NCBI GenBank assembly: GCA_029006135.1
Contig: JAQXGE010000007.1
Span: forward strand, 1 to 64,000
Origin: Oscillospiraceae bacterium
GTDB lineage: Bacteria > Bacillota > Clostridia > Oscillospirales > Ruminococcaceae
DNA: 64,000 bases
Reading direction: 5' to 3'
Below, piece by piece: positions 1 to 64,000 of this stretch. The translations under genes were made by a program, and so were the position numbers. The notes beneath the pieces are model-generated. The model had not been told where the DNA came from, made no database searches, and saw only the letters and a list, made by a program, of their open reading frames with translations. Each line of letters starts with the position of its first letter. Position 1 is the first letter of the stretch.

Positions 1-115
1 ACAAGAACCTCCAGTGCTTTTGTATTGCGGTTGCCAGACCACTTACATTTTAGCACTGGAGGTTCTTTCTTTCACTAAAGTCTTTTTTATTGACCCCCAG
101 TTGAACTGGGGGTTT
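1..115 (-). mobile_element. Possible left end of an IS200/IS605-like element running off the window (tnpA start would lie outside)
   Basis: Perfect 16-bp inverted repeat AAGAACCTCCAGTGCT (3-18) / AGCACTGGAGGTTCTT (52-67); on the minus strand the distal arm holds an SD-like GGAGG. Plus a 10-bp-arm palindrome ACCCCCAGTT-G-AACTGGGGGT near 90-110. Confidence 0.35.
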
Positions 116-142
116 TATCATGCCTATTCGGCGCCAAAAAAG

Positions 143-168
143 GCCGCAGCCCAAGAAGGGCTGCGGTC
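143..168 (-). terminator. Intrinsic terminator of groESL
   Basis: Minus strand CCGCAGCCC-TTCTT-GGGCTGCGG followed by CCTTTTTT. Confidence 0.85.
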
Positions 169-205
169 TGATTTATTCAGCAATAACCTGTGCGGGTTCA
201 GCGGA

Positions 206-1840
<1,635 letters not shown>

Positions 1841-1885
1841 TTACTCCTTTTGATTCAAATCAATCTGTCGTTCGGTCTTGTGTGC

Positions 1886-2170
1886 TTACTCCACGATAGC
1901 CAGGATGTCGCTCTGACGGACGATGGTGCACTCCTCGCCGTCCACCTTGACCTGCGTGCCGGAATACTGGCTGGTCAGAACTTTGTCGCCAACCTTGACG
2001 ATCATTTCAACTTCCTTGCCATCCACAACGCCGCCGGGGCCAACAGCCACGACTTCAGCAACCTGAGGCTTTTCCTTGGCAGAGCCGGTCAGAATCAGGC
2101 CGCCCTTGGAAGTCTCTTCTTCTTCAGCAAGTTTGATCACAACGCGATCTGCGAGAGGTTTGATTTTCAT
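1886..2170 (-). CDS. groES: Co-chaperonin GroES
   Basis: MKIKPLADRVVIKLAEEEETSKGGLILTGSAKEKPQ... Confidence 0.98.
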   Translation of the reverse strand: MKIKPLADRVVIKLAEEEETSKGGLILTGSAKEKPQVAEVVAVGPGGVVDGKEVEMIVKVGDKVLTSQYSGTQVKVDGEECTIVRQSDILAIVE

Positions 2171-2216
2171 GGTGAAATATCCTCCTATAATGAAAGTTTA
2201 TTTAAAACTTGTTTGT

Positions 2217-2243
2217 TTAGCACTCATTTCTCTTGAGTGCTAA
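2217..2243. promoter_or_regulatory. CIRCE operator (HrcA binding site)
   Basis: TTAGCACTC-N9-GAGTGCTAA, perfect consensus upstream of groES. Confidence 0.97.
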
Positions 2244-2247
2244 ATCT

Positions 2248-2275
2248 ATTATAACTTCCCATTCCAAAAAATCAA
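2248..2275 (-). promoter_or_regulatory. groESL sigma-A-type promoter
   Basis: Minus strand TTGATT-N16-TATAAT directly upstream of CIRCE. Confidence 0.8.
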
Positions 2276-2433
2276 GTGTTTCAAGTATAAATTTTTTGTG
2301 AATTCATTTTTTATTCGTTTTAACGTCTAATTTTTTGCGGTTTTTTTCTTCTTTTCTCTTGATTTTTCCCTCCGTCCCTTCATCCGATGTTTTTAGCACT
2401 CTATTTTTTACCTCTGGCAATCCAAACCAACAA

Positions 2434-2477
2434 AAAAAGCAGTCTCTCAGCCATATCATAAAGAGAGACTGCTTTTT
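2434..2477. terminator. Intrinsic terminator downstream of the ger operon
   Basis: AAAAAGCAGTCTCTC ... GAGAGACTGCTTTTT. Confidence 0.85.
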
Positions 2478-2588
2478 AATCAATATAAGCTAAAGAAATC
2501 TATACTAAAAACTTACTGTAGTCAGGTATTTCTTTGTTTTTCAATGTTACGCGCTTCCTTTCCTGTCTCCTGTTCTTCGTGTTTTCCG

Positions 2589-3563
2589 TCAGGTTTCCGG
2601 TGCATCTTCCCGCAAAATTGTAAGGTTCGCTCGGACCTTCCCGACTTTTCCAAAGCGATTCTGCACCCAGAAGCGGAAGTTCAGCGGATCTTCTTCCCAT
2701 AGCCGCAGCTCCGATTCGAGACATGTGAACGCATTTGTCAAAGCATGGTCAAGTTCTTTCCCAAGTTCTTCCTTCGAACGTTTCTCCTCTCCAAGTTCTG
2801 ATAACCGGCAATTGCTCAATGTCAAGATAACCTGCACCGAATCCACACTTTCAGGCTGCACGGCCGTGTACACGTCTGCCTGAAAATGAATTTTTTCTTC
2901 GTTCAAGGTGCAATCCATCCGATCGCTTTGCCCAGTAAGAATAGCCGCCATCTGCGCTTCAGCGCCCTGCCTGCACACGAACTTTGCTTTCTTTTCTGCA
3001 AGAAAAGCAAATGCATATCCTGTATCCTCATACACCGGAATAGCACACATATCCTTTTTGGAAAACATCGTCTGCAGCCCACATTGAATACCATATTTTT
3101 CTTTCTGTGATGTCATTTTTTCATAGAGTTCCGGGGCACATTCAGTGATTTCATCTTTGCCATAAGAATGTCCCAATGCAAATACCGTAATTTCCGGCGC
3201 AGGATGCGCGGTCTGCTCCACAAGGGATGCAAGCTCCTGTGCTTCCTTCCAGCCGCATTCTGCCGGAAGTGCCACAAGGTCCGTTAGCCCATAGAAAGCC
3301 CTTCCCTGCAAAGCGTATTCTGCGTTGTCCCACGCTTCAGCCGCTGTATCCCCCTGTGCCGCCACCACTTTAAATTTTTCTTCCTCGTTTTCTTCATCAC
3401 AAATCAGCAAAACAGCAGTGAGACCCTCTGCGCCGCTGTCAAAAAACACCGCACGGACAATCTCTCGCTGGGAAAGAGGCTGAGCGCCGCAGCCGCAAAG
3501 AAGCAATCCGATTAAAAACACTGCTGTCAGGCGGTTTTTCTTTTTCTGCTTCCACCGAGACAT
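2589..3563 (-). CDS. gerAC: Spore germination lipoprotein, Ger(x)C family
   Basis: Lipobox-like LIGLLLCGCGAQPLSQREIVRAVFFD; third gene of a GerA/GerB/GerC-type operon; start at MSRWKQKKKN preferred over the longer ORF. Confidence 0.75.
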   Translation of the reverse strand: MSRWKQKKKNRLTAVFLIGLLLCGCGAQPLSQREIVRAVFFDSGAEGLTAVLLICDEENEEEKFKVVAAQGDTAAEAWDNAEYALQGRAFYGLTDLVALPAECGWKEAQELASLVEQTAHPAPEITVFALGHSYGKDEITECAPELYEKMTSQKEKYGIQCGLQTMFSKKDMCAIPVYEDTGYAFAFLAEKKAKFVCRQGAEAQMAAILTGQSDRMDCTLNEEKIHFQADVYTAVQPESVDSVQVILTLSNCRLSELGEEKRSKEELGKELDHALTNAFTCLESELRLWEEDPLNFRFWVQNRFGKVGKVRANLTILREDAPET

Positions 3564-4588
3564 TGGATAACACCTCCCAGCACGACCGGCAGAGCATATG
3601 CCCAAATTAGAATATTTCGCCACTCAAAAGCGCGCTCCAAATCTATGCTGCGCCACAAAATGCAAAAAAGCAGTACGCCGCCCAGATACCAGAAGAAACG
3701 GTCGAGTCCCACGGCGGTGTTTCCCTGCCCCGTTTTTCCTCCCAGCAGTTCCACCATCGTATAGAGATAAACCGCCAGCTTTACGCTCACCGCCATAGTC
3801 CACAAAACAAGCTGCACCCACTCCAGACGATTAAAAATAGAGAGTGCTCCGCACTGTGCCGCCGCTTGCACCGGCGATGAGCGTCCCGGCATGGCCGCGC
3901 CAAAGAACAGTTCCAGAAGAAGGTGTATGCCCGTATCAAACAGCACCCCGCTGCAGGCAAGCCGCACAGCGGATCGTTCTGATTTTTCCCGCTTCGGAAG
4001 AACCGCAAGGAGCAGATACTCCGGATAAAGTACTGTCTGGGAAGAAATCGTCCCCAACCATTCTTCCGCTGTAAGGGAAATGTTTTGCAAGTTTGTCACT
4101 CTCAGCTGCTGTGCAATCGAGAGGAGCATGGCCGCCAGCCCTATTGCCAAAAGCGCCAGCACCGCCCCGGCGGTTTGTCTCAGTGCGTTTTCCCTGCGAA
4201 GATAAACAACCGGCAGCAGCAGTACAAAGCATGAGGCCATCAAGCCCACGGTTCCGGGATACAGGCTTTCATAAATATTTCGCAGGCGAAGAATTTCAAG
4301 CACAGAACTGGCCGCCAAAATCACACAGAGCCCACCGCGCAGGGGCGCACAATCCCAGCGTTTCCATCCCACAGAAAACCAAATCGTTGTGAGTGCAAGG
4401 GCAAGAATACTGGCTCCCGCCGCAAGAATCCCGATTCTGCTCCAATAGCCTGTGTGGAAGCGAAGCACAGCATTGCTCAAAATCCCAATCAACAGTGCAG
4501 GCATCCAGTCATGTCTGTTTTTCTCCACGGGTTCCAAGCACCTCCCCCCATTGTGCCAGTCTTGACCAGATTGTTCTGACAAAGCCAT
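3527..4588 (-). CDS. gerAB: GerAB/GrkB-type endospore germination permease
   Basis: Multi-spanning hydrophobic protein between gerAA-like and gerAC-like genes, overlapping both. Confidence 0.75.
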   Translation of the reverse strand: MALSEQSGQDWHNGGRCLEPVEKNRHDWMPALLIGILSNAVLRFHTGYWSRIGILAAGASILALALTTIWFSVGWKRWDCAPLRGGLCVILAASSVLEILRLRNIYESLYPGTVGLMASCFVLLLPVVYLRRENALRQTAGAVLALLAIGLAAMLLSIAQQLRVTNLQNISLTAEEWLGTISSQTVLYPEYLLLAVLPKREKSERSAVRLACSGVLFDTGIHLLLELFFGAAMPGRSSPVQAAAQCGALSIFNRLEWVQLVLWTMAVSVKLAVYLYTMVELLGGKTGQGNTAVGLDRFFWYLGGVLLFCILWRSIDLERAFEWRNILIWAYALPVVLGGVIQCLGGSRKRKTA

Positions 4589-5963
4589 CCCTCCAGGCAG
4601 CGTGTTTTGCCGGAATCAAGGGATAGAGATAATCATAGCCAAAAGAATCACTTCCGCAGGCCATAGCCAGAACTGTCAAGAAGCCACAAGCGATTCCCGG
4701 AACGCCAAACAATCCTGCAAGGACAATGACCGCAAAGCGAAACAGGATAGACTGTTCGTACAGACTGGGAACTGCAAGCGTTGCAATGGTCGCAGCCGCC
4801 GCCATTGTCAGGACAGGCACACTGACAATGCCAGCGGAGACAGCGGTTTCCCCGAGAATGAGTGCCCCCACCAGGCTGACTGTGTGACTGATGGATTTTG
4901 GCGCGCGGAGACCTGCTTCCCTTACAATTTCAAGCAATAGCGTAACGGCCAGCATTTCCGCCATCGGCGGCAGCGGCGTGGACGCCTCCCCTTGGGCCAG
5001 CTTTGCGAGCAATCGCACCGGTATGACTTCCGGCGCATAGCTGACCGCCATCACATAAAGTCCCGGGCCAAAAACAGAAAGCAAAAATGCCAGATATTTG
5101 AGCATCCGAATAAGTCCCGCAAAGACAGCCCCGGACGAATAGTCGTCCAGACATTCAAAATGTTCCGCAAAAAAGTTCGGCACAACCATGGCCAGCGGAC
5201 TGCCCGAAACAAGTACAACAATTTTTCCTTCGCAAAGCCTTGCACAGGCAACAGCGGGGCGTTCGGTATAAGCTGCCGCCGGGAAGAGGTTCAGCTTGTC
5301 CTGTTTAAGGAAAGAAGCAAAATAGGTGCTGTCCAGCAGAATCGGTATCCTTATTTTTTGCAGACATTCCCGCATTTTCCTCACAACCTCCGCCGGTGCC
5401 AGGCTCCGGTCATAACAAATGCAGTATTCGGTTTTGGCGCGTGTGTTTGCCGTGCAAATTTCTGCCACAAAGTCCTGCGTTCTGAATTGACGGCGCAGCT
5501 GAGAGATATTATTTCGCAGATGTTCCGTAAACGCATCTTGCGGGCCTCGGATGTTTCCTTCCCCGCTTGGATTTCCAACGGAACGCTGAACCATATCCTG
5601 TGTGGAAAAGGTCAGCGCCTCCCTGCTTCCGTCAATGAGCAGCACTGCCATGCCAGACGTCAGCATTTCAACCAGTGCCGTTCTATCTTTCACTGTTTCT
5701 GGCTCTGCGGGCAGATAGCTTCGATTCATCAGGGCCTGCATAAGTTTTTCTCCATCCGGCTCAATAAATCTCTCACGTTCCAATTCATGCAGCACCATCA
5801 CGCAGAGTTTTTCCGGAGAAGAAAGGCCCGCAAACATTGCGATACAGCACCGCACACCGGAAATCTCAAAATGTCGGGTATAGAAATCCCCCGAGTTCCC
5901 AAAAATAGAATCCAGAAACGCAGTGTTTTCTGTCAGTTCTCTGCTCAGCTTTTCTTGATTCAA
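4509..5963 (-). CDS. gerAA: Spore germination protein GerA family (GerAA); TTG start
   Basis: DSTYFASFLKQDKLNLFPAAAYTERPAVACARLCEGKIVVLVSGSPLAMVVPNFFAEHF; APEVIPVRLL..; SD GGGAGG upstream of TTG. Confidence 0.88.
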   Translation of the reverse strand: MNQEKLSRELTENTAFLDSIFGNSGDFYTRHFEISGVRCCIAMFAGLSSPEKLCVMVLHELERERFIEPDGEKLMQALMNRSYLPAEPETVKDRTALVEMLTSGMAVLLIDGSREALTFSTQDMVQRSVGNPSGEGNIRGPQDAFTEHLRNNISQLRRQFRTQDFVAEICTANTRAKTEYCICYDRSLAPAEVVRKMRECLQKIRIPILLDSTYFASFLKQDKLNLFPAAAYTERPAVACARLCEGKIVVLVSGSPLAMVVPNFFAEHFECLDDYSSGAVFAGLIRMLKYLAFLLSVFGPGLYVMAVSYAPEVIPVRLLAKLAQGEASTPLPPMAEMLAVTLLLEIVREAGLRAPKSISHTVSLVGALILGETAVSAGIVSVPVLTMAAAATIATLAVPSLYEQSILFRFAVIVLAGLFGVPGIACGFLTVLAMACGSDSFGYDYLYPLIPAKHAAWRDGFVRTIWSRLAQWGEVLGTRGEKQT

Positions 5964-6030
5964 TCTGATCGCCCTCCCTCTGATTCAGTTTATCCCGCAG
6001 AGCGGAGGAATAGTCACCGGGAGGAAGATT

Positions 6031-6684
6031 ATGGTTGCCTGTGTATTTCGCACAATTATCATCTATGCCGTTGTCATTTTCGCCATGCGTCTGATGGGAA
6101 AACGTCAGCTTGGGGAACTTCAGCCCTCGGAGTTGGTCACAACTTTTCTGATTTCCAATGTAGCTTCCATCTGTATCGATGAGCCGGACCTGCCTTTGCT
6201 CGCCAGTATTGTGCCGATTCTGCTCATTGCAGCCCTTGAAATTCTCAATTCCAGCGCCGCATGGTATTTTCCCAAATATGCCGCGCTTCTGTTCGGTCAG
6301 CCCGTCACCGTCATCCGCAATGGGGAGATTGACCAGGATGCTCTGCGCCATCTGCGCATTACAACCGGTGACCTGATGGAGGCCCTGCGCGGTAAGGACT
6401 TTTATGACCCGCAGGAAGTTTTCTGGGGTGTAGTGGAACCCAACGGGAGCATCAGCACCGCTGCCGTCCCCACAGCCGGCCAATCCGCCCCCATGCTGCC
6501 TTTAATCATTGACAGCCAGCTCTATCCGGATAATCTTTCCCTGTTAGGGCACAGCAGATCCTGGCTGGACCAGACTCTAAAATCAAAGGGGCTGCGTCAC
6601 GAGGAAGTTCTCATTTTTCTCTGTAACGGGAAAGACACCCTGCTGATACCAAAAAGACTGCCCAAGAAGAGCAGTCCTCGATAA
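6031..6684 (+). CDS. DUF421 (YetF-like) membrane protein
   Basis: RTIIIYAVVIFAMRLMGKRQLGELQPSELVTTFLISNVASICIDEPDLPL is characteristic of DUF421; SD GGGAGGAAG. Confidence 0.92.
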   Translation: MVACVFRTIIIYAVVIFAMRLMGKRQLGELQPSELVTTFLISNVASICIDEPDLPLLASIVPILLIAALEILNSSAAWYFPKYAALLFGQPVTVIRNGEIDQDALRHLRITTGDLMEALRGKDFYDPQEVFWGVVEPNGSISTAAVPTAGQSAPMLPLIIDSQLYPDNLSLLGHSRSWLDQTLKSKGLRHEEVLIFLCNGKDTLLIPKRLPKKSSPR

Positions 6685-6768
6685 GAAAGCGGCCATAACT
6701 TAGGCGGTTTTCTTATTTTAGGCTGTCTCTCGGGCAGTCCTGTATTTGATGAAATGGAGCCAAGCGAT

Positions 6769-7137
6769 ATGAAACGAAACTGGTATGCAGCGGCAATCCT
6801 GGCTTTTCTTGCGATTTTTCTGCTTGGATGTCAGAGCTATGTACACAAAACGTCCCAGTCACTTCAAAGCGAAGTCAGGCAAGCCTACGCCCAGACACTG
6901 AAACTCGATTATCAGGGCGCGCGCAAAACACTTAGCAAAGCACAGAGTCATGCAAAACAGGCAAGCAGTATTCTATGCTTTGTGGTGCGGCGAACAGCGC
7001 TGGAACGCGTGAACGAGACAATGTCCGTGCTTTCCGGCTATGCTAATCCTGATAACCAAGCTGACCTCGCTGTCGAAGTGGCACGCGCCTGCACGCAAAT
7101 CGAGCAGATGGAAAAATCGTTTCTTGGAGTTTTTTAA
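6769..7137 (+). CDS. DUF4363-like protein, N-terminal signal/TM
   Basis: [25 protein letters not shown]...; follows DUF421 gene. Confidence 0.65.
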
Positions 7138-7631
7138 GCCTTTTCGCCGTTCTTTGCCTCTCCGGATGCCGATTTAGAGCGGGAGTCAAGCATATCCTTA
7201 AGCTCTTCCATGAAGGTGTTGACATCACTGAACTGGCGGTAGACCGAGGCAAAGCGAACGTAGGCCACATCGTCCAGCTGCTTAAGTTCCTCCATCGCAA
7301 GATCACCAATGTGGATAGAGGATACCTCACGGTCATAAGAACTGTGGAGTGTCTGCTCGATACGGCTTACCGCAGCATCAAGCTGCTGGTAGCTGACCGG
7401 CCGCTTTTCGCAGGCGCGGAGCATACCGTTGAGGAGTTTCTGACGGTCAAACGCTTCGCGGGAGTGGTCCTTCTTGACAACCATCAGCGGAACCGTCTCA
7501 ACAATCTCATAGGTCGTAAACCGCTTTTTGCAGGAAAGGCATTCCCTGCGGCGGCGAATTTTTTCGCCGTCTTCAGCCGGACGTGAATCGATTACTTTGG
7601 AATCAATAGCACCGCAGTACGGGCATCTCAT
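7134..7631 (-). CDS. nrdR: Transcriptional repressor NrdR
   Basis: [42 protein letters not shown] Zn ribbon plus ATP-cone. Confidence 0.97.
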
Positions 7632-7663
7632 AAGACATCCTCCTGTCTGATTGTGTCAGTCGG

Positions 7664-9997
7664 TCATGCCTTCTTGGCCTTGCCGGCAGACTGCCTGTTT
7701 TTCACATCAACCCAAAGCTGAGTTGCAATGCAGATGGTGCTGTACACGCCGCTGATCATACCGAACATCAGCGGGAGCGCGAAAGTAAAGATGCTGTCGA
7801 GCTTGAAAACAGCCGAGACAACGCAAACCACACCGAGCGCAATGCAGGTCGTGATCGTGGTCATCAAAGAACGGGTAAAGCTCTGATTGATGGAGAGATT
7901 CACCAGTTCAGGCAGAGACTTCTGCTTTCCGTAAAGGCCCTTATTCTCACGCACACGGTCATAGATAACAACGGTATCATTGATGGAGTAGCCGAGAATC
8001 GTCAGCATGGCTGCAATGAAGTTGCCATTCAGAGGAATACGCAGCAGGACAAACACGCCGAACACAATGAACAGGTCATGCAGCAATGCAACAATGGCCA
8101 TTGCGCCAGCAGTCCAGCCGCCAATATTGCGGAAGCGGATAGCAATATAGATGAGAATCAGCACGCAGGCAGCAACCACCGCCACAATGCTCTTTGCAAG
8201 GAATTCCGTGCCGATGGTGGGGTTGACGTTGCTCACTTCATTCTGGACAAAGCTGCTTTCCGGATAGGCCTCGTTGAGCGCAGCAATCAGGCTGTCCAGA
8301 TCTGCCGTAGAAAGCGTTTCACTGCCCGGCAGCGTGATGGTCAGGGTCTTGTCACCAACAATATCGGTACCAGTCTGCAAAGTCAGATTGCTCTGGCCAA
8401 CATTGTCCGCGATGGTCTGCTTGACCTCATTCAGATCAAGGTCACCCTGATATCCGACCGTCACCATAGCGCCGCCCTTGAATTCGACATCCATCTTAAC
8501 GCCAAAGACTACGCTGAACACAAGAATAACAGCAATGATCACGCAGGAAATCGTATAGAACTTCTTGCGGTTGCCAACAAAATTGATGGATGGAACCTTG
8601 TAAGTGGACTTGCTATTTTTGCCGGCGCCGCCGTAAAGAGCAGGATTCCGCAGTGCTTTGATGCGGGACGCACCGCGAATCATGATACGGGTTGCACCAA
8701 CGCCAAACACAAAGTTGAGCAGAACACTTGTCAGCAGCGTAAAGCCGAAGGAGTAGATTGTGCCGGCCGTGGAAGGTCCGAACATGAAGAAAATCGGCTT
8801 GAATACAGTAGCCCAGAAGCCATCGGTAGGTCCAAACGCGCCCATCAGAATCGCTGCAACAATCACGATTGTCACGTTGCCGTCAATAATGGGGGTAAGG
8901 CCTCTCTTGAATCCGCTGGCGATGGCACCATCCAGTGTCTTGTTCTTGGACAGTTCCTCCTTGATGCGCTCCGCCGTAATAACATTCGCATCAACACCCA
9001 TGCCGATGCCCAGAATGATACCGGCGATGCCAGGCAGGGTCAGCGTGGAACCGGGGAAGATATTCAGATAACCGGATACAACCGCCAGCGTAGCAGAAAC
9101 CTGGCCAAGCAGAGAAATCACGGCGATGCCGCCCAGCAGACGATAGCGGGCAATCATCAGCACAGCAACGGCAATAAATGCAATGATGCCGGCCAGCACC
9201 ATGACCTCAAGGCTCTTGGCACCGAGCGTGGGGCTGATGGTGGAATAGCTCTCCGCCGAGAGGGCAAAGGGCAGTGCGCCGGAGTTAATCTGGTTGGCAA
9301 GGGCCGTGACTTCTTCCTGCGTGAAGGGGCTGGAAGAAGAGCCTTCAATAATGGCCCGGCCATCCGTGATTGCAGTCTTGACAGTAGCCGTAGAGATGTT
9401 CTCATCATCCAGCCAGATGGAAATGTAGCCATTGTCCTGCGCGGCCAGTTCGGTCGTGGCATCGGCAAAAGCCTTTGCGCCCTCCGAGCTGAACTCGAGC
9501 TGAACAACATAGCCGTTTTCCTGGTCATAGCCGGCCGTGGCGGAAGTCACATCATCGCCGCTCAGAATTTCTTCGCCATCAGCAGAAGAACCCTTGCGGA
9601 ACACCATCTTGGCGGTGGTGCCGATTTCATCGATAGCCGTCTGAGGATTAAAGTCCGTCTCATCGTTCTTCCAGGGGAAGCGAACAATGATGCGGTCTTT
9701 GTTGTAGTCAACATAATCCTCATAATCGGTAATGCCGAGGCCCACAAGGCGGTCCTCAATAACCGTCTTGGCGGCGGCAAGCTGGTCATCGGTGGCATCA
9801 ATGCCATCTTCCGGCATGAAGGTCACATCAACGCCGCCGCGGATATCGATACCAAACCGAATATCCGATGCACCCTTAATGTAGACGTTTTTTGTGTCGC
9901 CATACTGATAACTTACACCAAACAGAGCCGTCAGTGAAAAGACGACAGTCAGCAGCGCCACGACAATAAAATGCCATGACTTCCCTCTCTTATTCAT
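7664..9997 (-). CDS. secDF: Protein translocase subunit SecDF (fused)
   Basis: RFGIDIRGGVDVTF, GIAGIILGIGMGVDANVITAERIKEE, LGYSINDTVVIYDRVREN; start MNKRGKSW with SD GGAGG. Confidence 0.95.
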   Translation of the reverse strand: MNKRGKSWHFIVVALLTVVFSLTALFGVSYQYGDTKNVYIKGASDIRFGIDIRGGVDVTFMPEDGIDATDDQLAAAKTVIEDRLVGLGITDYEDYVDYNKDRIIVRFPWKNDETDFNPQTAIDEIGTTAKMVFRKGSSADGEEILSGDDVTSATAGYDQENGYVVQLEFSSEGAKAFADATTELAAQDNGYISIWLDDENISTATVKTAITDGRAIIEGSSSSPFTQEEVTALANQINSGALPFALSAESYSTISPTLGAKSLEVMVLAGIIAFIAVAVLMIARYRLLGGIAVISLLGQVSATLAVVSGYLNIFPGSTLTLPGIAGIILGIGMGVDANVITAERIKEELSKNKTLDGAIASGFKRGLTPIIDGNVTIVIVAAILMGAFGPTDGFWATVFKPIFFMFGPSTAGTIYSFGFTLLTSVLLNFVFGVGATRIMIRGASRIKALRNPALYGGAGKNSKSTYKVPSINFVGNRKKFYTISCVIIAVILVFSVVFGVKMDVEFKGGAMVTVGYQGDLDLNEVKQTIADNVGQSNLTLQTGTDIVGDKTLTITLPGSETLSTADLDSLIAALNEAYPESSFVQNEVSNVNPTIGTEFLAKSIVAVVAACVLILIYIAIRFRNIGGWTAGAMAIVALLHDLFIVFGVFVLLRIPLNGNFIAAMLTILGYSINDTVVIYDRVRENKGLYGKQKSLPELVNLSINQSFTRSLMTTITTCIALGVVCVVSAVFKLDSIFTFALPLMFGMISGVYSTICIATQLWVDVKNRQSAGKAKKA

Positions 9998-10052
9998 AAG
10001 TACCTCCAAATTTTGCCCGTACACCGGTACAGGCGGGAAATTTATTTACAGC

Positions 10053-11327
10053 TCACTGAGCCAGCAGCTTTTCCACAACGGCAAGCCGCACGCATACGGT
10101 GAGAAGCAAAGACGCGGTTTCCACTTCCGAGAGACTCGGATAGGTAGGAGCAATACGGAGATGAGAATCCTCGGGATCGATTCCGTAAGGATAGGCAGCG
10201 CCGGCACCGGTGAGGGTCAGGCCGCAGTCCTTGCAGAGCTGAGCGACCCGCTTGGCACAGCCGGGCATCACATACAGGCTGATAAAATATCCGCCTTTGG
10301 GATCTGTCCAATGCGCAATATTCCCGCACGGCGTCAGCTCATTCGCGAAGGTTGTCTTAACTGCATCAAAGCAGGGCACCAAACGGCGGCGGTGTTTTTC
10401 CATGTGCTTGAGAACGCCCTCTTTATTTTTGAGGAAGCGCACATGACGAAGCTGGTTCATCTTGTCATAGCTGATAATCATGACAGAGAACCGTTTGCAG
10501 ACATATTTCATAGATTCCTCGCTGCAGGCAAGCGCAGACACGCCCGCACCGGGGAAGGTAATCTTGCTGGTAGAAGTAAACATAAAGACGCGGTTCTCAT
10601 TGCCGTAGGCCTTGCTTTCGTTAAGCAGTACCGGCGTCTCGATGATTTCATTGGTCAGATGATGAACGATATATGCTTCATCCCAGAAAATCTTAAAGTC
10701 CGGCGCGGCAGTCTTCATGGAAGCAAAGCGGCGGACTGTCTCATCACTGTAAGTGTAACCATCGGGGTTGGAATACTGCGGCACACACCAGATTCCCTTG
10801 ATGGTATCATCCTCAGCAACCAGCTTTTCAATCATATCCATGTCAGGCCCGTCCGGGGACATCGGGATGCTGATCATCTCAAACCCGAATTCCTCGGTAA
10901 TACGGAAGTGACGGTCATAGCCGGGAACCGGGCAGAGGAATTTGCGGTGTTCCACCTGAGACCACGGACAGGGAGACTCCGGGAAGCCAAACGAATATCC
11001 AATGGAAACAAGATTGTACATCAGCTGAAGGCTGGAGTTGCCGCCCACAAACACTTCTTCGCGGCGCACGCCCATCACATCGCCAAACAGATCCCGAGCC
11101 TCTTCAAGACCTTCAAGGTTGCCGTAATTGCGCGCATCATAGCCGTCTTCGGTGGTATAATCATCCATCTTGAGCAGGTCCATTGCCAAGTCCATCTGGT
11201 GCGGGCCGGGTTTGCCGCGGGCCATATTGAGTTTAAGGTTTTTGGCCTTAAAATCTGCGTAGGACTTTTCAAGGTTTGCTTTCTCGTTAAGCAGTTCTTC
11301 ATGGGACATCTTAAAATAATCTGCCAT
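10053..11327 (-). CDS. Class I aminotransferase (MocR/aspartate-aminotransferase-like)
   Basis: MADYFKMSHEELLNEKANLEKSYADFKAKNLKLNMARGKPGPHQMDLA; TSTSKITFPGAGVSALA PLP region. Confidence 0.85.
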   Translation of the reverse strand: MADYFKMSHEELLNEKANLEKSYADFKAKNLKLNMARGKPGPHQMDLAMDLLKMDDYTTEDGYDARNYGNLEGLEEARDLFGDVMGVRREEVFVGGNSSLQLMYNLVSIGYSFGFPESPCPWSQVEHRKFLCPVPGYDRHFRITEEFGFEMISIPMSPDGPDMDMIEKLVAEDDTIKGIWCVPQYSNPDGYTYSDETVRRFASMKTAAPDFKIFWDEAYIVHHLTNEIIETPVLLNESKAYGNENRVFMFTSTSKITFPGAGVSALACSEESMKYVCKRFSVMIISYDKMNQLRHVRFLKNKEGVLKHMEKHRRRLVPCFDAVKTTFANELTPCGNIAHWTDPKGGYFISLYVMPGCAKRVAQLCKDCGLTLTGAGAAYPYGIDPEDSHLRIAPTYPSLSEVETASLLLTVCVRLAVVEKLLAQ

Positions 11328-11545
11328 ATATACCCTCCCTATCGAACGCCGTGTGCTTTCCCTCTATCTTAAAGCACACAACTTTAGACGTATATCTTAG
11401 TATAAACGAAAAGAAGCCGAGTTACAAGCATTTTTGTAATTTTTTTCATAGGAAACTCATGCAGAAACAAAGTCACAAAGCATCATACTGCCAAAAATGC
11501 AAACCAGCGCCTTTTCCTTTTTGCAGAAAGTGCCGTCATTCAAGC

Positions 11546-11586
11546 AAAAAGTGCTCTCGCCCGGAAAATTCCCGGCGCGAAAGCAC
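11546..11586 (-). terminator. Intrinsic terminator after rlmH
   Basis: Minus strand GTGCTTTCGCGCCGGGAATTTTCCGGGCGAGAGCACTTTTTG. Confidence 0.8.
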
Positions 11587-11600
11587 GCTCAGTATTACAC

Positions 11601-12086
11601 TTATTTATGATACTTCATTCCCGCATTGATGGTACAGGCACGATAGATTTGCTCTGTCAGCACGAGACGCGCCAGCTGATGCGGCATTGTAATGCGTCCC
11701 ATGGAGAGTTTTACATGAGCAGCACGCTTGACCTCATCGGACAGGCCGTGGGAGGACCCGATAACAAAAGCAATATCCCCTGCTCCGCTGTTTGCGCGCT
11801 CCGCAATCAAGTCCGCCAATTCCTCGCTGGAGAACTGCTTTCCCTCAATGCAGAGTGCCGCGATATATTCCCCCTTGCGTACCGCGGAGAGAATCGCCCT
11901 TCCTTCTTTTTGCAGTGCCTTTTCTATCTGTGCCTGCCCGGCATTCTTGTCCGCTATCGCAGCTTCCGGCAATTCCACAATGCGAAAATTGCAGAACGCT
12001 CCAAGGCGCTTTTGATATTCCGCCACACCAGCAGCGAAATAGGAGGCATTCACCTTGCCCACACAGATGAGGTCAATATTCTGCAC
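11601..12086 (-). CDS. rlmH: 23S rRNA (pseudouridine1915-N3)-methyltransferase RlmH
   Basis: IAFVIGSSHGLSDEVKRAAHVKLSMGRITMPHQLARLVLTEQIYRACTINAGMKYHK. Confidence 0.96.
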   Translation of the reverse strand: MQNIDLICVGKVNASYFAAGVAEYQKRLGAFCNFRIVELPEAAIADKNAGQAQIEKALQKEGRAILSAVRKGEYIAALCIEGKQFSSEELADLIAERANSGAGDIAFVIGSSHGLSDEVKRAAHVKLSMGRITMPHQLARLVLTEQIYRACTINAGMKYHK

Positions 12087-12099
12087 TTTACCGTCCTCC

Positions 12100-12888
12100 T
12101 CAAAACTCTATGTAGGGACTGATGTCATTGCGAGTCTGTGCCTGAATCAGTACATCTTTCCCCGGCTCAATGCCAGCGGCAAGCAGGGTACTGTATACTG
12201 TGGTCAGTGCCAGTTCGGGGGAATTGTTCGTCTGGCTGAGATGGCACAGCGCAAATTTCCTGCATCCATCCTGAATCAGGTCAAGCAGTTCCGCTGCACA
12301 GGCTTTGTTATCCAAATGTCCCCTGTCACTGGCTATGCGCACCTTAAGATAGTAGGGATACGGCCCGCCGTGAAGGCTGAACGAATCATAGTTTGCTTCC
12401 AATGCGACAAGGTCACATCCGGCCAGGTTTTCCTGCACAACGGGCGTGAGCGTGCCAAGGTCCGTTGCAAGCGCCATCGTGTGACCGTCCGGGGTTTGAA
12501 TGCGGTAGCCGCAGCAAGGTACATCGTGACTGGTCGGAAAACTGCTCACCGAAAAGCCGCCAATGTCTTCCGCCCGGCCGTTCATCGCGATTGCATCAAT
12601 GGCAGGGGGGATTGTTCCTCGGGAACAAAGCATATCCAGCGTATCTGCTCGGCCATAAACCGGAACAGAATGATGCTTGAGAAACGTCTCAAGGCCGCTG
12701 ACATGGTCGGAATGTTCATGTGTGACAAGTACACCCTGACAGTCCGAAACGGCCAGATCCAAACGGCGCAGCGCATTCAGCGTGGTGCGGCAGCTTTTGC
12801 CCATATCCACCAAAAGATACTTACCCTCATGCAGAACCACGGCGCAGTTGCCGGATGATCCGGAATAGAGTGTGGTAAATAGAGCCAT
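12100..12888 (-). CDS. MBL-fold metallo-hydrolase (YycJ/WalJ-like)
   Basis: MALFTTLYSGSSGNCAVVLHEGKYLLVDMGKSCRTTLNALRRL; VTHEHSDHVSGL. Confidence 0.9.
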   Translation of the reverse strand: MALFTTLYSGSSGNCAVVLHEGKYLLVDMGKSCRTTLNALRRLDLAVSDCQGVLVTHEHSDHVSGLETFLKHHSVPVYGRADTLDMLCSRGTIPPAIDAIAMNGRAEDIGGFSVSSFPTSHDVPCCGYRIQTPDGHTMALATDLGTLTPVVQENLAGCDLVALEANYDSFSLHGGPYPYYLKVRIASDRGHLDNKACAAELLDLIQDGCRKFALCHLSQTNNSPELALTTVYSTLLAAGIEPGKDVLIQAQTRNDISPYIEF

Positions 12889-12932
12889 GAAATTTTCCTT
12901 TCCTGAATGCCCCGAACAAAGGGTCATAAAAA

Positions 12933-12956
12933 ACGGGCCGCATTGCTGCGGTCCGT
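12933..12956 (-). terminator. Intrinsic terminator after murA
   Basis: Minus strand ACGGACCGCAGCAATGCGGCCCGTTTTTT. Confidence 0.85.
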
Positions 12957-12985
12957 CAGCAGTCTGACAAAAGCCTTTTTAGAGG

Positions 12986-14269
12986 TTACATGGCACGGGA
13001 AAGTCCCCTTACGGGAATTTCCACACGGCGGATATCCGCCCCAAGTGCCTGAAGTTTCTCTACGATATTCTCATAGCCGCGCTCAATGTGGGCGGTTTCA
13101 TCAATCTCACTCACGCCGTCAGCCGCGAGGGCAGCCATTACCATGGCGGCACCGGCACGGAGATCCAGCGCGCGCAGCGGAGCCGGGCTGAGCTTCTTAA
13201 CGCCCTCAATCACAGCAACCTGACCGTCCACCTGAATATTGGCTCCCATGCGGATAAGTTCGTCCACATAGCGGAAGCGGTTTTCCCAAATGCCTTCTGT
13301 AACAATGGAAGTACCGTCCGCCAGCGTGAGAAGCACCGTCATAAGGGGCTGCATATCCGTGGGGAATCCGGGATGAGGCATCGTCTTTATCTTAACCGGA
13401 TGAATGGGACCGGTACGGGTAATGCGTATCGCATCATCATATTCTTCAATTTCACAGCCCGCCGCACGAAGTTTGGCCGTGATGGGTTCCATGTGTTTGG
13501 GAATCACATTGTGAAGCGTCACATCGCCGCCCGTAATGGCCGCACCCACCATATAGCTGCCCGCCTCAATCTGGTCAGGAATGATGGAATATGTGCAGCC
13601 GTGCAGCTTTTTGACGCCGCGAATCTTGATAACATCGGTTCCTGCGCCATGGACATCTGCGCCCATCATATTCAGGCAGTTGGCAAGGTCAACAACATGC
13701 GGTTCACGCGCCACATTTTCAAGAATCGTCAAGCCGTCCGCCTGAACAGCAGCAAGCATGGCATTCATGGTTGCGCCCACAGATACCGTGTCAAAAAAGA
13801 CGTGACCGCCCGTGAGATGGTCCGCTTTCACGCGAATCATCCCGTATTCGACCGAATCTTCCGCTCCCATGGCAGTAAATGCCTTGAGATGCTGATCAAT
13901 CGGACGGGGGCCAAGGTTGCAGCCGCCGGGCATTGCAACCTGACCGGCACCAAAGCGTCCCAAAAGCGCTCCCAGGAAATAATAGCTGGCCCGCATTTGA
14001 CGGGAAAGCTCGTTGGACACCTCTGTACAGTCAATCGTGGAGGTGTCAATTTCATAGGTGTTTTTGCTGACCATGCGGATGTTTGCACCCAGTTCGCTGA
14101 GAATCTGGAGCGATGCCATCACGTCACTGATACAGGGAAGATTCTCAATGACGCATTTGTCCGCCGCCAGAATGGTGGCAGGCAAAATCGCCACTGCCGC
14201 GTTCTTGGCACCGCCGATGACCACATCACCATGAAGGGGTTTGCCCCCGTGAATCACAAATTTTTCCAA
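12986..14269 (-). CDS. murA: UDP-N-acetylglucosamine 1-carboxyvinyltransferase
   Basis: MEKFVIHGGKPLHGDVVIGGAKNAAVAILPATILA; PHPGFPTDMQPLM. Confidence 0.97.
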   Translation of the reverse strand: MEKFVIHGGKPLHGDVVIGGAKNAAVAILPATILAADKCVIENLPCISDVMASLQILSELGANIRMVSKNTYEIDTSTIDCTEVSNELSRQMRASYYFLGALLGRFGAGQVAMPGGCNLGPRPIDQHLKAFTAMGAEDSVEYGMIRVKADHLTGGHVFFDTVSVGATMNAMLAAVQADGLTILENVAREPHVVDLANCLNMMGADVHGAGTDVIKIRGVKKLHGCTYSIIPDQIEAGSYMVGAAITGGDVTLHNVIPKHMEPITAKLRAAGCEIEEYDDAIRITRTGPIHPVKIKTMPHPGFPTDMQPLMTVLLTLADGTSIVTEGIWENRFRYVDELIRMGANIQVDGQVAVIEGVKKLSPAPLRALDLRAGAAMVMAALAADGVSEIDETAHIERGYENIVEKLQALGADIRRVEIPVRGLSRAM

Positions 14270-14452
14270 GCGGTTACTCTCCTTTTGAGATCGCCTGTGC
14301 GATATTTTTAAATCACATAACTAAATATAGTATACACCATCGGACAGGTTTTGAAAAGTACTGGACTTATTATTTGTAAAATATTTGCGAATTTGTAATC
14401 GGTTCGCAACATTTGGGCGAAATAAAGCAGGAAAAAAGAGGAAAAATCCCGC

Positions 14453-16327
14453 TTACATATTCGGGAACAGTTCCCGCGCGCTGAAGCGGCCATTCGGCCC
14501 GTACATCTCAAAATGGCAATGGTTACCGGTCGAATTGCCGGTAGACCCGACATAACCAATCACCTGACCGCGCTGAACTGCCTGGCCGGCACTGACTGCA
14601 ATCTGAGACATATGTGCGTAAAGCGTCTTATAGCCATTTCCGTGGTCAATTACAACATAGTTGCCGTAGCTCCAGTGCGAACCCGCAGTGACGACCGCAC
14701 CGGAATCAGAGGCATAAATGGGGGTTCCGTAAGGAGCACAGATGTCTGCACCGTTATGACCGGAACTCATCCAGCGGCTGACGTAGCGGTAATTCGGCAC
14801 AGGCCACATAAAGTTGCCGCTACCAACGGAAGCCACCATGCCGCTTTTCAGCTTTGTGCCCTTGACCGTGATTTCGGTAACAGGGTCCTCAAGCACGCGG
14901 TAATTGACAATTTCCCGGTTATACTCTACCCCGTCCACATAGGTGACGTCCTGTGTAATTTCCTCTACACCATTGACGCCTTCCTGAAGGACAACGATTT
15001 TTCCGAAGTCGTATTGGTCGGATTCGCTTGTCTGGGTTTCATAAGGAATATCCTCAGTATAAGAGCTGCGAATCACCTGCTTAACCTTGAGCATTTCCGG
15101 GCTGGACACACTGGTAATCAAATCCGTTCCCGGATCCAGCTGCTCATCGGTAGAGGTGAGCTGCGGGTTCAGCGCCGCGAGAGAATCCCAGGAAACGCCC
15201 GTGGTATCAAGTACAGTCTGGACCGTATCCCCTTCACCAGAGATATAATGTCCGATATCCGCGCCTTCATTCAGACTGGAGATCACACTGCCATAATCCA
15301 CCACAGACGGCTGAAGATAAATGCCGTCCACGAGCTGAATATCATGTACGAAGCCAACCCGCATATTGCTGTTCATTGCATCCACATAAGGTTCCTTGAT
15401 GTGTTCAAGGTAGGTGCGAAGGTGGTCCCCTTCTGTGGTGACATAGCGCAGGCCGCCGTCCACATAAACTGCTGTGCCTTCCGTGATTTCATTGCTGGAA
15501 GTCCGCAGGATAGCATCGGCGGTATCGCTCTCCGTCATGGTATCGCTGCCTTTTTCAAGCGTGTAAGTAGGAGTGATTTCCCAGTTTGTGCCGGATGCAG
15601 CAGCGCCGGTCGATACCATGACGTCCTCAGCGTTATTGATACGGGACTGCACATCCTCACGAGCGCTTTCAAACACCTGCTCATTGGCCACGGTGCCAAC
15701 CGACTCACCGTTCACCTGAACGTTGAGGACGTAGGTCTGATTCAGTCCATCCTGCACCACATAGACAAAAACCGCTGCCGCTGCCACCGGCAAAGCATAG
15801 GAAAGTGCCTTGAGCACCAGAGGGAAATATCGGCGGATACCGCGGACAAAATAGCGAAATTTTTCCCTGCGGACCTGATGTGCACTCTCATCCGCAAGTT
15901 GTTCGGAGAGTTCTCTGATATGGCGGAGTCCTCCGGCTACAGCCAGGAACGGTTCAGAAATATCCTCGCACAGCGTAACAATTCCCGCCACAAAGGGACG
16001 GAGAATCGCAAGAACCAGCGCTGCTACATTGGCCGCAATCGCCTGGCAGGCTCTGGAGACCGCTCGTCTAAAACAGACAAGCGAATATTCGACCCAAAAA
16101 CCGACCATATACAGGACATCCCCAATCATACGGGCCTGAGGGATGCGCTTCAGCTTTTGAGAAATGGAATGACGGTGGTGTGCTCTTCTTTTTTTGCGGT
16201 GCCACGAACGAACCGTCCGCCGGCAGCGCAGTTCATCAAGCCAAAGACCCAGTCCGCTGCGAGGTGCTTTATGTTCGGTACGTTTTGCGTTCTGATTTTC
16301 TTCAACGGGGGTTTTATTGGAAGTCAA
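14453..16327 (-). CDS. M23 murein DD-endopeptidase with LysM-like and G5-like regions; probable TTG start
   Basis: HNGADICAPYGTPIYASDSGAVV...GNYVVIDHGNGYKTLYAHMSQI...GNSTGNHCHFEMYGPNG; SD AAAGGAG upstream of TTG. Confidence 0.88.
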   Translation of the reverse strand: MTSNKTPVEENQNAKRTEHKAPRSGLGLWLDELRCRRTVRSWHRKKRRAHHRHSISQKLKRIPQARMIGDVLYMVGFWVEYSLVCFRRAVSRACQAIAANVAALVLAILRPFVAGIVTLCEDISEPFLAVAGGLRHIRELSEQLADESAHQVRREKFRYFVRGIRRYFPLVLKALSYALPVAAAAVFVYVVQDGLNQTYVLNVQVNGESVGTVANEQVFESAREDVQSRINNAEDVMVSTGAAASGTNWEITPTYTLEKGSDTMTESDTADAILRTSSNEITEGTAVYVDGGLRYVTTEGDHLRTYLEHIKEPYVDAMNSNMRVGFVHDIQLVDGIYLQPSVVDYGSVISSLNEGADIGHYISGEGDTVQTVLDTTGVSWDSLAALNPQLTSTDEQLDPGTDLITSVSSPEMLKVKQVIRSSYTEDIPYETQTSESDQYDFGKIVVLQEGVNGVEEITQDVTYVDGVEYNREIVNYRVLEDPVTEITVKGTKLKSGMVASVGSGNFMWPVPNYRYVSRWMSSGHNGADICAPYGTPIYASDSGAVVTAGSHWSYGNYVVIDHGNGYKTLYAHMSQIAVSAGQAVQRGQVIGYVGSTGNSTGNHCHFEMYGPNGRFSARELFPNM

Positions 16328-16375
16328 GGGAAACTCCTTTCCGCGCTGTAAGGCGCGCATGGGGCAAAAGCCGCC

Positions 16376-17299
16376 TTAGGAAAGCGGCAAAATTGTTGCA
16401 ATCAATTGTATCAGCTGTTCTTTTTCCGGCATACCGCAGGCGGCACAGGCATCCGAAAAATCCTGCGGTATCGGGCTGACCGCGCGATGCCGTACTCCCT
16501 GCGGCGGGCAGGAAAAGCGCAGCACGGCACAGTGGAGGGCGTGACGCCGGATGAGATCCGTGCTTCCGCCATACAAGGTATCTCCGGCCAAGGGGTGACC
16601 CAGCCAAGACAGGTGAACACGAATTTGATGGGTGCGCCCTGTAACCGGGATACACGCCAGCAAAGAGTGCCCGCCCTCCGAGGCCAGCACGGTGTACTCC
16701 GTTACGCTCGGCTTTCCCGCCGGGTCCACACAGCGCCCAATGATGGAATCGCCCCGCCGGGCAATGGGCGCATCGATTTTTCCCGGGCCGAGCGGAAGCT
16801 CGCCCTCAGCAAGAGCGAGGTAACATTTTTCCGCACTGCGGCTTAATATGGGGGTCGCATAGGCATTTTTGGCGCAGAGCACCAATCCGCTCGTGTTTTT
16901 ATCAATGCGGTTGACCGGGCGAAAAACGCCTGTTTCTCCCCTGCTTTGCAGCAGATTCATCCAGCCGTTCGCCAGTGTTCCGCCTGTATGATTGAGCGTG
17001 GGATGCACCGCGATGCCCGCAGGTTTATCCAGCACTACGGCAAAATCGTCCTCGTAAACGAGAGAAAACGGCACCGGTTCCGGCTGCACATCGGTGGGCG
17101 GTTCCGGCGGCAGAGCGAAAGAAATCTCCTGCCCTGCACGGACACGTTCATCGGTGCGGATGGGACGGTTATCCGCCAAAAATCCCTGACCGTGATATTT
17201 TACGGCCTTGATGCAGCCCGCACTGACATCACGTGTGCGAAGGAACACGCCAAGGCGCATTCCATCACAGTCTGCCGGGACCAAAAACGACAAATGCAT
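16376..17299 (-). CDS. RluA-family pseudouridine synthase
   Basis: VVLDKPAGIAVHPT...RPVNRIDKNTSGLVLCAKN...ACIPVTGRTHQIRVHLSWLGHPLAGDTLYGG. Confidence 0.93.
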   Translation of the reverse strand: MHLSFLVPADCDGMRLGVFLRTRDVSAGCIKAVKYHGQGFLADNRPIRTDERVRAGQEISFALPPEPPTDVQPEPVPFSLVYEDDFAVVLDKPAGIAVHPTLNHTGGTLANGWMNLLQSRGETGVFRPVNRIDKNTSGLVLCAKNAYATPILSRSAEKCYLALAEGELPLGPGKIDAPIARRGDSIIGRCVDPAGKPSVTEYTVLASEGGHSLLACIPVTGRTHQIRVHLSWLGHPLAGDTLYGGSTDLIRRHALHCAVLRFSCPPQGVRHRAVSPIPQDFSDACAACGMPEKEQLIQLIATILPLS

Positions 17300-17393
17300 T
17301 TTCGTCCCTCCTTTGCGCAGACTCATACGAAATGTATTATAGCACAAAATTTCTGCTGTTGCAAATTTTGTGAGAATATGGTATGATACGGTA

Positions 17394-17757
17394 AAACGAG
17401 TGGAACATACGACGGCGGGACGGCTTGACCGTCCTGAGGAAAGTCCGGGCTTCACAGAGGCATGGCAACTGCTAACGGCAGCCGGGGGTGACCCCAGGGA
17501 TAGTGCAACAGAAAGAAACCGCCGCCCTATCCGGGCGGCAAGGATGGAAAGGCGAGGTAAGAGCTCACCAGCGCACTGGCGACTTTGCGGCTATGTAAAC
17601 CCTGTCAGAAGCAACAACCGTATGGGACATATGTGGAAGCCTCGCACGTCCCGGTGTTGGCGTGACGAACCCTTGAGGTTCGCGGAGTCTTGCGGTGACG
17701 CAAGATCAAGATAGATCGTCGTTTAATACAGAACCCGGCTTACGGTCCAGTCGTTTT
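17394..17757 (+). ncRNA. rnpB: RNase P RNA (class A-like)
   Basis: GAGGAAAGTCCGGGC, AGATAGATCGTCGTT and ACAGAACCCGGCTTA core motifs; ends pair (AAACGAGTGGA / TCCAGTCGTTT). Confidence 0.96.
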
Positions 17758-17767
17758 TTCAAAGTAC

Positions 17768-17798
17768 AAAGCCCCTGCTGATTCGTCAGCAGGGGCTT
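17768..17798. terminator. Bidirectional terminator between rnpB and bofA
   Basis: AAAGCCCCTGCTGA-TTCG-TCAGCAGGGGCTTT, perfect stem with UUCG loop. Confidence 0.9.
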
Positions 17799-17806
17799 TT
17801 ATAATA

Positions 17807-18061
17807 CTATAAGAGAATCAGCTTGAGTGCAAGCAGCAGGATGACGCCCGGCAGTCCGAGAATAACGGCGCACACGGCGGTAAATGTGTTGAAAGGCAGC
17901 AGAAATCCGGTAACCGGGCTGAGCAGTGCCACGGCGGAAAGCCCTGCCAGCCCGCAGACAGCGCTTGCTATCACGCTGCGGAGAGGATGCTGTTGATGAG
18001 CTGCCGCGCGTGCTACGATTAAAAGGCAGACTGCGCCCGTTATAATCGCCCCTATTGTCAT
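17807..18061 (-). CDS. bofA: Pro-sigmaK processing inhibitor BofA family
   Basis: 84 aa, two TM; LLPFNTFTAVCAVILGLPGVILLLALKLIL. Confidence 0.85.
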   Translation of the reverse strand: MTIGAIITGAVCLLIVARAAAHQQHPLRSVIASAVCGLAGLSAVALLSPVTGFLLPFNTFTAVCAVILGLPGVILLLALKLILL

Positions 18062-18273
18062 GCCTTCTCACCCCGCAGTTCCCTGAGCAGCGCACGGCAA
18101 TGACACATGAGTGCTGCGTGCTCATAAATGACTCTCTCGATTGCAAAATCATCCTCGGCATATTGAAACGTCTTTTCATTCTGTTCCAAAAGTCTGAGGG
18201 ACTCATGCAGTTCCCGTACCAGCCGTTCCCGCCTTCGCCGTGCCGCGCGCTGACGCTTTTTCTCCCTCCACAC
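18058..18273 (-). CDS. DUF2508 (YaaL-like) protein
   Basis: 71 aa; LHESLRLLEQNEKTFQYAEDDFAIERVIYEHAAL; overlaps bofA start. Confidence 0.8.
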   Translation of the reverse strand: MWREKKRQRAARRRRERLVRELHESLRLLEQNEKTFQYAEDDFAIERVIYEHAALMCHCRALLRELRGEKA

Positions 18274-18295
18274 AACGCATCCCCCCTCTCCTGCG

Positions 18296-19771
18296 TCACA
18301 GCAGAATGCAAATCAAGCCATCACAGCCCTCATTGATGATTTTTTCAAGTGTCTGTTGGATGCGGGTGCGGGCCTCCATGGGCATATGAAGAAGTTTTGC
18401 CTGAAGCCCTTCATTGACCAGCTCGTTGAGGCTTTTGCCAAAAATATTGGTACTCCAAAGTTTTCCGGGATCACCTTCAAAGTCCTTGAGCAGGCTTTTG
18501 ATAAGTTCTTCCCCCTGTTCCTCGCTCCCTACGGTGGGCGACAGTTCTGTGTGAATCGTAGCCCGCATCAGATGCAAACTGGGCGCGCTTGCCGAAAGTC
18601 TCACGCCATACTGGCCGCCCTGGCGCACGATCTCAGGCTCTTCCAGCGTCAGTTCCTCTATTCCCGGCATAACAATCCCATAGCCGGTAGCTTCCACCTG
18701 TGCAAGCGCACCGCTGATTTTGTCATAGGTCTTCTTGGCTTTTGCAAGTTCCCGGATACAGGGAAGCAAGCTGGCTTCATCGGTGATAGGCAGCCCCGTT
18801 TGCTCCCCAAGAATACGATAAAATACCGATGGTTCTATGCTAAGCCGAATTCGTGCCCGCCCGGCAGCAAGGTCCATACCAGTCAATGACACTCCGGTAA
18901 CACTGGGGCAGTCAATTTGCGGCTTTTCCTTTGTCATGTCGCCCATGCGGTGAACCGTGCCCGCAAAGTCGAGCAGCGCTTTATAGATTGCACTTTGCAG
19001 CCAGTGTCCCGGCTCCAGCATTGTGACCCAAGGCGGCATTGTCACAGCAATGTCCCGCAAAGGAAATTCATAGAGAAGTTTTTGCAAAATGTCATTGAGC
19101 TGGTCCGCAGTCACCTTGATCGCATTGATGGGGCAAACCGGATGATGGTAGACAGCTTCCATCTGTGCCGCCAGTGCTCGGCTGGCCTCGCTGTCCGGTT
19201 CCGTACAGTTGAGCAGAATCAGATAAGGTTTCCCAATCTCATCCAGTTCGGCAATAATGCGCCGCTCAGCGGGAAGATATTTTTCCCGCGGGAGTTCCGC
19301 TACACTTCCGTCAGTCGTCACCACAAGACCGATGGTCGCGTGTTCCCGAATCACCTTGCGTGTTCCGGTTTCAGCTGCCTGATCAAAAGGCACCGCCTCA
19401 TCAAACCAGGGGCTTTTGACCAGACGGGGTGCATTATTTTCCTCATGCCCGAGAGCGCCATCCACCATGTAGCCCACACAGTCGATCAGTCGGGCACGGA
19501 AGCTGCCTCCGCTTTTCAGCTCAATGTTGACCGCTTTTTCCGGGATGAATTTTGGTTCCGTTGTCATAATCGTGCGTCCCGCAGCGGACTGCGGCAGTTC
19601 ATCTTTTGCGCGGGCGCGCTGGGCCTCGTTGCGGATGTGGGGCAGCAGCATCAGTTCGGCAAACCGTTTTATCAGGCTGCTCTTGCCGGTTCGCACAGGG
19701 CCGACCACACCGATGTAAATATCTCCGCCTGTACGCTGGGCGATATTCTGATAAATCTGTTCCTGGGTCAC
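18296..19771 (-). CDS. spoIVA: Stage IV sporulation protein A; GTG start
   Basis: IYQNIAQRTGGDIYIGVVGPVRTGKSSLIKRFAELMLLPHI; SD GGGGGAA upstream of GTG. Confidence 0.97.
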   Translation of the reverse strand: MTQEQIYQNIAQRTGGDIYIGVVGPVRTGKSSLIKRFAELMLLPHIRNEAQRARAKDELPQSAAGRTIMTTEPKFIPEKAVNIELKSGGSFRARLIDCVGYMVDGALGHEENNAPRLVKSPWFDEAVPFDQAAETGTRKVIREHATIGLVVTTDGSVAELPREKYLPAERRIIAELDEIGKPYLILLNCTEPDSEASRALAAQMEAVYHHPVCPINAIKVTADQLNDILQKLLYEFPLRDIAVTMPPWVTMLEPGHWLQSAIYKALLDFAGTVHRMGDMTKEKPQIDCPSVTGVSLTGMDLAAGRARIRLSIEPSVFYRILGEQTGLPITDEASLLPCIRELAKAKKTYDKISGALAQVEATGYGIVMPGIEELTLEEPEIVRQGGQYGVRLSASAPSLHLMRATIHTELSPTVGSEEQGEELIKSLLKDFEGDPGKLWSTNIFGKSLNELVNEGLQAKLLHMPMEARTRIQQTLEKIINEGCDGLICILL

Positions 19772-19787
19772 AGAATGGTTCCCCCTT

Positions 19788-21341
19788 TCACATAGCCGCC
19801 GGGACCAGCAGACAGCTCCCATCCGCTGTCAGTTCTTCCGGACCGCTGCCCGGCTCCGGCTCAAGCTGATTCGCCGCTGCAATCTCTGCGGCTCGGGCAT
19901 GGTAGCGCCGAGCAATCTCAAAAAGACTTTCACCGGGCGTTGTGTAGCAAAGGTAAAGTGCTGAACCCTCCCCCTGTTCCGGGAACTCCTCGCCCGGTTC
20001 TGCTGCCACAACGGCTTCATGGCTCACAATGCTCAGTACCCGGCCAGTGACCGCCATCCCCAGTTCAACCCGGACACACGCACCATTCTTGCTGCTGTTC
20101 ACCCTCGTAAGTGCTGCATGAAGATGAGGAATACAGCTCGCAACAGATGCCGCAAGCGTTTCTGGCAGCGACCAGAGGAACGTCTTGTCATAGCAGGTCA
20201 GTTCCCCGCGTGCATCAGCGCAGAACAAATGTGCCGTTCCCCGGCCCGTCACCTGCACGCCGCCCGCTTCCAGTGCGGCAAGCTGCGGTGCCTCCAAGGT
20301 CACAAAGCAGCCGTGTATGTTGGCTTCAGAGTCAGGCAGGTCATCTTCAATCGTCACAGAGGTCAGTGCATCCACAGCGGCAAGATTTTGCAGGAATCGG
20401 CAGGGCCTGCGTTCCACTGTCATCTCACAGAGCGTGGAATAGGCATCCGTTACCGCCGCAGTGGAAACCGTCCGCCACAGTTCAACATGGATTTTCCATG
20501 TTACTGTAAGTTCCGCTTCTGCGCCGTCCTCCTGTGGTGCGGCAAGTGTACAGTTCAGCACCTCCCCCCAAAGAGTTGCGTCATCGTTTTCGGCAGCATC
20601 AGCGATTTCAAGTGTCTGTGCAACGGGCAAATCTTTTCCGCGCACGGTCAGGCTCTCCTCGTTGACTGCGCGATAACACACCTGCATGGTCAGCGTGCCT
20701 GCAAAGTCCAGCTGTCCTGTGCGCACATCCTGCGAGGTCAGTGCAAACAGGCCGGATACATCCAGCACAGTTTCCCCTGCCCCGGGCAGCGGAAACGTTG
20801 TCTTTGCGGTCAATACCTTTTCCTCACACACCGCACAGGTCACGCCATCAAAGTGTGTTACACGCTGCTGCACACCGCATCCCGATAAACGGCTCAGCAT
20901 TTCTATTTGTTCGCTCATTCTAACGGCCAGACAGAGCGTGTATGCTCCGCGCAAGTCGATTCGGTGTTCGCTCACGGCGCGGCAGTTGCAGTATTCCACC
21001 TCACCCCACAGCCGAGCCGCCCCCTGACAGTAGTTTCCCTCAGGCAAATCCACTGTCTTTTCAAAGGCATATTTCTGTTCTGTTCGATACAGACGCGTTC
21101 CGGCCTCATCCGACTGATAGTAAACAGTACAGCGCAGATATCCCTCCCCCTGCCAGCGCTGCCCGGCAACCGTATTTTCCATAATGACTGGTTCGATCAG
21201 GCATTTTACAATCTTAAACACTGCCGGAAGATAATCAGGGATGAGCAATTCGGTTTCTACGGGAAGTTCCAGCCTTGTCTCCCACCTTCCGCCAAAGGCG
21301 GCGGTCGGGCCGGTTTCTATCTTTAGTTCCTTTTGGTCCAT
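19788..21341 (-). CDS. DUF3794 (SPOCS)/LysM protein, SipL-like SpoIVA partner
   Basis: Repeated DUF3794-type segments; C-terminal LysM LCYTTPGESLFEIARRYHARAAEIAAANQLEP; adjacent to spoIVA. Confidence 0.85.
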   Translation of the reverse strand: MDQKELKIETGPTAAFGGRWETRLELPVETELLIPDYLPAVFKIVKCLIEPVIMENTVAGQRWQGEGYLRCTVYYQSDEAGTRLYRTEQKYAFEKTVDLPEGNYCQGAARLWGEVEYCNCRAVSEHRIDLRGAYTLCLAVRMSEQIEMLSRLSGCGVQQRVTHFDGVTCAVCEEKVLTAKTTFPLPGAGETVLDVSGLFALTSQDVRTGQLDFAGTLTMQVCYRAVNEESLTVRGKDLPVAQTLEIADAAENDDATLWGEVLNCTLAAPQEDGAEAELTVTWKIHVELWRTVSTAAVTDAYSTLCEMTVERRPCRFLQNLAAVDALTSVTIEDDLPDSEANIHGCFVTLEAPQLAALEAGGVQVTGRGTAHLFCADARGELTCYDKTFLWSLPETLAASVASCIPHLHAALTRVNSSKNGACVRVELGMAVTGRVLSIVSHEAVVAAEPGEEFPEQGEGSALYLCYTTPGESLFEIARRYHARAAEIAAANQLEPEPGSGPEELTADGSCLLVPAAM

Positions 21342-21639
21342 AATCGTGCCCCTTTCGTTGCATATATTCTTATGAACTATATGCGCGCGGCATAAAAAAT
21401 AGCCCGCCGAACAGTGCATGGTTCAGGAGCATTCTTGTGTCAGGAAGCTATTTCAGAGGCGAACCCGCCGTATGATTTTCTCTGCGTCTAAAATACATAA
21501 TGAAAAAAGCCAACTGCAAAGGGCATCAAAATCAGCAAGAGCATTGCGCTCGCTTCAAAATGATGTTCTATGGAATCGGCTTTTTTTATTCAAAGATAGT
21601 TTTTGCTTTCCGGCGGCATTGCCAAAAGAGTCAACCGTG

Positions 21640-22566
21640 TTATGAGCAGTTCTGCGCTGTCGGTGTGCCGCTGTCCCGGCTGGAATGGGTAATGATATCC
21701 ATCAGTCTGCGTGCCGCCACGCTCAGCGGGCGCTGACGGTCATACACCATACACACCTGTCGTTCCGGGATTCTTTCCCGGAGCTTTATTTCTACAATCT
21801 CACGCCTCAAAATTGCCTGCCGTGCCATCGGTTCCGGAAGAAAAGCCAGTCCCAGTTCACTTTTGACCAGCGGCAGAATCTGGTCGGAGGTTGCGGCCTC
21901 CGTATCAGGAGAAAGTTCCAGTCCGTGGGAAAGGAACAGCTGGTGATAGAACTGCCAAGTCATTGATTCCCGGCCAAGACAAATCAATGGGTATGCACTC
22001 AATTCAGCCAAGGACAGCTCCTGACTTCCTAAAGCAGTAAATGTTTTGCCGCCAATCAAGATTTCCTGAAAGGATGCGAGCGGAACCTCTTTGAGCGGCG
22101 ATTCCGCCGTGGTAGGTGTTGTAACAATGGCAAAATCAATCTCTCCGTTTTGGACGGATTGAACTGCCTGCGGTGTGGAATGGTTATAAATTTTCAAACG
22201 AATTCCCGGATAGGCGATACGGAAGGACTTTAGTTTATCCAGAAGATAAATATTCAGCGCTGTTTCGCTGGCTCCGATAGAAATGCTTCCATGTTCCAAA
22301 CTGATATTGGCAGACATCTCATCCTCGGCTGCCTGAAACTGAGTCATCGCAGCTGAAACATGGACATACAGGCGCTCCCCTTCCGGGGTCAGGCGAACGC
22401 CCCGATTTGTACGAATAAAAAGCGTACACCCGGTTTCGTTTTCCAAACAATTCATTGCCCGGGTGACATTTGGCTGACTGCTTCCAAGTACATGAGCTGC
22501 TCTTGTGAAGTTCCCATATTTTGCAACATAGTAAAAAATTTTGTAGTATTCAAAATTGACGTTCAT
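21640..22566 (-). CDS. LysR-family transcriptional regulator
   Basis: MNVNFEYYKIFYYVAKYGNFTRAAHVLGSSQPNVTRAMNCLENETGCTLFIRTNRGVRLTPEG. Confidence 0.95.
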   Translation of the reverse strand: MNVNFEYYKIFYYVAKYGNFTRAAHVLGSSQPNVTRAMNCLENETGCTLFIRTNRGVRLTPEGERLYVHVSAAMTQFQAAEDEMSANISLEHGSISIGASETALNIYLLDKLKSFRIAYPGIRLKIYNHSTPQAVQSVQNGEIDFAIVTTPTTAESPLKEVPLASFQEILIGGKTFTALGSQELSLAELSAYPLICLGRESMTWQFYHQLFLSHGLELSPDTEAATSDQILPLVKSELGLAFLPEPMARQAILRREIVEIKLRERIPERQVCMVYDRQRPLSVAARRLMDIITHSSRDSGTPTAQNCS

Positions 22567-22620
22567 TCAATCATCTCACAGACATATCAAAATATAATTG
22601 CAGCTATATCAATGATAGTT

Positions 22621-22649
22621 TTTACATATCTCTGTAATTCCAGTATAAT
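22621..22649 (+). promoter_or_regulatory. Promoter of purA-like operon
   Basis: TTTACA-N17-TATAAT. Confidence 0.8.
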
Positions 22650-22715
22650 GGATCGCGGCAAAAAAAGCAAGCCAAACCGTTATGAACGGGTAAATCGAAA
22701 AGGGAGGAAAAAGCA

Positions 22716-24017
22716 ATGCTGATTGCAGTCGTAGGAATGAACTGGGGAGATGAAGGCAAAGGCCGCGTCATCGACCTGCTGGCAGAATCGGCGGATGCAG
22801 TTGTCCGTTATCAGGGCGGCAACAATGCTGGACACACAGTTGTCACGAAACAGGGAAAGTTTGTTCTGAACCTTCTGCCGTCCGGAATTTTACATCCCAA
22901 TGTAGTCTGCGTTCTGGGAGACGGTATGGTGGTGGATTTGGAACACCTTTCTTCAGAAATGGAGCATATCCGTGAAAAAGGGATTCAGATTACACCGGAA
23001 AACCTAAAGCTTTCTGCCCGCGCAACGATTTCCATGCCCTGGCACCGGATTCAGGACGAGTTGGAAGAAGATCGCCTTTCCCAAAACGGAGCGGCATTCG
23101 GTTCCACCCGCCGGGGAATTGCCTATGCTTACAGTGACAAATATCGGAAAAAGACCTTGCGGCTTGGCGACTTGCTTCATTTGCAGGAAGCTCCGGTACA
23201 GCGCCGTCTGCACACCATGCTGGAGGCCAAGAACATGGAGCTGTCAGGATGTTATCATCAGGAGCCCATGTCCTATCCGGCACTGCTTGCCTGGTGTGAA
23301 AATCAAGCAAAACTGTTTGCGCCCTATATTTGTGACACCGGGAGTTATCTGGAAGGAATTCTTTCAGAGGGAAAGCGGGTCGTGCTGGAAGCGCAGTTAG
23401 GCGCAATGAGAGATATCGATTACGGTATTTTCCCCTATACGTCAAGTTCTTCTACGATTTCTGCATACGGTCCTATTGGCGCAGGCATTCCGGGACATAC
23501 GCCGGATCATATTGTGGGTGTGCTGAAAGCATACTCCACCTGTGTAGGTGCAGGGCCATTTGCTGCAGAACACGCTATGCCAGAAGAATGGATGGAAACA
23601 TTGCGTCAGGCAGGCGGCGAATACGGAGCAGCCACAGGACGTCCCAGACGAGTCGGCCCCTTTGATGCCGTGGCCAGCCGGTACGGACTAAAATGCCAGA
23701 ATGCAGATAAAATTGCACTGACAAAATTGGATGTATTAAGTGCAATGGAGGAAATTCCGGTCATTACGGGCTATCAGAGGGATGGTCATGTTAGCGATTC
23801 GTTCGACCCCATGGATAATCTGGAAAGCTATACGCCTGTTGTGGAATATCTCCCGGGCTGGAAAAAGGATATCTCTGCCTGCCGAAGCTGGGAGGAGCTT
23901 CCGGATGAAGCAAAAAGTTATGTAAACTTTTTGGAGCAGCAGTTGAATCATGAAATCCAGTTTGTTTCCGTTGGTGCAAAAAGAGAAGAATATCTGATAA
24001 AGGGAGAATGGCTATGA
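22716..24017 (+). CDS. Adenylosuccinate synthetase family protein, divergent
   Basis: [67 protein letters not shown]. Confidence 0.88.
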
Positions 24018-24961
24018 GGCATTTGATGGAGCCTGAGGATTTTTCAAAAGAGGAAACCGTGGCTGTTCTGGATTTAGCAGATCGGATTGCATCTAATCCG
24101 TCCGCTTATGCCCACGCTGCGGAGGGCAAAAAGCTTGCCACTCTGTTTTATGAACCAAGCACGCGGACAAGGCTCTCCTTTGAATCTGCTATGCTGAATT
24201 TGGGCGGAAAAACATTGGGATTTTCCGGCGTGGAGCAATCCAGTGCCACAAAGGGTGAATCGGTAGCGGACACAGCCCGTGTGGTCAGCTGCTATGCAGA
24301 CATCATCGCAATGCGCCACCCCAAGGAAGGAGCGCCTCTGCGGGCATCGATGTACGCAAGCGTCCCGGTCATCAATGCCGGAGACGGCGGACATAATCAT
24401 CCCTCCCAAACGATGATTGATCTGATGACCATTCGGCAGCGCTTAGGACGGCTGGACCACCTGACGGTAGGATTTTGCGGGGACTTGAAATTTGGCCGCA
24501 CGGTTCACTCTTTAGTAAGCAGTCTGGTGCGTTATCCGGGGAACCGATTCTATTTCATCTCTCCGGAGGAGCTGCGGATCCCATCCTATCTGAAGGAAGA
24601 GGTGCTGTCCCCGATGCGCACCCCCTATAAGGAAGTACGCAGTCTGGAAGAAACCCTCCCACAACTGGATGTTCTGTACATGACGCGAGTGCAGAAGGAA
24701 CGATTTTTCAATGAGGAAGATTACATCCGGCTGAAGGATGTCTACGCCCTGACCGAGCAAAAGCTAAGTATGGCTCCGGAAAATATGCCGGTACTGCATC
24801 CGCTCCCCAGAGTCGGAGAAATTGCAGCGGATGTTGACGCAGACCCACGGGCAGCCTATTTTGATCAAGTACAAAACGGGGTTTATATCCGTATGGCACT
24901 GATTATGGCGCTGTTGGAGATCCAGGACCCTGTGACCGGGAAGAAGGTGCTGTCATGTTAA
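24008..24961 (+). CDS. pyrB: Aspartate carbamoyltransferase catalytic subunit
   Basis: [66 protein letters not shown]. Confidence 0.97.
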
Positions 24962-25380
24962 ATGTAGAATCCATTCAAAACGGCGTTGTAATTGACCACA
25001 TCACCGCCGGGCGGGGCATGGAAATATACCATCTGCTCAATTTGGAAAGCAGCTGTCAATCGGTTGCACTTCTGCGCTCTGTCCGGAGTAAGAAATACGG
25101 ACACAAGGATCTAATCAAAATCGAAGGGACTCAAATGCCTGAGCGGCTGGATATTCTCGGATATCTTGACAGCAGGATTACACTTATCTTCATTCGTGAC
25201 GGGAAAGTGGAGAAAAAATACCATCCAGTTCCTCCAAAGCTCCTGAAGAATGTAGTGAAATGTAAAAATCCCCGCTGCATCACGAGTATTGAACCGGAAT
25301 GCGACCATTACTTTAAGCTGTCCCCCTCTGGAAAATATCGTTGTCTTTACTGTAATCAGGAGATTCCGGTGAGAAAATAA
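24955..25380 (+). CDS. pyrI: Aspartate carbamoyltransferase regulatory subunit
   Basis: [18 protein letters not shown]; Zn cysteines CKNPRC ... CLYC. Confidence 0.95.
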
Positions 25381-25471
25381 GCACGGCGGACCGGGTGCTT
25401 TCCCTACTCATCCATCAAAACACTGATTATCTTCTATCATTAACCCACAAAAAGCGAAGGAGCAACAAGCG

Positions 25472-26092
25472 ATGAAAAACACAATTATTTGCATCGGCAG
25501 AGAATACGGAAGCGGCGGTCGGGAAATCGGAGAAAAGTTAGCGGAAAGGCTGCATATTCCCTGTTATGATAAGCTGCTTTTGAAACTTGGCGCAGAGCAA
25601 TTCGGCATTAACGAATTCCGTATGCAGGAAATGGATGAAATGCCCCCGGTTTCTCTTTTTTCCGGCAACGCCTTTGCGGATACCGCGATGATGATGCAGA
25701 CTTTTTATTCGGAAAGCGAACAGACAACCAACGCTGTGCGTGAGACAATGAAAAAACTTGCCGCTGAACAGTCCTGCATTATTATCGGTCGCTGTGCTTC
25801 GGCCTTTTTGAAAGACTATCCTGTCGTATCTGTCTTTATTTACGCAGACAAAGAGGACTGTATCCATCGTATCATGAACAGAAATCAGCTTTCCTACAGG
25901 GACGCAGAAAAGCGCTTCAAGCAAGTCAATAAAATGCGCAAACGCTATTTTGATTTCTATTCCGATACAAAATGGGGAGAAGCAGAAAGCTATGATGCCA
26001 TGCTTTCCAGCAGTGCATTGGGCATTGAGGGGTGCGTAGATTTGATTGAAAAGAGTGTTCGCTTGAAGCAGGAGGTTTGGGGTCATGAATAA
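25472..26092 (+). CDS. Cytidylate kinase-like family protein
   Basis: MKNTIICIGREYGSGGREIGEKLAERLHIPCYDKLLL. Confidence 0.9.
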   Translation: MKNTIICIGREYGSGGREIGEKLAERLHIPCYDKLLLKLGAEQFGINEFRMQEMDEMPPVSLFSGNAFADTAMMMQTFYSESEQTTNAVRETMKKLAAEQSCIIIGRCASAFLKDYPVVSVFIYADKEDCIHRIMNRNQLSYRDAEKRFKQVNKMRKRYFDFYSDTKWGEAESYDAMLSSSALGIEGCVDLIEKSVRLKQEVWGHE

Positions 26093-27437
26093 GGATTTAA
26101 CGGTCGGAAATCCGCAAAAGGTTCTCTGGAAATTTTGTCTGCCGCTGTTCGGAAGTATCATTTTTCAGCAAATCTACAATATTGCGGACAGCCTGATTGC
26201 AGGAAAGTTCATCGGAGAAAACGCTTTGGCCGCTGTTGGAAACAGCTATGAGATCACGCTCATTTTTATTGCGTTCGCCTTCGGGTGCAACATCGGATGC
26301 TCGGTGATTATCTCTCAGCTTTTCGGCGCAAAGCGTTTTGGGGAAATGAAAACAGCGGTCAAAACCGCCATGATTGGCAGCGCCGTTCTTTGCGCGGCCC
26401 TTATGGCGATTGGCATTGGAGGAAGCGGAGCGCTGCTCACACTGATTCATACGCCGGATAATATTTTCAGCGATTCCAAGCTGTACCTTGATATTTATGT
26501 CTGGGGCCTTCCGTTCGTCTTTTTCTATAACATTGCCACGGGCATTTTTTCGGCCCTTGGTGACTCCAAAACGCCGTTCTGGTTCCTGGCTGCCTCCTCA
26601 ACCGCCAATATTTTTGTGGACATTCTGTTTGTAAAGACCTTACAAATGGGTGTTGCCGGTGTAGCGTGGGCTACTTTCCTGTGCCAGGGAGTCAGCTGTG
26701 TGCTTGCGCTGCTGTTTGTCTTTGCAAGGCTTCGCAAAATCGAAACGAATGAAAAAGGCAAGACTTTTTCTTTCAGCCTTCTGAAGAAAATTGCCGTTAT
26801 TGCGATTCCAAGCATTTTGCAGCAGAGTTTCATCTCGGTGGGCAACATCATGATTCAGGGCGTCATCAACGGATTTGGTTCCGGTGTGATTGCCGGGTAT
26901 TCCGCCGCAATCAAGCTCAATAACCTCGTGATTACTTCTTTTACAACGCTCGGCAACGGCATTTCCAACTATACTGCACAGAACATCGGTGCAGGCAAAA
27001 CGCATCGTGTCCGTGAAGGCTTTTCCGCCGGCAGAAACATGGTCTGGCTGCTTTGTGTTCCGCTGGTTCTGCTCTACCTGTTTGGCGGCAATGTGCTGAT
27101 TTCCTTCTTCATGGACAATCCGTCCGAGGAGGCACTGCGCACCGGCATCGAGATTCTGCGGATTTTCTCGCCGTTCTATTTTGTCATCTCGGTCAAGCTC
27201 GTTGCGGACGGCATCCTGCGGGGCGCAGGTTTGATGAAGGAGTTCATGGTTGCGACCTTCACAGATTTGGTGTTGCGTGTTGTGCTTGCCTTCCTTCTGC
27301 CGAAAACGGCTCTTGGCGTCACCGGAATCTGGTGTGCTTGGCCAATCGGATGGACAACCGCCATGGTGCTTTCCATCTGCTTTTACAGCAAAAGCTTTGG
27401 AAAATGCAAGCAGGAAAATCTTCCTGTGTTAAAGTAA
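26085..27437 (+). CDS. MATE-family efflux transporter
   Basis: LPLFGSIIFQQIYNIADSLIAGKFIGENALAAVGNSYEIT; 12-TM pattern. Confidence 0.95.
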   Translation: MNKDLTVGNPQKVLWKFCLPLFGSIIFQQIYNIADSLIAGKFIGENALAAVGNSYEITLIFIAFAFGCNIGCSVIISQLFGAKRFGEMKTAVKTAMIGSAVLCAALMAIGIGGSGALLTLIHTPDNIFSDSKLYLDIYVWGLPFVFFYNIATGIFSALGDSKTPFWFLAASSTANIFVDILFVKTLQMGVAGVAWATFLCQGVSCVLALLFVFARLRKIETNEKGKTFSFSLLKKIAVIAIPSILQQSFISVGNIMIQGVINGFGSGVIAGYSAAIKLNNLVITSFTTLGNGISNYTAQNIGAGKTHRVREGFSAGRNMVWLLCVPLVLLYLFGGNVLISFFMDNPSEEALRTGIEILRIFSPFYFVISVKLVADGILRGAGLMKEFMVATFTDLVLRVVLAFLLPKTALGVTGIWCAWPIGWTTAMVLSICFYSKSFGKCKQENLPVLK

Positions 27438-27459
27438 ACCACTTAGACTTGGCATAACG

Positions 27460-27500
27460 ATACCCCTGACACAGCTTTTCAAACAGTGTCAGGGGTATTT
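27460..27500. terminator. Bidirectional intrinsic terminator
   Basis: ATACCCCTGACAC ... GTGTCAGGGGTATTTTTG. Confidence 0.88.
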
Positions 27501-27522
27501 TTGTTCCTTTTGTGGCAGAGAC

Positions 27523-28638
27523 TCAGCCCCAAACTTCTTCAGCGATTTCTTTCACGAGTTTAAGCTTTGCCCACTGTTCCTCTTCAGTCAGCTTGTTTCC
27601 AATCTCACAGGAAGCAAAACCGCACTGAGGGCTGAGATAGAGTCTGTCCAGGGGGACATATTTTGCGGCCTCGTGGATGCGGGCAATGATTGCCTGCTTA
27701 TCTTCCAATTCCGGGCGCTTTGTTGTGATGAGTCCAAGAACAACCTTCTTTTCATCGCCAACAGCGGCTAACGGAGCAAAACCGCCGGAGCGGGCATCGT
27801 CATATTCCAGATAATACGCATTCACATTTTCCCGTGCAAACAAGACTTCGGCTACGCTGTCATACGCACCACTGCTTGCGTAGGTAGAATGGAAGTTGCC
27901 CCGGCAGACATGAGTGTTCACAATTAGATCTTCCGGCTTTCCTTCCAGAGCCAGATTGTTGATGTGGAGGAGCTGTTCCTGAATTTTCTTTAAGCCTGCC
28001 TCATCGGTACCAAAGAGTTCTTTTGCATTGGGATCAACGAGCATTCCCCAAGAGCAGTCATCCAGCTGGAGATTGCGGCATCCGGCTGCATAAAGGTCCG
28101 CAATGACTTTTTGGTAGCCTGCGGCAATATCCTGAATCAGTTCATTTGTATCGGTATAATATTTTCTGGTATTCTCCTGTGCAAACGGCATAACCATCTG
28201 CTCGAGGAACTGCGCCGGAGCAGGAATGGTCTGCTTTGCCACCGTGTTATCGTCTTCCAGAGCCTTAACAAAGCGGAAATGTTCCACAAACGGATGTTCT
28301 CCGGATACGCCTACCTTGCCGGTCAAGTAGGTGTCATCAATCATCGCCGCTTCGCCATGGAACGGCAGGCCGGTGGTTGTTTTCTGGTGTCCCACACCGT
28401 CAAACCCCCACATAAAATCCAGGTGCCAGGTTGCCCGGCGGAATTCTCCGTCTGTAATTACATGATACCCGGCCGCTTTTTGCTTTGCCACCAAATCCAG
28501 GATTGCTTTATCTTCTACTGCCTTGAGTTCTTGCGCGGAGATTTCTCCATTTTCAAAATCGGCGCGGGCCTTTTTCAAATATTCCGGTCGGAGAAAGCTG
28601 CCCACATAATCATAGCGAAAAGGTGTATTCCTAGTCAT
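27523..28638 (-). CDS. MetE C-terminal-like (YxjG/YxjH-type) methyltransferase
   Basis: FRYDYVGSFLRPEYLKKARADFENGEIS; CRNLQLDDCSWGML; THVCRGNF; LSPQCGFAS. Confidence 0.92.
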   Translation of the reverse strand: MTRNTPFRYDYVGSFLRPEYLKKARADFENGEISAQELKAVEDKAILDLVAKQKAAGYHVITDGEFRRATWHLDFMWGFDGVGHQKTTTGLPFHGEAAMIDDTYLTGKVGVSGEHPFVEHFRFVKALEDDNTVAKQTIPAPAQFLEQMVMPFAQENTRKYYTDTNELIQDIAAGYQKVIADLYAAGCRNLQLDDCSWGMLVDPNAKELFGTDEAGLKKIQEQLLHINNLALEGKPEDLIVNTHVCRGNFHSTYASSGAYDSVAEVLFARENVNAYYLEYDDARSGGFAPLAAVGDEKKVVLGLITTKRPELEDKQAIIARIHEAAKYVPLDRLYLSPQCGFASCEIGNKLTEEEQWAKLKLVKEIAEEVWG

Positions 28639-28748
28639 TTTCGTTTCCTCCTGTGTTTTGGTTTGGATTTAGTATACAGGATGAACCGCCATCTGCAAAA
28701 TACAGAAAAAACAAGGTTTGCTATAGGAAAAGGCTATGGCAAGCTTTA

Positions 28749-29660
28749 TCACTCCGTTGCTTGTGCCGTATATTGTTTCAGCGCCTCGATATAAGATTCG
28801 GCAAACTTACCCGGTATAACCTTCTTGTGCGTGAGATATCCAATTTCCATATAATCATCGACATCCAAGGGAACCGCGATAATATTTTCTCCATTCAGTT
28901 CCGCATTGATGACACCGCTGCAAATGGTGTAACCGTTCAATCCAATTAAAAGGTTAAACAAGGTTGCTCGGTCGCTGACCATAATATCCCGCTTGCTTTC
29001 CCGGGTACTGAGGATTTCTTCGGAAAAATAAAAGGCATTATGGTCCCCCTGTTCGTAAGAAAGTCTTGGGTACGGTTCCAAGTCCTCCAGCGTAACAGAT
29101 TTTTTTCTTGCCAGTGGATTTTCAGCTCCTACAAATACATGGGGCTTTGCGATAAAAAGCGTTGTGAATTTCAAATCGCGTTCCTTGAACAATTTACGCA
29201 GGACGGTTTCGTTGAATTGATTCAGAAAGAGAACGCCCACCTCACTTTTCAGCTTAGCAACATCTTCAATAATTTCATAGGTCTGCGTTTCTCTGATTCG
29301 GAAATCGTACTCATCGCCGCCGTGCTCTTTTAACAGCTTGACAAAGGCTTCCACAGCAAAAGAATAGTGCTGTGTGGATACGCAGAACTGGTGGCGCACC
29401 GCTGCAGCCCCGCAGTAGCGTTCTTCCATCAGATTGGTTTGGCTGATTACCTGGCGAGCGTATCCGAGGAATTCTTCCCCTTCAGCAGTCAGAATGACGC
29501 CTTTGTTGGTTCGGCTGAAGATTGTGATTCCAAACTCGGCCTCAAGTTCTTTGATTGCGGCGGTCAGACTCGGCTGTGCAATGTAGAGTTTTTCAGCGGC
29601 TTTGCTGATTGTTCCTGACTCAGCCACTTCTATGATATATTTTAATTGAGTTAAGGTCAT
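28749..29660 (-). CDS. LysR-family transcriptional regulator
   Basis: MTLTQLKYIIEVAESGTISKAAEKLYIAQPSLTAAIKELEAEFGITIFSRTNKGVILTAEG. Confidence 0.95.
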   Translation of the reverse strand: MTLTQLKYIIEVAESGTISKAAEKLYIAQPSLTAAIKELEAEFGITIFSRTNKGVILTAEGEEFLGYARQVISQTNLMEERYCGAAAVRHQFCVSTQHYSFAVEAFVKLLKEHGGDEYDFRIRETQTYEIIEDVAKLKSEVGVLFLNQFNETVLRKLFKERDLKFTTLFIAKPHVFVGAENPLARKKSVTLEDLEPYPRLSYEQGDHNAFYFSEEILSTRESKRDIMVSDRATLFNLLIGLNGYTICSGVINAELNGENIIAVPLDVDDYMEIGYLTHKKVIPGKFAESYIEALKQYTAQATE

Positions 29661-29841
29661 TGAAGCATCTCCCCTGCCGAGTTTGTCCATCGACTTCATC
29701 ATACCATGCTGCTCAGCAAGAGTATTGTAGCATAGAATTCTCTTTTTTGACAGAGCAGAATCTTTACTGCGCATTGGAAGGCCATTGTTGAATACCATAT
29801 TGCAAATACTGCTCGCAAAACCGTGAAAAAGTAAATTTTGC

Positions 29842-29891
29842 CGAAAGAAAAAGCTATACCTGGTTATTAAACCAAGTATAGCTTTCTTTCG
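29842..29891 (-). terminator. Intrinsic terminator downstream of the rlmN-spoVM block
   Basis: Minus strand AAAGCTATACTTGGTT-TAAT-AACCAGGTATAGCTTTTTC. Confidence 0.8.
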
Positions 29892-29993
29892 TCAAGTCCA
29901 TCCCGTCTGACAGGAGCCGTAAAATCGTTATTTTGTTCAATAACAGTATCACGGACACCCATTTGTCAACCTTGACGGGACGCTTCGTTTTGT

Positions 29994-30062
29994 TTAGACC
30001 TTGAACACTGCACGCAGAAACCAGCGCAGCGCAGACGGGCATTTGACCACCACAACCTGCAT
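29994..30062 (-). CDS. spoVM: Candidate stage V sporulation protein M (22 aa: MQVVVVKCPSALRWFLRAVFKV)
   Basis: Strong SD AAAGGGGGAGG 6 nt before ATG; matches remembered B. subtilis SpoVM (MKFYTIKLPKFLGGIVRAMLGSFRKD) at K7, P9, L12, R17, A18; sits after thiN as in Bacillus. Confidence 0.8.
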   Translation of the reverse strand: MQVVVVKCPSALRWFLRAVFKV

Positions 30063-30122
30063 GGCAAACCTCCCCCTTTCGCGGTTCGTGTATGCCATAC
30101 TATGTCGGCGGTCAGATTTCTG

Positions 30123-30776
30123 TCACCCGTCCGAGCGGGTCAGAATCACAACGCCCCATCCGCTTTGACAGCTAAGGGTTGCCTGCTGTTCAACAAACTC
30201 GTTGCTGACCCCCAGCGGATAGTCCGGGGTAAGCACTGCATTTTTAAGCGGGTAAAAAACGCCTTTTTCCTCAACGCCTGTAAGACTGCCTTCCAAGGGA
30301 AAGAGAGAGAGGTACGCCCAGTCCCGACGCTCCAAAGTTAGAGGATGCCCGGGGCAAAGAATCCGCACTTCACTGTGTTCATCAGCCAAAAGTACCTCAA
30401 CACCATGTTTCGCCAAATACAGCGCCGTATGAAGATTGGCCAGCGTATGCTCCATGCGCGCGCCGCCCAACGCGCCCAGCATTGTAACGCTGCGGCATCC
30501 ATGCTCACAGAGGATTCGGGCCGCGTAGTGTGTATCCGTATCATCCTTGACATGGGGAAGAACAACCATATTGCCGGCTGTCTGGGGCTGTGGAGCGGAA
30601 TCAAAATCACCTACGATCAAATCCGGCACAGCGTTCAGTGCGGCGGCGTTCCGGTACCCCGCATCACAGGCCACAATGTAATCCCCGGGGCGCAGATACT
30701 CTGCCATAGCTTGGCAGACCGGAACGGCGCAGAAGATGACCGCATGAGAGATGCCCTGCGGGATTTGCGGGGTCAT
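30123..30776 (-). CDS. thiN: Thiamine diphosphokinase
   Basis: DYIVACDAGYRNAAALNAVPDLIVGDFDSAPQP; KDDTDTHYAA; LGALGGARMEHTLANL. Confidence 0.92.
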   Translation of the reverse strand: MTPQIPQGISHAVIFCAVPVCQAMAEYLRPGDYIVACDAGYRNAAALNAVPDLIVGDFDSAPQPQTAGNMVVLPHVKDDTDTHYAARILCEHGCRSVTMLGALGGARMEHTLANLHTALYLAKHGVEVLLADEHSEVRILCPGHPLTLERRDWAYLSLFPLEGSLTGVEEKGVFYPLKNAVLTPDYPLGVSNEFVEQQATLSCQSGWGVVILTRSDG

Positions 30777-31636
30777 TGTTCCCATTCCTTCCACTGGCTG
30801 GCCTCCTCATACATGGTCAGATAGCTCTGGTAGCGTGTGGGAGAAATTTTGCCATCCTCCAGCGCGGCCCGCACAGCGCAGCCCTTCTCCGTCCGATGAG
30901 AGCAGCCGGTAAAACGGCACTGCCCAAAATACGGCTCAAACTCCGGGAAGGTGTGCTGAAGGTCCTCTTTGGGAATGCGGCAGATTTTTTGGGCATCTAT
31001 GCTCGCAAATCCCGGCGTGTCCGCGATGCGCCCGCCGCAGACCTCGAAAATCTCTGCCTCACGGGTGGTGTGACGGCCACGGCCGAGTTTTTGGCTGATT
31101 TGGCCGGTTTCCCGCTTCAGTTCCGGAGCGATAGCATTGAGCAGTGTGGATTTGCCAACGCCGGAATTTCCGCAGAAAGCGCAGAGATTCCCTTTGATCT
31201 GTGCGCGGACTTCATCAAGACCCTCTCCTGTTTCATAGTTCAGGCAGATGAGCGGAATGGTGCTGAGGCGGTAATCTTCTTTCAGCGTATCTGCCTGTGT
31301 CAAATCCGCCTTTGTGATAACCAGCACCGGCTGCACTTCTTTATATACTGCCGAGGAGATCAGCTCATCCAAAATAAGCGTACTGGGGGAAGGCTGCGTT
31401 GTACTCGCCACAATAAACAGCACATCAAGGTTGGCTACCGGCGGGCGGACAAAGACGTTGCGGCGGGGTTTGATTTCATCAATCATCGTACCGTCATTGC
31501 TCAAAATGACGTTATCTCCTGCCACAGGCGTAATGCCGCGCTTGCGAAAAATCCCGCGGGCTTTACACTCCTTCACGCCGTCTTCCGTTCGCACATAATA
31601 AAAGCCGCCAATGCCTTTTGTAATATATCCTTCCAT
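30773..31636 (-). CDS. rsgA: Ribosome small subunit-dependent GTPase A
   Basis: FCGNSGVGKSTLLNAIAPEL; TTREAEIFEVCGGRIADTPGF; C-terminal Zn motif CRFTGCSHRTEKGCAV. Confidence 0.97.
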   Translation of the reverse strand: MEGYITKGIGGFYYVRTEDGVKECKARGIFRKRGITPVAGDNVILSNDGTMIDEIKPRRNVFVRPPVANLDVLFIVASTTQPSPSTLILDELISSAVYKEVQPVLVITKADLTQADTLKEDYRLSTIPLICLNYETGEGLDEVRAQIKGNLCAFCGNSGVGKSTLLNAIAPELKRETGQISQKLGRGRHTTREAEIFEVCGGRIADTPGFASIDAQKICRIPKEDLQHTFPEFEPYFGQCRFTGCSHRTEKGCAVRAALEDGKISPTRYQSYLTMYEEASQWKEWEQ

Positions 31637-33525
31637 TACCACAGCATCTCACCGGATTCAATATTATACACATGGCCGTCCCGCTGGATAACCGTAATCC
31701 AAGCACCGTTCCAGAATTCATCCCAGGTTGCTCCATTGCCATCCGGGTCAGGCGTAGGCTCCGGCGGCGCTGTGGGCTCAGGAATACCGGAAGAGACATA
31801 TAACGTAACGGCACCGCCCAGCTTTGCGGTGGTTCCGCCGATTGGGCTCTGGTTGATAACCGTGTCGACTTCCTCTGTGCTTGGCTGTTCCACGATACGG
31901 GGAACAAGAGATTTCTCGGTAAGGAGCTTGCGGGCCTCATCCACTTTCAAGCCGGAGCAGGTAGGAACGATTGCCTCGCTCTCCCGCGCAGCACGAGCCA
32001 CATACATATTCACTGTCGTGTTTCCTGCCACAACCTCGCCCGCAGCGGGGTCCGTAGAGACAACGGTGCCTGCCGCGACGCTCTCATCCTCGGTATACTT
32101 GGTGACGACCTGAAGGCCGCTGTCCAGCAGCGTCTGCTTGGCGTCCTCACTCACAAAAGTCCGGACATCGGGCACAGTGATTTCCTGTATTCCCTGGCTG
32201 ACCTTCAGAGTGACTTTCTGGCCCTCCTTAACCGTGCGTCCCGGCTTTGGATTTTGCTGAAAAATCTGACCTTCGGGAGCATCGTTATACTCATACACCC
32301 ACTTAGCTACAAGCTTGGCGTTATAGTCGGATGCCTGAAACTCATCCTGCGTCATTCCAACAAAGCTGATCAGCTGAACATCCGCATGGTTGGAGAAGAA
32401 CGAGTTGGTCGAATTGGTGAAAATCAAATAGACAAGGATTCCTGCACCAATGACAAAAGCCACCGCCATGCCAAAGAAAATCGGGAGCATCGAGATGCCG
32501 CCTTTATTCTTTTTACTGTTCTTTTTGTTCTTCTTGTTTTTCCCGTTCACGTTTTTGCCTTTTCCTGTATTGGAAGTTCCTGCACGGCGCGCCTGCGCGG
32601 TGCTGACCCCGGGCTTTGTGGCGTTGTTTACCACGCGGCTGATCGTCTTATCCGGATCATCCTGAGAATTGTACTCATATTCAAAGCGAATGCTGGGGTT
32701 GTGTTTGAACGCATCAATCGCATCCAGCATCTCCTTGGCGGACTGGAACCGGTCCTCCGGGCGCTTTTCCATCGCCTTTTCGGTAATTTGCCGCAGTCCA
32801 ACAGGGACATTGGGGGCAATTTCCGCAAGCGGCTTGGCCTTCTCACTGATCTGCATGATGGCAATCGACACAGCGCCCGTTCCATCAAAGGGAAGCTGAC
32901 CGGAAAGCATCTCATACATCATCACGCCGGTAGAATAGATGTCGGTACGTGCGTCTGTATGGTCACCTTTGGCCTGTTCGGGGCTGATGTAATGCACCGA
33001 GCCGATGGCTTTATCACTCACAGTCTGGCTCTGCGCGCGGGAAAACCGTGCAATGCCAAAGTCCATCATTTTGATGGAACCATCTGCCTGAAGCATGATG
33101 TTCTGCGGTTTGACATCGCGGTGAACAATGCCCTTGGAATGTGCATGATCCAGCGCACTCAGCACCTGCGTAGCAAAGTGAACGACCTCTTTCCAGGTCA
33201 ATGCACCGCCGCGCTGCTTCAGATATTCTTTGAGGGTTATGCCATCGATATACTCCATCACAATATACTGAAGTCTGTCTGTAACCGAGACATCGTAAAC
33301 TTTAACAATATTGGGATGGTCCAGAATAGAAATCGCTTTGGATTCATTTTTGAAGCGGCGGACCAGATCCTCGTTATCCAGGAACTCCTCCTTGAGGACC
33401 TTGACTGCAATCGCATTGCCGGAACGAACATCCGTGCCTTTATACACGTTGGCCATTCCGCCCACGCCAATAAGGCTTTCAATCAGGTAGCGGCCGTCCA
33501 GCTTTTTGCCGATGAGATTATCCAT
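31636..33525 (-). CDS. prkC: Ser/Thr protein kinase PrkC with PASTA domains
   Basis: GVGGMANVYKGTDVRSG; IVHRDVKPQNIML; DFGIARFSRAQSQT; PASTA repeats. Confidence 0.96.
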   Translation of the reverse strand: MDNLIGKKLDGRYLIESLIGVGGMANVYKGTDVRSGNAIAVKVLKEEFLDNEDLVRRFKNESKAISILDHPNIVKVYDVSVTDRLQYIVMEYIDGITLKEYLKQRGGALTWKEVVHFATQVLSALDHAHSKGIVHRDVKPQNIMLQADGSIKMMDFGIARFSRAQSQTVSDKAIGSVHYISPEQAKGDHTDARTDIYSTGVMMYEMLSGQLPFDGTGAVSIAIMQISEKAKPLAEIAPNVPVGLRQITEKAMEKRPEDRFQSAKEMLDAIDAFKHNPSIRFEYEYNSQDDPDKTISRVVNNATKPGVSTAQARRAGTSNTGKGKNVNGKNKKNKKNSKKNKGGISMLPIFFGMAVAFVIGAGILVYLIFTNSTNSFFSNHADVQLISFVGMTQDEFQASDYNAKLVAKWVYEYNDAPEGQIFQQNPKPGRTVKEGQKVTLKVSQGIQEITVPDVRTFVSEDAKQTLLDSGLQVVTKYTEDESVAAGTVVSTDPAAGEVVAGNTTVNMYVARAARESEAIVPTCSGLKVDEARKLLTEKSLVPRIVEQPSTEEVDTVINQSPIGGTTAKLGGAVTLYVSSGIPEPTAPPEPTPDPDGNGATWDEFWNGAWITVIQRDGHVYNIESGEMLW

Positions 33526-34267
33526 TTGTTTCCTCCGTTGTTTCCACGCCCATCAAAAGTACCGTAATATTATCCTGTCCGCCCCCCTTGAGGGCACGGT
33601 CAACCAGGATGCCGGGCGCATCAAAAAAGGCTGTCTCCTGCAAGATAAGCCCCAATTCGGCATCCGGAACCATATTGGTCAAACCGTCCGTGCAGAGCAT
33701 CAGGATATCGCCCGGTGTAATTTCGCAGCGATTATACTCCGGCACAATATTGGCCGAAACGCCCAGCGCTCGGGTGATTAAATTTTTCTGCGGGTGAAGT
33801 GCCGCCTGTTCGCGGGTAATCTGGCCGCTGTCCACCAGCTGCTGAACCATGGAATGATCCCGCGTAAGCTGGCGAATGATGCCGTTGTGCCACAAATAAG
33901 CGCGCGAGTCCCCCGCGTGAACGATATGGGCAAGGCCGCCCCGCTGAAGTACGCAGACGCCCGTGGTGCCCATGCCCAGCATATCGGGGTCGGATGTTGC
34001 CTTGTCATACACGGCGCGGTTGGCAATATCAAAAGCCCGCATCAGGAATGCCTTTTCCTCACCCGGATTGACATTCCGAAGCTGACGGTCAAAATATTGC
34101 AGAACCGTTCTGGTCGCAATGCCGGAGGCGGCTCGTCCCCCGTTGGCACCGCCCATGCCGTCACAAACAATCCCCCACCCGGTTCCATCAGTGAGCTGGC
34201 GGGCGCAGTAATTGTCCTGATTTTCCTGACGGCAGCTTCCAATATCTGTGAGCGCTGCAATTTTCAT
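33518..34267 (-). CDS. prpC: PP2C-family phosphatase PrpC
   Basis: TDIGSCRQENQDNYCARQL; GWGIVCDGMGGANGGRAAS; GDSRAYLW. Confidence 0.96.
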   Translation of the reverse strand: MKIAALTDIGSCRQENQDNYCARQLTDGTGWGIVCDGMGGANGGRAASGIATRTVLQYFDRQLRNVNPGEEKAFLMRAFDIANRAVYDKATSDPDMLGMGTTGVCVLQRGGLAHIVHAGDSRAYLWHNGIIRQLTRDHSMVQQLVDSGQITREQAALHPQKNLITRALGVSANIVPEYNRCEITPGDILMLCTDGLTNMVPDAELGLILQETAFFDAPGILVDRALKGGGQDNITVLLMGVETTEETNG

Positions 34268-35358
34268 GGAGCGTCGGTCCTTTCCCCCTGTAAATCGGAT
34301 GTTTGTTGTTTCTGCTGCCGGGCATCTTCCCGGCGAAGCTGCCCGCAGGCAGCGCTGATGTCTGTGCCAAGACGCCGCCGGACAGTGGCGTTCACGCCCA
34401 GTTCTTCGAGCATCTTCTGGAAGCGGCGGACGTTCGCCTCATCCGTTGCCGAATAGGGACTGCCGTCCACCGGATTGATGGGGATGAGGTTGACGTGAGC
34501 ACCCATTCCCTTGATGAGTTCCGCCAGTTCACGGGCCTTTTGCGGTGAGTCGTTGACACCCTTGACCATGGAATATTCAAAGCTGATGCGCCGTCCCGTT
34601 TCCTTCTGGTAACGGCGGCAGGCCGGAATGAGCTTTTCGAGTGGGAACGCATCGTTGACCGGCATCATCGAACTGCGCGTTGCATTGTCCGGCGCATGGA
34701 GCGACACGGAAAGCGTCAGCTGCAAATGCCGCTGTGCCAGCTTGTCAATTCCCGGCACCAAACCGCAGGTCGAAAGGCTGATGTTGCGCATTCCGATATT
34801 GAGTCCTTCCGGGCAGGAAATGAGCGTAAGGAAGTCCATCACATTGTCAAAGTTGTGCAGCGGCTCACCGATGCCCATCAGCACCACATGAGACACCCGT
34901 TCGCCCGTATCTTTCTGGGCGGTATAAATCTCGGATGCAATCTCTCCGGGCGTAAGGTCACGCACACGGCCGGCCTGCGTGGACGCACAGAAGCGGCAGC
35001 CCATCGCACAGCCCACCTGGGTGGAGACGCAGACCGTATTGCCGTAATGATACCGCATGAGTACCGTCTCGATACAGTTGCCGTCCGCAAGCTGAAGCAG
35101 ATATTTGACTGTTCCATCCTTTGACTGCTGACGGCGGCGGATTGCAGGGGCCGCAATGGTGCAGTCCTTTTCAAGCTGAGAAATGAGAGATTTTGGCTGG
35201 TCCGTCATTGCGGAAAAATCCGTCACGAGCTTTTGATGGATCCATTTAAATATCTGCTTTGCGCGGAACGCCGGCTGACCGATGGACTTCATATATTCCG
35301 TCAGTCCCGGAAGGGTAAAATCAGAAAGGCAGATTTTCTGTGCTGCCATATCCATCAA
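34264..35358 (-). CDS. rlmN: 23S rRNA (adenine2503-C2)-methyltransferase
   Basis: GCAMGCRFCASTQAGRVRDLTPGEI; VLMGIGEPLHNFDNV. Confidence 0.96.
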   Translation of the reverse strand: MMDMAAQKICLSDFTLPGLTEYMKSIGQPAFRAKQIFKWIHQKLVTDFSAMTDQPKSLISQLEKDCTIAAPAIRRRQQSKDGTVKYLLQLADGNCIETVLMRYHYGNTVCVSTQVGCAMGCRFCASTQAGRVRDLTPGEIASEIYTAQKDTGERVSHVVLMGIGEPLHNFDNVMDFLTLISCPEGLNIGMRNISLSTCGLVPGIDKLAQRHLQLTLSVSLHAPDNATRSSMMPVNDAFPLEKLIPACRRYQKETGRRISFEYSMVKGVNDSPQKARELAELIKGMGAHVNLIPINPVDGSPYSATDEANVRRFQKMLEELGVNATVRRRLGTDISAACGQLRREDARQQKQQTSDLQGERTDAP

Positions 35359-35397
35359 AAGTTCACCTCTGTTTTATCTTTTTTGCGGAACAACGAT

Positions 35398-36708
35398 TCA
35401 TTTTTTGCGTTCCAACACGCTGACAAAGAACCCGTCCGTGCCTGTTTTGTGCGGGAGGAACACAGTCCCATATTCCCCGGTTTTCATTCCGGCCAAGCAA
35501 ATTTCCGGGTTTACCGTGTGGAAATCCGGGTTATCCTGCAAAAACTGCCGAATCTGTTCCTCATTCTCATAAAAGTTGACTGTACAGGTAGAATACACCA
35601 AACGGCCGTTTTGGGCAAGGTACCTTGCGCCGTTTTGAAGGATTTTTTGCTGTACTTTTTGTAAATTTTCAATGCCATCCATGGATTTATAGCGAATATC
35701 CGGTTTCTTCCCCATGACGCCCAGACCCGAGCAGGGCACATCGCAAAGCACCCTGTCAAACGTACCGAGTTCCGGAAAAAACACTGAGGCATCGCCCTGG
35801 AACGGTCGGGCACAGTGGATGCCGCAGCGCTCAAAAGCTTTTGTGAGCAGCTGTACACGGCCGGGCACGAGTTCCCCGCTGAGGATTTCGCCCTCGTCCC
35901 CCATGCACTGCGCCATGGTCACGCTCTTACCGCCCGGCGCCGCACAAAGGTCAAGCACCCTCATTCCGGGCACCGCTCCCACACTGAGTGCCGCGAACTG
36001 GCTGGCAAGGCCCTGCACATGGAATTCACCCTCCCGGAAAGCCTGCGCAGCCGCAGGCGTGCCGGAAAAATCCACCAGCAGACAGTGTTCCCACGGGCCG
36101 GGGCGTACCGTATTGCCCAAAGAAGTCAGTTCCTTTGTCAGTGCCTCGTCCGAAGTGCGCAGCGGGTTCACGCGAACTGCCGTGGAACGGTTCTGCAAAA
36201 AAGAGGCCGCCATGGCTTCAGCATCCTCCGGATACTGAGCCGTCAAAAGTTCGGCAACCGGGCGGGACATACTGTAATAGGTCACAAGGCGGTCCGCCAG
36301 GTCGGGCCATTCCTCCGGACGGGGCCGCAGAACGGCGGCACGGCGCAGCACGGCATTAACCATGCCGCAGGCGCTGGACTTGCCAAAGGAACGCGTCAGT
36401 TTGACGGATTCATTGACCGCCGCAGACAGAGGCACATCCATAAAGGCCGCCTGTGCTACACCGGAACGGAGGATGGCGCGCACCGGCGCATCCATCTTTT
36501 CAAGCGGTTTTGCGCAGTAGCGCGCCAGCATCCAGTCGATAAGATTTTGCCGTTCGATTGTCGTATAAAAAATACGCGAGGCGAAAGCGGCATCCCGGGG
36601 CGAAAGTGCCGGCGTACAGTGATTCAGCTCGGAATCCAGCACAAGATTGGAATAGCCATTTTGTTCCTGACGCACAAGAGCGCGCACGGCAAGTCGGCGG
36701 GCGGTCAC
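35398..36708 (-). CDS. rsmB: 16S rRNA (cytosine967-C5)-methyltransferase; GTG start
   Basis: VLDLCAAPGGKSVTMAQ; LCDVPCSGLGVMGKKPDIRY. Confidence 0.95.
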   Translation of the reverse strand: MTARRLAVRALVRQEQNGYSNLVLDSELNHCTPALSPRDAAFASRIFYTTIERQNLIDWMLARYCAKPLEKMDAPVRAILRSGVAQAAFMDVPLSAAVNESVKLTRSFGKSSACGMVNAVLRRAAVLRPRPEEWPDLADRLVTYYSMSRPVAELLTAQYPEDAEAMAASFLQNRSTAVRVNPLRTSDEALTKELTSLGNTVRPGPWEHCLLVDFSGTPAAAQAFREGEFHVQGLASQFAALSVGAVPGMRVLDLCAAPGGKSVTMAQCMGDEGEILSGELVPGRVQLLTKAFERCGIHCARPFQGDASVFFPELGTFDRVLCDVPCSGLGVMGKKPDIRYKSMDGIENLQKVQQKILQNGARYLAQNGRLVYSTCTVNFYENEEQIRQFLQDNPDFHTVNPEICLAGMKTGEYGTVFLPHKTGTDGFFVSVLERKK

Positions 36709-37625
36709 AGGACATCCCCCACTTTAAGGCGGCGGCCTGCCGCCCAGGCAGTTCCCGCCATAGGCTTGCCGCCTTCCGGCGTCACAGATTCCAGCGCAAT
36801 TGCGCCTTCACCGCAGGCAACCGTCAGCGGCTTGAGGCTCAGAACCGTGCCGGGCGCGGCATTTGAAGGGTTCTGTTCCAGGCGGCTGACTGCTGCCTTG
36901 ATTTTTTTGCCGTCATATTCAAAAAAAGCCATCGGCCAGGGATTCATGCCGCGTACCCAGTTGTGAATATGCGCTGCGGATTCACCGAAATTGAACCGCG
37001 CCATCTCCTTGGTCAGCGCAGGCGCATGGGATGCCAGACTCTCATCCTGTTTTTTGGGAGTGAGCTCACCCGCTTCAATCAGCGGCAGTGCCTTCACCAG
37101 CGTTTTTGCTCCGATGCTGCTCACCATATCAAACAGTTCGCCGCTTGTCATTTCCGGGTCAATGGACACCGGTTCCACCATCAGAATGTCGCCGGTATCG
37201 AGCCCTTCATCGAGCTGCATAATGGTCACGCCAGTCTGCTCATCACCGTTGAGAACGGCCCACTGAATCGGCGCAGAGCCGCGGTACTTGGGAAGCAGTG
37301 AGACATGAAGGTTGATGCATCCGTATTTTGCCGCATGAAGAAGCTGCGGCGGAATAATGCAGCCATAGGCCACCACCACGATGATTTCCGGCGCAAGCTC
37401 CTGAATGAGAGAATCCGAACTTCCGTCCCGCAGTGTACGGGGCTGGTACACAGGAATCCCATATTGTACGGCCAGCTGCTTGACCGGCGGAGCGGTAAGG
37501 ACCTGTTTGCGTCCCACCGGTTTGTCCGGCCGGGTGAATACCGCACAGACCTCATGTCCTGCATCAAGAATTGCCTGCAAGCTGTCGGCGGCAATATCGG
37601 GTGTGCCCATAAAAAGGATACGCAT
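36705..37625 (-). CDS. fmt: Methionyl-tRNA formyltransferase
   Basis: MRILFMGTPDIAADSLQAI; CINLHVSLLPKYRGSAPIQWAVLNGD. Confidence 0.97.
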   Translation of the reverse strand: MRILFMGTPDIAADSLQAILDAGHEVCAVFTRPDKPVGRKQVLTAPPVKQLAVQYGIPVYQPRTLRDGSSDSLIQELAPEIIVVVAYGCIIPPQLLHAAKYGCINLHVSLLPKYRGSAPIQWAVLNGDEQTGVTIMQLDEGLDTGDILMVEPVSIDPEMTSGELFDMVSSIGAKTLVKALPLIEAGELTPKKQDESLASHAPALTKEMARFNFGESAAHIHNWVRGMNPWPMAFFEYDGKKIKAAVSRLEQNPSNAAPGTVLSLKPLTVACGEGAIALESVTPEGGKPMAGTAWAAGRRLKVGDVL

Positions 37626-37628
37626 GAA

Positions 37629-38147
37629 TCAATCCTCATCCCCGTCATTGGGGTAATCGTCCTCATAGAAGTGCGTGGCGCGGTCCATGATGGTCACGCC
37701 GTTCAGATGGTCATTTTCATGCTGGATGCAGCGGGCAAGCATTCCTTCTGCTTCCAGTTCAAACCAGTTTCCGCTGCGGTCCTGTGCCTTGACCTTGACC
37801 TTGTCAGAGCGGGTCACAGCGCCGTTATGACCGGGGAAGGACAGGCAGCCCTCATACATCTCGTTCGTCTCGGGGCTGAGATACTCAATCTCCGGGTTGA
37901 CGAACTCGATGAACTTTTCCTCGTAATCTGCGGGAATCGGATCGGGCATATCACGCTCATCAAGGCAGACAAAGACGCGGCGCATCATACCGACCTGCGG
38001 GCCGGCAAGGCCGAGGCCCTGTGCATCCGAGAGCGTCTCCTTCATGTCATCGAGCAGAACCGCCAAGCGGTCATCAAACTTGGTAACGGGGCGGCATACC
38101 TTTTTAAGGATCGGGTCGCCATCCTGAACAATCGTGCGAAGTGCCAT
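37629..38147 (-). CDS. def: Peptide deformylase
   Basis: MALRTIVQDGDPILKKVCRPV; GLAGPQVGM; EGCLSFPG; QHENDHLNG. Confidence 0.97.
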   Translation of the reverse strand: MALRTIVQDGDPILKKVCRPVTKFDDRLAVLLDDMKETLSDAQGLGLAGPQVGMMRRVFVCLDERDMPDPIPADYEEKFIEFVNPEIEYLSPETNEMYEGCLSFPGHNGAVTRSDKVKVKAQDRSGNWFELEAEGMLARCIQHENDHLNGVTIMDRATHFYEDDYPNDGDED

Positions 38148-38169
38148 ATTCTTATACCTCCAAAAATTA

Positions 38170-40425
38170 TCAATCGCCGTCCGAGTTGAAATCAATCGTC
38201 ACGCCCGCTTTGGCAGGCAGCTTTTCCTCGGCGTAAGCGTCCAAAGTGCTGCGCATCAGTGCACGGAAAGGCGCATCGTTGCGGCACTTAAGAGTCAGTT
38301 TATAACGGTATTTACCGTTGAGCTTGGCGATGCTCATTGGCGTGGGGCCAAGCATACGAAGCGGCTGCTCGGGGTGGCTGGCAAATCTCTCTGCCAGCAG
38401 CCGGGCGAATCGCCGAGCCGCCGTGTAAACATCCATTTCCTGTGTTCCGGAAAATCCCACCACACAGAAAGAGCAGTAAGGCGGATAAAGAGAAAATCGC
38501 CGGAATGCAATTTCCTGTTCATAAAAACGTGGGTAGTCCTGTGCCGCCGCAAGCTGCAGCACCGGATGTTCCGGCACCGCGGTCTGAATCAGCGCACGTC
38601 CGGGAAGTTCCGAGCGCCCGCCGCGCCCCACGACCTGTGTGACAAGGCTGAACACATTTTCAAATGAGCGGAAGCCCTGACCGAACAGCATGGAGTCAAT
38701 TCCCAGAACGCCGACGAGGGTGACCTTTTCAAAATCCAGTCCCTTTGCCACCATCTGCGTTCCCAAAAGTATATCATACTCCTGTGCGGCAAATCGGGCA
38801 AGCATCTGTTCGTGGGCATTTTTTCGACCCGTGGAATCCTGGTCCATCCGAAGGATACGGGCATCCGGCAAAAGCTCCGCCAGTTCCTCCTCCACTTTTT
38901 GGGTCCCAAATCCGCTGTACACCATTTTGCCGCCGCATTCGGGGCAGACCGTCGGCACGGGGCTGATGCGGTGACCGCAGTGGTGGCAGAACAATGCCTG
39001 CTCCGGTTTGTGATAAACGAGCGGTACCGAACAGTTGGGGCATTTTAGGACCTGCCCGCAGGACCCGCACATTCCTACCGTGCGGTAACCGCGGCGGTTG
39101 AGCAGCAGAATGCTCTGTTCCCCGCGCTCTTTTGTTTCCCTGAGCGCTTCGGCCATCTGGTAACTGACTTCCCGGGGGTTGCCTGCGGCCAATTCCGCCC
39201 GCATATCCACAAAGTCCACGGTAGGCAGCGGCCGTCCGCCGTAACGGTGCTTCAGCGTGACCAGCCGGATGCGGCCGCTTACGGCAGCCTGGTAGGTTTC
39301 CGTTCTGGGCGTGGCGGAAGCGAACAATAAAAGTGAGTTTTCCATCGCGGCGCGTTTTCTTGCCACATCATGGGCTGAATAACGCGGTGCGGACTCGCTC
39401 TGGTAGGTGTGTTCCTGTTCCTCATCCAAAATGATGAGCCCGATATTTTGCAGCGGCGCGAAGATGGCGCTGCGGGTTCCCACAACAATATCGGCGTTGC
39501 CCTGCTGAATCATCCGCCACTGAAGCAATCGTTCGGTGTTGCTCAGTGCGGAGTGCTGTACCGCAAGCCGGCTGCCGAACATTGCCTTAAGGCGGCGAAT
39601 CATCTGCGGTGTTAAGCCGATTTCCGGCACAAGCACCAGTGCGCGGCGTCCCTGCGCTAGCGTTTTTTCAATAAGGTTCAAAAACACCGCCGTCTTGCCG
39701 CTGCCCGTAACGCCGTAGAGCAGTGCGGCGCGGGGGCCGTCCGCCAGCAAATCTTCCTCAAGGCTCCGGCAGGCTTCACTCTGCTCGGGTGAAAGCGTGA
39801 GCGGCTGCGGGTCAAAGGGCACATTCGACAGCAAATCCAGCGGGCGGTCCCGCTCCCCTGCCGAAATGATTCCTTTTTTGCACAGCCCGTCCAGCGTAGC
39901 GCGGGAAATGCCGATTTGCTCCAGTTCAGAACGGGAGCGCGGGCCGGAGCGAAGCACCTCAACGGCCTGTTTCTGCCGCGGGCCGGGCTTTGGTGTCTGC
40001 GGCAGTTCCCCCGTGAGCGTATACACTGTTTCCACCGGGCGCATCATACGGTTCTTTACAACCGGCCGTCCGTTTTCCACACCCGGCTGATACTGTGCCC
40101 CATAGGGAATGACGGCTTTGACTGCCTCATACCAGGTGCAGAAATATCGGTCCCTGAGGAATCGCACAAGCTCCATCAAATCCGGCGTCAAGCGCGCTTC
40201 CTCCGGCGCAGCATCCAAAAGGCTTTTCAGGCGTGCATCGGGCGTTTCCTCATCGCTGACCTCAAGGACCACCGCCATACGGGGACGGTTGCCCGCGCCA
40301 AAAGGGACCAGCACCATCCCGCCGGGCCAAACGGAACCCTTGAGTTCTGAGGGCACTAAATAGGAATAAAGTTTGTCAAAATGGATGGTGGCATCGTTTA
40401 CCGCCACCTTTGCTATGCCGGGCAA
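38170..40425 (-). CDS. priA: Primosomal protein N' (PriA helicase); probable TTG start
   Basis: LLYGVTGSGKTAVFL; DEEQEHTYQSESAPRY; Zn cysteines; GTQMVAKGLDFEKVTLVG; SD GGGAGG 7 nt before TTG. Confidence 0.95.
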   Translation of the reverse strand: MPGIAKVAVNDATIHFDKLYSYLVPSELKGSVWPGGMVLVPFGAGNRPRMAVVLEVSDEETPDARLKSLLDAAPEEARLTPDLMELVRFLRDRYFCTWYEAVKAVIPYGAQYQPGVENGRPVVKNRMMRPVETVYTLTGELPQTPKPGPRQKQAVEVLRSGPRSRSELEQIGISRATLDGLCKKGIISAGERDRPLDLLSNVPFDPQPLTLSPEQSEACRSLEEDLLADGPRAALLYGVTGSGKTAVFLNLIEKTLAQGRRALVLVPEIGLTPQMIRRLKAMFGSRLAVQHSALSNTERLLQWRMIQQGNADIVVGTRSAIFAPLQNIGLIILDEEQEHTYQSESAPRYSAHDVARKRAAMENSLLLFASATPRTETYQAAVSGRIRLVTLKHRYGGRPLPTVDFVDMRAELAAGNPREVSYQMAEALRETKERGEQSILLLNRRGYRTVGMCGSCGQVLKCPNCSVPLVYHKPEQALFCHHCGHRISPVPTVCPECGGKMVYSGFGTQKVEEELAELLPDARILRMDQDSTGRKNAHEQMLARFAAQEYDILLGTQMVAKGLDFEKVTLVGVLGIDSMLFGQGFRSFENVFSLVTQVVGRGGRSELPGRALIQTAVPEHPVLQLAAAQDYPRFYEQEIAFRRFSLYPPYCSFCVVGFSGTQEMDVYTAARRFARLLAERFASHPEQPLRMLGPTPMSIAKLNGKYRYKLTLKCRNDAPFRALMRSTLDAYAEEKLPAKAGVTIDFNSDGD

Positions 40426-40456
40426 ACAGATGCCTCCCTTTTGCGCCCTGCGGGCG

Positions 40457-41026
40457 TTACTGCTGTTTGAGCTTTTCCTCGATAATCGCGTAAATTGCAT
40501 CGGCACAGCGCTCTACCGAATCATTGATTACACACTCATCATAATCCGCAGAGAGTGCAATCTCGGTTTCGGCGCGGCGAAGCCGGTTCTGAATGGCTTC
40601 CTCCGTATCGGTGCCGCGGGAACGCAGGCGGCGTTCGAGTTCCTCCATGTTCGGAGGCAGAATGAATACCGTCGTAGCACCCGGATAAATCCGTTTGATA
40701 TTTCCTGCGCCCTGAACCTCAATCACCATAATGACCGGCGTTCCGGACTGCATAAACGGCTCCACCTCGGATTTGAGCGTACCGTAATAATTGCCGCAGT
40801 AGTTGGCGTGTTCCACAAGGCCGTCCTGTGCAATACATTCCTCAAACTGAGGCACCGTCAGGAAGTGATATTCTCTGCCGTCCTGCTCCTCGCCGCGCCG
40901 GGCGCGGGTGGTGGCGGAAATCGTCTTGTGCAGTTCAGGGTGCTGCTCAAGCAGCGTATGGACCACCGTGTCCTTACCCGTGCCGGAGGGACCCGACACA
41001 ACAAAAAGATACTTTTCCTCGTTCAT
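40457..41026 (-). CDS. gmk: Guanylate kinase
   Basis: LFVVSGPSGTGKDTVVHTLLEQHPELHKTISATTRARRGEEQDGREYHF. Confidence 0.95.
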   Translation of the reverse strand: MNEEKYLFVVSGPSGTGKDTVVHTLLEQHPELHKTISATTRARRGEEQDGREYHFLTVPQFEECIAQDGLVEHANYCGNYYGTLKSEVEPFMQSGTPVIMVIEVQGAGNIKRIYPGATTVFILPPNMEELERRLRSRGTDTEEAIQNRLRRAETEIALSADYDECVINDSVERCADAIYAIIEEKLKQQ

Positions 41027-41281
41027 TTAGCCTTCCCCTTTATTCTCCTCATTTGCAAACCGCCCCATAATTGTTTCCGGCTCAAAGGCCGAGAGCACCA
41101 CATGGTCAGAATCCATAATCAGCACGGCACGGGTGCGCCGGCCGTAAGTGGCATCAATGGCGGACCCACGGTCTCTGGCATCCTGAACCAATCTCTTTAC
41201 GGGTGCGGAATCCGGGCTGACAACCGCAATAAGACGGTCCGCGTTCACCATGTTGCCGAAGCCGATATTGATGAGTTTCAT
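41027..41281 (-). CDS. remA: DUF370 / RemA-family regulator
   Basis: [55 protein letters not shown]. Confidence 0.93.
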
Positions 41282-41293
41282 AGTTCTGACCTC

Positions 41294-42172
41294 TTACTCG
41301 ATGTTCTGAATCTGCTCCCGAATCTTCTCAATCTCAGACTTCAGTTCCACCACAAGGCGGGTAATATTCACATCCTGGCACTTGGAACCGATGGTGTTGG
41401 ATTCACGGTTCAGTTCCTGGGTCAGGAAATCCAGCTTGCGCCCGACCGGTTCATCCAGTGCAAGAATCGCGCGGTACTGCGCCACATGGCTGTGGAGACG
41501 GACGGTTTCCTCGTCAATGGCAGTCTTGTCGGCAAAGATGGCGGCCTCGGTCACAAGGCGAGCTTCATCAATATTGCGGTCCTCGAGAATTTCCTTCAGT
41601 CTGGCATACAGGCGTTCGGTATAAGCCTGGACCCGGCCGGCACTGTCCTTCTCAATTTCTCCCACCAAGGTTTCAATCGTGTCAAGACGATTTTCAACAT
41701 CGATGCGAAGCTTTTCACCCTCCACCGCGCGCATGGCAACAAATGCTTCCACAGCCTGCCCCGCCACCTGTTCCACATCTGCCCAGAGTGCATCGGGGTC
41801 TGTAGGAGCGGCCGTCTGGGTCAGCACATCCGGAAAGCGTGCAATCATGCCCACTGTGGCATCGTTTTTGAGGTCCATACGTTCTGCCATTGCCTGAAAC
41901 GCATCGCGATAGCTCTCAGCAAGCTGCCAGTTGACTTTCACCACGGTATCCGGCGCTGCCACGTTTTGGATGCTCAGGCTCAGTTCCACATTGCCGCGGC
42001 TGACTTTTGCCGCCACCAGCTTTTTGAGTTTATCCTCCATAAACGAACAGGTCCGGGGAATCCGTGAAGAATACTCGAAGAAGCGAGAGTTGACGCTGCG
42101 CAGTTCGACGGTGATATCCCGTCCGTTCAAAACCTGCTCAGCGCGCCCATAACCGGTCATGCTCAATATCAT
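41294..42172 (-). CDS. YicC-family endoribonuclease
   Basis: MILSMTGYGRAEQVLNGRDITVELRSVNSRFFEYSSRIPR; ELNRESNTIGSKCQD. Confidence 0.95.
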   Translation of the reverse strand: MILSMTGYGRAEQVLNGRDITVELRSVNSRFFEYSSRIPRTCSFMEDKLKKLVAAKVSRGNVELSLSIQNVAAPDTVVKVNWQLAESYRDAFQAMAERMDLKNDATVGMIARFPDVLTQTAAPTDPDALWADVEQVAGQAVEAFVAMRAVEGEKLRIDVENRLDTIETLVGEIEKDSAGRVQAYTERLYARLKEILEDRNIDEARLVTEAAIFADKTAIDEETVRLHSHVAQYRAILALDEPVGRKLDFLTQELNRESNTIGSKCQDVNITRLVVELKSEIEKIREQIQNIE

Positions 42173-42321
42173 AAAATCTTACACCTCATCTCAAATATGT
42201 GGTGTGCGACAGCACATATATAAAGTTTATTTTACTATTCTTGAGCCATCTTTGCAAGGTTAAGAAGGCGTTTCCGGCAGATTTTTCTCCAAAGCCGCCG
42301 CTTTTCTCTCGGCTGCGCCTA

Positions 42322-42358
42322 AAAAGCCCCGCCCGAATTGGTTTCGGGCAGGGCTTTT
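42322..42358. terminator. Terminator after the cohesin-like gene
   Basis: AAAAGCCCCGCCCGAA-TTGG-TTTCGGGCAGGGCTTTT. Confidence 0.85.
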
Positions 42359-42373
42359 GCTGTAGTTTATTGG

Positions 42374-43258
42374 TTATTTTTCTGTGTCAGATTTACTGTC
42401 TTTGCGCTTCTTTCCCTGCCGTGCAATCACAGCCGCAACGGCAGCTGCTGCAATCAGACCGGCAATCAGCCACAGCAAAGACGGCGGGAAAGTCTTTGCT
42501 TCTCCCTCGGCCCAACCGGCATAAAGAGTCATATTGTTTTTGACGGTATCCTGTTCAAAATCCCAGAGAGTGGTATGGTCAATGTCAGCGTACCATCCGG
42601 AGAAGTGAAAGCCTTTCCGGGTCGGCGGTTCCGGCTCCCTGATTTTTTCACCATATTGTACGGTTTGCTCCGGTACTTCACTTCCTCCCGAGGAATCAAA
42701 GTTCACCGTACAAGCCGATGAGACAACCACCAAAACCTCATTGGTGGAACAGGCAAAACTCCCCGTTCCGTCCCTGCGGGAGACCAGCGGGTTTTGGCTG
42801 GTGATGCGGGCCGTACCGGAATCCGCTGTCACCTTCAAACGGATACTTCCCACCTGCTCAGCAGCTTTCCACTTCATTCCGCCGCTCATGGACAGGTAAT
42901 TCATATAATATGCACGGGAGCCATCTGTCCTGGCGAGATCTTCTCCGTTTACCTTTTCTGCCAGATTTTCGCTGTCCGGCACCAGTTCAAAAAAATCACT
43001 GTCGTACTGAATCTCATCCTGCATAGCATACATGGTGTACGGTTCATCCGAATCGGATCGGGTAAGTGTCAAGGTCAGCGTAATAATGTCCCCGCAGGAC
43101 ACCTCTCGATATTCTTCTCCGTCTGCCGTCAGTTCAAATGCAAAGGAAGGTTCTTTTGAATCCGCTGGAGCCGCAGTCAGAGCAGCCGCCTTATGCGGGC
43201 AAATGACAAACAAAATTGCTGACACTGCTACCAAAAGAAATGTATATCTTTGTTTCAT
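42374..43258 (-). CDS. Membrane-anchored surface protein: cohesin-like domain, InlB/Flg_new repeat, C-terminal TM
   Basis: N-terminal signal; TVNFDSSGGSEVPEQTVQYGEKIREPEPPTRKGFHFSGWYAD...LYAGW; C-terminal TM then KKRKDSKSDTEK. Confidence 0.7.
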   Translation of the reverse strand: MKQRYTFLLVAVSAILFVICPHKAAALTAAPADSKEPSFAFELTADGEEYREVSCGDIITLTLTLTRSDSDEPYTMYAMQDEIQYDSDFFELVPDSENLAEKVNGEDLARTDGSRAYYMNYLSMSGGMKWKAAEQVGSIRLKVTADSGTARITSQNPLVSRRDGTGSFACSTNEVLVVVSSACTVNFDSSGGSEVPEQTVQYGEKIREPEPPTRKGFHFSGWYADIDHTTLWDFEQDTVKNNMTLYAGWAEGEAKTFPPSLLWLIAGLIAAAAVAAVIARQGKKRKDSKSDTEK

Positions 43259-43308
43259 TCACATTTTTCTCTCCTCACCCAATTCACTTTTTCCCGGATG
43301 CTGCGAAT

Positions 43309-45345
43309 TCACTGTTGTTTCAGCAGCCAATCAATGACTGCCGCCGCATCCGCCACATTGACTTCACCATCACCATTGGTGTCTGCCCGAAGATATTTTT
43401 CTGCCGGCACTTGTTCCGTGAATCCGGTATACCGCACATTATAGATGTTGTAAATCAGCTGAGCATCGTTTGCGTCCACCTTGCCGCTTTTGTTCACGTC
43501 CATACCGTAGTCCACGCTGACCGGCGTTCCATCGGTTATATCTACCTGTGCAGCGGCCTGAGTGAGGCTCAAGGTCTGTTCAATTGTCAAAGCGCAGTAT
43601 GCATTATACTGTTCCGACCAGTACATGGCCGCTCCTGCATAGCTGGGAATATGCCCATCGTCCAGTGTAACAGAATTTCTAACTAACCAGACAGCTGTCC
43701 CGTCCAAATCGAGATATTTTGACACCGTAACACCGTTTGTATTCACCGTGCGTAGAATCGTAAAAGTCAGATTGCCCTCCACTTCTTTGACGGTATAGAC
43801 GCCATCACCGGAATCCACAACGGGCACGCTCTTTCCGCCAACCTCAGCGGTCACCGCATAAGTGTATCCCTGCTCGGTGTGAAGCGTCAGGGAGTAGTCC
43901 TGCCCCAAAGTCGCCGTTGGTGTATATCCGGCAGCCGCACCGGCACCGCTGCCCTCAACGGTCACCGTCCCCTGCGCCTGCTGTTTCGTAACTGTGACAG
44001 AAATATCTCCGCAAATGGCCGAGCCGGAAATTGTGTAAGTTCCTTCTTCGGCCGTATATCCGGTATATGTCTTTCCTCCAATTGTGAGGCTTTCCACACT
44101 GTACGCCCAGTTTTTCACTGTCGGAACGGTAAAAGAATAATCCGTTCCGTAAACCGCTTGTGCCGCCCCTTCTATTTCTTCCGCAGCATTGCCCGCAAAG
44201 GTGACAGCATAATGTTTGGGCGTCCTGCTGCCCGTAATTGTAACCGGTCCGCTTACGTTTGGAATTATATAAGTTCCGTTTTCGCCGATTACGGGATTTG
44301 TTTCTGTTCCATTGACCAGCGCCGTAATCTCCCCGTAATCGTAATTGGTGCCGTCGCTTGCCTTTGTGAACGTGTAGTCCTCCCCTTCTGTCGCACTGGA
44401 AGGTCCGTCAAATATTTCATCCAGCGTAACCGCGAAGGTTCTCTTAGCAATGTTCAGTTCGATGGAATCCGCGATAATTGTTGCCAAAGTAAGGTCGCGG
44501 TCCTCCGCCGTCTCTCCGCCGCCAAAGGAAGCAGAAACTAAGGAAATTTTTCCTGTTCCCGCGCAGAGAGCATCAAAGGCAAGAATATAGGCCGAACTCC
44601 CGAAGTTTTTGTCCCGTCCGTAATCTTCAATCTTCAACGTTCCGTCCGTATCACCAACAGATGCTGTTCCCAAATACGATTTTTCTTCGTTAAAGGCGAA
44701 AGCGTCCGAATCGTAATTAATGATTAGCTCCGCAGCCGAAAAGGATGTTTCAGCCGCGTTTCCAACCGCCACGTTGATATTCACGGTTTCTCCGGCGCTG
44801 GTCTCATTAGACAGAGCCGACAAACCGGCTGTATATCCTTCATAATTAAGCGAAAACGTTTGAGTTATCGGCACTTCAAACTTTTGCCAACTTTGATTCT
44901 CTTCTAATATGGCAACCTTTGCAGCACCGATGGAATAGGTTCCTTCCGGCGTTCCGGCCGGCACCAAATAGGAAATTGCAGCGATTTCCGTCAATGTTTG
45001 AGGCTGTTTTTCGTTCATCCAGTATACTGTTTGACTATCCTCATACATATTCATGATTTCACTGCCGGTACTCGCCTGCAAGAACGTAAAGGGTTCCGGA
45101 ATAACCAGTTGAAACTCTATTCCCGCTAATTTAATTGTACTGTTGGCATACAGATGAAAAACAACAATCTGATTTTCCCCTGTAATCTTTACTTGAGATG
45201 GTTCCATTTCCCCGTATAGTGAAGTTTGCTCTTCACCGTTCTCGCTGTCTGCATAGACCGGCAAGCACGTTTGTGCACACAGCACAACGCAGAGGAGGAG
45301 ACTTGCTGCCTTCTTCATCCTATTGACAATGCGTTCCTGTGTCAT
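43309..45345 (-). CDS. Secreted protein with cohesin-like regions and C-terminal type I dockerin
   Basis: MKKAASLLLCVVLCAQTCLPVYA signal; DVNKSGKVDANDAQLIYNIYN ... ADTNGDGEVNVADAAAVIDWLL (two Ca-binding repeats). Confidence 0.82.
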   Translation of the reverse strand: MTQERIVNRMKKAASLLLCVVLCAQTCLPVYADSENGEEQTSLYGEMEPSQVKITGENQIVVFHLYANSTIKLAGIEFQLVIPEPFTFLQASTGSEIMNMYEDSQTVYWMNEKQPQTLTEIAAISYLVPAGTPEGTYSIGAAKVAILEENQSWQKFEVPITQTFSLNYEGYTAGLSALSNETSAGETVNINVAVGNAAETSFSAAELIINYDSDAFAFNEEKSYLGTASVGDTDGTLKIEDYGRDKNFGSSAYILAFDALCAGTGKISLVSASFGGGETAEDRDLTLATIIADSIELNIAKRTFAVTLDEIFDGPSSATEGEDYTFTKASDGTNYDYGEITALVNGTETNPVIGENGTYIIPNVSGPVTITGSRTPKHYAVTFAGNAAEEIEGAAQAVYGTDYSFTVPTVKNWAYSVESLTIGGKTYTGYTAEEGTYTISGSAICGDISVTVTKQQAQGTVTVEGSGAGAAAGYTPTATLGQDYSLTLHTEQGYTYAVTAEVGGKSVPVVDSGDGVYTVKEVEGNLTFTILRTVNTNGVTVSKYLDLDGTAVWLVRNSVTLDDGHIPSYAGAAMYWSEQYNAYCALTIEQTLSLTQAAAQVDITDGTPVSVDYGMDVNKSGKVDANDAQLIYNIYNVRYTGFTEQVPAEKYLRADTNGDGEVNVADAAAVIDWLLKQQ

Positions 45346-45675
45346 CAGATATCATCCCCTTATTTATATTGCAAATGGTATGAACATTTATTTTTTTGCA
45401 AGCAGCAGATTTTTGATGCAGTTCATCCGTTCGCTATTATTTTATCATATCAGGTTCAATTATCCTGTACAATATAAAATCACGACAAACTTCGCACACA
45501 ATTTTTATAACAATTTTCAAAATCTTTCTTTTCCCAAAATTTGTCCCCCAAAAACCGATATTTTTAAAGTTCTTCCGTGTCTGACAAAATTCACAAGTCC
45601 CACACTTTCAAATTCTGCCAAGCTGTGATATACTGAAAAAAATTCATGGTCCAATTAGATTGGAGGTTCTTTCCC

Positions 45676-46461
45676 ATGTGGACTCGTTCCTTACTTAAAT
45701 CGAATGCCAAGGAGGCTCTGCGAGGCCGGTACTGGCGGAGTTTTCTGCTCTGCCTGCTGCTCTCGTTTTTGGGTATCGGCAGTGTTGCCGGCAATTTCAC
45801 GGTTGAGTTTCGGCAGCAGATGGATGCCCTTGATACTGCCATCAACGGCGAGGTATGGCAGGGCAACGCCGCGCAGGCTCTTCCGCAAGATTTGCTTGAG
45901 ATGATTCCGCCGCGTTTTTGGGGCTTTGCTGTGGCCGCCATTCTGATTGCCGTTGTGCTGGGGATTTGCCTGGGTGCATTTCTTCTTAACCCGCTCGAGG
46001 TTGGCCGAAACCGCTATTTTATGGAAAGCCGGCAGTCCCTCACCCCCATGGGCACCGTCACGACCGTGTTCGGTCCCGGGTATCTGAATGTTGTCAAAGT
46101 GCAGTTTCTGGTTACCCTCAAAATCGCGCTGGGCAGTATCCTCATCATCCCCGGCATCTACTGGAGTTTCTGTTACATGATGGTTCCTTATCTGCTGGCG
46201 GAGAATCCGTATATGACACCGCGTCGTGCGATGGAATTGAGCAAGCAGATGATGGAAGGTGAAAAGTGGAACGCCTTCGTGCTCAGGCTTTCTTTCATCG
46301 GCTGGAATATTCTCTGTTCGCTGACGTTTGGCATTGGATATTTCTTCCTTGAGCCTTATGTGCAGGCCACTTACGCCGAACTGTATGCCGCTCTGCGTGC
46401 CAAGGCCCTGGCCATGAACATGACGGACGCCAACGAATTGGGCGGCTTTGTCAGACACTGA
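45676..46461 (+). CDS. DUF975-family membrane protein
   Basis: LLKSNAKEALRGRYWRSFLLCLLLSFL; MEGEKWNAFVLRLSFIGWNIL; SD TGGAGG. Confidence 0.9.
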   Translation: MWTRSLLKSNAKEALRGRYWRSFLLCLLLSFLGIGSVAGNFTVEFRQQMDALDTAINGEVWQGNAAQALPQDLLEMIPPRFWGFAVAAILIAVVLGICLGAFLLNPLEVGRNRYFMESRQSLTPMGTVTTVFGPGYLNVVKVQFLVTLKIALGSILIIPGIYWSFCYMMVPYLLAENPYMTPRRAMELSKQMMEGEKWNAFVLRLSFIGWNILCSLTFGIGYFFLEPYVQATYAELYAALRAKALAMNMTDANELGGFVRH

Positions 46462-46507
46462 GGCGGACACATAAAATTAAACCAACCGCAATCAATCATA
46501 CAGCAGA

Positions 46508-46547
46508 AAAATGGCACGGCCCGCAAAATACGGACCGTGCCATTTTG
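46508..46547. terminator. Bidirectional terminator
   Basis: AAAATGGCACGGCCCG / CGGACCGTGCCATTTT. Confidence 0.85.
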
Positions 46548-46550
46548 TAT

Positions 46551-46633
46551 GCCGCCGACCGGGATCGAACCGGTACGGCATTTCTGCCGAGGGATTTTAA
46601 GTCCCTTGCGTCTGCCAGTTCCGCCACGGCGGC
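46551..46633 (-). tRNA. tRNA-Leu (anticodon UAA)
   Basis: Minus strand GCCGCCGTGGCGGAACTGGCAGACGCAAGGGACTTAAAATCCC...GGTTCGATCCCGGTCGGCGGC, 83 nt, no encoded CCA. Confidence 0.95.
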
Positions 46634-46784
46634 TTAACGGTGATTATTGTATCGCAAATTGGGGCAGATGTCAATCTCACCGCCCTCCTTTATCGAGGGT
46701 CTTTCATGGACTGCTCGTCAGTTTTTTTCTTAATATGCAGCAGATGCAAAACACTGCAAAGTTCTGTACTTTTGTACATTTTCC

Positions 46785-46813
46785 TTGCAATTTTAGTCAG
46801 ATAGGCGTAAACT
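46785..46813 (+). promoter_or_regulatory. Promoter of mrp
   Basis: TTGCAA-N17-TAAACT. Confidence 0.55.
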
Positions 46814-46885
46814 AATGAATATATCGGCATTGCATTCTCGATGCAATGCCGGCGATGATTTGCAAAATAAAGGAGTTATTTTTCC

Positions 46886-47710
46886 ATGAGTGAAGCTTGC
46901 AACCATGACTGCAGCAACTGCCATGCTGACTGCGAAAGCCGTGCACCTCAGCACGAACCGCCCCATGCCAAAAGTCACATTAAAAAAGTGATTGGCGTTG
47001 TTTCCGGCAAGGGCGGCGTCGGCAAGAGCATGACCAGCGCCATGCTGGCCGTTGCGATGCGCCGCAAAGGCTACCAGGTCGGCATCCTGGATGCGGATAT
47101 CACCGGTCCTTCTATTCCCAAACTGTTCGGCGTTCATGGCCCGGCTATGGGCAATGAGGATGGGATTCTGCCCGTCAAGAGCCACACGGGCATCGACATC
47201 ATGTCCATTAACCTGCTTCTTGAGGACGAGGAAGCCCCCGTTGTCTGGCGCGGTCCTGTGATTGCAGGTGCTGTCAAGCAGTTCTGGCAGGAAGTTATCT
47301 GGGAAGATGTTGATTTCCTGTTTGTCGATATGCCTCCGGGAACCGGCGATGTTCCTCTGACGGTCTTTCAGACCCTGCCGGTGGATGGCATTATCATTGT
47401 GTCCAGCCCGCAGGAACTGGTCGGCATGATTGTCGGCAAGGCCGTGCAGATGGCTAAAATGATGAATGTTCCCATCCTTGGCATTGTCGAAAACATGAGT
47501 TACGCCGTCTGCCCCGACTGCGGCAAGCACATTTCCGTATTCGGTGATTCCCACGTGGATGAGACCGCTGCCAAGTATGGCCTTTCTGTTCTGGCCAAGA
47601 TGCCCATTGACCCCGAACTGGCCAAAGAGGCCGATGCCGGTATGATTGAGACTTATGCCGGTTCTTCGCTGGATGGTGCAGCCAACGCGGTGGCTGCGCT
47701 GCTGAAGTAA
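46886..47710 (+). CDS. Mrp/NBP35 (ApbC)-family ATP-binding protein
   Basis: KKVIGVVSGKGGVGKSMTSAMLAVAM; VDMPPGTGDVPLTVFQ; GIVENMSYAVCPDCG. Confidence 0.96.
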   Translation: MSEACNHDCSNCHADCESRAPQHEPPHAKSHIKKVIGVVSGKGGVGKSMTSAMLAVAMRRKGYQVGILDADITGPSIPKLFGVHGPAMGNEDGILPVKSHTGIDIMSINLLLEDEEAPVVWRGPVIAGAVKQFWQEVIWEDVDFLFVDMPPGTGDVPLTVFQTLPVDGIIIVSSPQELVGMIVGKAVQMAKMMNVPILGIVENMSYAVCPDCGKHISVFGDSHVDETAAKYGLSVLAKMPIDPELAKEADAGMIETYAGSSLDGAANAVAALLK

Positions 47711-47773
47711 ATTTCAGCGGTCTGTTTCTTTTCCTGGTTTCACAAATATTTTATTTGCAGGAGGTTACATATC

Positions 47774-48190
47774 ATGAAAAAATTTCTCGAAGAATTCAAG
47801 GCGTTTGCCCTCAAGGGCAACATGATGGACATGGCTGTTGGTGTCATTATCGGCGGTGCGTTCTCCTCGCTCGTCACTTCCCTGACGGACAACATCATCA
47901 ACCCTATCATTGGTATTCTTTTCAAGGCTGACTTCAGCAGTGTTGTGCTCAACCTGCCTTTCGGCATTACGCTGGGCATTGGTTCCTTTGTCTCGGCCAT
48001 CATCAACTTTATCATCCTCGCGTTCGTGCTGTTCTGCATTATCAAGGGAATGAATGCGCTGATGACCCTTGGCCATCACGAGGAAGAAAAGCCCGCTGAG
48101 CCTGCCGCGCCGGCTGCTCCTACCCAGGAAGAACTGCTGGCCCAGATTTTGGCTGAGCTTAAAGCACAGAATACTGCCAAGGTCGATTGA
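47774..48190 (+). CDS. mscL: Large-conductance mechanosensitive channel
   Basis: MKKFLEEFKAFALKGNMMDMAVGVIIGGAFSSLVTSLTDNIINPIIGIL. Confidence 0.97.
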   Translation: MKKFLEEFKAFALKGNMMDMAVGVIIGGAFSSLVTSLTDNIINPIIGILFKADFSSVVLNLPFGITLGIGSFVSAIINFIILAFVLFCIIKGMNALMTLGHHEEEKPAEPAAPAAPTQEELLAQILAELKAQNTAKVD

Positions 48191-48294
48191 TTGCCTCCCA
48201 ATCCAAGCAGGCAAAACAAAATTAAGTTTTTGCTTTATGAATTAAATTTCAAAAGATTTTCAGCTTAATTTCAGAAAAAAATTTTGTTTGCTCG

Positions 48295-48323
48295 TTGTCA
48301 AATCCACCTTCGTATGGTATAGT
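48295..48323 (+). promoter_or_regulatory. gltBD promoter
   Basis: TTGTCA-N17-TATAGT. Confidence 0.8.
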
Positions 48324-48338
48324 TAGAGACAAGAACAA

Positions 48339-48386
48339 AGACGTTCCCAAATACGGGTCAGTGCGCCCGTTGGGAACGTCTTTTTT
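48339..48386 (+). terminator. Leader terminator/attenuator candidate upstream of gltB
   Basis: AGACGTTCCCAA ... TTGGGAACGTCTTTTTT, 12-bp stem plus U-run, about 10 nt after predicted TSS. Confidence 0.8.
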
Positions 48387-48463
48387 CGTTATAAAAGCGG
48401 GTACCGGAACTGTGCACCGGTCCCGCTCCCGCAGATGAAAGGTTACGGGAAGGAGTAAAACGG

Positions 48464-51400
48464 ATGGAAAACTTTACTGAACGCACGACCCCCGCCGGAC
48501 TGTACGATTCGCAGTTTGAACACGACAACTGCGGCATTGGTGCCGTGGTGGATATCAAGGGCCGCAAAAGTCACAAAACCATCAATGACGCCCTGCAGAT
48601 TGTGGAACACCTTGAGCACCGTGCCGGCAAGGATGCCGAGGGCAAGACCGGTGACGGCGTGGGCATTCTTTTGCAGATTGGTCATAAATTCTTTAAGAAG
48701 GCCGCCGCTCAGGCAGGGATTGAACTTGGCGGCGAGCGGAAATATGGCATTGGTATGTTCTTTTTCCCGCAGGAAGAGCTTGACCGCAATCAAGACAAAA
48801 AGCTGTTTGAGATCATCTGCAAAAAAGAGGGTCTTCATTTTCTCGGCTGGCGTGAAGTTCCCACCTGCCCGGATGTTTTGGGACACAAAGCCCGCAACTG
48901 TATGCCGAGTATCTGGCAGGCTTTTGTGGAAAAGCCTGCGCGCATCAAGCCCGGCATTGACTTTGACCGCAGGCTTTATGTGGCGCGCCGCGTCTTTGAG
49001 CAGTCCAGCCAAAAGACCTATGTGTGCAGCCTTTCAAGCCGTACCATCGTGTATAAAGGTATGTTCCTTGTGAAGGAACTGCGGCTGTTCTACCCGGATT
49101 TGCAGGACGAGGACTACGAATCCGCCATCGGTATGGTTCACAGCCGCTTCTCCACCAATACGGCACCGAGCTGGAACCGGGCACACCCCAACCGCTTTAT
49201 TCTGCATAACGGCGAAATCAACACCATCCGCGGCAATGTGGATACGATGCTTGCCCGTGAGGAGACCATCGGTTCCAATTATCTAAAAGAAGACATGACC
49301 AAAGTTCTTCCCATTGTCAATCAGGGCGGTTCTGACTCGGCCATGCTTGACAATACCCTTGAGTTCATGGTCATGAACGGCATGGAACTTCCGCTGGCCG
49401 TCATGGTCACGATTCCTGAGCCGTGGGAAAACAACAAGAGCATGGACCCCAAAAAGCGTGCTTTCTATCAGTATTACGCCACCATGCTGGAGCCGTGGGA
49501 CGGGCCTGCTTCCATCCTGTTCAGTGACGGCGATGTGATGGGTGCTGTGCTGGACCGCAACGGTCTGCGTCCGAGCCGGTATTATATCACAAAGGACGGC
49601 CGCCTGATTCTCTCCAGCGAAGTCGGTGTTCTGGATTTGCCTTCCGACCAGATTGTCCGCAAGGACCGTCTGCGCCCCGGCAAGATGCTGCTGGTTGACA
49701 CCGTCAAGGGCGAACTCGTGGATGACGACCAGCTCAAGGCCGATTATGCGAGCCGCCAGCCTTACGGCGAATGGCTGGACCGCAACCTTGTCAATCTGTC
49801 CGACCTCAAGATTCCCAACGAGCGTGTGCCTGCACACAGCCGGGAAGAACTCGTCCGTCTGCAGAAGGCTTTTGGCTACGAGTACGAAGATGTTTCAACG
49901 ATGATTCTTCCTATGGCAAAGAACGGTGCGGAACCCGCCGGAGCCATGGGTTCGGATACCCCTCTGGCTGTTTTGAGCCATACGCATCCCCCGCTGTTTG
50001 AATACTTCAAGCAGATGTTTGCCCAGGTCACAAACCCGCCTATTGATGCGCTGCGTGAGAAGGTTGTGACTTCCACCACCGTTTATGTCGGTGCACAGGG
50101 CAATTTGCTCGAGGAGGACGCAGACAACTGCAAAGTCCTGAAAATCACCAACCCCATTTTGACCGAGACCGATTTGATGAAAATCAAGTCCATGAACGTT
50201 CCCGGCTTCAAGGTGGAAACCATTTCGATTTGCTACTATAAAAATACCGACCTGGAAAAAGCTATTGACCGGTTGTTTGTGGACGTGGACCGTGCCTACC
50301 GCGATGGTGCCAACATTCTCATTCTCTCGGATCGCGAAATTGACGAATACCATGTCGCCATTCCAAGTCTGCTGGCGGTGGGTGCCGTTTCCAAATATTT
50401 GGTCCGTACCCGCAAGCGCACCGCAATGGCGCTGATTCTTGAGAGCGGCGAGCCGCGCAAAGTCCACGATTTTGCCACGCTGCTGGGTTACGGTGCCTGT
50501 GCCATCAACCCCTACCTTGCACAGGAGACCATCGGCGAACTGATTGAAGACGGGCTGCTGGATAAAGATTATTACGCCGCCGTCAATGACTACAACAAGG
50601 CCGTCCTGGCAGGCATCGTGAAGATTGCCTCCAAAATGGGTATTTCCACCATTCAGTCCTATCAGGGAAGCCAGATTTTTGAAGCGCTCGGCATCAGCAA
50701 AGAGGTTGTGGATAAATACTTCACCAACACAGTCTCACGCGTGGGCGGTATTACCATCAAGGATATCCAGGATGATTTGGAAGCCCGCCACAAGCAGGCG
50801 TTCGACCCGCTGGGCCTTGACATCAATATGGAACTGCCCAGTGTCGGTGCGCACAAATTCCGCAGCGGCCCGCAGGCAGAGCAGCATCTGTACAATCCCC
50901 GGACCATTCATCTGCTCCAGCAGGCCTGCTGGACCGGTGATTACGGCAAGTTCAAGGAATATACCGCGTCCCTTGAGCAGACCGGCGGCGATGCCATGCA
51001 TCTGCGCAGCCTGCTGGACTTCAATTACCCTGAGCAGGGCGTTCCTCTTGACGAAGTGGAAAGCGTTGACTCCATTGTTCGCCGCTTCAAGACCGCGGCC
51101 ATGAGCTATGGTGCTCTGTCCGAGGAAGCGCACGAATGTATGGCCATTGCCATGAACCGTCTGGGCGGCAAGAGCAATACCGGCGAGGGCGGCGAGGCCG
51201 AGGACCGCTACGGCACGGAGCGCAACAGCGCCATCAAGCAAGTTGCTTCGGCCCGGTTCGGCGTGACCAGCAAATATCTGGTTTCCGCAGAGGAAATTCA
51301 AATCAAGATGGCGCAGGGCGCGAAGCCCGGTGAGGGCGGTCAGCTTCCCGGCGGCAAGGTTTACCCCTGGGTTGCCAAGACCCGCAACTCCACAACCGGT

Positions 51401-53020
51401 GTCGGGCTTATCTCTCCCCCGCCGCATCATGATATCTATTCCATCGAGGACCTGGCTCAGCTGATTTACGACCTCAAGTGTTCCAACCGCAAGGCTGCCA
51501 TCAACGTTAAGCTGGTCAGCGAAGCCGGTGTCGGCACGATTGCGGCCGGCGTTGCCAAAGCCGGTGCGGAAGTTATCCTGATTTCCGGATTTGACGGCGG
51601 CACCGGTGCTGCGCCGCGCAACTCGATTCATAATGCAGGACTCCCCTGGGAGCTTGGCATTGCCGAAGCTCATCAGTGCCTGATTATGAACGGTCTGCGC
51701 TCCCGCGTCCGCATTGAGGCGGACAGCAAACTGATGAGCGGCCGCGATGTTGCCATTGCTGCTCTGCTGGGCGCCGAAGAATTCGGTTTTGGCACCGGCC
51801 CGCTGGTTGCCATGGGCTGCGTGATGATGCGCGTCTGCAACCTGGACACCTGCCCCATGGGCATCTGCACCCAGAACCCTGAACTGCGCAAGAACTTCCG
51901 CGGCAAGCCGGAGTACGTCATGAACTTCATGCGCTTCATGGCGCAGGATCTGCGGGAATATATGGCGCGTCTTGGCGTGCGCACCGTGGACGAGCTGGTT
52001 GGCCGCACGGATTTGCTTAGGGTTCGCCCTGCCCCGGCAGGTTCCCGCGCAAGTGAGATGGACCTCAATGCGCTGCTCAACAACCCGCTCATTGAAAACA
52101 GCAACGTCCACTTCCAGCCCGAGGATGTTTATGACTTTGAACTGGAAAAGACCCCGGACATGAAGGTTCTCATGAAGAAATTCAAGAAGTCCTTCGATAT
52201 GGCTGAGCCGAAGCCCATGACGGTGGAATTGCAGGTGGGCAACACCGACCGTGCTTTCGGCACGATTTTCGGCAGTGAGATTACCCGCAAGTTCGGCAAC
52301 ACCCTGCCGGAGGACACTTTCCACGTTGTCTGTCATGGCTATGGCGGGCAGAGTTTCGGCGCCTTCATTCCCGCAGGCCTGACGCTCGAACTGATTGGTG
52401 ACTCCAACGACTATATGGGCAAGGGTCTTTCCGGCGGCAAGCTGATTGTCTATCCGCCTAAGGATGTCACCTATGACCGCAGCGAAAACATTGTCATCGG
52501 CAATGTGGCACTCTACGGCGCGACCGGCGGCAAAGCGTTCATCAACGGCGTGGCCGGCGAGCGCTTCTGCGTCCGCAATTCCGGTGCCACGGCGGTTGTG
52601 GAAGGCGTTGGCGATCACGGCTGTGAATATATGACCGGCGGCACCGTAGTCGTGCTCGGCAAAACGGGCAAAAACTTTGCAGCCGGCATGAGCGGCGGCA
52701 TTGCCTATGTGCTCGATGAGGACTGGGATTTCTATACCCGCGTCAACAAAGACATGGTGAGTTTGGAACCTGTTGAGCACAAATATGATGTTTCGCTGCT
52801 CAAAGACCTCATCCGTGAGCACGTTGAAGCGACCGGTTCCCCGCGCGGCAAGGAGATTCTTGACAACTTCGGTGCATATCTGCCCAAGTTCAAGAAAGTT
52901 CTTCCCCACGACTATGACAAGATGCTCCGCCTGATTGCCCAGATGGAAGAAAAGGGCGAGGACAGCGAGCAGGCACAGATTGAAGCGTTCTACGCAATGA
53001 AGAACGCCGTCAACAAGTAA
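48464..53020 (+). CDS. gltB: Glutamate synthase large subunit
   Basis: [101 protein letters not shown]. Confidence 0.98.
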   Translation: [1518 protein letters not shown]

Positions 53021-53034
53021 GGGAGGCAGAAATC

Positions 53035-54516
53035 ATGGGTAAACCGACAGGATTTATGGAAATCGACCGGCGGACCAGCACCGAGCTGCCGCCTGAAGAA
53101 CGAATCAAAAACTTCAATGAATTTCATCTGCCTCTGCCCCAGGATGAGCAGCAGGCGCAGGGCGCGCGCTGTATGGACTGCGGCGTACCGTTCTGTCAAA
53201 GCGGCATGATGATCGGCGGCATGGCCAGCGGCTGTCCGCTCAACAACCTGATTCCTGAGTGGAATGACCTGGTATATCAGGGCAAGTGGGATCTTGCGCT
53301 GCACCGTTTGATGTCCACCAACCGTTTTCCTGAGTTCACGAGCCGGGTCTGCCCCGCGCTGTGCGAGGCTGCCTGCACCTGCGGCTATACCACCGGTGCA
53401 CCCGTTTCCGTCAAGGAGAACGAGCACGCCATCATCGAATACGGCTACGAGCATGACCTTCTGGTTCCCTGCCCCCCGCCCACGCGCACCGGCAAAACCG
53501 TGGCCGTGGTGGGCTCAGGCCCGGCAGGTCTGGCTGTAGCTGATTACCTGAACAAGCGCGGCCATTCCGTCACCGTATATGAGCGTGAGGACCGTCTGGG
53601 CGGACTTTTAATGTATGGCATCCCCAACATGAAGCTGGAAAAGCAGGTCATTGACCGCCGTACTGATATTATGAAGGCCGAGGGCATCAGTTTTGTGACG
53701 GGTGCTGACATTGGCGGCAATGTTTCCGCTGATGAAATTCTTGGCAGCCACGATGCCGTGGTTCTTGCCTGCGGTGCCAAACAGGCGCGCGACATTGAGG
53801 TTCCCGGCCGGGACGCCCAGGGCATTTACTTTGCCGTGGACGACCTGACCAGCGTCACGCGCAGTCTGCTTGACTCCGGCTTTGCCGATGGCCGTGCCAT
53901 AAGTGCAGAGGGCAAAAAAGTTTTGGTCATTGGCGGCGGCGACACCGGAAACGACTGTGTAGGCACTGCCATCCGTCAGGGCTGTTCCAGTGTGGTTCAG
54001 CTTGAGATGATGCCCTGCCCGCCCACTGAGCGCACGCCCGCAAACGCCTGGCCGGAATGGCCCAAAGTGCTGAAAACTGACTACGGTCAGCAGGAGGCGA
54101 TTGCCGTCTTTGGCAATGACCCACGCATCTACCAGACGACCGTCAAAGAGTTCTATAAAAACGAGGCTGGCCAAGTCTGCGGCGCGCTCATCTCCAAGCT
54201 GGAGAGCAAGGTTGTGGACGAAGCCACCGGCCGCCGTGCGATGGTTCCCACCGGTGAGGAGTTCACCGTGGACTGTGACCTTGTGCTGATTGCGGCCGGC
54301 TTTACCGGCTGCCAGCCCTATGTAGCAGATGCCTTTGGCGTGGATTTAACGCGCCGCGGTACGGTTGCCGACACGATGTATGCCACGAGTGTTCCCAAGG
54401 TGTTCTGCTGCGGTGATATGCGCCGCGGTCAGAGCCTTGTTGTATGGGCTCTGCGGGAAGGCCGCGATGCGGCCGCCGAGGTCGATAAGAGCCTGATGGG
54501 CTACACGAACCTGTAA
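53035..54516 (+). CDS. gltD: Glutamate synthase small subunit
   Basis: MGKPTGFMEIDRRTSTELPPEERIKNFNEFHLPL; CMDCGVPFC; VVGSGPAGLAVADYLNKRGHSVTVYERED. Confidence 0.98.
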   Translation: MGKPTGFMEIDRRTSTELPPEERIKNFNEFHLPLPQDEQQAQGARCMDCGVPFCQSGMMIGGMASGCPLNNLIPEWNDLVYQGKWDLALHRLMSTNRFPEFTSRVCPALCEAACTCGYTTGAPVSVKENEHAIIEYGYEHDLLVPCPPPTRTGKTVAVVGSGPAGLAVADYLNKRGHSVTVYEREDRLGGLLMYGIPNMKLEKQVIDRRTDIMKAEGISFVTGADIGGNVSADEILGSHDAVVLACGAKQARDIEVPGRDAQGIYFAVDDLTSVTRSLLDSGFADGRAISAEGKKVLVIGGGDTGNDCVGTAIRQGCSSVVQLEMMPCPPTERTPANAWPEWPKVLKTDYGQQEAIAVFGNDPRIYQTTVKEFYKNEAGQVCGALISKLESKVVDEATGRRAMVPTGEEFTVDCDLVLIAAGFTGCQPYVADAFGVDLTRRGTVADTMYATSVPKVFCCGDMRRGQSLVVWALREGRDAAAEVDKSLMGYTNL

Positions 54517-54581
54517 CTCACCCCCGCCGCATAGTCCCGGCGCCTTAGCGCCAAACAGATTTTACAATCTTCACCATCCGT

Positions 54582-54634
54582 TTTCCCCTTCGTTCCAACC
54601 GGTTTTGCCGGAAAGAGCGGAGGGGATTTTTTTG
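54582..54634 (+). terminator. Terminator after gltD
   Basis: CCCCTTCGTTCC ... GGAAAGAGCGGAGGGGATTTTTTT. Confidence 0.7.
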
Positions 54635-54653
54635 CATTTTACAAAAAGTACAT

Positions 54654-54744
54654 AAATTTATTTAGGTAATTTGCTTGACATATCCTTTGGCGTAGTGTAT
54701 GATAATCCCGTTCCAAATTTATCTAAATATTTTTAGATAAATTT
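54654..54744 (+). promoter_or_regulatory. fab operon promoter with two related operator-like repeats
   Basis: TTGACA (54675-54680)-N17-TATGAT (54698-54703); perfect IR AAATTTATCTAAA-TATT-TTTAGATAAATTT (54715-54744); imperfect copy AAATTTATTTAGGTAATTT (54654-54672). Confidence 0.85.
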
Positions 54745-54771
54745 AATAAATTATGAACAGGAGAACCTACC

Positions 54772-54999
54772 ATGACTTTTGATGAACTGAAGAATATCGT
54801 TGTTGACACCCTGAGCTGCGATGAGGAGAAGGTTACCATGGAGGCAAGCCTTGCCGATGATTTGCAGGCAGACAGCCTGGATGCTGTCGAGCTGAATATG
54901 GCGCTCGAGGAGGCCTGCGGGCTTTCCATTCCCGATGAGGAACTGGGCAATATGAAGACCGTCGGTGACATCTTCAACTACATCACCGCACACGCCTGA
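54772..54999 (+). CDS. acpP: Acyl carrier protein
   Basis: ASLADDLQADSLDAVELNMALEEACGLSIPDEE. Confidence 0.97.
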   Translation: MTFDELKNIVVDTLSCDEEKVTMEASLADDLQADSLDAVELNMALEEACGLSIPDEELGNMKTVGDIFNYITAHA

Positions 55000-55010
55000 G
55001 GGCAAAAGCA

Positions 55011-55892
55011 ATGAGCAGTGTGAGTAATCTGTTTAGTGCGGGCCGGGAGCGGACGTTCCAGTTAAAAGCCCGCAAAGAGGCCGGTACTGCCGCCCCCGTG
55101 TGGCAGGCGCCTCAGTTTGTAACCTGCAAAAAATGTGAGCGCCGCGCCACACGCCAGGTCTGGGCAAAAAGTTTGTATGTCTGCCCCAACTGCGGGATGC
55201 ACCAGCCCATTGGCGGGTATTACCGGCTGAGCCTTGTGCTGGACCACGGAAGCTTTCAGGAATTGGACGCCGGCCTTGCGCCAAAAAACGTACTGGATTT
55301 CCCGGGTTATGACGAAAAGCTCAGCGCACAGCAGCACAAAACGGGTCTTGAGGAAGCTGTTGTGACAGCCTGCGGGCGGATTGGCGGTGTACCTGTTGTT
55401 GCCGCCGTTCTCGACAGCCGCTTTTTTATGGGCAGCATGAGTTCTGCGGTAGGTGAGAAAATCACCCGCGCCATCGAACACGCCGGTGCCAAACATATGC
55501 CGCTTGTCATTTTTTCTGCCAGCGGCGGTGCGCGGATGCAGGAGGGCATTTTCAGCCTGATGCAGATGGCCAAGACCACCGCCGCACTGGAACGGTTCAG
55601 TGAAAAAGGCGGGCTTTTTATCAGTGTACTCACCCACCCCACCACCGGCGGCGTAACAGCCAGCTTTGCGAGCTTGGGTGACATCATGCTGGCCGAGCCT
55701 GACGCACTCATTGGTTTTGCCGGACCGCGCGTCATTGAACAGACCATCGGCGAAAAGCTGCCTGATGGATTTCAGCGCAGTGAATTTCAGTTGGAGCATG
55801 GATTTGTGGACGCGGTCGTCCCCCGTAATAAAATGCGGGAGACATTGGCGCAGCTTCTTCAGCTTCACGCCTCAGGGAGGAAACGCAATTGA
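55011..55892 (+). CDS. accD: Acetyl-CoA carboxylase carboxyltransferase subunit beta
   Basis: Zn ribbon [44 protein letters not shown]. Confidence 0.97.
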
Positions 55893-56845
55893 TTAAGGAC
55901 ACACTCAAAGAGTTGGAAACGTTGGAAGCGCAGATGGCCGCCCTTGGCTCCGATGCGCCGGATGAAGCCAACGGCTTTGACGAGGACCGCCGCACCTCCC
56001 ATGCCGCCGCACTTGCTCAAATGCAGCAGCGGCACAGTGAGCTGCTTGAAAGCTGCGAAACCCTCACCGCCGAGGATCGGGTCTTTCTGGCCCGGCACCC
56101 GCACCGTCCTCACATTGATGAATGGATTGATGCGCTGTTCACGGACTTCTTTGAGCAGCGCGGCGACCGCCAGTGCAAGGAGGATGCCGCCATACTCGGC
56201 GGCATTGCCCGATACCACGGGATGCCCGTGACGGTGCTGGGACATCGCAAGGGCGGGAACATTGAGGAGAACCTCAAATACAATTTCGGAATGCCAGGTC
56301 CCGAAGGGTACCGCAAAGCGCTGCGCATCATGAAGCAGGCCGAAAAGTTCGGCAGGCCCATCATCACTTTCATTGACACTCCCGGTGCCTACCCCGGCAA
56401 GGAAGCCGAGGAACGTGGGCAGGGCGAAGCCATTGCCCGCAACCTGATGGAGATGAGTGGCCTGACCGTTCCGGTCATTGCCGTTGTGACGGGTGAAGGC
56501 TCAAGCGGCGGCGCACTTGGGTTGGGTGTTGCCAACCGCATCCTGATGCTGGAAAATGCAGTGTATTCGGTTTTGAGTCCCGAAGGGTTTGCCAGTATCC
56601 TCTGGAAAGATTCCAGCCGCAGCGGCGAGGCCTGTGAGATGATGAAGCTCACCGCACAGGACCTTTACCGCGATGGGATTGTGGAGGAAGTTATTCCCGA
56701 GCCGCTCGGCGGTGCTCAGCGCGACCACGGCAAAATGTTTGCCGCACTGGATTTGGCACTTGAAAAGCACCTTGCGCGGCTGTGCCGCATGAGTGGGCGG
56801 GCGCTTGCAGACCAGCGCTACAAAAAATTCCGTCAGATAGGGTGA
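55889..56845 (+). CDS. accA: Acetyl-CoA carboxylase carboxyltransferase subunit alpha
   Basis: [53 protein letters not shown]. Confidence 0.97.
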
Positions 56846-56858
56846 GAAAGGGTAACGC

Positions 56859-57815
56859 ATGGAAGGACTTAAGCTGATTGCCACAGGCGGAGCGCGCCCC
56901 GGCCGTCTCGTCACCAACGAAGAACTGAGCAAAACGGTGGACACAAGTGACGAGTGGATTTCCACCCGCACCGGCATCCGCCAGAGATATTTCTGTACGC
57001 CGGAGCAAAACGCGGCCACGCTAGCCATTGAAGCGGCACAGCAGGCACTCGAACGAAGCGGGCTGTCCCCCGCTCAGATTGACTGCTGTGTCTGCGCCAC
57101 GCTTTCCGGGCCGACTGCCTCGCCCAGTGTTGCCTGTCAGGTTCAGCGTGCGCTCGGGCTGCCGGAAAATCGGCCAGCGTTCGATGTAAACGCCGCGTGT
57201 TCCGGTTTTATCTATGGCACGGCCGCAGCACACGGCCTGCTCACAACACTGGGAGGGCGCTATGCGCTCGTCATCGGATGCGAAGCGCTTTCCCGCCTGA
57301 TGGACCCCACTGACCGCTCCACCTGTGTGCTGTTCGGTGACGGTGCAGGCGCGGTCGTGTTCGAGTTATCATCGGATACCGTTTTTGCGGTATCCCTCGG
57401 CGCACGCGGAGATGACGCCATTCGGGTGGGCGGGCCAAACCCTTCCGGCAGTGAACCGATTCAGATGGACGGCAAAGCAGTCTTTCGTTTTGCTGTCAGC
57501 GCACTTCCCCTCTGCCTGAATGAAGTTTTGGGCAAAGCACAGCTGACACTGGATGATCTTGACTGGGTTGTCTGCCATCAGGCAAACAGCCGCATTATCG
57601 ACCACTGTGTGCGGCATCTTGGTGCCAATCCCGCAAAGTTTTATAAAAACATGGACCGTTTTGGCAACACCAGCGCTGCAAGCATCCCGGTCGCACTCAA
57701 CGAAATGGCCGAGACTGGGCTTCTTGTTCCTGGTCAGACCCTCGGGTGCATCGGTTTTGGCGGCGGACTGACCTGGGGCGGAATGCTGCTTCAGTATAAG
57801 GGAGTCAAACAATGA
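56859..57815 (+). CDS. fabH: 3-oxoacyl-ACP synthase III
   Basis: TSDEWISTRTGIRQRYF; NAACSGFIYGTAAAHGLL; CHQANSRIID; GNTSAASIPVAL. Confidence 0.97.
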   Translation: MEGLKLIATGGARPGRLVTNEELSKTVDTSDEWISTRTGIRQRYFCTPEQNAATLAIEAAQQALERSGLSPAQIDCCVCATLSGPTASPSVACQVQRALGLPENRPAFDVNAACSGFIYGTAAAHGLLTTLGGRYALVIGCEALSRLMDPTDRSTCVLFGDGAGAVVFELSSDTVFAVSLGARGDDAIRVGGPNPSGSEPIQMDGKAVFRFAVSALPLCLNEVLGKAQLTLDDLDWVVCHQANSRIIDHCVRHLGANPAKFYKNMDRFGNTSAASIPVALNEMAETGLLVPGQTLGCIGFGGGLTWGGMLLQYKGVKQ

Positions 57816-58750
57816 AACTTCTCAATGAGATTCTGGGAACAAAATATCCCATCATTCAGGGCGGCATGGCCAACATTGCCACCGGTGAGTTTGCCGCCGC
57901 CTGCTCAAACGCGGGTGCGCTGGGCCTGATTGGCACAGGCGGCATGAAAAATGCCGAGGAGCTGCGCGATCATATCCGCCGCTGCCGCGCTCTCACTGAC
58001 AAGCCGTTCGGTGTGAACATCATGCTCATGCATCCCGAGTCAGACGCATTTGCCCGCGTTGCCGCCGAGGAAAAAGTTCGTGTCGTGACGACCGGTGCAG
58101 GCAATCCGGGCAAATATCTGCCCGCCTGGAAAGAGGCCGGAATTTTTGTCATCCCCGTTGTATCCGCCGCTGTACTGGCCCGTCATCTTGAAAAAGCCGG
58201 TGCCGATGCCCTCATCGCCGAAGGTACTGAAAGCGGCGGTCATGTAGGGGAAATGACCACGATGGCCCTGGTTCCGCAGGTCGTGGATGCGGTGAGCATC
58301 CCCGTCATTGCTGCCGGAGGAATTGCGGACGGCCGGCAGATGGCCGCCGCGCTGGCGCTGGGTGCCTGCGGCGTTCAGGTCGGGACCTGCCTGCTCGTCA
58401 GTGAAGAGTGCCCCATTCACCCCAACTACAAAGCCGCCCTGCTCAAAGCGAAGGACAGCGACACCATTGTGACCGGGCGCATTGGCGGCACCCCTGTGCG
58501 GGTACTAAAAAACCGCATGAGCCGCGAGTATGTTCGCCAGGAAAAAGCCGGTGCTGACAAGATGGAACTGGAGAAGTTTACGCTCGGCAGCCTGCGCCGT
58601 GCTGTTTTTGAAGGTGACACCAACACGGGAAGCCTCATGGCCGGTCAGGTCTGCGGGATGCTTCACGAAGTACGCCCCGTGGCCGATATTTTGGCTGATT
58701 TGGATCGTGGTGCGAAGCAGCGCATGAAGGCGCTGCAGGAACTATGCTGA
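57812..58750 (+). CDS. fabK: Enoyl-ACP reductase II
   Basis: YPIIQGGMANIATGEFAAACSNAGALGLIGTGGM; DKPFGVNIMLMHP; VVTTGAGNPGKY; VIAAGGIADGRQMAAALALGA. Confidence 0.95.
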   Translation: MKLLNEILGTKYPIIQGGMANIATGEFAAACSNAGALGLIGTGGMKNAEELRDHIRRCRALTDKPFGVNIMLMHPESDAFARVAAEEKVRVVTTGAGNPGKYLPAWKEAGIFVIPVVSAAVLARHLEKAGADALIAEGTESGGHVGEMTTMALVPQVVDAVSIPVIAAGGIADGRQMAAALALGACGVQVGTCLLVSEECPIHPNYKAALLKAKDSDTIVTGRIGGTPVRVLKNRMSREYVRQEKAGADKMELEKFTLGSLRRAVFEGDTNTGSLMAGQVCGMLHEVRPVADILADLDRGAKQRMKALQELC

Positions 58751-59811
58751 CGCTGGCGGGGCACCCGCTCCCTATCCCCATCCTGCAAGGCGGAATGGGC
58801 GTCGGCGTTTCGCTGGGTGGGCTGGCCGGAGCCGTGGCAGCCTGCGGCGGCATGGGGTGCATCAGCACCGCGGACGTTGGCTACCGGGAACCGGATTTTG
58901 CCTCCGCGCCCTTTGAAGCCAACCTGCGCGCGCTCAAAAAAGAAATCCAAAAAGCCAGGGAACTGGCTCACGGCACCGGGATGATTGCCGTCAACGCAAT
59001 GGTTGCGACCCGGCAGTACGCGCAGGCTGTCCGAGTCGCCGCAGAAGCCGGTGCGGATGCAATTATCTGCGGTGCCGGGCTGCCGCTTGATTTGCCCTCA
59101 CTTGTTACAGACCCCGGCGTTGCGATTGCTCCGATTGTATCCAGCGCACGAGCCGCAAAACTCATCTGCAAAAGCTGGATGAAGCGTTACCGCCGTGCAC
59201 CTGACTTTATCGTGATTGAGGGCTGCCGTGCCGGAGGGCATCTTGGGTTTGCCGAGGAAGATCTGCTTGACGGGACCTGTCAGAGCCTTGATGAGATTCT
59301 TCCTGAAGTGCTCTGTGCCATTCATCCTTATGAAGAAGAGATTGGCCGGGACATCCCTGTTTTTGTGGCGGGCGGCGTTTACACCGGAACGGATATGGCG
59401 CACTTCACAAAAAATGGTGCGGCGGGCGTTCAGCTTGCCACACGCTTTATCCCCACCTACGAATGTGATGCCAGCCAAGGATACAAGGATGCTCTGCTTG
59501 CCGCCAAGGAAGAGGACGTGCGCATTATCCACAGTCCTGTGGGTATGCCCGGCCGTGCTTTGGCCACACCGCTGGTCAAAAAGCTCGAGGAAGGCCTGAG
59601 TTTTCCACCGCAGCATTGCTGCGCCTGCATCAAGTCCTGCAATCCTAAGGAAATTCCCTACTGCATCACCCACGCGCTCATTGAAGCCGTCAAGGGCAAT
59701 GTTGAGGAAGGGCTGTTTTTCTGCGGTGCAAACGTGGGGCGGCTCGACAGGATGATGCACGTCAGCGAACTGATGGATGAACTTGTCACCGAATGGAGGT
59801 TACACCAATGA
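58744..59811 (+). CDS. Nitronate monooxygenase-superfamily flavoprotein, FabX-like
   Basis: PIPILQGGMGVGVSLGGLAGAVAACGG; CRAGGHLGF; PVFVAGGVYT; C-terminal HCCACIKSCNPKEIPYC and EEGLFFCGANVGRLDRMMHVSELMDELV. Confidence 0.85.
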   Translation: MLTLAGHPLPIPILQGGMGVGVSLGGLAGAVAACGGMGCISTADVGYREPDFASAPFEANLRALKKEIQKARELAHGTGMIAVNAMVATRQYAQAVRVAAEAGADAIICGAGLPLDLPSLVTDPGVAIAPIVSSARAAKLICKSWMKRYRRAPDFIVIEGCRAGGHLGFAEEDLLDGTCQSLDEILPEVLCAIHPYEEEIGRDIPVFVAGGVYTGTDMAHFTKNGAAGVQLATRFIPTYECDASQGYKDALLAAKEEDVRIIHSPVGMPGRALATPLVKKLEEGLSFPPQHCCACIKSCNPKEIPYCITHALIEAVKGNVEEGLFFCGANVGRLDRMMHVSELMDELVTEWRLHQ

Positions 59812-60746
59812 AACTTGCCTTTTTGTATGCCGGTCAGGGCAGTCAGCACGCCGGGATGGGTGCGGACCTGTATAGCCAGTTTTCCGCCTTCCGCCGCGTA
59901 TTCGATGAAGTTTCCCAAGGTCTTGACTTTGATTTGAAGTCCGTATGCTTTGAGGACCCGGACGGCGTTATCAACGAGACCCAGTACACGCAGCCCTGCA
60001 TGGTCGCCTTTGCGGCCGGTGTGACGCAGGTTCTGCGTGAAGCGGGGATTGTGCCGGATTATGCCGCCGGGCTTTCGCTTGGAGAATACTCGGCGCTCGA
60101 ATGTGCCGGTGTGTTTGATGCCAACACGGCGGTCGAGCTGACCGCATTCCGCGGCAAAGCAATGGCAGAAGCCTCCAAAGACCTTGCCTGCGGGATGACC
60201 GCTGTCATGATGCTGGACCGTGACACTTTGCAGCACTGCTGTGATGAGGCTTCCCATTTGGGTGTTGTCCAGATTTGCAACTACAACTGCCCCGGGCAGT
60301 TAGTCATCGGCGGCGAACAGGCCGCCGTTGATTATGCGGCCGAATTAGCCAAACAGGCCGGTGCAAAGCGCTGCATCCCGTTAAAAGTCAGCGGGCCGTT
60401 CCACACCAGCCTGATGCACCCCGCCGGGGATGCACTGCGGGAGCGGTTTAAGAGCGTACATTTTGCTCCCATGCAGATTCCTGTTCTGTTCAATTGTTTA
60501 GGGCAGGAAAAGCAGGACACGGACACAATCCCGGAACTGCTTGAGCGTCAGGTGCAGAGCAGCGTTCGCTGGGAGGATACCGTGCGGCGTCTGGCCGAAT
60601 TGGGCGTTGATACTATTATTGAAATTGGGCCGGGGAAGGCCCTCTCCGGTTTTGTGAAAAAGACCGTTGGCTCTGCCATTTGCTGCCGCACGGTGGAAAC
60701 CGCCGAACAGCTGGCACAGCTGATTGCTGAAGTCCGGGAGGTGTAA
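59808..60746 (+). CDS. fabD: Malonyl-CoA:ACP transacylase
   Basis: MKLAFLYAGQGSQHAGMG; AAGLSLGEYSAL; GPFHTSLM. Confidence 0.97.
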   Translation: MKLAFLYAGQGSQHAGMGADLYSQFSAFRRVFDEVSQGLDFDLKSVCFEDPDGVINETQYTQPCMVAFAAGVTQVLREAGIVPDYAAGLSLGEYSALECAGVFDANTAVELTAFRGKAMAEASKDLACGMTAVMMLDRDTLQHCCDEASHLGVVQICNYNCPGQLVIGGEQAAVDYAAELAKQAGAKRCIPLKVSGPFHTSLMHPAGDALRERFKSVHFAPMQIPVLFNCLGQEKQDTDTIPELLERQVQSSVRWEDTVRRLAELGVDTIIEIGPGKALSGFVKKTVGSAICCRTVETAEQLAQLIAEVREV

Positions 60747-60748
60747 AA

Positions 60749-61513
60749 ATGGCAGAGATGAAAGAGACAGAAACCGTTTTGCACCGCACCGCCCTTGTCA
60801 CTGGCGGCGGACGCGGAATTGGCCGTGCCGTCTGCCTTGCGCTTGCACGGAATGGGTTTGATATTGCTGTCAACTACGCCGGCAATGCGCAGGCGGCAGA
60901 GGAAACCGCCGCAGCCTGCCGTGCATTGGGTGTCAATGCCGTTGTGATTCAGGCTGATGTGAGCAAAGCCGACAGCTGTCAGGAACTGGTTGATTCGGCT
61001 GTTAAAGCCCTGGGGCGGTTGGACGTTCTTGTGAACAACGCCGGTGTGACAGCTGATAAGCTGATGATGCGCATGACAGAAGACGACTTTGACCACGTCA
61101 TCAACACTAACCTCAAAGGCGCGTTCTTCTGCACCAAAGCCGCAACGCGTGTGATGATGCGTCAGCGTTATGGGCGGGTCATCAGCCTGAGCAGTGTCGT
61201 CGGATTGCACGGCAACGCCGGTCAGACCAATTACGCGGCAAGCAAAGCCGGCATTGTCGGCATGACCAAGAGCGTCGCAAAGGAATATGCCGCCCGGGGA
61301 ATCACTGCCAACGCGATCGCCCCCGGCCTGATTGAAACCGATATGACCCATGCGATGCCGTCCGCCGCCCGCGATGCCGCACTCGGAACCATCCCCGCCG
61401 CACGATGCGGCCGTGCCGAAGAAGTTGCCGACGCCGTGGCGTTCCTTGCCAGTGAGCGCGCGGGGTATATCACCGGTCAGGTACTGTGTGTTGATGGCGG
61501 CATGGGAATGTAA
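60749..61513 (+). CDS. fabG: 3-oxoacyl-ACP reductase
   Basis: ALVTGGGRGIGRAVCLALARNGFD; NNAGVTADKLMMRM; YAASKAGIVGMTKSVAKEYA. Confidence 0.97.
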   Translation: MAEMKETETVLHRTALVTGGGRGIGRAVCLALARNGFDIAVNYAGNAQAAEETAAACRALGVNAVVIQADVSKADSCQELVDSAVKALGRLDVLVNNAGVTADKLMMRMTEDDFDHVINTNLKGAFFCTKAATRVMMRQRYGRVISLSSVVGLHGNAGQTNYAASKAGIVGMTKSVAKEYAARGITANAIAPGLIETDMTHAMPSAARDAALGTIPAARCGRAEEVADAVAFLASERAGYITGQVLCVDGGMGM

Positions 61514-61524
61514 GGAGACATTTT

Positions 61525-62766
61525 ATGGAAAAACGCAGAGTTGTTATTACCGGTCTTGGAACCGTAAACCCCCTCGGCAATACGGTTGCCGAGAGTTGGA
61601 ACGCAGTCAAAGAAGGGAAATGCGGAATTGCACCTATCACCCACTTTGATACGACTGGGTGCAAAGTCACATTGGCCGGCGAAGTCAAGAACTTTGACCC
61701 TGCCGTGTGCATTGAAAAGCGCGAACTGCGCAAAATGGCCCGCTTCACGCAGTTTGCTGTTGTGGCTGCGCAGGAAGCCGTGACGGACAGCGGCCTTGAT
61801 TTAGAAGTCACCGATCTTTCGCGATTCGGCACAATTATTTCCAGCGGTATTGGAGGTTTGCCCACTATCGAGGAAGAACACACAAAGGGCGAGCAGAAGG
61901 GCTTTGACAAGGTCAGCCCCTACTTTGTGCCGATGTCCATCGGCAATATGGCGGCGGGCCAAGTTGCCATCCGCTTTGGGCTGAAAGGAATGTGTTCCTG
62001 CCCCACCACCGCCTGTGCGGGCGGCACCAATGCCATTGGCGATGCCTTCCACCGTATTCGTGACGGATATGAGGATCTGATGATCTGCGGCGGAACCGAA
62101 AGCTGCATCAGCCCGCTGGGCGTGGGTGGTTTTACCAGCATGAAAGCACTCTCCACTGCCGCGGACCCCGAGCGTGCTTCCATCCCCTTTGATGCCGAAC
62201 GCAGCGGGTTTGTGATGGGCGAAGGATGCGGTGTACTGATTCTTGAAGAGCTGAGCCATGCCAAAGCGCGCGGTGCAAAAATCTATGCCGAGATGGTGGG
62301 ATATGCGAGCAACTGCGATGCCTATCACTTCACTGCTCCCGCCCCCGGCGGTGCCGGCGGTGCGGCCTGCATGAAACTGGCGCTTGCCGATGGCGATGTG
62401 GCGCCGGAGCAGGTCGATTATATCAATGCGCACGGCACCTCCACCCACCTGAACGACAGCTGTGAGACAGCCGCCATCAAGACCGTGTTCGGTGAGCACG
62501 CCTATAAGCTGGCAGTCTCCTCCACCAAATCCATGACGGGGCATCTGCTGGGCGGTGCCGGCGGTGTTGAGGGTGTCTTTACCGCCATGGCTCTGCATGA
62601 CGGATTTTTGCCCGCAACCATCAACCTGAAAGTTCCCGACCCCGAACTGGACCTTGACTACATCCCGAACCATGGCCGGGCCGTTCAGGCGGAATACGCG
62701 ATGAGTGACAGCCTTGGTTTTGGCGGACACAATGCCTGCATTGTCATGCGGCGCTGGGAGGGCTGA
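61525..62766 (+). CDS. fabF: 3-oxoacyl-ACP synthase II
   Basis: RRVVITGLGTVNPLGNTVAESWNAVKEGKCGI; TACAGGTNAIGDAF; NAHGTSTHLND; SLGFGGHNACIV. Confidence 0.98.
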   Translation: MEKRRVVITGLGTVNPLGNTVAESWNAVKEGKCGIAPITHFDTTGCKVTLAGEVKNFDPAVCIEKRELRKMARFTQFAVVAAQEAVTDSGLDLEVTDLSRFGTIISSGIGGLPTIEEEHTKGEQKGFDKVSPYFVPMSIGNMAAGQVAIRFGLKGMCSCPTTACAGGTNAIGDAFHRIRDGYEDLMICGGTESCISPLGVGGFTSMKALSTAADPERASIPFDAERSGFVMGEGCGVLILEELSHAKARGAKIYAEMVGYASNCDAYHFTAPAPGGAGGAACMKLALADGDVAPEQVDYINAHGTSTHLNDSCETAAIKTVFGEHAYKLAVSSTKSMTGHLLGGAGGVEGVFTAMALHDGFLPATINLKVPDPELDLDYIPNHGRAVQAEYAMSDSLGFGGHNACIVMRRWEG

Positions 62767-62769
62767 CGG

Positions 62770-63249
62770 ATGGCCATTACACCGAACGAACCGCCGCGCA
62801 CACTGAACGCGGCACAAATCGCCGAGATTCTCCCCCACCGTTACCCCTTTGCGCTGGTCGACCGCATTACGGACTATCAGCCCGGCGTATGGGCAAAAGG
62901 AATCAAATGCGTCACGCTGAATGAGCCGTTTTTACAGGGACATTTTCCCGGCCAGCCGGTCATGCCCGGTGTGCTGATTCTTGAAGCACTGGCACAAACG
63001 GGTGCGGTTGCGGCGCTGAGCCTGCCGGAAAACAAGGGCAAACTTGCCCTGTTCGGCGGGGTAAAAAACGCACGGTTCCGCCGTCAGGTGGTTCCCGGCG
63101 ATGTGCTGACGCTTGAGTGTGAGTTGGTAGAACAGCATGGGCCTATGGGCATTGGCAAAGCCACCGCATGGGTGGACGGCGTGCGGGCGGTCAATGCCGA
63201 ACTGACCTTCGTTATCGCGCCGCGCGAGAGCGAAAAATCCAGCACTTGA
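62770..63249 (+). CDS. fabZ: 3-hydroxyacyl-ACP dehydratase
   Basis: EILPHRYPFALVDRITDYQPG; QGHFPGQPVMPGVLILEALAQ. Confidence 0.97.
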   Translation: MAITPNEPPRTLNAAQIAEILPHRYPFALVDRITDYQPGVWAKGIKCVTLNEPFLQGHFPGQPVMPGVLILEALAQTGAVAALSLPENKGKLALFGGVKNARFRRQVVPGDVLTLECELVEQHGPMGIGKATAWVDGVRAVNAELTFVIAPRESEKSST

Positions 63250-63335
63250 ACACTTCCGGCATTTTTGAGGGCTGGTCTTTGACGCAAAATCGTGCTATTA
63301 TATTTTTATCGCAACTGTATTCGGAGGTTTTTGCC

Positions 63336-63815
63336 ATGCTGGACCAGGCTTTTGAGGAAGTATACAACAAATTCAAGCTCCATTTTTACCAGAAGATTTT
63401 CAGCCGTTTTGAGGACCGTGAAGCCACCCTCACCACGGTCGAGTCGTTCTGCATGGAAGTCATCATGGCACTGCACGAGCCCACGATTGCAGAGTTCAGC
63501 CACATGATGAACCTTTCCACACCGAATGCGGCCTACAAAATCAACTCCCTTGTAAAAAAGGGTTATGTGGAGCGCATCCAGTCCAGCACCGACAAGCGGG
63601 AATATCACCTGCGTCCCACCCAAAAATACATTGACTACTATAACATCAGCTATTCCTATCTTCATCAGGTCATGGAGCGTGCGAAGGAGCGCTTCAGTGC
63701 GGAGGATTTGAAAAAGCTTGAGGAGATGCTGGTCATCTTTTCAAACGAGCTGATGCCGGAGATTTCCCTGCCTAAGCGCGAAATTCCCATGTCCAAGTGC
63801 GAATCTGACAGCTGA
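63336..63815 (+). CDS. MarR-family (FabT-like) transcriptional regulator
   Basis: MALHEPTIAEFSHMMNLSTPNAAYKINSLVKKGYVERIQSSTDKREYHLRPTQKY wHTH; SD CGGAGG; last gene of fab operon. Confidence 0.88.
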   Translation: MLDQAFEEVYNKFKLHFYQKIFSRFEDREATLTTVESFCMEVIMALHEPTIAEFSHMMNLSTPNAAYKINSLVKKGYVERIQSSTDKREYHLRPTQKYIDYYNISYSYLHQVMERAKERFSAEDLKKLEEMLVIFSNELMPEISLPKREIPMSKCESDS

Positions 63816-63837
63816 ATTTCATAACCAAATAAAGCAA

Positions 63838-63890
63838 ACAGTGCCTCTGTGTTCCGTTATCTGACGGTGAACAGAGGCACTGTTTTTTGA
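63838..63890. terminator. Terminator of fab operon
   Basis: AACAGTGCCTCTGTGTTC ... GAACAGAGGCACTGTTTTTT. Confidence 0.88.
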
Positions 63891-63898
63891 TTGAATTT

Positions 63899-64000
63899 CT
63901 ACTGAATCAAAATCCGGTCCAGCAATTCCATAAGGGCCGCGGTGTTCGCATTAAACTGCGGGTAAAATTCGTCCCGAATTGTATAGTCGTAGTAGAGCGC
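63899..64000 (-). CDS. C-terminal fragment of an unidentified protein running off the right edge
   Basis: In-frame ALYYDYTIRDEFYPQFNANTAALMELLDRILIQ* on minus strand, next to the terminator. Confidence 0.5.
   Translation of the reverse strand, partial: ALYYDYTIRDEFYPQFNANTAALMELLDRILIQ

What the first reader, a model, noticed from the sequence alone, without database searches (positions are those of the whole stretch)
54654..54744. Unusual operator pair at the fab promoter: AAATTTATCTAAA-TATT-TTTAGATAAATTT
Seen: a perfect 13-bp inverted repeat over the transcription start region, plus a degenerate copy AAATTTATTTAGGTAATTT just upstream of the -35, bracketing TTGACA-N17-TATGAT. A MarR gene ends the operon. 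Recalled FapR (TTAGTACCTGGTACTAA-like) and FabT (ATTTGA..TCAAAT-like) sites differ. Inferred: a distinct MarR/FabT-like lipid regulon operator. The MarR gene has its own weak promoter region (~63275-63310) without this motif.
Basis: partly seen in the sequence, partly recalled or inferred. Interest (0 to 1): 0.6.

Follow-up and report, generated by a model that had tools for sequence, protein, structure and literature searches.

The report
Paired operator controlling fatty-acid synthesis genes
A gut bacterium of the Gemmiger/Faecalibacterium group switches its fatty-acid-synthesis operon through a pair of conserved 24-base DNA binding sites, most likely bound by the MarR-type regulator encoded at the end of the same operon; this looks like an undescribed branch of lipid control that works like, but is not, the known FabT system.

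Summary
A perfect 13-bp inverted repeat (54715-54744) lies just past the -10 of TTGACA-N17-TATGAT, at the head of acpP-accD-accA-fabH-fabK-fabK2-fabD-fabG-fabF-fabZ-marR. The 'degenerate copy' is really a full 24-bp palindrome at 54647-54670, just upstream of -35. All 26 same-genus acpP promoters recovered carry the operator. It recurs at the same place in Pygmaiobacter, Fournierella, Flavonifractor, Intestinimonas and Oscillibacter, and degenerates in F. prausnitzii. The upstream copy sits exactly 16 bp from -35 in 31 of 31 promoters that have one. The only other strong site in the 2.0-Mb genome is on the promoter of a DegV/FakB (fatty-acid-binding) gene. In a distant genome the MarR orthologue is itself followed by a FakB gene, with a weak site at their promoter. 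MarR presence tracks the site, and MarR recognition-helix residue 62 covaries with an operator base. The protein is FabT-like (41 bits) but far below the FabT cut-off (200 bits), and the operator differs from FabT and FapR boxes. Verdict: a real, new MarR-type lipid regulon; binding, repression and ligand are inferred. I found no prior description in the held literature.

The parts
54647..54670 (.). upstream operator (AGTACATAAATTTATTTAGGTAAT), centre 16 bp 5' of the -35 hexamer
   Evidence: matrix score 34.1; same offset in 31/31 promoters with an upstream copy
54675..54680 (+). -35 hexamer TTGACA
54698..54703 (+). -10 hexamer TATGAT, spacer 17
54715..54744 (.). main operator AAATTTATCTAAA-TATT-TTTAGATAAATTT, over/just past the inferred transcription start
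   Evidence: conserved in all 26 same-genus promoters recovered
54772..54999 (+). acpP, acyl carrier protein, first gene of the regulated operon
55011..55892 (+). accD, acetyl-CoA carboxylase beta subunit
   Evidence: orthologue order; name from operon context and own knowledge
55889..56845 (+). accA, acetyl-CoA carboxylase alpha subunit
   Evidence: name from operon context and own knowledge
56859..57815 (+). fabH
57812..58750 (+). fabK, enoyl-ACP reductase II
   Evidence: 422.6 bits
58744..59811 (+). second FabK-like (nitronate-monooxygenase family) gene
   Evidence: 108 bits, below cut-off 453
59808..60746 (+). fabD
60749..61513 (+). fabG
61525..62766 (+). fabF
62770..63249 (+). fabZ
63336..63815 (+). 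marR, the proposed regulator (159 aa, FabT-like but below the FabT cut-off)
63836..63885 (+). terminator-like inverted repeat after marR

Best explanation
The two palindromes are DNA operators of a dimeric transcription factor, most likely the MarR-family protein encoded by the last gene of the operon. It represses the acpP-fab-marR operon by binding over the transcription start (main site, centre about +17) and just upstream of the -35 (centre about -51). Because marR ends the same operon, the circuit is self-limiting. In this genome it also controls a fakB (DegV) gene, so the regulon joins fatty-acid synthesis with fatty-acid handling. By analogy with FabT, the signal is probably a long-chain acyl-ACP that tightens binding when fatty acids are plentiful. 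Shown: site, architecture, conservation, second site, co-occurrence with MarR. Inferred: MarR as binder, repression, the ligand.
For: Conserved operator in all 26 same-genus acpP promoters recovered and at the acpP promoter of Pygmaiobacter, Fournierella, Flavonifractor, Intestinimonas, Oscillibacter and others, usually as the genome's only perfect match. Fixed geometry: main-site centre 23-26 bp past -10 in 60 promoters; upstream-site centre 16 bp from -35 in 31/31. Only other strong site in the genome is on a DegV/FakB promoter, placed the same way. marR follows fabZ in most genomes with the site. In G059 (another family, MarR 50% identical) marR is followed by a DegV/FakB gene, with a weak site just past the -10 of their shared promoter. 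In 24 genomes of the order without a close orthologue of this MarR, none of the near-matches lies by a fab gene. Recognition-helix residue 62 is Thr with TTTANCTAAA operators and mostly Pro/Ala with TTTANTTAAA operators. This MarR is the genome's best FabT-profile match and no FapR passes its cut-off.
Against: No binding or expression data. The residue-62 correlation follows phylogeny (one or few events). In F. prausnitzii marR is detached from the fab operon and the sites are degenerate. The fakB site is strong only in this genome; orthologues 71-76% identical lack it. The perfectly fixed -51 spacing could mean activation rather than repression.
Confidence: 0.75

Rival explanations
1. The operators are bound by a different regulator (another MarR paralogue, a TetR or GntR protein) and the marR gene is only a passenger of the operon.
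For: No binding data; in F. prausnitzii and G. gallinarum marR lies away from the fab operon.
Against: MarR orthologue and site co-occur across families; marR-fakB pair with a weak site in G059; recognition-helix covariation; the next FabT-like protein in the genome is much weaker, 25.8 against 41 bits, and no FapR passes its cut-off.
Confidence: 0.15
2. The main palindrome acts in the mRNA leader as a hairpin (stability or translation control) rather than as a DNA operator.
For: It is transcribed and can form a 13-bp stem in this genome.
Against: An equivalent copy lies upstream of -35, outside the transcript, at a fixed offset; only 9 of 40 distinct downstream sites keep all ten arm pairs, pair 7/22 being Watson-Crick in 13/40; no Rfam family matches.
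Confidence: 0.03
3. The MarR is a dual regulator: binding at the rigidly spaced -51 site activates the promoter by touching RNA polymerase, while binding at +17 represses it.
For: Upstream offset is invariant (31/31) while the downstream offset varies 23-26; F. prausnitzii keeps the better-scoring copy upstream; the ADH/ALDH operon in six Gemmiger genomes carries only an upstream-type weak site.
Against: -51 is not a classical activator position; FabT homologues are repressors; several Gemmiger promoters and the Oscillospiraceae promoters examined lack the upstream copy.
Confidence: 0.15

Closest known systems
FabT (MarR family; streptococci, enterococci, lactococci)
   Same: MarR-family protein; gene inside the fab operon; the FabT profile and the S. 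pneumoniae FabT-DNA structure 6jbx are among the best matches; regulon joins fab genes with one fakB gene, as S. pyogenes FabT does with fakB4 (PMC10138225).
   Different: 41 bits against a FabT cut-off of 200; fabT is the first gene of its operon (PMC13046290), here marR is last or detached; FabT box ANTTTGACTGTNAAATT (PMC8406281) is unlike TTTANCTAAANNNNTTTAGNTAAA and absent from this promoter.
FapR (malonyl-CoA sensor; Bacillus, Staphylococcus, C. difficile)
   Same: Global repressor of fatty-acid synthesis genes in Firmicutes (PMC5052256).
   Different: No FapR above cut-off in this genome (23 bits against 183); FapR-like box absent.
FadR/FabR/DesT lipid regulators
   Same: Operators near fab promoters (own knowledge).
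   Different: GntR/TetR families, other operators, mainly Gram-negative (own knowledge); not tested here.

Membership tests
FabT | MarR winged-helix fold | tested here: met
   Pfam MarR 33.4 bits; AlphaFold model pLDDT 79 with MarR structures as best Foldseek matches, though with TM-scores of 0.5 or less
FabT | passes the curated FabT profile cut-off (NF050133, 200 bits) | tested here: not met
   41.4 bits; note that the control Lactococcus lactis genome did not exceed the cut-off in the genome search either, so this cut-off is strict
FabT | fabT first in the fab operon with its promoter carrying the box | tested here: not met
   marR is last or detached
FabT | operator ANTTTGACTGTNAAATT-like | tested here: not met
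   no match at the acpP promoter; 2 chance-level matches elsewhere in the window
FabT | regulon of fab genes (and one fakB in S. pyogenes) | tested here: met
   sites at the fab operon and at a DegV/FakB promoter; site presence only, not regulation
FabT | acyl-ACP as co-repressor | not testable with these tools
   needs binding assays
FapR | FapR protein encoded in the genome | tested here: not met
   best hit 23.1 bits over 50 residues, cut-off 183; genome 84% complete
FapR | FapR box at fab promoter | tested here: not met

The most novel reading that the evidence does not exclude
A separate MarR subfamily, not FabT or FapR, is the main lipid regulator of Ruminococcaceae and Oscillospiraceae. 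It uses operators of paired TTTANNTAAA boxes with a 14-bp period that in Gemmiger bracket RNA polymerase. The rigid -51 site works with polymerase to give activation as well as repression, so one protein tunes fatty-acid synthesis, fatty-acid capture and perhaps aldehyde/alcohol metabolism.
Probability: 0.15. Interest if true: 0.65.

Novelty: new variant of a known kind. Interest (0 to 1): 0.45.

Why it matters
Faecalibacterium, Gemmiger, Flavonifractor and Oscillibacter are common gut bacteria, and how they control membrane lipid synthesis appears undescribed in the papers searched. A defined operator, a candidate regulator and a fakB link make it directly testable whether they shut down their own synthesis when dietary or host fatty acids are available. 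That bears on whether drugs against fatty-acid synthesis would spare them.

Tried and rejected
FabT and FapR boxes at the promoter: absent. RNA element: no Rfam match, pairing not kept, second copy untranscribed. Operator near marR itself in the genus: none within 1.5 kb. Fixed fakB membership across the genus: not supported; only this genome has a strong fakB site, one other (G031) a weak one. Further own-genome sites: ten 2-3-mismatch hits, one of them the upstream operator; the other nine score at most 25, with no lipid gene recognised beside them by eye, and the reversed-pattern control gives more matches (18 against 12). Repeated matches TTTACCAAAAGGCATTTTGCCAAA and TTTGCCTAAAANTTTTTACAAAAA in subsets of the genus were left as probable unrelated conserved sequences.

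Full report
WHAT IS THERE. The window's 54.6-63.9 kb holds a type II fatty-acid synthesis operon: acpP, accD, accA, fabH, fabK, a second FabK-like gene, fabD, fabG, fabF, fabZ and a MarR-family gene. Its promoter is TTGACA-N17-TATGAT (54675-54703, 11 of 12 consensus). Twelve bases past the -10 starts a perfect 13-bp inverted repeat with a TATT centre (54715-54744). The pattern occurs once in the window, with none expected in shuffles even at three mismatches. A terminator-like repeat follows marR (63836-63885).

CONSERVATION. The genome belongs to the genus whose named records are mostly Gemmiger (G016 and the Gemmiger formicilis contig NZ_WQOH01000004 have the same length and coordinates). 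All 26 acpP promoters recovered from this genus carry the operator, consensus TTTANCTAAATAAATTTAGGTAAA. Searching with the MarR alignment gave 80 named loci. Wherever acpP lay well inside the locus, a site lay upstream of it, also in Pygmaiobacter, Fournierella, Flavonifractor, Intestinimonas, Oscillibacter and Pseudoflavonifractor. In the Oscillospiraceae the inner base changes: TATTTTAGTTAAANNNNTTTAATTAAAATA. In the 18 whole genomes searched, the zero-mismatch matches all sit in front of acpP. F. prausnitzii strains keep degraded versions of both sites around the same promoter. Reversed-sequence controls over the 80 loci gave maxima mostly below 20, three between 25 and 31.5, against 28-50 for the main sites in Gemmiger and Oscillospiraceae.

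GEOMETRY. In 60 promoters the main site's centre lies 23-26 bp past the -10 hexamer, i.e. around +17. In all 31 promoters with an upstream copy its centre is 16 bp before the -35. Some of these promoters are the same genome reached twice, so they are not 60 or 31 independent cases; 40 distinct downstream and 20 distinct upstream sequences are represented. Rigid placement around the promoter is the mark of a DNA operator. An RNA hairpin is unlikely: the upstream copy is not transcribed and only 9 of 40 distinct main sites keep all ten pairs.

REGULON. The only other match to the specific pattern in the 2.0-Mb (84% complete) genome is at G000:C16:32414 (matrix 42.3). It lies just past the -10 of a gene encoding a DegV/FakB-type protein (DegV 219 bits; FakB1 profile 137 bits, below its cut-off of 350). 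FakB proteins present fatty acids to fatty-acid kinase. Close relatives' fakB genes do not have the site, so this is a recent or lineage-specific extension. In six other Gemmiger genomes a weaker site (19-29) sits just before the -35 of an iron-type alcohol dehydrogenase gene, followed in those read in full by an aldehyde dehydrogenase gene. Other own-genome near-matches are no more frequent than the reversed-pattern control.

WHICH PROTEIN. The evidence for the operon's own MarR is indirect but convergent. (a) marR is last in the operon in most genomes with the site. (b) In G059, from another family, the 50%-identical MarR is followed by a DegV/FakB gene, with a weak site just past the -10 of their shared promoter; another weak one precedes its fabH. 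(c) Of 24 genomes of the order lacking a close orthologue of this MarR, none has a near-perfect site next to a fab gene. (d) Recognition-helix residue 62 is Thr in genomes with TTTANCTAAA operators and mostly Pro or Ala in those with TTTANTTAAA; this follows phylogeny and is suggestive only. (e) It is the best FabT-profile match in the genome, and there is no FapR above cut-off.

MECHANISM. A repressor dimer over the start site would block polymerase; the second dimer abuts the -35. With marR at the operon's end, regulator and enzymes rise and fall together, as argued for FabT (PMC13046290). By that analogy acyl-ACP would be the co-repressor; nothing here tests it. The invariant -51 spacing leaves open a role in activation.

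COMPARISON. It works like FabT: MarR family, fab operon plus a fakB gene (S. pyogenes FabT controls fakB4, PMC10138225). It should not be filed as FabT: 41 bits against a cut-off of 200, different gene position, different operator (ANTTTGACTGTNAAATT in PMC8406281). Six full-text searches found no description of this regulator or motif; subscription papers and RegPrecise itself were not searchable.

LIMITS. All evidence is sequence-based. The structure model is of moderate confidence (pLDDT 79) and its TM-scores to MarR structures are about 0.5 or less, so the fold assignment rests mainly on the Pfam and profile matches.

Noticed in passing
G027 and G031 (same genus, 99% complete); L115, L132: Neither genome has accD or fabF, so both seem to have lost fatty-acid synthesis. 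G031 keeps marR and has a weak operator (16.2) at its fakB promoter; no marR was found in G027.
   Followed up: partly
L087-L092: Weak operator 19 bp before the -35 of an iron-type alcohol dehydrogenase gene in six Gemmiger genomes (aldehyde dehydrogenase gene next to it where read), a possible extra regulon member.
   Followed up: partly
window 58744-59811: Second FabK-like gene beside fabK; also in Faecalibacterium, Pygmaiobacter, Fournierella and several Oscillospiraceae operons, absent from most other Gemmiger operons. Function unclear.
   Followed up: partly
L130, L158, L176, L179, L189, L216, L221: In several Oscillospiraceae and in Pygmaiobacter a further box lies 14 bp from the main operator, suggesting a 14-bp repeating box array.
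   Followed up: no
window 54772-63249: The operon has no accB/accC, unlike Oscillospiraceae operons (acpP-accB-accC-accD-accA...); their location in this genome was not sought.
   Followed up: no
G004, G018, G020, G026, G034: Conserved palindrome TTTACCAAAAGGCATTTTGCCAAA at another locus, found as a three-mismatch match; probably a different element.
   Followed up: no
L185: A MAG labelled Candidatus Collinsella stercoripullorum carries this fab-marR operon (with accC) and an operator; contamination or transfer.
   Followed up: no
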